Virus record (IMG/VR): IMGVR_UViG_3300046481_000005 | Coordinates: 1-31,180 of that record | Direction: 5' to 3' (one strand) | Origin: a virus | Length of the DNA stretch: 31,180 bases | Shown: in pieces, positions 1 to 31,180 of the stretch | How the letters are laid out: each line of letters begins with the position of its first letter | Numbering within the stretch: the stretch's first letter is position 1 | Program-made: the position numbers and the translations under genes | Notes under the pieces: model-generated | What the model was told of the DNA's origin: nothing | Databases searched by the model: none | The model's input: only the letters and a program-made list of their open reading frames with translations

Positions 1-1026
1 AATCGTTACTCCCTTGATTGGCAGTACCTTTGGCTGGGAAATAAGTTAATGAATAAACGGCTCCAGGTCTGCATGACCTGTATGGACAAGCCGTCTGTCT
101 TCCTTCGCCCTGTCATTATCCCCGCTGACCCGCCTCCGATTTACCAGCCGCGCACCGAGACGTACGCGATTGACGAAGCGGGCGGCTACGCCACGCCTGT
201 CTTTATCGCCACCGTGGGGGTGGTAGTTCAGGTTCCGGTCCCCTCATGGGCGTCTGGATTTCTCACCGACTGCTACGGCTCCGGGGCCTCCGGCTCCGTT
301 CTGAACGGCTCCTACCCCAACATAGGCGGCGGCGGCACGGCGTTTTCCCGCACGCTAAGAATCCCGGTCACCGGCGGCTCGTTCATTTACGTCTTCGTCG
401 CGCCCGGTGGGACCGCTGGCGGGAACGGGGCGAACACCTGGGCTTCGTTAACCAACGCCGCGCCTACGAGCACAGCGAACGGATGCTCGGCCCAAGGCGG
501 CTTCGCGCCGGACCTGACGACGCTCCCAGGCCCAACCATAGGGCGCGGCGGTCAGGCGTCGGCGTGCATCGGCGACCTGACCTATTCAGGCGGTGACGGC
601 GGTCTGGCGGCCATCGGCCCAGGGAACACGGGCGGAACTGGCGGCGGCGGCGCGGCTGGGCCAGAAGGCCCCGGCTCGAATGCGTCTGACACGACGGCGA
701 CCAACAACGGATCGCATGGCGGCTCAAGCGACGGCGTGCGGGGACAGGGAACCGGCGGCCTGGGCAGCGCGGGGACGGCTGCTGTTATGGCCACCCTGGG
801 CGGCAGCGGCGAGAACGGCAAATCCGACTACGTTTACGCCATGGCTGGCGGCGCGGGCGGCGGCGCCGGCGCGGGCGGCGGCGGCCCTTCTTTGACGAAC
901 GCCGACCCGGGCGGCGCGGGGGGCGTGTATGGCGGCGGTGGAGGCGGCGGCGGTTATGGCGCCGCAGTTAACGGCCTCGGCGGTCCTGGCGGCCATGGTT
1001 TCTGCGTTATCAGGTGGCTCCAATGA
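1..1026 (+). CDS. Glycine-rich tail-fibre-like protein A (5' partial)
   Basis: The frame is open from base 1, so the gene begins left of the window; the first ATG inside it, at 49, is probably internal. The visible 341 codons start with the second half of a zinc-ribbon module: VCMTC near residue 23, followed by a Pro-rich stretch ending TYAIDE. The downstream neighbour has the same layout with a complete CxxC...CxxC, so the missing first CxxC should lie just outside the window. The rest is almost entirely Gly/Ala/Ser repeats ending in a GGYGAAVNG-like motif and a short beta-like tail. Glycine-rich domains of this kind occur in phage tail fibres and receptor-binding proteins. The role is inferred from composition and position; adhesion or tail-tip structure is likely, the exact function unknown. 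Confidence 0.7.
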   Translation, partial: NRYSLDWQYLWLGNKLMNKRLQVCMTCMDKPSVFLRPVIIPADPPPIYQPRTETYAIDEAGGYATPVFIATVGVVVQVPVPSWASGFLTDCYGSGASGSVLNGSYPNIGGGGTAFSRTLRIPVTGGSFIYVFVAPGGTAGGNGANTWASLTNAAPTSTANGCSAQGGFAPDLTTLPGPTIGRGGQASACIGDLTYSGGDGGLAAIGPGNTGGTGGGGAAGPEGPGSNASDTTATNNGSHGGSSDGVRGQGTGGLGSAGTAAVMATLGGSGENGKSDYVYAMAGGAGGGAGAGGGGPSLTNADPGGAGGVYGGGGGGGGYGAAVNGLGGPGGHGFCVIRWLQ

Positions 1027-2645
1027 CGCGGCGGTTTTTCTCCCGCGCTACCGAGAACCCGATGAACCCCGAGGCGCGGGGCGTCTGCGATCGATGTGGC
1101 ATGGTCTTCGACCACAACGCCCTCCGGCCCCAAACGCGCCAAGGGCCAGGAAGCCTGATTCCGTCGAAGTTGATGGTCTGCAATGCGTGTTTCGATCTCC
1201 CTATGCCGTGGATGCGAACGTTCTGGCTTCCGCAGGACCCGCCGAACATCGCATTCCCATCTCCTGAATTTTACGCGATCGATGAGCGCACCGACTGGAA
1301 TCTGTTTCCGGTTCCAGGGACGCCCGGCTTCTTTTACGGCACGGCTCATATGACCGTGTCCGTCACGGTGGAGAAGATGCTGGCGGCGAATTTCGCCGCC
1401 GTCGCCTCGGCGTCTGCGACGTTGCAGGCGGCGTATGTCGTCGCCGCGCCTTTCGTCGCGACAGCGTCTCTTTCAGCAAATATCGCGGTCAATTTCGGCC
1501 TTATCGCCCCTATGGCCGCCGTTGGCGTTATGTCCGTCGCGGTCTCCATCCCAATGTCAGTCACCGCCTCGATGACGGCGACCGGCGCGATGACCTGCGC
1601 GGTCACGAATACAATGCCGCTCGCCGTCTCGATGACGGCGACGGGGGCGATGACGGCGGCGGTCTACAACTCCGTCAACGTAGCGGTCTCCATGACCGCG
1701 ACCGGCGTGATGACCTGCGGCGTCGTGCGCGCGGTTACGACGATTTTGAACGCCGGGACCACGACGTGGCCTGTCCCAACTGGCGTAACGGCGGTGCGGG
1801 CGCGCGCAGTCGGCTCGGGCGCGGCTGGCCTCACGCCCACCACAACGCTTTATGGTCCTGGCGGCGGCGGCGCAGGGTATTCTGATACAACGGCGGTGAC
1901 CACGACGCCGGGGGCTACCACCTGGTGTTCGATCGGCCCGAGCGCGGCGGCCAACGGCGCGGGCGCGGGTACGTGGTGGAGCGTCGCCTCAAACGCGGCC
2001 CCGGCGGTTGTTGCAAACGGCGTGCTCGCCAAGGGCGGCGCGGCGGGTAATTCGGGAATAGGCGCGGGCGGCGTCGGCGGAGCGGCGGCGAGCGGCGTCG
2101 GCAATGTCAAGAACAGCGGCGGCAATGGCGGGACGGCGAACCCTGTTGGGGTTGCTGGCGGCGGAGGGGGCGGCGGCTCGGGCGGCCCTAACGGCAACGG
2201 CGGAAACGGCGGCTCGGTCCCGTCCACCAGCGCTGGCGGAGGGGGTGGCGGAGGCGCGGATGGCGGCGCGACGGCGGCCAATGTGGCGGCGGCCTCCAAC
2301 TCCGGGACAGCAGGCGGCAATGGGTTTGGCGGGACGGGCGGCGGTGTAGCCAATGGCGGCGCAGGCTCGTCAGGCGGCGGCGGGGGCGGCGGTAATGGCA
2401 GCACTACGGGAACCGGCGTCACTGGCGGCGCGGGCGGCTCAAGCCTTGCGCTCACCACGTCTATCGGGCTTGGCGGCGGAGGCGGCGGCGGAGGCGGCAT
2501 AACTAATCAGGTCGGAACCGGCGGAGCTGGCGGAGCCGGGGCCAATTACGGCGGCGGTGGTGGCGGCGGCGGTTACGGTGCGACATTGAATGGCGCTGGC
2601 GGGGCCAGCGGGGCGGGCGTGCTCGTCCTAACGTACTTTGCATAG
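1023..2645 (+). CDS. Glycine-rich tail-fibre-like protein B
   Basis: A 540-residue protein, paralogous to the gene before it. ATG 1023 overlaps the upstream stop as ATGA and has AGGTGG about 8 bases before it; a GTG at 1014 and an ATG at 1062 are alternatives. Domains in order: a zinc ribbon (CDRC at 22-25, CNAC at 53-56) followed by a Pro-rich segment ending FYAIDE; an Ala/Val/Thr beta-rich region carrying three 20-residue repeats with SMTATG cores; and a C-terminal half of about 300 residues dominated by Gly with runs of GGGG, closing with GGYGATLNG and a hydrophobic tail. This looks like a fibre: metal-stabilised head, repeated stalk, glycine-rich tip. Tail-fibre or receptor-binding function is an inference from architecture and virion-module context. 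Confidence 0.7.
   Translation: MTRRFFSRATENPMNPEARGVCDRCGMVFDHNALRPQTRQGPGSLIPSKLMVCNACFDLPMPWMRTFWLPQDPPNIAFPSPEFYAIDERTDWNLFPVPGTPGFFYGTAHMTVSVTVEKMLAANFAAVASASATLQAAYVVAAPFVATASLSANIAVNFGLIAPMAAVGVMSVAVSIPMSVTASMTATGAMTCAVTNTMPLAVSMTATGAMTAAVYNSVNVAVSMTATGVMTCGVVRAVTTILNAGTTTWPVPTGVTAVRARAVGSGAAGLTPTTTLYGPGGGGAGYSDTTAVTTTPGATTWCSIGPSAAANGAGAGTWWSVASNAAPAVVANGVLAKGGAAGNSGIGAGGVGGAAASGVGNVKNSGGNGGTANPVGVAGGGGGGGSGGPNGNGGNGGSVPSTSAGGGGGGGADGGATAANVAAASNSGTAGGNGFGGTGGGVANGGAGSSGGGGGGGNGSTTGTGVTGGAGGSSLALTTSIGLGGGGGGGGGITNQVGTGGAGGAGANYGGGGGGGGYGATLNGAGGASGAGVLVLTYFA
1569..1748 (+). repeat. Three 60-bp tandem coding repeats
   Basis: Units begin at 1569, 1629 and 1689, each opening TC(G/C)ATGACNGCGAC and encoding SMTATG(A/V)MT plus a variable stretch. 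The period is exactly 20 codons, so copy number can change without a frameshift. This fits a repeated beta segment in the stalk of the glycine-rich tail protein. Confidence 0.75.
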
Positions 2646-2654
2646 GAGCTTGAA

Positions 2655-3050
2655 ATGGCAGTATTCACAGCGACAGTTTCGAGCACCATGCTCAACTGGT
2701 TTACCGGCAACGCAACCCCTGCGGCGGTTGCGACCCGATATGTTTCAGTCTGGAACGGCGATCCTCAGGGGGCGGGAACGGAGGTCATCTCGACTTTGAC
2801 CGGGTCCGCTAACCGCATCGCCATGACTGCGGCGGTTCCGTCGACGGCGACCAATACAGTCGCCAGCAATGCTGATATCGTCTTTACGACGGCGGCTGTC
2901 GGCTCTGCGACCGTGTCATATGTGGCCGTCCACTCGGCGATCACGGCCGGGGCGATTTATGCGTCTGCGCCGGTCAGCACTCCGAAGACGCCAGCGATCG
3001 GTGATGGGCTCCGGATTCTATCAGGAAACCTGTCGTTCACTATAAACTGA
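2655..3050 (+). CDS. gp80-like minor tail/fibre protein
   Basis: A 131-residue protein with a strong AGGAG ribosome site about 6 bases before the ATG. The N-terminus (LNWFTGN near 14-20) followed by VSVWNGDPQGAGTEV and then alternating beta strands resembles the phage tail protein family containing gp80, whose members share an opening of the form 'polar strand, P-A-x-Y/V-V-x-V/L-x-x-x-D-P, G-T-E-V'. It sits between the glycine-rich fibre genes and the adaptor gene, consistent with a small virion-surface or tail protein. No catalytic motif is seen. The family call rests on remembered motif resemblance. Confidence 0.6.
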   Translation: MAVFTATVSSTMLNWFTGNATPAAVATRYVSVWNGDPQGAGTEVISTLTGSANRIAMTAAVPSTATNTVASNADIVFTTAAVGSATVSYVAVHSAITAGAIYASAPVSTPKTPAIGDGLRILSGNLSFTIN

Positions 3051-3058
3051 GGGTTATT

Positions 3059-3265
3059 ATGGTTTGGCATGATCTTGAAGCGCATTTCGAGATAACGGCG
3101 GAAATGCTCGCCGGTAAACCACATGGGCTCCCATCCGGTTTCATGTGGTATATTCAATTTGATACGTGCTCGATCACGCCGTGGAACGGAATCATGGTCA
3201 AACCCACTGCTGTTAAGTTCAATAGCGGTGAATTTGACAAAAACCCCCTCAGGGGGTCTAAATAA
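3059..3265 (+). CDS. Small hypothetical protein (68 aa)
   Basis: Starts 8 bases after the previous stop, with GAGGGTT upstream as a weak ribosome site. The product is 68 residues with several aromatic residues (WYIQF, ITPWNG) and no recognisable domain, signal peptide or membrane span. Its last codons (K-N-P-L-R-G-S-K) are written inside a GC-rich hairpin at 3243-3257. Position between tail genes suggests a minor virion or assembly role, but nothing in the sequence proves it. A longer reading in another frame (3123-3335) lacks a ribosome site and collides with the next gene. Confidence 0.55.
   Translation: MVWHDLEAHFEITAEMLAGKPHGLPSGFMWYIQFDTCSITPWNGIMVKPTAVKFNSGEFDKNPLRGSK
3239..3258 (-). 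terminator. CCCCC-TCA-GGGGG hairpin, U-tract on minus strand
   Basis: Stem CCCCC (3244-3248), loop TCA, GGGGG (3252-3256), flanked by A and T that extend the stem. On the minus strand the hairpin is followed by TTTTT, the form of an intrinsic terminator, so it would stop antisense transcription. On the plus strand the following bases are CTAAATAAAG, so sense read-through is expected. It overlaps the end of the 68-aa gene. Confidence 0.4.
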
Positions 3266-3280
3266 AGAGGGGTCTGGTTC

Positions 3281-3991
3281 GTGTCTTATACATATTCAAC
3301 GTTTATCACGGCGCTGGCTCAAGAAATTGCCATAACGTCAACGAATAACGACCTGACAATCATGTTCCCGACGTTTATCCAGAACGCCGAGTTACGGATT
3401 TACCGAGACCTTGACCTTCTCTCGACTGTTTTTCGTGATACAGCGGGCGTTTTAGCCTCAAATACTCGCTCGTACACTCTCCCTTCGACATTCGGGCAGT
3501 TCGTCGTGGTCGAAGGGGTCAACTTCCTGTCAGGCGGGGTGCGTTTAAACGCTCTCACCCCTGTATCGCGAGAGTTCATAGATTCCATGTACCCGTCCGG
3601 CTCCGCGCCGCTCGCCACGTCCACCCCACGCATTTTCGCCCGCGACAGCGACCAGACGCTTATCGTTGGACCTCCCGTGGGCGCGAGCGTCGTGACGCCG
3701 AACCTTGAAATCGTGGGGACCGTGCGCCCGGCGGCGCTCAGCGCGTCCAACACCACCACGTTCATATCCACCAACCTCCCCGACCTGATGCTGTACGCCT
3801 CCATGGTCGAAGCGACGGGGTGGATGAAGAACTATGGCGCGCAGGCTGACGACCCGAAGATGGGTTTAAGCTGGGAGGCGCGGTATCAGGGAGCCCTCGG
3901 CCCGACCATCACCGAGGAGTGCCGCAAAAAGTTCCAATCCGGCTCTTGGACCGCCAAAAGTCGCGCGCTGAGCCAGCCAGAGAGGATCTAA
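3281..3991 (+). CDS. Head-tail adaptor protein (SU10/P22 adaptor-like)
   Basis: A 236-residue protein starting at GTG with AGAGGGG about 8 bases upstream. The N-terminus, YSTFITALAQE...FIQNAELRIYRDLDL near 5-45, and the middle pattern SYTLPSTFGQFVVVE, TPVSREFIDSMYP, are typical of the adaptor proteins that sit under the portal ring in podoviruses of the SU10/P22 type. The C-terminal part contains the usual LPDLMLYASMVEATGWMKNYGAQ helix and a Lys/Ser-rich tail. The following gene is the nozzle candidate, which is the expected partner and order. Assignment is by remembered family pattern plus synteny; a role in closing the packaged head and joining it to the tail follows from the family. Confidence 0.7.
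   Translation: MSYTYSTFITALAQEIAITSTNNDLTIMFPTFIQNAELRIYRDLDLLSTVFRDTAGVLASNTRSYTLPSTFGQFVVVEGVNFLSGGVRLNALTPVSREFIDSMYPSGSAPLATSTPRIFARDSDQTLIVGPPVGASVVTPNLEIVGTVRPAALSASNTTTFISTNLPDLMLYASMVEATGWMKNYGAQADDPKMGLSWEARYQGALGPTITEECRKKFQSGSWTAKSRALSQPERI
3543..3550. repeat. GTTTAAAC palindrome, copy 1
   Basis: Lies inside the adaptor gene as CGT-TTA-AAC (Arg-Leu-Asn). The flanks extend it to the 12-bp palindrome GCGTTTAAACGC. One of eight copies in the window. Confidence 0.6.
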
Positions 3992-3994
3992 CCC

Positions 3995-6058
3995 ATGGGC
4001 AGATCAACCGTCACCCTCCGCCCTGGCCTGAACGTCGAGATCACGCCGACCCAGAACCAGGGCGGCTACTCCGCGACCCAGCTTGGCCGATTCAAAGCGG
4101 GGATGTTTCAGAAAATAGGAGGGTGGGTCAGGTTCTTCCCAACGAAGGTCGACGGCGTGCCGAAGGCGGCGCACACCTGGAAGGACCTGAGCAACGTGAA
4201 CCATTTCGCGATGGGCACGATGACCGACCTTGACGTCATCACCAGCGGTTCTTATCAGGACGTAGGCCCGCAGGTCCTCACGACGAACCCGGCTATCAAT
4301 CTCGCGACCACGATCAACTCGAATATCGTCACCGTTGTTGACACTGCGGTCAGCAACATCACCAATTACGACGCCGTTTTCTTCAATACGCCCGTATCTA
4401 TCGGCGGGGTCATTCTATCTGGGTTATATCAGGTCACCGCCAATATCACCCCGACGTCATATCAGTTCGTGGCCCAGTCCTACGCGACGGCGACTGTCGT
4501 GGCTCCAGGCGGCGTAATCCCCACATTCACGACCGTGAGCGGGTCTGCCAACGTCACCGTGACGTTCACCGGTCACGGTCTGTCCGCCGGGCTTGATATC
4601 GTTTTCCCCATCGCGACGACGCTCAACGGCGTCACGATCAGCGGCCGGTACATCGTTCAGAGCGTCACAGACGCCAACAATTTCGTTATCACCGTGGCCA
4701 ACGCGGCCAGCGCCAGCACCGTGTCCCCGGTCCCCATGAACGGGGGCCTCGCCCAATACCTCTATTACCTCGCGATCGGTCCCCAAGCCCTGGCGGGCGC
4801 GTATGGCGCCGGAGCGTACGGCGCGGGTCCGTACGGCATCGGGACGCCGATCACCGGCCAGACCGGAACCGATATCGCCGCAACGGACTGGAGCCTGGAC
4901 AACTGGGGCGAGCTGTTGCTCGCCACTCCCGAGAATGGTCCGCTATTTTACTGGGGGCCGAGTTCCGGCTTCAAGAACTGTCAGATCGTATCTCAGGCTC
5001 CGGCGTTCAGCACCGGCATGTTCGTGTCCACGAACCAGCAATTCGTCATCGCCTACGGCTCAACTCAAAGCGCCGGCATAGGCGTTTACCAGGACCCGTT
5101 GCTTGTGAAATGGTGTGACGCCAACAACTTTTTCAACTGGACCTTGAGCCCCATTTCTCAAGCCGGTAGCTGGCGGCTGTCGTCCGGGTCCAAGATCATG
5201 GGCGGCGCGTCGACGCAGCTCAGGAACCTGATATGGACCGACAAGGATTTGTGGGTCAGCTCGTACATCGGCTCGACCCTGGTGTTCAATATGGTCAAGA
5301 CCGCCGAGGGCGCGGGGCTGATCGCCAAGCACGCGTGGGGGAAGCTGAGCGACACCGTCTATTGGATGGGCAAGAAAAACATCTGGGCGTACGACAACAG
5401 CGGACCCCGGATTATCCCCTGCCCTGTCTGGGACGCCATTTTTCAGGATATGGACCTCAACAACGTTTCGAAATGCCACGTTGGCGTCAATAAAGCGTTT
5501 AGCGAGATTATGTTTTTCTGGCCGTCGCAGTCCGGCGGCCTCGGCTATTGTGACTCGATGGCCAAGTTCAATATCGAGGAAGGGTCTTGGGACCTCAGCC
5601 TTCTTTCAAGAAACGTATGGAAAGACGCCGACACATTCGATTACCCTATCGCCGCGACAAATGATGGCTTCCTGTACTACCAAGAAAACGGCTATGACGC
5701 TGACGGGAACGTTTTAAGCCCTTCTTTTGAAACAGGGTATTTTTACGTCGCCGATGGCGAGCAGGAAGTTTTCGTGGATCGGGTCTATCCTGACTTCAAG
5801 TGGGGTGAGAGAAATGGGACTCAGAACGCGAACCTTCTTGTGACGTTCAAGACGATTTACGAGCAAGGACAGACAACTCCAGATGTGTTTGGGCCGTTTC
5901 TGGTGAACCAGAATACAAAATGGATCGAGCCGAGATTCCGCGCGCGTCAGGTCTCCATCCATATCGAAAGTCAGGATGCGGGTTCCTTTTGGAGACTGGG
6001 CGCGGTGCGGTTCCGGTGGAGCGCAGATGGGATAAGCGGTGGCAGAAACAGCGCCTGA
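3995..6058 (+). CDS. Large tail nozzle/tube protein
   Basis: A 687-residue protein; ATG follows AGAGGATC and lies 3 bases after the adaptor stop. The N-terminal segment (LRPGLNVEITPTQNQGGYS, GRFKAGMFQKIGGW, near 8-50) and the Gly-Tyr block AYGAGAYGAGPYGIGT near 270-285 are recurrent in large structural proteins next to adaptors in alphaproteobacterial podoviruses. The second half has many W-D/L-W-x-SSY and YWMGKKN-like strands, suggesting a beta-propeller. By analogy with P22 gp10 and T7 tail nozzle it would form the tube below the adaptor through which DNA leaves. No enzymatic motif is visible. The structural role is well supported by order and size, the precise fold is inferred. Confidence 0.65.
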   Translation: MGRSTVTLRPGLNVEITPTQNQGGYSATQLGRFKAGMFQKIGGWVRFFPTKVDGVPKAAHTWKDLSNVNHFAMGTMTDLDVITSGSYQDVGPQVLTTNPAINLATTINSNIVTVVDTAVSNITNYDAVFFNTPVSIGGVILSGLYQVTANITPTSYQFVAQSYATATVVAPGGVIPTFTTVSGSANVTVTFTGHGLSAGLDIVFPIATTLNGVTISGRYIVQSVTDANNFVITVANAASASTVSPVPMNGGLAQYLYYLAIGPQALAGAYGAGAYGAGPYGIGTPITGQTGTDIAATDWSLDNWGELLLATPENGPLFYWGPSSGFKNCQIVSQAPAFSTGMFVSTNQQFVIAYGSTQSAGIGVYQDPLLVKWCDANNFFNWTLSPISQAGSWRLSSGSKIMGGASTQLRNLIWTDKDLWVSSYIGSTLVFNMVKTAEGAGLIAKHAWGKLSDTVYWMGKKNIWAYDNSGPRIIPCPVWDAIFQDMDLNNVSKCHVGVNKAFSEIMFFWPSQSGGLGYCDSMAKFNIEEGSWDLSLLSRNVWKDADTFDYPIAATNDGFLYYQENGYDADGNVLSPSFETGYFYVADGEQEVFVDRVYPDFKWGERNGTQNANLLVTFKTIYEQGQTTPDVFGPFLVNQNTKWIEPRFRARQVSIHIESQDAGSFWRLGAVRFRWSADGISGGRNSA

Positions 6059-6245
6059 ACCTAAAAAAGGGTTTAAACTCTATCATTGCCCGGATTGCGG
6101 CTATCAGACAGCGGCGTTAAAGGCGGGATGGGCGATGAACCCGACATGCCCGGACTGTAACCGGGGGTTACATTTTCTGACGTTTTGGGAAGATGAGCTT
6201 CCACTGGCGCAGGGACTCGTGGAACACCCCATAGAATTCGAGTGA
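6039..6245 (+). CDS. Small zinc-ribbon protein
   Basis: A 68-residue protein starting at GTG 6039, which overlaps the nozzle gene by 20 bases. Two CPxC knuckles, CPDCG near residue 17 and CPDCN near 37, form a compact zinc ribbon; the C-terminus is acidic and hydrophobic (WEDELPLAQGL). Such mini zinc-binding proteins are common in phages and may bind nucleic acid or another protein. No specific role can be assigned. The overlap with its neighbours on both sides suggests translation coupled to the structural operon. Confidence 0.65.
   Translation: MAETAPEPKKGFKLYHCPDCGYQTAALKAGWAMNPTCPDCNRGLHFLTFWEDELPLAQGLVEHPIEFE
6071..6078. repeat. GTTTAAAC palindrome, copy 2
   Basis: Lies in the zinc-ribbon gene as GGG-TTT-AAA-CTC (Gly-Phe-Lys-Leu), a different reading frame from copy 1. 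The flanks do not extend the palindrome. Confidence 0.55.
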
Positions 6246-6247
6246 CC

Positions 6248-6628
6248 ATGGTCGACTTTGGACTGCAATCACAGTTTAAGCCAAGCGGTGGCGGCGACAT
6301 CGATATGCTGGCGCAGGCGAACGGCCTGAACGCCAACCTCGGCAAGATGATTTCCGTCTTGCAGAGCCGGTTCGCCCTCGGGGCGTTCACCGGCTCTTTC
6401 GTCATGCCCGCCGCCGCAACGTTCGTGATCGCCGACGCCAACGTCAAGGCGGGCTCGGTCATTGTCTTTGAGCCGACCAGCGGCGCGGCGGCGCAGCTCC
6501 AGGGCTCGACCAAGCAGCTTTATGTCTCGGCCCGGACAGTGGGGACGAACTTTACGGCCGCGACCGGCGACGGGACAGCGGCGTCTGGCGGCCAGACTTT
6601 CAACTATATCCTCTTGAACGTGGGGTGA
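6248..6628 (+). CDS. Small beta-rich virion protein
   Basis: About 126 residues. ATG 6248 is chosen; an in-frame GTG at 6242 overlaps the previous stop as GTGA and is also plausible. The N-terminus contains a helical segment with DIDMLAQANGLNAN, and the rest is a set of short beta strands with an LQGSTKQLYVSAR motif and a final FNYILLN strand. Similar small proteins occur between tail genes of alphaproteobacterial phages, where the helix could anchor to the virion and the beta domain could decorate it. Function not known; a minor virion component is the best inference from its neighbours. Confidence 0.55.
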   Translation: MVDFGLQSQFKPSGGGDIDMLAQANGLNANLGKMISVLQSRFALGAFTGSFVMPAAATFVIADANVKAGSVIVFEPTSGAAAQLQGSTKQLYVSARTVGTNFTAATGDGTAASGGQTFNYILLNVG

Positions 6629-6632
6629 TGAC

Positions 6633-7505
6633 ATGCCGTTAGCGAAGGGCAAGAGCCAGAAGACAATTTCCCATAACATCGCTGAAATGGTCAACGCAGG
6701 AAACCCGCAAAAGCAGGCGGTCGCCGCCGCGCTCGACACCGCCCGCCGGTCAGCGCGCGCCAGCGGCGGCCTTATCAAGGCGGCCCCAGGTCAGCCCGCG
6801 TCTCCGGGTTTCTCGAAACGGACGCCCTCGCCGAATGATGACCAGTCGGGGACGCGGTCAGATAATCAGTTTTTCGCAAGCGGCGGCGCGTCCGAGAAAC
6901 CGGAAGTCGGCGGCGGCAAACCGCTTGAGTTCCCCGATATCCCCAAGATGACCCTGGCGAAGGGGCGCGGCGGCCCGACAGTGAATCCGCCCGCTATCGC
7001 CCACGTCCCATGGCGGGTCAAATCTCAGCCGACCAACGTCACCGGCCCTCTGATCGGGACGACGCCCGGGCGCGCCGATAAGCTGCCTATGTCCGTTCCC
7101 AACGGCTCCCACGTGCTGCCCGCCGACACGGTCGCGGCGCTCGGCGACGGCAACTCGATGGCTGGTCACCACGTCCTGAAGAATATGTTTCCCCACTCCG
7201 GCGGCTCATCTTCGGGAAGCCCATTTCCTGGCTCTTCCGATAAAATGGGACATCCCATGGGACGCCGGGGGGCGAAACCTAGCGCGTTCGGCAGGGGCGG
7301 CGCGTCCTTTGAATCGCTGGGGGGCCACCCGCATCAGGTCGACGTCAACGTGTCCCACGGCGAGTTTATCATTCACCCGCATGACGTCGCCCGCGTAGGC
7401 GGCGGTGATATCAAGAAAGGACACGCGGCCCTAGACAAGTTCATCCTTAAAGTACGAGATCACTATCAGAAGAAACTCAAGAGATTACCAGGACCCAGTA
7501 AATGA
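6633..7505 (+). CDS. Structural/scaffold-like protein with DUF6496-type N-terminus
   Basis: A 290-residue protein, 4 bases after its neighbour. The first 40 residues, MPLAKGKSQKTISHNI then GNPQKQAVAAALDTARR, match a short motif seen at the start of many small phage proteins (DUF6496-like). The middle is Gly/Pro/Ser-rich and probably disordered. Two related blocks follow: LPMSVPNGSHVLPADTVAALGDGNSMAGH near 150-180 and VDVNVSHGEFIIHPHDVARVGGGDIKKGH near 246-275, which look like duplicated 'G-x-H/Y-V-L/I-x-P' beta units. The C-terminus is basic (KKLKRLPGPSK). A virion or assembly role is inferred from context; no enzyme motif is seen. Confidence 0.55.
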   Translation: MPLAKGKSQKTISHNIAEMVNAGNPQKQAVAAALDTARRSARASGGLIKAAPGQPASPGFSKRTPSPNDDQSGTRSDNQFFASGGASEKPEVGGGKPLEFPDIPKMTLAKGRGGPTVNPPAIAHVPWRVKSQPTNVTGPLIGTTPGRADKLPMSVPNGSHVLPADTVAALGDGNSMAGHHVLKNMFPHSGGSSSGSPFPGSSDKMGHPMGRRGAKPSAFGRGGASFESLGGHPHQVDVNVSHGEFIIHPHDVARVGGGDIKKGHAALDKFILKVRDHYQKKLKRLPGPSK

Positions 7506-7984
7506 ACATAAGCAATGTCCAGCCATTGCCGTACGTCCGTCCAGGAGTTATGGGCGATTATAGCGACTTAATCGCGATGGGGCATGAGGTATTTCAAGAG
7601 AACGGCCTTATGGAACTCGATGAAAGCCTTATCCGAGAGGGGGCTTTAGCAGCAATCCGAGGTGAAGAATCCGTTATCGGCTGTATCGGACCTGTCGGCG
7701 CATTAGAGGCGGCGATTCACCTATCTATGCGCCGTTTCTGGTACACTAGTGACGCGCATCTTGAAGAACTCTGGGCTTTTGTCCGACCGCAGTTCAGACG
7801 GTCAAAAAATGCTCAGGCTCTTATTGAGTTCGCAAAAGCTTTAGCGGTAGAATTGAAACGGCCTCTGTTGATCGGGGTTCTATCGTCGCAAAAAACTGAA
7901 GCAAAAGTTAAGTTGTATCAGAGGAAGTTAGGAGCGCCTAAAGGCGCTTACTTCCTGTTTAACACGGAAACTGGAGTTGGATAA
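7502..7984 (+). CDS. GNAT-family N-acetyltransferase
   Basis: A 160-residue protein whose ATG overlaps the previous stop (ATGA). Length and layout fit a GNAT fold: an N-terminal strand and helix (DYSDLIAMGHEVFQENG), a central strand near 56-61 (SVIGCIG), an acetyl-CoA-loop-like segment near 97-108 (QFRRSKNAQALI, in the position of the usual R/Q-x-x-G-x-A/G) and a late region with VKLYQRKLGA, typical of the final GNAT helix. GNATs in phage structural modules are thought to acetylate virion or host proteins; the substrate here is unknown. By eye the gene is less GC-rich than its flanks and uses more A/T-ending codons, hinting at separate acquisition. It is embedded between two virion genes. Confidence 0.65.
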   Translation: MNISNVQPLPYVRPGVMGDYSDLIAMGHEVFQENGLMELDESLIREGALAAIRGEESVIGCIGPVGALEAAIHLSMRRFWYTSDAHLEELWAFVRPQFRRSKNAQALIEFAKALAVELKRPLLIGVLSSQKTEAKVKLYQRKLGAPKGAYFLFNTETGVG

Positions 7985-10900
7985 TGGGCGGCGGTTCTCA
8001 GACAACAGGCCAAAATCAGACCCAGGCCCCTAACCCCATCGCCATGGCGGGTTACACCAACGTCATGGGCGGCGCGCAGAATATCGCCGCCGCCAATCAA
8101 AACTGGAACCCGGCGATGGGGGTTAACGTCGCCGGGCAGGATCCCATGCAAACGCAGGGGTATCAGGGGATTCAGAGCCAGCTCGGCCAGTATTCTCCGT
8201 ATTACCAGCAGGCTTTGGATTTGGCGCAGAACGCCGGTCAGGGGGTGAACGGCAACGATATCGCCAATTTCCAGAACCCCTACACGCAGAACGTTATTAA
8301 TACGACCATGGCCAACGCCCAGCAACAGCAGGGCGCGGCGTTGCAGAACGTCGTCGGCAACCAGATCGCGCAGAACGCCCAGGGCGGCGACCGCGCGCAG
8401 TTGCAGAAGGCGCTCACGGAAGGCCAGTTCGCCATGGCCAACAACGCCACGACGGCGGGGCTTGAGCAGAGCGGCTATAACTCGGCCCTCGCCGCCGCTC
8501 AGGCTCAAAAGGGCCAGCAGTTACAGGCGTCTTATGGTCTCGCCAATCAGGCGTCCGGCGCCCAGAATTATAACCTTCAGGGGCTCGGCGCGCTTATCGG
8601 CGCTGGCGGGGCGCAGCAGGCTCAGCAGCAGAATGTCTACAACGCCGCGACTCAGAACGCGACGAGCCAGACCATGTGGCCGATGCAGCTTCAGCAGTGG
8701 CTTGCGGGCATAACCGGCAGCATGGGCTCCCTCATGGGCGGCACTACGACGGGGTCCAGCACCACTGAGCAGCATCCGGGATTTTTCAACTATCTCGGCG
8801 CGGGTCTTGGCGGTCTGTCGGCAATGTCCGATGAACGTACAAAAGAAAACAAGAGAGTCGTCGGCGAGCTGTACGACGGTCAGAAGGTCTATGCGTACAA
8901 CTATAAGGGCCACCCCGTCACTCAGCTTGGCCTTATGGCTCAGGAGGTGGAGAAACATCACCCCGAGTCCGTGGGCGAGCACGGCGGCGTAAAATCTGTT
9001 CAGTATGATATGGCGACCGAGGACGCGGCGAAACGCGGCAAGTTCGCCAACGGCGGCGCTCCGGGGTTCGCGGGCGGCGGGAACCCATGGGACACGTCCG
9101 TGGGGCCGTGGGGCGGTCTGGTTCAGCCTGGAGGGGGCGGCCTGGGCGCGAAGCCAAATTTCGGTCAGCTTCCGAACGCCCCGGCCATGAACATGGATAG
9201 CGGTCAGAACCAGTCCAAGCAGGCGAAAGACACCGTCAAGGGCGCTAAGGACATCTGGTCGAAGTATATGAACCAGTCCGGAGCCAACGCTCCGGCGACT
9301 GACACCACGTCCCTTGGCTCGTCTGACGCCCTCGGCTCGTCTGACGCCCTCGGCTCGGGCGCTGGCCCCGGCGCGTCGGGTCCGGCCGCCAGCAGCGCGG
9401 GGAACCCGGCCGCCATCGGCGCGGGGACTGATAGCGGGGCGACGTCAGCCACTCTCGGCGGCGGGGATACTCTGAGCGCCACCATGGGCAGCGGGGGTTC
9501 AGGTCTGACGACCGGCATGGGGGCGTCGGGAATCGGCGCGGCTGAGGCTGCGCCAGCGTTTGGAGCCACAACTGGCGCTGGCGTGGCTGGCGCGTCCATG
9601 GCGGAAGGAACAGCCGCTGCGGGCGCAGGCGCTGGCGCGGCGGCTGGCGCGGGCGCAGAGGCCGCCGGAGCTGGCGCGGCTGGCGCAAGCGAAGGCGTCG
9701 GCGGCGGCCTGATGGCGTTGCTAGCCCTTCTTGCTGATGGCGGCGAAGTCGGTGGCGAGAAACACGCCCGCAGGATGCGCAAGCACGCCCATAAAATGCT
9801 CAGGCTCGCGGGCGGCGGCATGGCGGAGGACCCAGACCCCGAGGCGACCCTCACTCAGGATGATTTCTCGACGCTGGGCGGACAGCGCGACGAGGTGGAG
9901 AAACCTCGTGACGAGCTGGAGAAGCCACACGACGAGCGTACCTTGTGGAACCCGTACGAGCGGCTGTGGAACCCGCACGAGAGAAAGCCAGAGGCGGCGA
10001 AGGCGGAAGCCAGGGCGCTGGCCGAGGTCTCCAAGATCAAGACCTTGCCCGATATCGCGGGCGCCCAGCCATCGGCTACCGGCGACCAATCCCTTCCGCC
10101 GATGGCTGGCGGGAACGCTTTAACTTCAGAAGCAGCGGGCGAGGGCATCCCTATGTCCGGCCCGAGAACACATAAGGCGCGGGCTCTTGAAGAGCTTCCG
10201 CCGATCGCCGGGGCTCGCCCAGGCATGCAGGCGGCCGAGCCTTTGCCGCCGGTCGCTGGCGGCCAGACCGCTATCCCCGTGGGGGCGGGCGAGTCGTGGT
10301 CTCCTGAAGACGAGTTGGCTGGGGGGCCGAAACAGGCGCAAATCCCGCCTGAAATGACGCGGCCGCCAGAAGAACTCGCCAAGGAGGCCGAGCGCCCAAT
10401 CAGCGGCGGCCCTGTTAGCGCATTGGCTGCGAAGTCAGAGCTGACCCACCCTATCGCCAATCCAGAAGCTGTCCCTGCGAACTGGGATCGCATGACCCCG
10501 GAAGAGAAGTTCGTCTGGGCGACTGGCCACGGGTCAGCGGCTCCAGAGCTGCCCGAGCGCAATATCGTGGAGAAGTCGCGCCTGGACGCCGAGCGGGAGA
10601 TTGAAGCTGACAAGCGGGCGAAACTCCTCCGCTATGCCGAGGCCGCGCAGAACGCAGTGCGTTTAAACGGCCCCTCGGGCGATCAGGTTACGCCAGTCGG
10701 CGAGGGGCCGACGCCTCCGCTGCCCGAGCGCAAACCGCCTACCCCATTCGCCGCGCGCCACGCAGCGGCTATCCCCAATCTGGCCCCAGGCCCGGACGAG
10801 AACACGTCGTGGATACGCCCCGCTGAACCGGCTGGCGGATTTAACGAGCCGAAGTCGAATTATGACCTGTTCAAGAGCGCGCTCTCAAGAGCTGGCCATA

Positions 10901-13158
10901 ACCTGACGACGTTCGATATCCCGCCAAGGGAACAGGCGGCGGTCCCGGCCGCGCCTGTCACCGAGGCGTCAAAGACTATCCCGGCGGAGCAGGCTCCGGC
11001 GCTGACCAAGACGTTCAAGATCAACCCGCAGACCGGCGAGCCTATGACCCCGGCCGAGGACTTGGCCGCCACTGAAAAAGAACTGGCCCATAAGGTCGAG
11101 CCATATTCGGGCGGCGTCGGGGCTCCGAAAGCCGGTAACGCGGGCGAGGAAATCCCTCGCCGGTATGGCGAGGGCGCGCGCGTGTCAATCACGAAGTCCA
11201 TGCACTTCGAAAATGACCTCGGCGGCGTGACGCGGGACACCGGCGGCAATCCGTCCATGGGGCACTACGGCATTTTAGCGACGAAGGGCGGCGGCTCGGC
11301 GGGCGAGTTTTTCCACGATCACGGCGCGGAGCTGGGCTTCACCCACAACCCGCGCCAGGACCCGTGGGGTTTCGCCGCCGATTGGAAGCGCATCGCCAAA
11401 GATAATCCGCAGGGCCTGGAGGCTGCTGAAGACAACTGGCACGACAAATATATTAAAAGCTCGGTGAGGTCTCATATTCTGGACGCCGGTCTTCCCGGCC
11501 CCGTCGCCGAAGACCCACGTGTTCAGCAGTATTTTGAGGACCGCTACGTGCAGCATGGGACGGGCATCAGCAAGGACCCCGAGGGGCGTAACGGCTCGGG
11601 GCGGATCAAGCGCGCGTGGGCTGGCGCTGACGGCGATATCCCAACGTTCCTCAAGAACATGACGGCTATCGATAAGTCCCATGTCCGCCAGGATTTCGAG
11701 ACATATCTTAGCGAAAACCCCAGCCATCAGCCAGGGCTTGAAAAGCGCATCAACAACCGTCTCGCCGGAGCGCTCGGCGAGAATGTTCAGCCCGGCGGCA
11801 AGTCCGATCAGGTGGCCGAGGCCGCCAAGTCGGTAAAAGAGGAGGCCGAGAACAAGCCGAAGTCGGCGGCCGAACTGCTTCCGCACGAGCAGAACCAAGT
11901 CAATTTCGTTCAGAAAATCCTCGGTGGGTGGAACCCGCTGGAGGGGATCACCGGACCCGGCAAAGAAGGCAAGGATAGCTGGAACCCGCTCGGCATGACG
12001 TCGGACCAGCGGCGCAACCTCATGGTCACCGGCCTCTCTATGATGGGTGGCAATCCGCTTGGGTGGCAGGCGGCGGGCGCCGGGGCGACCGGCATGCAGG
12101 CCGGACAGCAGATGCAGATGAACGAGCAGAGTATGGGCGTCCAGCGCGCCAAGCTGGCTCTTGAAGCGATGAACCAGCCGAAGTTCGCGCCCGCGCACTG
12201 GTCCGATATTTTGGGCGTTCAGCACGCGGGATCGATGGACGTCCACAGCGGCGCGATCACCGAGGCTGGCCAGACCGCGCCGACCACTGGACCTTCAGCC
12301 CCGGCTCCAGGGACCATGCAGGTTGGATCGCCTGGAGCCGCTGGAGCGGCGCAGCCGACCGGCGAGGCGACGGTTGATCAGATGTTCCGCCAGTACCCTG
12401 GCACGCGGGAGACCGCCGAGGGCATCCTCGACGGGTCAAAAAAGATGGAGTCGGTTCCGGCCAGGATGCGCGCGGGCATGGAGGAGGCCGTTCGCGCTGT
12501 CGCGAGACAGCGCGGCGAGACTTACGACCCGCAGGCGCTCGCCGTAAAACAGACTTTCCGCTCAGAATACAACAGCGGAAAGTCTCCTGAAGGTAAGATA
12601 AGACAGGCTCTTGAGACGGGCACAACCCATCTTGGGGATTTAACCGAGTTAAATAAGGTTCTTCCTGACCATAGTAGGTTTATGGCGGCTAATTTCTATG
12701 GGCCGAAGGAAGAATCTTTCGGCCATGATAAGAACCGGGAAGCCTGGAAGACTATGACCCATGGTCTTGCTGGCGAGCTGGCGAAGTTGGAGGGCGGCGG
12801 CCAGGGCTCGGACACCGACCGTAAAAAGTGGGAAGACGCGCTCAGCCCCGACCAGCCGAGAGAAAAGCGCGCTGCATCGCTCGCCGCCGCCGTGCGCCTG
12901 ATGCACGGCAACCTCCAGGGCCTTGATCAGCAGTGGGAATCGAATATCGGCAAGACGTGGAAAAAGAACGAGGTCCTGTCGCCCCGTTCGCGCGACATTG
13001 TTGATAAGGCGAACCAGACGTTCTGGGGGAATATCGCCGAGAAAACCCCAGGTTCTGCGGCTCAACCCATTCAAGTGAGAACATCGGCGGAAGCCATGAA
13101 ACTCCCAAGAGGAACGCGTTTCCTTGATCCGAACGGCGTTGAAAGGGTGCGACCATGA
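7984..13158 (+). CDS. Giant DNA-ejection protein with internal S74 motif and lysozyme-like region
   Basis: A 1724-residue protein; ATG overlaps the previous stop (TAATG). In order: a Gln/Asn/Ala-rich helical N-terminus (1-270); a peptidase S74-like block at about 281-350 (SDERTKENKR, LYDGQKVYAYNYKG, QLGLMAQEVEKHHPE); Gly/Ala/Ser low-complexity sequence with short repeats (about 350-600); charged repeats and four imperfect LPxxAGxxP units (about 600-760); a region at about 1065-1255 with HYGILATKGGGSAGEFF, WKRIA and AEDNWHDKYI, resembling VgrG3-like peptidoglycan hydrolases; then Ala/Gln helices and a C-terminus with LPRGTRFLDPNGVERVRP, common in phage ejection proteins. Size and neighbours fit a protein ejected into the cell envelope ahead of the DNA. 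The muralytic call is tentative. Confidence 0.7.
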   Translation: MGGGSQTTGQNQTQAPNPIAMAGYTNVMGGAQNIAAANQNWNPAMGVNVAGQDPMQTQGYQGIQSQLGQYSPYYQQALDLAQNAGQGVNGNDIANFQNPYTQNVINTTMANAQQQQGAALQNVVGNQIAQNAQGGDRAQLQKALTEGQFAMANNATTAGLEQSGYNSALAAAQAQKGQQLQASYGLANQASGAQNYNLQGLGALIGAGGAQQAQQQNVYNAATQNATSQTMWPMQLQQWLAGITGSMGSLMGGTTTGSSTTEQHPGFFNYLGAGLGGLSAMSDERTKENKRVVGELYDGQKVYAYNYKGHPVTQLGLMAQEVEKHHPESVGEHGGVKSVQYDMATEDAAKRGKFANGGAPGFAGGGNPWDTSVGPWGGLVQPGGGGLGAKPNFGQLPNAPAMNMDSGQNQSKQAKDTVKGAKDIWSKYMNQSGANAPATDTTSLGSSDALGSSDALGSGAGPGASGPAASSAGNPAAIGAGTDSGATSATLGGGDTLSATMGSGGSGLTTGMGASGIGAAEAAPAFGATTGAGVAGASMAEGTAAAGAGAGAAAGAGAEAAGAGAAGASEGVGGGLMALLALLADGGEVGGEKHARRMRKHAHKMLRLAGGGMAEDPDPEATLTQDDFSTLGGQRDEVEKPRDELEKPHDERTLWNPYERLWNPHERKPEAAKAEARALAEVSKIKTLPDIAGAQPSATGDQSLPPMAGGNALTSEAAGEGIPMSGPRTHKARALEELPPIAGARPGMQAAEPLPPVAGGQTAIPVGAGESWSPEDELAGGPKQAQIPPEMTRPPEELAKEAERPISGGPVSALAAKSELTHPIANPEAVPANWDRMTPEEKFVWATGHGSAAPELPERNIVEKSRLDAEREIEADKRAKLLRYAEAAQNAVRLNGPSGDQVTPVGEGPTPPLPERKPPTPFAARHAAAIPNLAPGPDENTSWIRPAEPAGGFNEPKSNYDLFKSALSRAGHNLTTFDIPPREQAAVPAAPVTEASKTIPAEQAPALTKTFKINPQTGEPMTPAEDLAATEKELAHKVEPYSGGVGAPKAGNAGEEIPRRYGEGARVSITKSMHFENDLGGVTRDTGGNPSMGHYGILATKGGGSAGEFFHDHGAELGFTHNPRQDPWGFAADWKRIAKDNPQGLEAAEDNWHDKYIKSSVRSHILDAGLPGPVAEDPRVQQYFEDRYVQHGTGISKDPEGRNGSGRIKRAWAGADGDIPTFLKNMTAIDKSHVRQDFETYLSENPSHQPGLEKRINNRLAGALGENVQPGGKSDQVAEAAKSVKEEAENKPKSAAELLPHEQNQVNFVQKILGGWNPLEGITGPGKEGKDSWNPLGMTSDQRRNLMVTGLSMMGGNPLGWQAAGAGATGMQAGQQMQMNEQSMGVQRAKLALEAMNQPKFAPAHWSDILGVQHAGSMDVHSGAITEAGQTAPTTGPSAPAPGTMQVGSPGAAGAAQPTGEATVDQMFRQYPGTRETAEGILDGSKKMESVPARMRAGMEEAVRAVARQRGETYDPQALAVKQTFRSEYNSGKSPEGKIRQALETGTTHLGDLTELNKVLPDHSRFMAANFYGPKEESFGHDKNREAWKTMTHGLAGELAKLEGGGQGSDTDRKKWEDALSPDQPREKRAASLAAAVRLMHGNLQGLDQQWESNIGKTWKKNEVLSPRSRDIVDKANQTFWGNIAEKTPGSAAQPIQVRTSAEAMKLPRGTRFLDPNGVERVRP
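9313..9357 (+). repeat. 18-bp tandem repeat (2.5 copies)
   Basis: Two full copies of CT(T/C)GGCTCGTCTGACGCC at 9313 and 9331 plus a half copy at 9349, encoding LGSSDA-LGSSDA-LGS in the low-complexity part of the ejection protein. It is in frame and looks like a recent slippage duplication. Confidence 0.75.
10661..10668. repeat. GTTTAAAC palindrome, copy 3
   Basis: Lies in the ejection-protein gene as CGT-TTA-AAC (Arg-Leu-Asn), with CGTTTAAACG intact. Confidence 0.6.
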
Positions 13159-14882
13159 CCGATAATTGGGATGCTTTCCCAATAGCGCCCAAGGGGCAAA
13201 GCGAGTGGGACGCCTTCCCAGTCGCCGCGCTCTCGCCGGGTCAAGGGCCAATGGCGAGCGACGGGCAGACACAGCCCGGCGGCCGGACTACGCCGTCTAT
13301 TCGCCGTCCAACCGAGGAGCCCGCGCCCGAAGGCGACATGTGGTCGAGCAAGCTGGGCCGGTTCGCCCTCGGCGCGGCGGAGCCGCTTGTGGGGACGGCG
13401 CAGCTCGCTTCCCATATGCTCCCGTTCGGCTCCGAAACGATGGACTGGGCGAGTAAGGCTCTTGAAGAGAAATACCAGCGCGCCCGCCTCGGCGCAGGTA
13501 TAGCGCCCGAGGACTGGGACTACTCGGCGGGGCTCGGCAACCTCGCCGCAACCGCCATGCCGCTGGCGCGCGCCGCCCGGCTGGCGTCCAAGGCCCCAAC
13601 TTATCTTGGCATGCTCGGCCGGGGCGCGGCGGCTGGCGCGGCTGGGGCCGCCATGGAGCCAGTTAAAGACACGCGCGAAGGGTACTGGGGGCAAAAGGGC
13701 GAGAACGTCGCTCTCGGAACGGCTACGGGCGCTGGCCTGGGGCTCGCGGGAGAGACGGCGGCGCGCGCAGTGTTGCCAGTGATCGACGAGAACGCCCGCT
13801 GGCTGGCGGATCGCGGCGTGCGCACCACCATCGGTCAGACAGTCGGCGGTTGGGCCAAGCGCGCCGAAAACATCGCCGAATCGCTCCCGTTCGTTGGGCA
13901 GACCATCCGCGAGAAGCGTATGCAGAGCATCGCCGACGCCATGAGAGGCGAGGGCGAGGAAGTCATGGGGCATATCGGTCAGCAGATTCCAACCAATATC
14001 GAGCCGGGTAACGCGCAGATCGCCCATATGCAGGAAACTCTTGGAAAAGAGTTTAGCGATACATACCGCAGTGCGACCTTAACGCGCGATAATCGGTTTC
14101 TCAAAGATCGTAAAGTTATTTTTGACGCTCTTGACAGGGAGTTGACGAAGCCAGAAGCAGACAGAGTCGAGAAGATGGCGAAGTCTCTGTTTTCTGAACA
14201 TTTCAATAAAGCGAGCCAGATGCGCGGCGCGGGGACGCCGATTAACGGCGAAGAACTTCAGCATGTCATAACTGGCATGAAGGAGCGCGAGCGTTCTTTG
14301 GCTAATAGCTCTGTCGACGCAGACAGAACCGCCGGTAAATTCCTCGAGCGGTTCCGCTCGTTGATTGAAGACACGGCGGCGCGCCAGAACCCAGGATTTC
14401 AAGAGCGCCTGGAAAACGTCAGCGAAGCGTGGTGGAAATTTGCTCGTATGCAGGCGGCCGCCGGGCAGTCGTCAACCATCGGGCATGGCGGCGTTTTCAC
14501 GCCAACTGGTCTTGGTTCGGCGACTGCCCGGCTTGACCCGACCTTGCGGAACGCCTCGACGGCGGCCGGTCGCTCGCCGCTCCAGGACTGGGCGGAGCAC
14601 GGTAAAAGCGTGCTGCCCGCCGTCGTCAACGACTCCGGCTCGCCGGAGCGGGGTTTCTGGATGGGCCTTGCGAGCGGGGCGTTGCCGGTCCATGCGCTTC
14701 CAGCGGCTGTCGCTGGCGTCGGGATACCGGCGCTTTACACCGACGCCGCGCAGAACCTTGCGCGAAAATACCTGCTTTCCCGCACGGCGCCGCAACAGTG
14801 GGCGGCGCGCAATATCCGCGCGGCGACTCCGTGGGCCAGCGGGATCACTGGCCGCAACGTCGCTGACGATCAGCAACCATAA
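13155..14882 (+). CDS. Internal virion (ejection) protein
   Basis: A 575-residue protein starting at an ATGA overlap with the giant ejection gene. It opens with two WDAFPxA motifs (near 5 and 18), like the repeated short linear motifs at the start of many phage internal virion proteins. A hydrophobic, Ala/Gly-rich middle (about 130-205) could be a membrane-active segment. The block GVRTTIGQTVGGWAKRAE...SLPFVGQTIREKRMQS near 223-260 is a recognisable signature of podoviral internal proteins, whose usual form is 'G-x-x-x-T-x-G-Q...G-G...K-R-x-E...S-x-P...G'. Long helices follow. It is likely packaged in the head and ejected with DNA, working with the preceding protein. The segment near 14040-14220 is visibly less GC-rich. 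Confidence 0.7.
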   Translation: MTDNWDAFPIAPKGQSEWDAFPVAALSPGQGPMASDGQTQPGGRTTPSIRRPTEEPAPEGDMWSSKLGRFALGAAEPLVGTAQLASHMLPFGSETMDWASKALEEKYQRARLGAGIAPEDWDYSAGLGNLAATAMPLARAARLASKAPTYLGMLGRGAAAGAAGAAMEPVKDTREGYWGQKGENVALGTATGAGLGLAGETAARAVLPVIDENARWLADRGVRTTIGQTVGGWAKRAENIAESLPFVGQTIREKRMQSIADAMRGEGEEVMGHIGQQIPTNIEPGNAQIAHMQETLGKEFSDTYRSATLTRDNRFLKDRKVIFDALDRELTKPEADRVEKMAKSLFSEHFNKASQMRGAGTPINGEELQHVITGMKERERSLANSSVDADRTAGKFLERFRSLIEDTAARQNPGFQERLENVSEAWWKFARMQAAAGQSSTIGHGGVFTPTGLGSATARLDPTLRNASTAAGRSPLQDWAEHGKSVLPAVVNDSGSPERGFWMGLASGALPVHALPAAVAGVGIPALYTDAAQNLARKYLLSRTAPQQWAARNIRAATPWASGITGRNVADDQQP

Positions 14883-14894
14883 AAGGGGCGCGCT

Positions 14895-15677
14895 ATGCCA
14901 ACAACAGCCAATAAGGGTTACAGCGTCCCTACGCCGGGAACCGAGAGCGGGACGTGGGGCGCGGACCTCAACGCCAACACGTTCGCGACCATTGACACCA
15001 ATCTTGGCGGCGTCGTCTCGATCACGCTTTCGAACATAAACGTCATCCTGACCGCCCCCCAGGCGCAGAATCTCTGTGTCCGGCTCGTGGGAACCATGAC
15101 CGGAAACGTCCTGCTGACAGCGGCGTATATCGGTATGATGATCATCGAGAACGCCACGACCGGCGCGTTTACGGTGGCACTGTCAAACGGCCTCGGGGCG
15201 TCCGCCAACGTCCCGCAGGGGCAGGCCAGTTTTTTTGTTTCAGACGCCTCCAACGGTTGCCGCGTCGTCGCGCAGGATATCCCGAGCGGCACGCTTATGA
15301 CCTTTGCGCAGACGGCCGCGCCAGTTGGCTGGACGAAGAACACCACCCACAATGATAAGGCGTTGCGAGTGGTCAACGGCGCGGCGTCGAGCGGCGGCCT
15401 GACGCCGTTCACAACGGTGTTCGCCGCCAGAACTATCTCCGTGGCCAACATGCCGACCCATAACCATGGCGTCACGGACCCTGGTCATATCCATCCGACA
15501 TCCACCGCCAACACATCCCCCTTCACCGCTAGCGGCTCTGGCGCCAACTTCGCTCTTATCGGCGTAGGGAGCACAGGGAGCAGCACCACCGGGCTCACTA
15601 TCCAAAATAACGGTTCCGGGACCGCAATGGACTTCGCCGTGCAATATGTGGATGTTATATTAGCGTCTCGTAATTAA
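14895..15677 (+). CDS. Tail fibre with collar-type C-terminal domain
   Basis: A 260-residue protein with GGGG about 8 bases before the ATG. The N-terminus (PTPGTESGTWGADLNANTF) is typical of short tail-fibre proteins that attach to the virion. From about residue 130 a phage tail collar-like domain begins (IPSGTLMTFAQTAAPVGWTK), followed by the His-rich motif MPTHNHGVTDPGHIHP near 185-200, which in trimeric fibres coordinates metal ions along the axis. The protein ends FAVQYVDVILASRN, matching the usual C-terminal strand of these domains. It probably forms a receptor-binding spike or short fibre. Location just before the lysis genes fits a late structural gene. Confidence 0.75.
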   Translation: MPTTANKGYSVPTPGTESGTWGADLNANTFATIDTNLGGVVSITLSNINVILTAPQAQNLCVRLVGTMTGNVLLTAAYIGMMIIENATTGAFTVALSNGLGASANVPQGQASFFVSDASNGCRVVAQDIPSGTLMTFAQTAAPVGWTKNTTHNDKALRVVNGAASSGGLTPFTTVFAARTISVANMPTHNHGVTDPGHIHPTSTANTSPFTASGSGANFALIGVGSTGSSTTGLTIQNNGSGTAMDFAVQYVDVILASRN

Positions 15678-15689
15678 TTGGAGTCCAGC

Positions 15690-16022
15690 ATGAGAAAGAA
15701 TATTCCTGATGGTCCCGCCGAGCTGGACTGTCCACTCCATCGCGCGTCCATGTCCACAGTTTGCAAGAAATGCCCCTGGTGGACGCAGATTCGCGGCGTG
15801 AACCCGAACACTGGCGCGGATGTGGATGAGTGGAGCTGCGCCGTTGGTTTGTTGCCAATGCTTCTCTTGAACACCGCGCAAGAGACGCGCCAGGGCGCGG
15901 CGGCGACCGAGTCTTTCCGCAATGAGTTCGTGAAGCTGTCCATGGCGCAACTTATGAAAACAGCGGGAGCGCCTGAGCTGACGCCGCCGAAACCAGCGCA
16001 TTTCCTCCCAAGTCCTTCGTAA
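15690..16022 (+). CDS. Conserved small Cys-rich phage protein
   Basis: About 110 residues starting at ATG 15690, which has GGAG 6 bases upstream; a TTG at 15678 is in frame but lacks spacing for a ribosome site. Cysteines at 14, 25, 28 and 50 with His 17 give a C-x2-H-x7-C-x2-C...C pattern, suggesting a zinc or Fe-S site. The segment CPWWTQIRGVNPNTG then WSCAVGLLPMLLL recalls a small protein often found near lysis or tail genes of Proteobacteria phages, of unknown function. The C-terminus is Pro-rich. Metal binding is inferred from the Cys spacing only. Confidence 0.6.
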   Translation: MRKNIPDGPAELDCPLHRASMSTVCKKCPWWTQIRGVNPNTGADVDEWSCAVGLLPMLLLNTAQETRQGAAATESFRNEFVKLSMAQLMKTAGAPELTPPKPAHFLPSPS

Positions 16023-16037
16023 GCCCAGAGGCCCGGC

Positions 16038-17567
16038 ATGACGACAAACCTCACCTTCCTGTTCAACCGGGAAGAGTATAAGCATTTGGCTGAAATCGCG
16101 TTGCCGACGACCAACGCTGACGCGGCGCGGATCATGCGCCGGGCTCGGGAACTGCTCGCCTTCAAAAGTCGGTACGAGACCACGCAGACGCGCACCGGCA
16201 TCCCGGCGCTGTGGTACGCGGTTATCAATGAGCGCGAATCCAGCTCTGACTTTGACACGTATCTCGGCAACGGGCAGTCATTAAGTCGGGTGACGTCCCT
16301 TGTCCCTAAGGGGCGCGGTCCCTGGAAAACATGGGAGGACGGCGCGACGGACGCCACTACCTATGACCACGTCGGGCGGCCGGGTCCTGACGGCTGGACG
16401 TGGGAGTGGTTCCTGTTCAAGTGCGAGGGGTGGAACGGGTTCGGCCCCAGGCTCCATGGCCGCCATACCGGCTACCTGTGGTCAGGAACCCAGGTCTATG
16501 ACACGGACCCGGACGGCGGCGGCAAGTATGTGTCGGATGGGAAGTGGAACCCGGACGAGCACGATACGCAGCTCGGGGTTTTCCCTCTCGCTCGGGCTCT
16601 TGTGGCGCTCGACCCATCGCTTGATCTTATTGGACCCGACCCGTTTACTTCAGCCTGGGGCGTCCTTGACGCGCCACCTGCGCCGGTCACTACGCGGCTA
16701 GTGAAACAAGAAGAAAAACTGGCCGGGATTCAGTGGGTGCAGGACTCGTTGAATAAAGTCATGGAAGCCGGGCTGCTTGTCGACGGCTCGTTTGGTCGCC
16801 ATACCCGCGCTTCTGTACGCCGTTTCCAGGAACTCAGCGGTATTTCTGTTGACGGTCAAGTGGGAGACGCGACTTGCGCCGCCATTGACGCGGCGCTGGC
16901 CAACATGTCAAAATCTTCAAGCGTTTCTAAACTTCCAGCCGACGCCGCTCCAGTCATCAGTTCACATAAAGGCCCGTCCATGGATTTGTCCTCAATCATC
17001 AACCTCGCTCAAATGGTGGCGCCGCAATTCGCGCCAGCGCTGGGTGCGGTTAACCCCCTCCTGCCCGTTGCGCTCAACGTGCTTGGCGAGGCCCTGGGGA
17101 ACACCGCGCCGCATACCGCCGACAGCGTGGCGATCGCCGCCTCTAACAAGTTGCCTGACGAACTCGCCACGGCGATCAAGTCGGCTTCTGACGCCTATAT
17201 CAAACATGTGGCCAGCGCCGCGCTCACGGCGTCGGCCGCACAGTCTCCAAATCCCGCGTCCATGGCCCCATCGGCTGTAGCCGCGCCAGTCACCCCCACC
17301 GCAGTTATCCCTGGCTCAGTCGTCACCTCGGCGACGACTGGCGGCATGTATATCGACCGGGTGAGCAGCGGGGCCATGCAGTTCGCCCTCTCTGTCGGCT
17401 CGGCGCTCCTTGGCTCCGGGCTGCTGGACCCGGCGGGGCCTCTTGCTGGCACCTTGAAAGCCTATCCGGTGGCGGGCGCGTTTCTCGCCGTCGCGAGCTG
17501 GTTTATCCATGACCGCATGGTGAAGGCGTCCAACGACGCCACCGCCGCCACAACTCCTTCCAAATAA
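16038..17567 (+). CDS. Modular endolysin: lysozyme domain, peptidoglycan-binding domain, hydrophobic C-terminus
   Basis: A 509-residue protein with AGAGG 6 bases before the ATG. Residues 20-195 resemble the COG5526 lysozyme family: ALWYAVINERESSSDF (candidate catalytic Glu 65 or 67), GRGPWKTWEDGATDA, and GWNGFGPRLHGRHTGYLWSGT. Residues about 230-290 form a PG_binding_1-like domain (IQWVQDSL, LLVDGSFGRHTRASVRRFQ, GISVDGQVGDAT). Beyond that is an Ala/Pro/Ser linker and hydrophobic segments near 310-345 and 445-490, the last ending VASWFIHDR. There is no N-terminal signal peptide. It should cleave the glycan backbone of peptidoglycan at the end of infection; the hydrophobic tail could tether it to the membrane. 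It is followed by a hairpin and a one-TM protein, consistent with a lysis cassette. Confidence 0.75.
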   Translation: MTTNLTFLFNREEYKHLAEIALPTTNADAARIMRRARELLAFKSRYETTQTRTGIPALWYAVINERESSSDFDTYLGNGQSLSRVTSLVPKGRGPWKTWEDGATDATTYDHVGRPGPDGWTWEWFLFKCEGWNGFGPRLHGRHTGYLWSGTQVYDTDPDGGGKYVSDGKWNPDEHDTQLGVFPLARALVALDPSLDLIGPDPFTSAWGVLDAPPAPVTTRLVKQEEKLAGIQWVQDSLNKVMEAGLLVDGSFGRHTRASVRRFQELSGISVDGQVGDATCAAIDAALANMSKSSSVSKLPADAAPVISSHKGPSMDLSSIINLAQMVAPQFAPALGAVNPLLPVALNVLGEALGNTAPHTADSVAIAASNKLPDELATAIKSASDAYIKHVASAALTASAAQSPNPASMAPSAVAAPVTPTAVIPGSVVTSATTGGMYIDRVSSGAMQFALSVGSALLGSGLLDPAGPLAGTLKAYPVAGAFLAVASWFIHDRMVKASNDATAATTPSK

Positions 17568-17573
17568 ATGAAC

Positions 17574-17600
17574 GCCCGGCGTTATTCCATAACGCCGGGC
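17574..17600. terminator. 12-bp stem hairpin after the endolysin gene
   Basis: Arms GCCCGGCGTTAT (17574-17585) and ATAACGCCGGGC (17589-17600) with loop TCC are perfectly complementary. Following sequence is GGCCTTTCAAATTT on the plus strand and GTTCATTTATTT on the minus strand, so the U-tracts are weak both ways. It starts 6 bases after the endolysin stop and may be a bidirectional terminator where the two convergent operons meet. Confidence 0.6.
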
Positions 17601-17640
17601 GGCCTTTCAAATTTAAACAAATCGCGGAACCGGCGCTGTT

Positions 17641-18093
17641 ATGGTAAAAAAACCTCCCGAATTCGGTTCCAACGGCAATGGGGAGCGCCCCGTGCATGAG
17701 CGTATTTCGCGCCTTGAAGGGCATTACGAGTCTCTTGCGGCTCGTATCGGTGGCGTGGAGTCGAAAATGGATAAGGTTCTCGACATCCTCGGTCAGCAAC
17801 GCGCCAAACAACTCCCACCGGTTCAGACAATTCTAGCGACCGCCGCCATATCGATGGGGATCGTTTCGACTCTGATAGGCGGTTTTTTTTGGTTAGTGGA
17901 TACGCGCGTCGGTTCAGCAGTTGCGAACAGCGACAAATTCGTGAACCAGATGACGGACAAGGGGGGGATTTGGGTCACGCTTTCCCGGATGGACGACCGT
18001 TTAAACGGTCTGGAACGGGATGTGAACTCGGCGGTCAAATGGCGGCCGGTCCTCTCAAGTGAGGCTGAAAGTCCGACCGCCCCAAAGCATTAG
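17641..18093 (+). CDS. Coiled-coil single-TM protein, lysis candidate
   Basis: A 150-residue protein. Residues 18-52 form a likely coiled coil (HERISRLEGHYESLAARIGG...DKVLDIL), residues about 62-86 form one hydrophobic transmembrane span (TILATAAISMGIVST...GGFFWLV), and a second amphipathic helix follows (RMDDRLNGLERDVN). Placement after the endolysin and the single TM suggest a holin, spanin-like or XhlA-like accessory lysis protein, but there is no diagnostic motif. The ribosome site is weak. Its TAG stop overlaps the stop of the convergent minus-strand gene by 4 bases. Confidence 0.6.
   Translation: MVKKPPEFGSNGNGERPVHERISRLEGHYESLAARIGGVESKMDKVLDILGQQRAKQLPPVQTILATAAISMGIVSTLIGGFFWLVDTRVGSAVANSDKFVNQMTDKGGIWVTLSRMDDRLNGLERDVNSAVKWRPVLSSEAESPTAPKH
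17999..18006. repeat. GTTTAAAC palindrome, copy 4 (16-bp palindrome)
   Basis: The flanks extend this copy to a perfect 16-bp palindrome, GACCGTTTAAACGGTC, at 17995-18010. It encodes Asp-Arg-Leu-Asn-Gly in the coiled-coil TM protein, again as CGT-TTA-AAC. Confidence 0.65.
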
Positions 18094-18782
18094 ACCGCTG
18101 TCACGTCGAGCCACTTGTTGTAGAGGCTCATATAGGCGGCGTCAAAAGTCTCCCCAGGCTTCAAAACAAGAAACACGGTTCTGACGCCTCCCCGGTGCAG
18201 GCCGAGCCTAACCTTGTTGGACCCGTCCGAAAATCCCGTTACCGTCATGATATCCCGAAGATCAATCGTCGTCGGAAGACCCGACGAGTCCTTGAACGGG
18301 TGCACCATGCCGACCGTGCGGGGCGGCATGTCCTGCACAGGCGACCGGGTCATGGGGACCGGCGACCTCGGGACTTCTGAGACGACGCCATTTTTTATGA
18401 GCTGGTCCCCGAGAGCCGTCAACGTCTTCCTCTGTTCAATGAGCGTCGGCGCGGCCTTCACTGCTGCGACCTGGGCCGCGAGAGCCACAGGCAGTTCCGG
18501 CGTCTTCACCTTCCGGGGGGCCTTTTTTACCGCGTCGGGCTCATGGACCTCCCGCCACGCTGACATAAGATCAATATACGTGTCGGCGCACTTATTGATC
18601 TTCTCAACGCCTTTCAGATTGTCAGAAGCCAAAGAAAACTCATGCCATCCGCCAGGAACCGCCACCGCGACACCTTGCTGACCGATACGAACAACAAGGC
18701 TTACTTCTTTCAGATTTATAAAGGCTTCATGAACTGCGGGTTCTTTTGAAGAGTCTCTGTAATAAAGCTGGAATATAGTCAT
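18090..18782 (-). CDS. Hypothetical protein with a duplicated beta domain
   Basis: A 230-residue protein; AAGG lies about 8 bases before the ATG. I do not recognise a family. N-terminal (about 18-72) and C-terminal (about 165-228) segments share a layout: an 'x-x-I-x-L-(K/R)-(E/D)-(V/I)' strand, a second strand with (R)IG or GFSDG, a strand with Phe near its centre, then a short helix ending in ...Y-x-x-L or ...NKWLDV. They are joined by a Lys/Pro/Ala-rich linker (KKAPRKVKTPELP). The 77-residue protein at 30831-31064 has a similar single unit. It is last in the leftward operon and ends in a stop overlap with the convergent lysis gene. Function unknown. Confidence 0.55.
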   Translation of the reverse strand: MTIFQLYYRDSSKEPAVHEAFINLKEVSLVVRIGQQGVAVAVPGGWHEFSLASDNLKGVEKINKCADTYIDLMSAWREVHEPDAVKKAPRKVKTPELPVALAAQVAAVKAAPTLIEQRKTLTALGDQLIKNGVVSEVPRSPVPMTRSPVQDMPPRTVGMVHPFKDSSGLPTTIDLRDIMTVTGFSDGSNKVRLGLHRGGVRTVFLVLKPGETFDAAYMSLYNKWLDVTAV

Positions 18783-18792
18783 TGTTAATACC

Positions 18793-19170
18793 TTACCGTG
18801 TTGGTTCTGGGCGGGGCGGGGCGGCTACGAGCCGGGTCACGCCTACGACGCGCCCGAAGTCATCGTGAAAGGGACTGTGCCTGGGGCGTGTCGCAGGGGC
18901 GAAGACATCCGCCCGCCCCAACACGTCTTCGTGGTTCAGAACTTCACGTGAAACGATGAAGATAGCGCCGGGAGTTGGGTCTGGGAGGCCGATCAGGTCC
19001 CCGACGATCGGCGATGAGACAACGGGGATATCGCCGATGGGATCGTGCTCTTCTTCCGTCATCACAACTCTCGCGACTCCATGACTTACGATATCAAATC
19101 TTCTGCCTTTGGAGTCCACGATAGTTATTTCATGAGGCGTCATATTTATAAACCTGGGTCTTTCTGTCAT
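18793..19170 (-). CDS. Conserved phage protein, 'TPHEI' family
   Basis: A 125-residue protein. Its pattern FINMTPHEITIVD near 7-19, RVVMTEEE, IPVV, GLPDPTPGAIFIVSREV near 81-97, then a DVFAP motif and GRVVGVTRLVA matches a widespread small protein of phages and prophages, commonly annotated as hypothetical and thought to be all-beta. The ATG overlaps the upstream stop as TAATG, so it is translationally coupled to the 69-aa gene. No enzymatic residues are apparent. The C-terminus is Pro/Arg-rich. Confidence 0.6.
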   Translation of the reverse strand: MTERPRFINMTPHEITIVDSKGRRFDIVSHGVARVVMTEEEHDPIGDIPVVSSPIVGDLIGLPDPTPGAIFIVSREVLNHEDVLGRADVFAPATRPRHSPFHDDFGRVVGVTRLVAAPPRPEPTR

Positions 19171-19379
19171 TAACGGGCCTCTGGTAAGAAATCGTCTGAA
19201 ATAATCATGTCTTCCGTGAGTTCGAGAACGTCTTTCTGAACTGGATACTTACCTTCTGGGGGTTTCATGATACCCAACAAGAAAGCGTCGGGCTGGTTAC
19301 CCATGGGCTTCTTAATATAGACGTTGATTTTATCCAGGAACTCGGCGAGCTGCTGGCTTGCGGTCTGAGGTTGGTTCAT
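19170..19379 (-). CDS. Small hypothetical protein (69 aa)
   Basis: Strong AGGAG 7 bases before the ATG. The 69-residue product has a polar helical N-terminus (TASQQLAEFLDKINVYIKK), a Pro/Gly turn region (GIMKPPEGKYP) and an acidic C-terminus. No family recognised. It is the first gene after the 24-bp palindrome at 19397-19420, coupled to the next gene by a one-base stop/start overlap. Confidence 0.6.
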   Translation of the reverse strand: MNQPQTASQQLAEFLDKINVYIKKPMGNQPDAFLLGIMKPPEGKYPVQKDVLELTEDMIISDDFLPEAR

Positions 19380-19396
19380 TTCATCTCCTATAGGTC

Positions 19397-19420
19397 ACCG
19401 GCGGCCATATGGCCGCCGGT
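19397..19420. promoter_or_regulatory. Perfect 24-bp intergenic palindrome
   Basis: Arm ACCGGCGGCCAT (19397-19408) is followed immediately by its exact reverse complement. It lies 15 bases after the stop of the Cys4 gene and just before the ribosome site of the 69-aa gene, with no U-tract on either side. It may be an RNA hairpin that trims or protects the transcript, a weak terminator, or a protein-binding site. Confidence 0.5.
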
Positions 19421-19435
19421 CTGCTTCTGATGGGA

Positions 19436-20836
19436 TTAGCGAGGGGGAGTGAGCCCCATCGCGCTATTAAGCTGTCCGCGCAGGGCGTCGGTGGCCGGGC
19501 TCCCCTGCGCCATCCCATAGGCTCCCTGGGGCGAGGCTGGGGCGGCCTTCGCGGCGTTGTCCGCCTCGATCTGGGCCTTTGTCCGGCGGGTGCGCTTTGA
19601 CTTGGCGGCCTCGCCCTCGATTGCCGCGCCGCTGTGCGTATCGGTAGGCTGGTTCTGCGCCGGGGCGTCATACTCGACGTCGCCAGTCTCGTAGGCGTCA
19701 GGTCCTGCAACCTGCTGCGCGCCGGTCGCCGGTCCATGCTGGACCTGATAGACATGGCGGACAGGCTGCTCTGTCGGCTGCTGCTGGTAGCCGCCCCCAG
19801 GCTGGTTCGCATAACCCTGATTAGGCTGCGCATAACCACTGCCCGCTCCACCGCCTGCATACGCCTGATTCGGTCCCTGCTGCTGGTTGAACTGCTGCTG
19901 CTGGTAGCCGCCCCCAGGCTGGTTCACATAACCCTGATTAGGCTGCGCATAACCACTGCCCGCTCCACCGCCTGCATACGCCTGATTCGGTCCCTGCTGC
20001 TGGTTGAACTGCTGCGCTGGCTGCGCGGCTGGGGTATAGGCGAGAGCTGGCTGACCTGCGGGCGCGGCCAAGGCTGGCGCCCAGGTCGCCGGATCAATCG
20101 GCCTGTCATTCGCGCCGAGGAGCGCCTGTGTCTCCGAAGAGAGCATATGGCGGTGAATGATAGGCGTCGAGTTTGGGCCGTGAAACTGCTCATTGTAGCC
20201 AAGCGGGCTCAACGTGAACCTTATGAACCCTTCCTCGTTGGCGATGAAGTAGGCGCGGATCATCACCGACTCGACGCGGGTGATGCGGCCGTCTCTCATC
20301 ATCTGCAACAGCGAACCCCAGTTGGTGAACGCCGCTGGCGGGATATCGAACTGCAACACCGTGTCCCAACTGAACGACGGCACGATAACGGCCAGACGCT
20401 TCTTGGTGGTGCACGCCGGGATTTTCTCGCCGCGCTGAGACAGCGCCGAGCCCCACTCTTTCGCCCAGCAATTCGAGCAGAACGCGGACTGTGGGCTCCT
20501 GGACTCGACCGAGGGGCCAATGCCATTTTCTGACGTACAGACGGGAGGCTGCTTGTTCTTCGGATCGTAGGTGCTGACCTGGGCTGGTCCGGGGATGTTC
20601 GGGTCCTTCGGGGCCAGGGGGAAATGAAGGCGCAGCGGATGCTTGGCCAGTCCGACGAGAATGAATTCGAGGTAAGTCGCCTTGGCGACGTCATCCCACA
20701 TGCCAATCGAGCGGGATTCCTTCCCGACGACCGCCTGCCACTCTTTGTTGTCGGTGCTTATGTGCGCCTGCCTGCCCATCGAAATGCCGACAAGCATGTC
20801 ATCCATAAGATTGGGAAGGGCGAGTTCATTCGTCAT
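19436..20836 (-). CDS. Cys4 protein with Pro/Gln/Gly-rich tail, ssDNA-binding candidate
   Basis: About 466 residues from ATG 20836 (AAGGAG 9 bases upstream); a TTG at 20842 sits too close to that site. Residues 1-240 form a globular region with four cysteines (C100, C120, C123, C142) around WAKEWGS and a KRLAV strand, a pattern seen in phage proteins encoded beside replication genes. From about 245 the sequence becomes Ala/Pro/Gln/Gly-rich, including two 39-residue repeats starting QFNQQQGPNQ. A basic KSKRTRRTKAQIE stretch lies near the end. A zinc-stabilised core plus a flexible tail resembles single-stranded DNA-binding proteins, and the helicase/nuclease neighbours agree, but there is no proof of an OB fold. 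It overlaps the upstream gene by 11 bases. Confidence 0.6.
   Translation of the reverse strand: MTNELALPNLMDDMLVGISMGRQAHISTDNKEWQAVVGKESRSIGMWDDVAKATYLEFILVGLAKHPLRLHFPLAPKDPNIPGPAQVSTYDPKNKQPPVCTSENGIGPSVESRSPQSAFCSNCWAKEWGSALSQRGEKIPACTTKKRLAVIVPSFSWDTVLQFDIPPAAFTNWGSLLQMMRDGRITRVESVMIRAYFIANEEGFIRFTLSPLGYNEQFHGPNSTPIIHRHMLSSETQALLGANDRPIDPATWAPALAAPAGQPALAYTPAAQPAQQFNQQQGPNQAYAGGGAGSGYAQPNQGYVNQPGGGYQQQQFNQQQGPNQAYAGGGAGSGYAQPNQGYANQPGGGYQQQPTEQPVRHVYQVQHGPATGAQQVAGPDAYETGDVEYDAPAQNQPTDTHSGAAIEGEAAKSKRTRRTKAQIEADNAAKAAPASPQGAYGMAQGSPATDALRGQLNSAMGLTPPR
19780..20013 (-). repeat. 117-bp tandem duplication
   Basis: Two adjacent 117-bp units encode 39 residues each (QFNQQQGPNQ ... GGGYQQQ). 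I see a single difference inside the unit, giving Ala versus Val. The near-identity means the duplication is recent or maintained by recombination, and it keeps frame. Confidence 0.8.
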
Positions 20837-21308
20837 TCGCAATGTCTCCTTTTTTGCGAACCTTGATAAATACTGTAGACGTCCTATTCAGCCCAGGCGG
20901 TATGAAATCTTCTAGCACCGCTGGTCCTGGTTTTACTCCGTCTATATAGTCGTCCAATCGCTGGGACGCCCAGGCGTCTATGTCTGAGGCGGATGGTCTG
21001 AGGTCGAAAAGTTCCCATACGCTCCAGTCATTTTGCTGAAGCAGCCAGCGAAGAACGGCGGCCTTATCGACCACCTTATACTCGACCTTCCTTGTTGTAT
21101 AGGCCGTTCCTGATGGGGCTGACACGCTATCAAGGCGGCTCTGTACAAGAGTAGAGGCGAGATAATTCCCGAGAAGAGTTTTCCCCTTCTCATATTCACT
21201 CATCGCAGCTTTCAGTTTTTCTTGTTCAGTCTTGATATAAGCTCTAAGCCTGATGAATTGTTTAATCATCGGCTCAAGTTCATCAACGAGCAGCGGCTTG
21301 TCAGTCAT
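20826..21308 (-). CDS. Conserved phage replication-associated protein
   Basis: 160 residues from ATG 21308, which overlaps the helicase gene's end; a TTG at 21326 would add six residues. The N-terminus is a long helix (LEPMIKQFIRLRAYIKTEQEKLKAAMSEYEKG), followed by the motif SAPSGTAYTTRKVEYKVVDK and a helical segment with WLLQQNDWSVWELFDLRPS. The end is a Pro/Gly turn and a final strand (STVFIKVRKK). Similar proteins are frequent in Proteobacteria phages next to recombination or ssDNA-binding genes but have no settled function. Its place between the helicase and the Cys4 protein suggests an accessory of the same pathway. Confidence 0.6.
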   Translation of the reverse strand: MTDKPLLVDELEPMIKQFIRLRAYIKTEQEKLKAAMSEYEKGKTLLGNYLASTLVQSRLDSVSAPSGTAYTTRKVEYKVVDKAAVLRWLLQQNDWSVWELFDLRPSASDIDAWASQRLDDYIDGVKPGPAVLEDFIPPGLNRTSTVFIKVRKKGDIANDE

Positions 21309-22983
21309 GGACGTCTCTATCTTCAATAAGTTTCAAGAATACGTCCTGCATACTTTCCTGTGTTTGTAGTCTATCATAAACGGCGTCCTCAAGATTATGA
21401 GAAGATACGCATACCACGAGGGTTGGTTTCTTCTGATTTGGACCGCAGATGCGGCGGTTTGCTTGAATCCAGGTCTCAGTTTTATCAACCGGCCCGAACC
21501 AAACTATGACGGACGCGCCGGATAGGTCAAGCCCGAATTTTAATATTTCAGGTTGAGCCACCAAGAATCTCTTACGGCTATTCGAGAGGAAGTCGTTTAA
21601 ACGGTCTGAGCGCTCGTTCGCGGTCACCGAGCCGTCAATAAACACGGTCTGGTCCTTGCCGAGGTGTTTAAATAGGATATGTAAAACTGAAGTAAACGGA
21701 GCCAGGATAATAACTTTATCCTCCGTCTCCTCCAGGACCTCGTCAAGCACCCTCAGACGGCCCGGCGCGTCGACCTTCAAAGCTACGCCCGTGTCGTCGT
21801 AAACCGCGCCAGACAGGATTTGCAGGCTCTTGGAGCGCATGACGCCAGCATTGGCCACACTGATCCGCGAGACGTCGCCATTGGCTGTCTGGAGCAGCGC
21901 CAGGGCGTCTGACTTGAGCTTGCGCAACAGGACCCGCTGCGAATCAGAAAGCTGCGCCCGGCGGCGAACCATGGTCTGTTCCGGCGCGTCGAAGCAATCA
22001 GCGGCGCGGAACCGGACAGCGGGGCGCAGGAGGCGGGCGGCCATCTCGATGGCGGTCACGGTTTCGGCTGCTCCATCCGGCCGCCGGACGAGAATCTGTT
22101 CCTTTGGTTTCCATTTGAACTGAGTCAGCCGCTCCATGAGAAGCTTTTGAACGTTGTCAAACCGATCAATATAGTCGGGCTCGACCAACCGGCGCAACCC
22201 GTGAATGTCTGTCGGCTTCTGCGCCGTAGGCGAGCCGGTCATGGGCCAGCGGAAGAACTTGTGCTTGGCGATAATCTCTCGCCCGGCCTTGCTCCGGTTG
22301 GTCGTGGCGTCCTTGAACGCGCTGGCCTCATCGATGATCACGCCGCCAATGTCGCCCCTCTCGATCAGCAGACGCGCCAGCCCGCCGACGCGCATCTGCT
22401 TGTGGCCGCGCGCGTTCACCTCGAATGTCACCCCCATGCTCAAAATGTCGTGGTTGCCAATGTAGAAATCCACATCCGCCCCAAGCTTCTTGATACGGGC
22501 GGCGGCTGAATGCGCATGGAGAACAGCGCACGTGCGTCGTCCAAGAAATGCGCTGATGATCGCCTGCCGCCACACATCCTTCAGCGTCGACAGGTTGGAT
22601 ATGATCAGGAACTTCAGCCCCGGATACTGCTTCATGAGAAAGTCGGCGGCCCACAGGCTGGCCATGGTCTTGCCCGTCCGCATCTCGTTCAGCACGTAGC
22701 AGACGGGGTTCAACACAAGCATGTTCGCCGTGATCCGTTGGGACGAATACGGCCTGAACAGGCCCGGCCAGTCATACTCGAATATGTCTAGCGGGGGCGG
22801 CACATCGATTTGGCGCTGGTGAAGCGTCCGGAGGTTTTGGAGGGTTCCTTTGATGCAGACGTAGTTGGGGAGCTGGACGATTTGCCCCTCGATCTCGTCT
22901 TGGCGCGGAAACCAAGGGCCTCTCTCAAGACGGTCCCGGTCATAGAGCAGATAGCCGGCGGTCTTATCCCACATGAAAGGCAT
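21301..22983 (-). CDS. SNF2/DEAD-like superfamily 2 helicase
   Basis: A 560-residue protein; GGAG lies about 6 bases before the ATG. Motif I is NEMRTGKT (99-106), motif II is IIDEAS (216-221), motif III-like TGSP at 249-252, and motif VI is QANRRICGPNQ near 507-517. The core is preceded by an aromatic segment, YDWPGLFRPYSSQR near 70-83, that plays the role of a Q-motif in this phage family. It should use ATP to translocate on or remodel DNA during replication or recombination. Its first about 65 codons overlap the end of the VRR-NUC gene in another frame; the start is supported because the overlapped N-terminus (TAGYLLYDRD, VPPPLDIFEYDWPG) resembles relatives. The stop overlaps the next gene. 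Confidence 0.8.
   Translation of the reverse strand: MPFMWDKTAGYLLYDRDRLERGPWFPRQDEIEGQIVQLPNYVCIKGTLQNLRTLHQRQIDVPPPLDIFEYDWPGLFRPYSSQRITANMLVLNPVCYVLNEMRTGKTMASLWAADFLMKQYPGLKFLIISNLSTLKDVWRQAIISAFLGRRTCAVLHAHSAAARIKKLGADVDFYIGNHDILSMGVTFEVNARGHKQMRVGGLARLLIERGDIGGVIIDEASAFKDATTNRSKAGREIIAKHKFFRWPMTGSPTAQKPTDIHGLRRLVEPDYIDRFDNVQKLLMERLTQFKWKPKEQILVRRPDGAAETVTAIEMAARLLRPAVRFRAADCFDAPEQTMVRRRAQLSDSQRVLLRKLKSDALALLQTANGDVSRISVANAGVMRSKSLQILSGAVYDDTGVALKVDAPGRLRVLDEVLEETEDKVIILAPFTSVLHILFKHLGKDQTVFIDGSVTANERSDRLNDFLSNSRKRFLVAQPEILKFGLDLSGASVIVWFGPVDKTETWIQANRRICGPNQKKPTLVVCVSSHNLEDAVYDRLQTQESMQDVFLKLIEDRDVHD
21595..21602. repeat. GTTTAAAC palindrome, copy 5
   Basis: Lies in the helicase gene (minus strand) as CGT-TTA-AAC (Arg-Leu-Asn), with CGTTTAAACG intact. 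Confidence 0.6.
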
Positions 22984-23357
22984 TCTTCACTCCACTGCTC
23001 TAACAAATCTTCCAAGCCGTCGCTGACAAAACCCCATCCGCCGTTCGCCTTCCAATCCCGCAGGAAGTCGGCCTGTTTATCCGTCGCGTCTTTGCCAGGC
23101 GCTTTGGCCTCGATGGCGACCGCCGCAGAACGCCAGACGCCGATAAAATCAACCGCCCTGTCACCCATGCCGTTCTGAACGGGCATGAACCAGAAGACGC
23201 CGAGATGATCGAGGAACGCCTTGATCTCCGCTTTGAAAACCCCCTCAGGGGTTTTCTTGGGGCGCCCTGGTCCGGGAGTCCTCTTTCTGCGCGGCGCGCC
23301 GCTGGCGTCTATGATCGTCTCGACCACGACGCCAGCAAGGGGTTTCGGCTCATCCAT
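22788..23357 (-). CDS. VRR-NUC domain nuclease
   Basis: 189 residues from ATG 23357, which overlaps the upstream zinc-ribbon stop by 8 bases; the frame is open further upstream but that part overlaps the zinc-ribbon gene. An AT-hook-like PGPGRPKK lies near 29-36. The VRR-NUC core spans about 40-122: QNGMGDRAVDFIG (Asp 70), AIEAKAPG (Glu 83, Lys 85) and DKQADFL (Gln 95), the PD-(D/E)xK residues. The family includes replication- and repair-associated nucleases. The domain ends near residue 122, yet the frame continues for 65 more Ser/Lys/Arg-rich codons entirely inside the helicase gene. That tail may be a stop-loss extension. A role in phage recombination or host DNA degradation is inferred from the neighbours. 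Confidence 0.75.
   Translation of the reverse strand: MDEPKPLAGVVVETIIDASGAPRRKRTPGPGRPKKTPEGVFKAEIKAFLDHLGVFWFMPVQNGMGDRAVDFIGVWRSAAVAIEAKAPGKDATDKQADFLRDWKANGGWGFVSDGLEDLLEQWSEECLSCGIRPPAICSMTGTVLREALGFRAKTRSRGKSSSSPTTSASKEPSKTSGRFTSAKSMCRPR
23236..23255. other. AAAACCCC-CTCA-GGGGTTTT hairpin inside the VRR-NUC gene
   Basis: Eight-bp stem with a 4-base loop, lying wholly in coding sequence (Thr-Pro-Glu-Gly-Val-Phe). It shares the 12 bases CCCCCTCAGGGG with the hairpin at 3244-3255. It could pause transcription on either strand; coincidence with codon choice is possible. Confidence 0.35.
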
Positions 23358-23538
23358 GTTCCTGGTCTTTCTCTTCTGTATCGTCACCGCCAAAGATTTC
23401 GCTTCCAAAATAACACATCGAGCCAGTGTTACATGTCGGGCAAGTCCAGGGGGCTTCGTCTTGGTCATAATATGAATGCTCGGCGTGACAGCTTGGGTTA
23501 TCGCACCGATACACATAGCGAACGTATTTCTCGGCCAT
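23350..23538 (-). CDS. Small zinc-ribbon protein (62 aa)
   Basis: AAGGG about 7 bases before the ATG. The 62-residue product has CDNPSC near 12-17 and CPTC near 33-36, a zinc-ribbon arrangement, then an acidic tail (GGDDTEEKDQEHG). It sits 2 bases after the Cas4-like gene and overlaps the VRR-NUC start, so all three are probably translated together. Short acidic zinc ribbons may bridge proteins or mimic DNA, but the function here is unknown. Confidence 0.65.
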   Translation of the reverse strand: MAEKYVRYVYRCDNPSCHAEHSYYDQDEAPWTCPTCNTGSMCYFGSEIFGGDDTEEKDQEHG

Positions 23539-23540
23539 CG

Positions 23541-24224
23541 TTAACCCTTAGCGAATTCGCACGGAGCGTTGCAGTAGTTGCAGGGGAACGGGTCACCAGG
23601 AACTGCGACGAACCTCTTTGGGTCAAGAGGCAGCGTCGTCAGTTCGTCTACCCGGTCAGCCATCTGGATAAGCCGAGGCATGATCAGGTCCCAACAGTCC
23701 GACAGGTCATAGACAGGGCCGAGCCTTGCCTGCTGTGTCCAGTAATAGGCCCCCTTCACCGTCTTGAGGGACGGGTAGTGGGCCATGAGGACGAGGGCCT
23801 GCATCTGAAGTTGGAACGGGTCTTCGCGGGGCTTGCCCGTCTTGATATCAACCGTGGTCGCTGTCTTGCCGTCAGCGGTCATAATCGTGATATCGCCAGT
23901 CGCCTGTATCCCGCAGTCCGGCGACTTCACGTCCGCCGCCACGCCTTCCCAGGTCATGCCGAATTTGCGCTCGGTGATGACGATCGGGAACCCACAGATG
24001 ACTTCGCAGAACTCTTCGAATTCCTTCATGTTCTCAGGCAGCGGGTAATGGGCGGGGCCGCACCGGCGCTCAATCGCCTTATGAACCGCACGACCCCAGA
24101 CAAGCTGCTCGGACTCCTGGAACGGGCAGTCACGCGCCACGCTCCGGTGGTAAAATTTCTTCGGGCACTGCTCATAGTCCGAGAACGCAGTGGGGGAAAT
24201 CGAGTTGTTAATGGTCCAGGTCAA
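23541..24224 (-). CDS. Cas4/RecB-like PD-(D/E)xK nuclease with Fe-S cysteines
   Basis: A 227-residue protein starting at TTG 24224, which overlaps the previous stop as TTGA and has AAGGA about 8 bases upstream; no ATG fits. The N-terminus, SPTAFSDYEQCPKKFYH (Cys 20), is the classic opening of RecB/Cas4 nucleases. His 48 (WGRAVHKAIE), Asp 111 (TGDITI), Asp 126-x-Lys 128 (VDIKTGK) and Gln 138 ... Tyr 150 form the active site. Cys 215, 218 and 222 at the end, with Cys 20, fit a 4Fe-4S cluster as in Cas4 and AddB. The likely activity is a DNA exonuclease making ends for phage recombination. It is not next to cas1/cas2, so a CRISPR role is not indicated. Confidence 0.8.
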   Translation of the reverse strand: MTWTINNSISPTAFSDYEQCPKKFYHRSVARDCPFQESEQLVWGRAVHKAIERRCGPAHYPLPENMKEFEEFCEVICGFPIVITERKFGMTWEGVAADVKSPDCGIQATGDITIMTADGKTATTVDIKTGKPREDPFQLQMQALVLMAHYPSLKTVKGAYYWTQQARLGPVYDLSDCWDLIMPRLIQMADRVDELTTLPLDPKRFVAVPGDPFPCNYCNAPCEFAKG

Positions 24225-24484
24225 TTTGCGCGTCCTTCTGGAGCTGTAGGCAGAATGTTCGTGAGAATAGTTGTGCTCACGCCGTTGGCCAGTTTGACTT
24301 TTTGTTCAATAGACATATCAGCGTTCAGAAGAGCAGCCGTGATAGAGAGAATCAAAGCGTTGATACCTTGCTGAAACGGAGTTTTATGAACATCGAATAA
24401 GTTAGCTATTAATCTAGCTGTTGCGAGCGTCTTATCACGCTCCTCGTCTTCTGGGTGATAAACTTCTCCAATTTTATTTTTCAT
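24221..24484 (-). CDS. Small helical hypothetical protein (87 aa)
   Basis: Placed between the polymerase and the Cas4-like gene with 4-base overlaps on both sides (ATGA at the start, TTGA at the end), strong evidence for a real, coupled gene. The 87-residue product is mostly helical, with a charged N-terminus (HPEDEERDKTLATARL) and a hydrophobic centre (INALILSITAALL) too short and polar at the edges to be a confident membrane span. Codons are less GC-rich than those of the polymerase. No family recognised. Confidence 0.65.
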   Translation of the reverse strand: MKNKIGEVYHPEDEERDKTLATARLIANLFDVHKTPFQQGINALILSITAALLNADMSIEQKVKLANGVSTTILTNILPTAPEGRAN

Positions 24485-26385
24485 TTGGAATAATCCTCTG
24501 AAACACGGATATCGACGGCCAACGGGATGTTAGGGAGCCACCAAAGCTGGCGGGTCAGCTCCTCGCGCATGATCGTCTCCGCCTCGGCGACGGCGCTTTC
24601 GGGGACGTGAACAGCCACGTCATCGTGCGTGTGGAGACAGATTTTACCCCAGCCCCGCGTCCTGTCCTGAATGCGCAGCTCGGCCTGAGAGAAGGCCAGC
24701 CGCGAGAACGCCGCGACGAGGTTCTGAGTGAACTTGCCGCCGTACAGGGCCTCGAAGCCGTTCCGGCGCGGCAGCTTCCACCCGGTCTTGATCACGTCGA
24801 CGCCGTTTTCGTTGCGGGTGAACTCCCCCCAATGCAGGCCGTCATAGTGGAGCATGAGGCCCGTGGGCAGGATCACCTTCTGATTGCGGATGGTGAATAG
24901 CGGGCGGTCGAACCGCGACATTCCGGGCTCGGCTGGGGCGAACACGTCAAAATTCTGTCGCTCAGCGAGCAGCCGCAGCCAAATCTCGGAGTTCTGCCAA
25001 ATGCCACCGGTGAGCTGACGGCCGTCGCGCCAGCCCGCAATGTGCAGGTTGTCGTCGCGGTAGGTGCGGACAAAACGTTTGCACTCGTCGTCTGAAAGTT
25101 CGACGCCAAACATACGCTTAGCGGTCATCTGCACTTTGCCCCAACCAGCGCCAAAACCGAGACTCAAGATACCCGTCTTGCCCATCTGGCGTTCGAACTC
25201 GTCTGCCTTGGTGATTGGACGGCCATAGAATTTCGTCGCCAGCTCACAATACAGGTCCCGCTTCTCGCGAAATGCCTGAAGTTTGTCATGCTGACCAGCA
25301 ATGGTGCAGAGCATCCGGCATTGTATCTGGCTCATGTCAGCAACGACAAGTTTAAACCCGGGCTGTGACTTAATAGATTTTCTAAGTTCTTGACCGTTTC
25401 TGCCTCTTGAAGGTAGGTTTTGGAAATTATCGCCTTCTGAACCTGACCAGTGGCTTGTTTTTGTTCCATAATAGTTATAGTAGGTCCGTAGGTTACCTCG
25501 GGTTGCCTTTCCAAGGAACCGCTCCGCCCGTGTCGCCTGGATTGTCGACTTCGCCTCAAGGCGCATATCGGCGATCATGGACAGGCGAGGGTCCTCGGAC
25601 TCCGCCAGATCGACCATGAACGGGTCCGACTTGGCGAAGGCCCCCTTCCACCCGCGCTTGGTCTTGGCTGGCTTCAAAACAACCTCGACGCCCTCACGGA
25701 GCAACAGAGCCTCGAACCTGTCATCTGAAGTGAAATCGGCGTTCTCCAGCTTCAACTCATCGAGAAGCGCTTGTTTGCGCGTGGCCTCGGTGGTGACCAG
25801 AGCGTTTAAACGGCCCACATCGCCCCGCAGACAGGGCTCGGTGAACATACGCACAGTCATATCGATGAGGCGCAGTTCTTCGTCCGGGAGCTGGGCGATC
25901 ATAGACTTAGCGATATCCCAGGTCCTTCGCGAGTCGCCCAGGCACTCGTTACCGAGGTTCATGCGCTCTTGGGCGGTCAACTGCGACCAGCGCTTGCCCT
26001 TAAAGACGTTGTACTGAACGATCTTGGGGGGCAGGCCGTAGCGCTTACACAGCGCGTCCAGGTTATGGAAAACCGACACGCCGCTGATCGCCCGGCTCAT
26101 GGACAGCGTGTCGACAATGAACGCGGGGCGGAAGCCGTAATGCTCGGCGAGAATGGCGAGGTCAAACTGCGCATGCTGAGCGATAATCCCCACCTCGGCG
26201 GGGTTCATGTGCGCCAGCCACCCGGCGATCGCTTCCTGAGGAAGGATAACTTGCGTTTCACCGTTAAAAAGCGTCAGGCACAGGGCTTCAAAACGAGGGT
26301 CACTGACATATTCGTCAGTCGTCATGTTCTTGAGAGTATACTCGTCTGAATAGTGGGTTTCAAAATCGAGAGCATATAATTTCAC
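24481..26385 (-). CDS. Family A DNA polymerase with 3'-5' exonuclease domain
   Basis: 634 residues from GTG 26385, which overlaps the upstream stop as GTGA and has GAGGA about 8 bases upstream. The exonuclease domain (1-165) has LDFET (D7, E9), QFDLAI (D75) and a late Asp (D151) without the usual Tyr. The polymerase part has motif A VVADMSQIQCRML (D350), motif B around K403-F411 (GKTGILSLGFGAG) and motif C HTHDDV (H587, D588, D589). Two positions differ from the classic E. coli Pol I form: the Glu of motif A is Gln 355, and motif C is HDD instead of HDE. It should replicate the phage genome; there is no 5'-3' exonuclease domain. The gene leads the replication operon with its HTH neighbour. 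Confidence 0.85.
   Translation of the reverse strand: MKLYALDFETHYSDEYTLKNMTTDEYVSDPRFEALCLTLFNGETQVILPQEAIAGWLAHMNPAEVGIIAQHAQFDLAILAEHYGFRPAFIVDTLSMSRAISGVSVFHNLDALCKRYGLPPKIVQYNVFKGKRWSQLTAQERMNLGNECLGDSRRTWDIAKSMIAQLPDEELRLIDMTVRMFTEPCLRGDVGRLNALVTTEATRKQALLDELKLENADFTSDDRFEALLLREGVEVVLKPAKTKRGWKGAFAKSDPFMVDLAESEDPRLSMIADMRLEAKSTIQATRAERFLGKATRGNLRTYYNYYGTKTSHWSGSEGDNFQNLPSRGRNGQELRKSIKSQPGFKLVVADMSQIQCRMLCTIAGQHDKLQAFREKRDLYCELATKFYGRPITKADEFERQMGKTGILSLGFGAGWGKVQMTAKRMFGVELSDDECKRFVRTYRDDNLHIAGWRDGRQLTGGIWQNSEIWLRLLAERQNFDVFAPAEPGMSRFDRPLFTIRNQKVILPTGLMLHYDGLHWGEFTRNENGVDVIKTGWKLPRRNGFEALYGGKFTQNLVAAFSRLAFSQAELRIQDRTRGWGKICLHTHDDVAVHVPESAVAEAETIMREELTRQLWWLPNIPLAVDIRVSEDYSK
25350..25357. 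repeat. GTTTAAAC palindrome, copy 6
   Basis: Lies in the polymerase gene just before motif A as GGG-TTT-AAA-CTT (Gly-Phe-Lys-Leu). The flanks do not extend the palindrome. Confidence 0.55.
25804..25811. repeat. GTTTAAAC palindrome, copy 7
   Basis: Lies in the polymerase gene as CGT-TTA-AAC (Arg-Leu-Asn 192-194), with CGTTTAAACG intact. Confidence 0.6.
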
Positions 26386-26876
26386 AGGCTGTTCCTCAAC
26401 TTTTTCTCGGCGTTCGCGAAGAATCTTTTTGCGCTCTTGATAGCTTCTGAAATAGACTGAAGTCTATCCCAATCGGGGTCTACTTCTGAAACATCAGCAA
26501 AATAACGCTGCGCCGACATTATAACCCGGTTTGTATCAGATAATCTTCTTACATACTCTCGGTAATCCACTGGAGTCTTCAGTAGGATATCAACACGGGT
26601 GACCATCTTTTTCGTGATCGCCACCAGGGCCGTTTTTTTCTGCACCGACGCCATGTACTCACGCCGATCGTCCTTGCCTGTCTCCTGTCTCAATTTGACC
26701 TGAGGGGTCAGGTTCCTGGGTTTGACATTGGTTCGCACGAACATCCACTGGACCCAGTACAGGGATTTCCCAAAGTGCTCGGCGATCTGGGCGCGCGTCA
26801 GCCGGTCAGGGCCTGATCGACCCCAAAGTTCCTTGAATTTTTCCTCAACCGGGTTACGCATACGCCTCAATCCCAT
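26382..26876 (-). CDS. Helix-turn-helix protein, first gene of the replication operon
   Basis: 164 residues from ATG 26876; ATG 26861 is an alternative with GAGG just upstream. A helix-turn-helix is visible at about 27-47 (LTRAQIAEHFGKSLYWVQWMF), followed by a basic linker and two long helices rich in Lys/Arg (VQKKTALVAITKKMV, EAIKSAKRFFANAEKKLRN). It lies about 20 bases after a TTGACA promoter and overlaps the polymerase start (GTGA), so it is the first gene of the leftward operon. It could be a transcription regulator or a replication initiator that binds DNA near this promoter. No family name can be given. Codons are less GC-rich than in the polymerase gene. Confidence 0.65.
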   Translation of the reverse strand: MGLRRMRNPVEEKFKELWGRSGPDRLTRAQIAEHFGKSLYWVQWMFVRTNVKPRNLTPQVKLRQETGKDDRREYMASVQKKTALVAITKKMVTRVDILLKTPVDYREYVRRLSDTNRVIMSAQRYFADVSEVDPDWDRLQSISEAIKSAKRFFANAEKKLRNSL

Positions 26877-26897
26877 GAATTTCTATCGTTCGTCGTT

Positions 26898-26925
26898 TTT
26901 AGACGATTTGCGGGGCTTTTGTCAA
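26898..26925 (-). promoter_or_regulatory. Sigma70-like promoter of the replication operon
   Basis: On the minus strand TTGACA (26925-26920) is followed after 16 bases by TCTAAA (26903-26898). The -35 box is a perfect consensus match and the -10 box matches at four of six positions. It lies between the terminator at 26945-26979 and the HTH gene, exactly where a promoter is needed. Confidence 0.6.
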
Positions 26926-26944
26926 CAAAAGCGGGGGTTCAGGC

Positions 26945-26979
26945 AAAAAATAACCCGTGAGCCAGGGGGCCACGGGTTA
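26945..26979 (-). terminator. Intrinsic terminator after the outer-membrane protein gene
   Basis: On the minus strand TAACCCGTG pairs with CACGGGTTA (9-bp stem, 11-base loop) and is followed directly by TTTTTT. This is a textbook Rho-independent terminator for the gene at 27023-27721. It separates that gene from the replication operon. Confidence 0.8.
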
Positions 26980-27022
26980 GTTAGGAGTCGCCTATCACTG
27001 CGAGAGCAGCAAGCCCCTTACA

Positions 27023-27721
27023 TCAGAATTTATATCCCAAAGTCAAGAGGCCCCGGTCATCAGTTCCAGAAATATCAGCCTTATAGGCTATGTTTGTGGC
27101 TCCGGTCCCGGTCGCGGTCAACAGACCGTAGTCCACGCGTTCGGCGCGCACGCCAGCATACCAGCCGCGACCGAGGTTCACGTCAACGCCAGCGCCGAAC
27201 GCAACGCCGTCAGGGTCCGCCTTCATGGACGCCAGGACCGCAGAGCCCGTAGTATTGGTGAGGTCATGGGCGAGGTGGGATTTCTCATAGCCCACGAAGC
27301 CATAGAACAAGGCGTTACCCCAGGCGAGACCGGCGCGGACGTCGGCGCCATATGTGAACTGCGTGGACCCGGAGCCGTAGCCCAGGTTGCCGAACGCGCC
27401 GATCACGAGAGGGCTGTTCCTGAACTGATAGTCATAGCCAAGCTCGACCTGACCAACCGTCTCCATCTGGTAGCCGCCGTTTACAACGTCTGTGGATATC
27501 ACGTTGCCAGATGTGGATGACTCGGTCCCTGAACCCAGGCCGGTCTGACCGACGCCGACGCCGAGGCCGATGCGGAAGCCAGTCCACGACACGCCAGCGC
27601 ATGGGCCAACAACGTTCGAAAGAGCGTCGTCTTTGAAGCCGCCGCCCTGATTGCCGAGGTCCGCCGCCATCGCTGGCGCGGAGAACATCAGCATCGATAG
27701 GCCGATAAGAAACTTTTTCAT
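27023..27721 (-). CDS. Phage-encoded outer-membrane beta-barrel protein (Omp25/31-like)
   Basis: 232 residues from ATG 27721 (AGGGG 7 bases upstream); an upstream start at 27763 would bury the signal peptide. Residues 1-19 form a Sec signal peptide (MKKFLIGLSMLMFSAPAMA, cleavage before ADL). The mature part has about eight alternating strands such as WTGFRIGLGVGVG, VELGYDYQF, VIGAFGNLGYG, DVRAGLAWG, LFYGFVGYEKS and GWYAGVRAERVDYG, and ends LGYKF with the C-terminal Phe used by the BAM complex. This layout fits the porin-like OMP family of Alphaproteobacteria. It should sit in the host outer membrane. It has its own terminator, as a moron gene would. Possible roles are receptor masking, superinfection exclusion or altered permeability; none is shown. 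Confidence 0.8.
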   Translation of the reverse strand: MKKFLIGLSMLMFSAPAMAADLGNQGGGFKDDALSNVVGPCAGVSWTGFRIGLGVGVGQTGLGSGTESSTSGNVISTDVVNGGYQMETVGQVELGYDYQFRNSPLVIGAFGNLGYGSGSTQFTYGADVRAGLAWGNALFYGFVGYEKSHLAHDLTNTTGSAVLASMKADPDGVAFGAGVDVNLGRGWYAGVRAERVDYGLLTATGTGATNIAYKADISGTDDRGLLTLGYKF

Positions 27722-27771
27722 GTTATCCCCTGTTGTTGGTCGCTGAGTCATACCCGTTTTCATATAGTTTG

Positions 27772-27806
27772 CCCACCCTCTACCCTGTAGTTGGTCAAAG
27801 GGTGGG
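27772..27806. promoter_or_regulatory. Imperfect inverted repeat upstream of the outer-membrane protein gene
   Basis: Arms CCCACCCT (27772-27779) and AGGGTGGG (27799-27806) with a weaker inner pairing (ACC/GGT). It lies between the 73-aa gene and the barrel gene and has no U-tract. It could be an operator or an RNA hairpin limiting read-through. A TATATG box follows on the minus strand but I see no good -35 element. Confidence 0.4.
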
Positions 27807-27823
27807 ACAAATAGGCAACAGGG

Positions 27824-28045
27824 TCAGGCTATGGGGTCAGTGCCGAAAGTCAGGTCGGCGACGTCTTCGGCGGTCCCGATCTCGCCCGTTATGGTGACAG
27901 GCTCAGCCAACGTATTATAGCTCGGCTGGCCTGCGTTGTTCACGTCGGCAATACCAGACTCCGGCGCAGCCTCGGCGCGATCGAGTAGTTCATTCACTTG
28001 TGGGTCAACTGGGGTAAGGTCAATCGGTTCATCTGGGCAAGTCAT
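27824..28045 (-). CDS. Small acidic protein (73 aa)
   Basis: ATG 28045 overlaps the previous stop as ATGA and has AAGG about 9 bases upstream; starts further upstream fall inside the neighbouring gene. The product is acidic and polar (TCPDEPIDLTPVDP ... GTAEDVADLTFGTDPIA), with no Lys or Trp and no recognised domain. Acidic small early proteins often act as inhibitors or DNA mimics in phages, but that is only a general expectation here. Confidence 0.5.
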   Translation of the reverse strand: MTCPDEPIDLTPVDPQVNELLDRAEAAPESGIADVNNAGQPSYNTLAEPVTITGEIGTAEDVADLTFGTDPIA

Positions 28046-28245
28046 ATTCGTGCCTTTCCTTTTCCGCTGTTGGTCTTCACCTGTAGACGGGTTGCGGGAA
28101 CCGCCCGGCGTTTGTGGGTGGTGACCTGTCTCCATAACATTCTGAGGCCGCAGATACGCCACCACCCGAAATATTTCAGGTCTGATTTGCGCTTGATTAG
28201 GGCGTCTTCACGGTTGAAGTCGAGCCTGTCACGAATTCGGCCCAA
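28042..28245 (-). CDS. Small basic protein (67 aa), TTG start
   Basis: The frame ends in an ATGA overlap with the 73-aa gene. TTG 28245 with AAGGA about 9 bases upstream is the best start; an ATG at 28305 would overlap the zinc-ribbon gene heavily. The product is very basic, with KYFGWWRICGLRMLWRQ in the middle and many Arg/Lys at both ends. It could bind nucleic acid or an acidic partner such as its neighbour. Reality of the gene rests on spacing, not on homology. Confidence 0.45.
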   Translation of the reverse strand: MGRIRDRLDFNREDALIKRKSDLKYFGWWRICGLRMLWRQVTTHKRRAVPATRLQVKTNSGKGKARI

Positions 28246-28474
28246 TCGGATTATCCTTCCGGCGCGCCTCGTAGCAGGACGGGCAAAGATGCGCCCAGGC
28301 TCCATCTTTCATGGCCGAGCGCCACCCGGCGGCCTTTATCTCTTGAAGGGCTTCGTCCCATGTGCTGGAGGACGTCTCTATATTTTCTGAGCATGAGTCG
28401 CAGTCGGCGACCCACTTTCCGTCGTTCTTCAGCAGCACTATGGCCTCCCATAACAGAAAATCAAACAGGTTCAT
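28229..28474 (-). CDS. Small zinc-ribbon protein (81 aa)
   Basis: GAGG about 7 bases before the ATG, which is directly adjacent to the previous stop. Two knuckles, CDSC near 25-28 and CPSC near 64-67, are separated by a helix (TWDEALQEIKAAGW), a layout found in small phage zinc proteins. The N-terminus is hydrophobic (LFDFLLWEAIVLL) but has acidic residues and is unlikely to be a signal peptide. Function unknown; part of the early leftward cluster. Confidence 0.6.
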   Translation of the reverse strand: MNLFDFLLWEAIVLLKNDGKWVADCDSCSENIETSSSTWDEALQEIKAAGWRSAMKDGAWAHLCPSCYEARRKDNPIGPNS

Positions 28475-28849
28475 TTACGCCTCTGGTAGAGGCCCTGAGT
28501 TAAGGGCGTTGAAAATCACGTTCGCCTCGGATGTGTTCGGCTGCGTCTTGAGAAGCTGGAATAGCTGCGCCCATGGCGGGGACTCCAGGGCCTCGACTTC
28601 CTTGAACGTCAGGCCGGACGCCTGACAGACGGTCTTCAAAATCTGGTTGCCGACAGCCCGATAGACGCGTTTGGTCTCTTCGTCGCAGCTCTTCCAACTC
28701 GTCAGAAGGAACGGATCGACCGGCTCATCCTTCTTCATTGACTTGACGACGGCGCAGAGGGCCATCGTCTCATATGCGATCTGACCAACGACCTCCATGG
28801 TCGAGAGGTCGACATACATGGACCGATCGAGAACGCCTGTAACCTGCAT
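28475..28849 (-). CDS. Hypothetical protein (124 aa)
   Basis: AGAGGG about 6 bases before the ATG. The product is helical and acidic, with DRSMYVDLSTMEVVGQIAYE near the start and a C-terminal region containing LTFKEVEALESPPWAQLFQLLKT. No family recognised. It is the first gene downstream of the two tRNAs, 131 bases away, with a 14-bp stem hairpin in its leader that may separate tRNA processing from mRNA. Confidence 0.6.
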   Translation of the reverse strand: MQVTGVLDRSMYVDLSTMEVVGQIAYETMALCAVVKSMKKDEPVDPFLLTSWKSCDEETKRVYRAVGNQILKTVCQASGLTFKEVEALESPPWAQLFQLLKTQPNTSEANVIFNALNSGPLPEA

Positions 28850-28882
28850 GATTCCCTCTTTTACTAGACCTCTCCCACAGGA

Positions 28883-28920
28883 ACCCTCAGAGGAGGGTGT
28901 ATGGGACCTCCTCTGAGGGT
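28883..28920. promoter_or_regulatory. 14-bp stem hairpin between tRNAs and mRNA
   Basis: Arms ACCCTCAGAGGAGG (28883-28896) and CCTCCTCTGAGGGT (28907-28920) are perfectly complementary around the loop GTGTATGGGA. There is no U-tract on either strand. Lying downstream of the tRNAs in the leftward transcript, it may be an RNase processing site or a stabiliser of the following mRNA. Confidence 0.6.
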
Positions 28921-28980
28921 AGGTCGCGGCGGAGAGGGAAGCAACCCCACGACCAAAAACGTTGTCGGCGACAATTCGAG

Positions 28981-29069
28981 TAGACCTGCATGGATTCGAA
29001 CCATGATCTCGCGCCAGTCCAGCGCTTACGGGGTATAAATCCGCTGCTCTACCATTGAGTTACAGGTCC
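28981..29069 (-). tRNA. Class II-shaped tRNA, anticodon UAU
   Basis: On the minus strand: acceptor GGACCTG/CAGGTCT (one G-U), TA linker, D arm with loop AATGGTA, anticodon stem GCGGA/CCCGT with an A-C mismatch next to the loop, loop TTTATAC giving anticodon UAU, a 22-base variable arm with a GCGC/GCGC stem, T arm CATGG-TTCGAAT-CCATG, and discriminator A. CCA is not encoded. UAU would read the Ile codon AUA, but a long variable arm belongs to Leu, Ser or Tyr tRNAs, so the charged amino acid is uncertain. Confidence 0.7.
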
Positions 29070-29075
29070 TAAAAC

Positions 29076-29150
29076 TGGTCGAGGTGAGTCGACTTGAACG
29101 ACCATATTCCTGCCTCCAAAGCAGACCCATTACCATTATGGTACACCTCG
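29076..29150 (-). tRNA. tRNA-Pro, anticodon UGG
   Basis: Complete cloverleaf on the minus strand: acceptor CGAGGTG/CACCTCG, D arm CCAT-AATGGTA-ATGG, anticodon arm TCTGC-TTTGGAG-GCAGG (anticodon UGG), variable loop AATAT, T arm GGTCG-TTCAAGT-CGACT, discriminator A and an encoded CCA. It reads CCA (and by wobble CCG) proline codons. It lies 6 bases from the other tRNA, so they are probably cut from one transcript. Confidence 0.85.
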
Positions 29151-29211
29151 TAACGCCCCCATGTGTTGAAGGCGGCTCTTTGAGGCTGAGAGCGGACCCG
29201 GCTTATCGGCC

Positions 29212-29475
29212 TTACCCTATGTGTGCACGTTCAGGTTCGGCTCGCTTCCCCCGGCGGGGAACTCTGAATTTATTCGGCTGCTGGATTAGGGGTAGTAGGG
29301 TTACGGGAGGACCCCCCGCTTTCGCATATCCTGCTTTCTCCGGCCCGCCGCAGGCCGTATTAACTTCCTCCCAAAACTGACAGGCGCGAAGGGTGAGAGT
29401 GGGCGCCCAGACCCTCCGCGCTTCGCTTACGCCGCCCTGTAAGCAGTTCCCACAACCCCAGGCCAGCGCAATCAC
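29212..29475 (-). CDS. Doubtful small ORF (87 aa), GTG start
   Basis: The frame starts at GTG 29475, overlapping the previous stop as GTGA, the same coupling used by several genes in this phage. The product has CGNC near 8-11, two further Cys, and a basic Pro-rich end (RVPRRGKRAEPERAHIG), but no recognisable family. The ribosome site is weak. If it is not a gene, bases 29151-29471 are a noncoding stretch upstream of the tRNAs in which I see no other structure. Confidence 0.35.
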   Translation of the reverse strand: MIALAWGCGNCLQGGVSEARRVWAPTLTLRACQFWEEVNTACGGPEKAGYAKAGGPPVTLLPLIQQPNKFRVPRRGKRAEPERAHIG

Positions 29476-29708
29476 TTCTCGGAAAGCTCCCAAACGCGAG
29501 CCCTCGGATTTTTTCCCACGAACTTCACGCCAGCGCATACGGCGTGATATCTGATGCTATGGTAGTTCATCCCCCAGTACAGGGTGAACACGTCTATCAT
29601 TTTTGATGAACTGACAGGGCCGTCTTTCAGAGCCGCCCTCATGGCGTCCTCGATAAGACGGCTATTCGCCGCCCTTCGGCCGGTCTTAGCTTCCCCAGGC
29701 CGAGCCAT
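29472..29708 (-). CDS. Small winged-helix/HTH-like protein (78 aa)
   Basis: ATG follows the previous stop after one base, with GGTGG upstream. The product begins with a basic segment (RPGEAKTGRRAANSR), continues with helices (LIEDAMRAALKDGPVSSSKMIDVFTLYW, then SIRYHAVCAGVKF) spaced like a helix-turn-helix, and ends with a beta-like RARVWELSEK. This resembles small DNA-binding proteins of the winged-helix type used as early regulators. The call is tentative because the recognition helix has no diagnostic motif. Confidence 0.5.
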   Translation of the reverse strand: MARPGEAKTGRRAANSRLIEDAMRAALKDGPVSSSKMIDVFTLYWGMNYHSIRYHAVCAGVKFVGKNPRARVWELSEK

Positions 29709-29709
29709 G

Positions 29710-30348
29710 TCACCACCCGCAACGCTTCGGACGACGGGACTTATGCAGGCGCTCTCGGCTGGGCTGCATAAGTCCCCAGCCTGCGCTCAGAGACGTGTCG
29801 CGGAGGCCCGTCTTGTTTTCACTGTCGATCCAAGACGAGTTGCCGGTGAAGGCGACAAGCCTTCCCTTGGCAGAAGTGTCTTTCTCTGCGGGAGAAGAGG
29901 TATCCACGAATAGTTTGCGAGCCCCAAAGCCGTAGAGAAATACGTCTCGGGTCATATCCTGAAGGGAGTCGTTTACCGACGCCGCGAGCTGCTTCTGAAG
30001 CGCTTCAGCGACCTCCATCATTTCGGACAGGCGCATCTTGGTTGTGGAGCCAACTTTCGGCATGGGGTAGAAATGGGCGTCGGCCCCATTTTCGGCAAAG
30101 AACTTCTCGCCAGCAGCTTGGATCGTCTCCGGAGTGACCTTAGCCGGAAGCTTGAAGGCGTCAGCCTCCATGGGATCGTCAATAATAACCCGGTCAGCGG
30201 TAAGACCCAGGATAGTGTTAGACTTGCCACCACCTCCGAAAGGAACTGCGGCGTTCGCCCTGGCGCACTCCATTGAAATTTTATCGCGCTCAAAGGCGTC
30301 AATTATCCCGCAATAGTTGCAGACCAGAGGATTTTTTCTAGTGGCCAT
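29710..30348 (-). CDS. Hypothetical protein with N-terminal CxxC
   Basis: 212 residues from ATG 30348, which has AAGGGAAG about 7 bases upstream; the longer reading to 30456 lies in a leader with hairpins. CNYC at 10-13 with a single later Cys near 28 suggests a partial metal site. A Gly-rich loop (PFGGGGKSN) is present but does not fit Walker A spacing. Middle helices (MRLSEMMEVAEALQKQLAAS) are followed by a Ser/Asp-rich region and a very basic C-terminus (SRERLHKSRRPKRCGW). No family recognised. It has its own candidate promoter region, so it may be an independently controlled early gene. Confidence 0.6.
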   Translation of the reverse strand: MATRKNPLVCNYCGIIDAFERDKISMECARANAAVPFGGGGKSNTILGLTADRVIIDDPMEADAFKLPAKVTPETIQAAGEKFFAENGADAHFYPMPKVGSTTKMRLSEMMEVAEALQKQLAASVNDSLQDMTRDVFLYGFGARKLFVDTSSPAEKDTSAKGRLVAFTGNSSWIDSENKTGLRDTSLSAGWGLMQPSRERLHKSRRPKRCGW

Positions 30349-30376
30349 AGGAACTTCCCTTTCCAGTTGGCTGTGA

Positions 30377-30402
30377 ACTATAAAGGTGCGATGGACCGCA
30401 CC
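30377..30402 (-). promoter_or_regulatory. -10 box with adjacent inverted repeat (candidate promoter/operator)
   Basis: On the minus strand TATAGT (30382-30377) matches the -10 consensus at five of six positions. Just upstream lies the inverted repeat GGTGCG-GTCCAT-CGCACC (30402-30385), in the spacer where a repressor could bind. No good -35 box is present, so the promoter may need an activator. It precedes the 212-aa gene by about 30 bases. Confidence 0.4.
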
Positions 30403-30421
30403 GCCCAATACTTGAAAGTTT

Positions 30422-30449
30422 TGGGCTGGGTGTGTGGGAACCCAGCCCA
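30422..30449. terminator. 10-bp stem hairpin between early genes
   Basis: Arms TGGGCTGGGT (30422-30431) and ACCCAGCCCA (30440-30449) around the loop GTGTGGGA. On the minus strand it follows the 119-aa gene by about 20 bases but is followed by AAAAC, not U's, so termination would be inefficient or Rho-assisted. Confidence 0.45.
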
Positions 30450-30469
30450 GGGGCATGACTTCGAAGGGG

Positions 30470-30829
30470 TTAGCGGGAGGCTAGGGGGTGTATGTTCCCG
30501 CTGAACAAATCCTTAAGCCAGTCGACGGCGAGACGCAACATAATTCTCGCTCGTCTTTCGTCTTTTTTCGGAGGCGTCGACCATCGTTTAAACGCCTCCA
30601 GAAAAATAAGCTCGTCCAGGGAGGGGGAGACACGGCGGCCGGTGAACCGGCGCTCACGGTCGCGCTCCATCTCGTAACGCTGCTTCTGCATCAGCCACGC
30701 CCATTCTGTCTCAAACCAGCGCCGCGCGCCATCGGGGACTTTGAACGTGTTGAACCCCAGGCGGATGGCGTCTCGCTCCGAAGGGGTGAGCTGAACCCAC
30801 TCTTGCAACTCGTACTGGCAAACGATCAT
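30470..30829 (-). CDS. Hypothetical protein (119 aa)
   Basis: 119 residues from ATG 30829, with AAGGA about 8 bases upstream and 1 base after the previous stop; the longer open frame upstream overlaps the neighbour. The product is rich in aromatic and charged residues (WFETEWAWLMQKQRYEMERDRERRF), followed by a helical C-terminal half (LDELIFLEAFKRW, IMLRLAVDWLKDLF). No family recognised. It is in the same leftward transcript as the 77-aa gene. Confidence 0.6.
   Translation of the reverse strand: MIVCQYELQEWVQLTPSERDAIRLGFNTFKVPDGARRWFETEWAWLMQKQRYEMERDRERRFTGRRVSPSLDELIFLEAFKRWSTPPKKDERRARIMLRLAVDWLKDLFSGNIHPLASR
30586..30593. repeat. GTTTAAAC palindrome, copy 8
   Basis: Lies in the 119-aa gene as GCG-TTT-AAA-CGA (Ala-Phe-Lys-Arg), another frame, with CGTTTAAACG intact. 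Confidence 0.6.
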
Positions 30830-30830
30830 A

Positions 30831-31064
30831 TTAGATCCTTCTTCTTGCGATGTTCCACAGCTTGAGAATGCGCGCCTTGGCCTGCTCAGACGTTTCATCC
30901 TCCTTGTCGAGGATAATATTGACGCGGGTGTATGAGTCCGGATCTGTTGTCGAGGATATGTCGATCTCAAATTCTTCGTTATCAAACGTAATCATGACAA
31001 CGGCGCTAAGGTCGATATACACTGTCGTTTCAGCATCGTAACGGCTTTGAAATGCAACGATCAC
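30831..31064 (-). CDS. Small beta-domain protein (77 aa)
   Basis: Starts at GTG 31064, overlapping the upstream stop as GTGA. The 77-residue product has strands TTVYIDLSAVVMITF, EEFEIDIS and RVNIILD followed by a helix (SEQAKARILKLWNIARRR). This is the same order of elements as each half of the 230-aa protein at 18090-18782, suggesting they share a domain. Function unknown. Confidence 0.6.
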   Translation of the reverse strand: MIVAFQSRYDAETTVYIDLSAVVMITFDNEEFEIDISSTTDPDSYTRVNIILDKEDETSEQAKARILKLWNIARRRI

Positions 31065-31180
31065 AGGATTTCTTTCTCGTCTGTTATGAGCGCGGCGATC
31101 TCGTCGGCGCGTACTCGTTTATAGCAGCTATGTGAGCAGTGGTGCGGAAGAAACGTGTACTTCGTTTGGTCCCGCTCTTG
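31061..31180 (-). CDS. C-terminal end of a gene cut by the window edge
   Basis: Thirty-nine codons open to the right edge, ending at TGA 31061 in a GTGA overlap with the next gene. The visible part has a His/Cys cluster, LPHHCSHSCYKR, that could bind a metal ion, then an acidic helix (DEIAALITDEKEIL). The rest of the gene lies beyond base 31180, so no product can be named. Confidence 0.5.
   Translation of the reverse strand, partial: QERDQTKYTFLPHHCSHSCYKRVRADEIAALITDEKEIL

What the first reader, a model, noticed from the sequence alone, without database searches (positions are those of the whole stretch)
27023..27721. Phage carries a gene for a host-type outer-membrane beta-barrel
A signal peptide, barrel strands and C-terminal Phe are all present, and the gene is closed off by a strong terminator, like a moron. 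Known phage outer-membrane proteins such as lambda Lom change the host surface; this one looks like alphaproteobacterial Omp25/31 proteins. It may block the receptor against superinfecting phages or change host physiology.
Basis: partly seen in the sequence, partly recalled or inferred. Interest (0 to 1): 0.68.

Follow-up and report, generated by a model that had tools for sequence, protein, structure and literature searches.

The report
Phage-carried Omp25-type outer-membrane barrel gene
A bacterial virus carries, at the end of one of its operons, a gene for a small barrel protein of the outer membrane that resembles surface proteins of rhizobia and their kin; a sister virus lacks it, so it is optional cargo that probably changes the surface of the infected cell.

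Summary
Window 27023-27721 (minus strand) encodes a 232-aa protein with a Sec signal peptide and a C-terminal Phe. With 14 genomic relatives as alignment, AlphaFold2 gives an 8-stranded barrel (pLDDT 77) that matches OmpA, NspA, OmpW and OprG at Z 16-18. Pfam, PHROGs, NCBIfam and PDB sequence searches give no hit. A profile made from ten rhizobial Omp25/31-type proteins still aligns over the full length (30 bits; best of 2,200 shuffles 10), and Hyphomicrobiales chromosomes hold proteins up to 34% identical. So it is a divergent relative of Omp25/31-type barrels.

The gene is true cargo. A sister virus (polymerase 91% identical) has the same flanking genes, terminator and downstream promoter-like site but no barrel gene; the difference is about 0.8 kb. 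The 'strong terminator' belongs to the operon, not to the gene. The gene's composition and codon use match the phage's.

At least five other viral contigs carry Omp25-type genes beside phage genes, so this is a recurrent kind of phage cargo, known in principle from Lom and from many unstudied phage barrels. Control of superinfection or re-adsorption is the likeliest role, but no result here tests it.

The parts
27023..27721 (-). CDS of the 232-aa Omp25/31-like outer-membrane barrel protein (predicted strands: residues 48-69, 84-99, 105-116, 121-134, 137-155, 171-184, 187-207, 212-231)
27665..27721 (-). Sec signal peptide, residues 1-19, cleavage after AMA
   Evidence: read from the sequence; aligned with the signal peptides of the relatives, AAD invariant in the plasmid set
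27727..27731 (-). ribosome-binding site AGGGG
   Evidence: sequence
27816..27823 (-). CCCTGTTG, directly after the stop codon of the acidic gene; predicted to pair with the ribosome-binding site of the barrel gene
   Evidence: one predicted fold, z -2.8; inference
26999..27834 (-). approximate stretch present here and absent from sister virus L003 (barrel gene and its leader)
26945..26979 (-). intrinsic terminator of the operon, also present in L003
26896..26925 (-). promoter-like TTGACA, 18 bases, TAAAAA; same spacing and hexamers in L003; start of the replication operon
   Evidence: sequence comparison; consensus only
27824..28045 (-). small acidic protein gene before the barrel gene, conserved in L003
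28475..28849 (-). 124-aa protein of the same operon, 77% identical in L003
26382..26876 (-). 164-aa protein, first gene after the terminator, conserved in L003
24481..26385 (-). family A DNA polymerase of the phage, 91% identical in L003

Best explanation
The gene encodes a divergent Omp25/31-like protein. It is exported by the Sec pathway, its signal peptide is removed, and the BAM machinery inserts it into the outer membrane of the infected alphaproteobacterial (probably Hyphomicrobiales) cell as an 8-stranded barrel. Shown by computation: signal peptide, barrel fold, kinship to the Omp25/31 type, and presence as optional cargo at the 3' end of a phage operon that ends at a shared terminator just before the replication operon. 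Inferred: it is made during infection together with the small proteins of that operon, perhaps by translational coupling to the acidic protein. Its outer loops then alter or mask a surface receptor, so that related phages, and the phage's own progeny at lysis, do not adsorb unproductively. This would be the functional analogue of the T5 lipoprotein Llp or the phi80/N15 protein Cor, with a barrel in their place.
For: Barrel and signal peptide. Kinship: profile 30.1 bits against 10.3 for the best of 2,200 shuffles, hhalign 97.9%, Tardiphaga protein 30% identical over the full length, E 5e-12. Cargo: clean presence/absence between sister viruses at one site. Settled in the phage: composition and codon use are phage-typical. 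Recurrent in viruses. Precedent that phages make early outer-membrane proteins against secondary and debris adsorption: T5 Llp, PMC9586334; Cor, PMC11436027.
Against: No result here tests a function. The receptor of this phage and its host are unknown. The known receptor blockers cited are not Omp25-type barrels. Whether the phage is virulent is unknown, because only part of the genome is in hand. No close relative of the gene was found in any other virus, so selection on it cannot be measured.
Confidence: 0.43

Rival explanations
1. Host-physiology cargo: the barrel changes outer-membrane permeability, stability, haem or nutrient uptake, or adhesion of the infected cell or lysogen, without effect on phage adsorption (as proposed for Lom-type conversion).
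For: The bacterial relatives are surface and porin-family proteins; Pap31, a relative of Omp31, binds haem and acts as an adhesin (PMC8877253). Several viral contigs with Omp25-type genes are temperate-like: integrase in L034, Rha-like regulator in L043.
Against: No lysogeny gene was seen in this window, so a benefit to a long-lived lysogen has no support here; but the record is probably a fragment.
Confidence: 0.3
2. Passing cargo without benefit: a host gene caught by illegitimate recombination and in course of loss.
For: Absent from the only close relative; the insertion lies at the harmless 3' end of an operon.
Against: The frame is intact, with ribosome-binding site and signal peptide; composition and codon use are phage-typical; no host protein is closer than about 34%, which does not look like a recent capture.
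Confidence: 0.17
3. The barrel is a virion component or an outer-membrane helper of release or lysis.
For: A Pap31 fragment is filed under a Bartonella phage in the viral structure library and is a weak fold match (E 0.03, probability 0.57).
Against: The gene lies on the minus strand with the DNA-metabolism genes, apart from the plus-strand virion and endolysin genes, and has a Sec signal peptide.
Confidence: 0.06
4. It is not an outer-membrane barrel but another secreted beta protein.
For: No standard library recognises the protein, and the model needed an alignment made of barrel proteins.
Against: Own-sequence strand alternation, full-length profile match, Z 16-18 to solved barrels.
Confidence: 0.04

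Closest known systems
Omp25/31-type outer-membrane proteins of Hyphomicrobiales (annotated 'outer membrane protein' or 'porin family protein'; Pfam PF13505 OMP_b-brl)
   Same: Signal peptide ending in AAD, W-(S/T)-G-F motif before strand 1, conserved glycines, 8 strands, C-terminal aromatic residue; full-length alignment
   Different: Only 20-34% identical; no PF13505 match even at E 10; encoded in a phage operon
Lom of phage lambda (Ail/Lom/OmpX-type barrels)
   Same: Small 8-stranded barrel encoded by a phage as optional cargo; solved OmpX and Ail match the model (Z 11-13)
   Different: No sequence match to any Pfam or PHROG family; fold matches to OmpA, NspA and OmpW are better than to OmpX or Ail; no sign of lysogeny in the window
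Llp of phage T5 and Cor of phi80/N15 (receptor-blocking proteins)
   Same: Proposed role only: phage proteins at the outer membrane that prevent re-adsorption (PMC9586334; PMC11436027)
   Different: Llp is a lipoprotein, not a barrel; role untested here
Barrels of uncultured phages in BFVD (for example A0A6J5MAZ5, 'COG3637 opacity protein'), and Omp25-type genes on viral contigs L029, L034, L042, L043, L044
   Same: Small barrels of the same fold class in phage genomes
   Different: 18% identity or less in the best structure alignments; the contig genes lie beside other genes, and none of 12 window proteins tested matches those loci

Membership tests
Omp25/31-type barrel (Pfam PF13505, OMP_b-brl) | Match to the curated Pfam model | tested here: not met
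   No hit in hmmscan at E up to 10 nor in the six-frame search, while all ten bacterial Omp25-type proteins hit it. It is therefore called Omp25/31-like, not a PF13505 member.
Omp25/31-type barrel (Pfam PF13505, OMP_b-brl) | Full-length homology to bacterial Omp25/31-type proteins | tested here: met
   remote, 20-34% identity. Part of the score comes from the signal peptide: 16.2 bits without it against 10.3 for the best shuffle.
Omp25/31-type barrel (Pfam PF13505, OMP_b-brl) | Signal peptide and 8-stranded outer-membrane barrel with C-terminal aromatic residue | tested here: met
   (prediction)
Omp25/31-type barrel (Pfam PF13505, OMP_b-brl) | Location in the outer membrane | not testable with these tools
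   Needs fractionation of cells that express it
Lom/Ail/OmpX-type barrel | Match to the family's sequence model | tested here: not met
   No Pfam or PHROG family hit
Lom/Ail/OmpX-type barrel | 8-stranded barrel fold | tested here: met
   OmpX and Ail match the model at Z 11-13, below OmpA, NspA and OmpW
Phage moron | Extra gene between two genes that are neighbours in a related phage | tested here: met
   L003 comparison
Phage moron | Own promoter | tested here: inconclusive
   No promoter-like site directly before the gene; nearest minus-strand match at 27914-27942, inside the acidic gene. Consensus scan only.
Phage moron | Own terminator | tested here: not met
   The terminator is shared with L003, which lacks the gene
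Superinfection-exclusion protein (T5 Llp type) | Reduced adsorption or infection of cells that make it | not testable with these tools
   Needs an experiment

The most novel reading that the evidence does not exclude
Omp25/31-type barrels are a recurrent, unrecognised class of proteins in viruses of Hyphomicrobiales that block receptors as integral barrels (a barrel counterpart of T5 Llp), here in a phage with no lysogeny gene in sight.
Probability: 0.25. Interest if true: 0.6.

Novelty: new member of a known kind. Interest (0 to 1): 0.38.

Why it matters
Phage-borne outer-membrane barrels are common in databases, but few have a tested function. A pair of sister viruses with and without the gene at the same site is a natural experiment, and the Omp25/31 class has convenient laboratory hosts. 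If the barrel controls adsorption, it would add a membrane-integral type of superinfection exclusion.

Tried and rejected
Pfam, NCBIfam, PHROGs and PDB sequence searches with the single protein: no hit. tblastn against phage and plasmid records up to E 10: none. Viral and genome contigs with exact peptides of the protein: none. Structure from the single sequence: useless (pLDDT 28). 385 alphaproteobacterial genomes: none at E 1e-5; 397 genomes of the order of Tardiphaga: six, best 34% identity. Host identification through the two phage tRNA genes: nothing. 'The terminator is the gene's own' was rejected by the sister virus. Contamination or misassembly was rejected: the flanks on both sides are phage genes that the sister virus has in the same order. 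A virion role was judged unlikely from gene position. I did not score other small barrels (for example OmpX) against the Omp25 profile, so the sequence result separates kinship from shuffled sequence, but less surely from other barrels.

Full report
What is there. The window is a whole IMG/VR virus record of 31,180 bases. The finding's coordinates hold a complete minus-strand gene of 232 codons. Its product starts with a Sec signal peptide (MKKFLIGLSMLMFSAPAMA|ADL) and ends in ...LGYKF. Virion genes lie on the plus strand up to about 18.1 kb: head, tail and ejection-type proteins and an endolysin. DNA-metabolism genes lie on the minus strand: SNF2-type helicase, exonuclease and family A polymerase. 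The better full-length relatives of the polymerase and of the tail protein come mostly from phage genomes of about 35-65 kb, so the record is likely a fragment.

Fold. Without relatives the prediction failed (pLDDT 28). With an alignment of 14 proteins from Hyphomicrobiales genomes (A7) it gave pLDDT 77, with 102 residues at 90 or more, and eight long strands. The solved structures that match best are small barrels: OmpA, NspA, OmpW, OprG and OprF (Z 16-18 over about 130-180 residues; Foldseek). Because the alignment could impose the fold, I tested the phage sequence alone: the alternation of membrane-facing and barrel-facing residues in the eight strands is matched by 6 of 20,000 shuffles (Kyte-Doolittle 200 of 20,000). 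Strands 7 and 8 add little to that score.

Family. General libraries miss it. Ten Omp25/31-type proteins from rhizobial and related plasmids all match PF13505. Their profile scores the phage protein at 30.1 bits over its full length, against 10.3 for the best of 2,200 shuffles; with the signal peptide removed it scores 16.2. hhalign gives a probability of 97.9%. A genome scan then found Hyphomicrobiales proteins with full-length matches: Tardiphaga 30%, E 5e-12; a Beijerinckiaceae genome 28%; and others. Among 397 genomes of that order the best was 34% over 212 residues. Searches that subtract composition bias give weaker values. So kinship with the Omp25/31 type is well supported but remote. 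Formal PF13505 membership fails, and no near donor is known.

Cargo and context. One close relative was found, L003 (polymerase 91% identical). It has the same upstream genes (124-aa protein 77% identical; a small cysteine-rich protein; the acidic protein), the same kind of terminator at the same place, the same promoter-like TTGACA-18-TAAAAA, and the same 164-aa and polymerase genes after it. It has no barrel gene there, and none was found elsewhere in its 20.9-kb record. The difference is about 0.8 kb, from the last codons of the acidic gene to just after the barrel's stop codon. The terminator is therefore the operon's. Gain or loss cannot be polarised with two viruses. Base composition and codon use of the gene are those of the phage.

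Expression. No promoter-like site lies directly before the gene. The leader folds so that CCCTGTTG, directly after the stop codon of the acidic gene, pairs with the ribosome-binding site of the barrel gene. A ribosome that ends on the acidic gene would open that helix. This is an inference from one predicted fold.

Recurrence. A profile of ordinary Omp25-type proteins found 18 viral contigs. Checked neighbours are phage genes in several: integrase, endonuclease and replication initiation (L034); a Rha-like regulator (L043); Erf, helicase, primase and transposase (L044); tail genes (L029) and a major head protein (L042). None of 12 proteins of the window matches these loci, so they are not close kin of the window's phage. 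Structure search also lists many barrels of uncultured phages. The finding is thus a new, well-bounded member of a known but little-studied kind.

Function. The role is inferred. Precedents exist for receptor-blocking phage proteins that act at the outer membrane and are made early (T5 Llp, PMC9586334), and Cor of phi80 and N15 inactivates FhuA (PMC11436027). A physiological or adhesive role, as for bacterial relatives such as Pap31 (PMC8877253), is the main rival. I give about 0.93 to 'outer-membrane 8-stranded barrel', 0.9 to 'optional phage cargo' and about 0.4 to control of receptors or adsorption.

Noticed in passing
window 27722-27830, minus strand: The leader of the barrel gene is predicted to hide the ribosome-binding site in a helix whose other arm lies directly after the stop codon of the acidic gene: a possible translational coupling.
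   Followed up: partly
window 27023-27070 against L003 1134-1190: The 3' end of the barrel gene (TTGACTTTGGGATATAAATTCTGA) resembles the 3' end of L003's acidic gene (CTGACTTTCGGGACACCGTCAAAATTCTAG); this may be the short homology at which the segment was exchanged, or chance.
   Followed up: no
window 7502-7984, plus strand: A gene with a weak match to phage acetyltransferases sits among the virion genes; its GC3 (0.47) and codon use are outliers in this phage.
   Followed up: no
window 7984-13158, plus strand: A 1,724-aa protein: the first 343 residues match phage DNA ejection proteins, and the stretch SDERTKENKR...GLMAQEV looks like an S74-type chaperone motif, followed by a very long tail of unknown content.
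   Followed up: no
window 19436-20842, minus strand: A 468-aa protein of the replication side holds a near-exact tandem repeat rich in Q, N and G (QQQFNQQQGPNQAYAGGGAGSGYAQPNQGY).
   Followed up: no
window 49-2645, plus strand: Two neighbouring proteins with very long glycine-rich stretches and alike C-terminal ends, possibly host-binding tail parts; no PHROG match.
   Followed up: no
window 28980-29150, minus strand: Two adjacent tRNA genes, Ile (anticodon TAT) and Pro (TGG), upstream of the operon that ends with the barrel gene.
   Followed up: partly
L043:5176-6183: A 335-aa Omp25-type protein with long inserted acidic loops lies after a Rha-like regulator gene in a 56-kb viral contig; its mature start (AADPFDRGGLKD) recalls that of the window's protein (AADLGNQGGGFKD).
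   Followed up: partly
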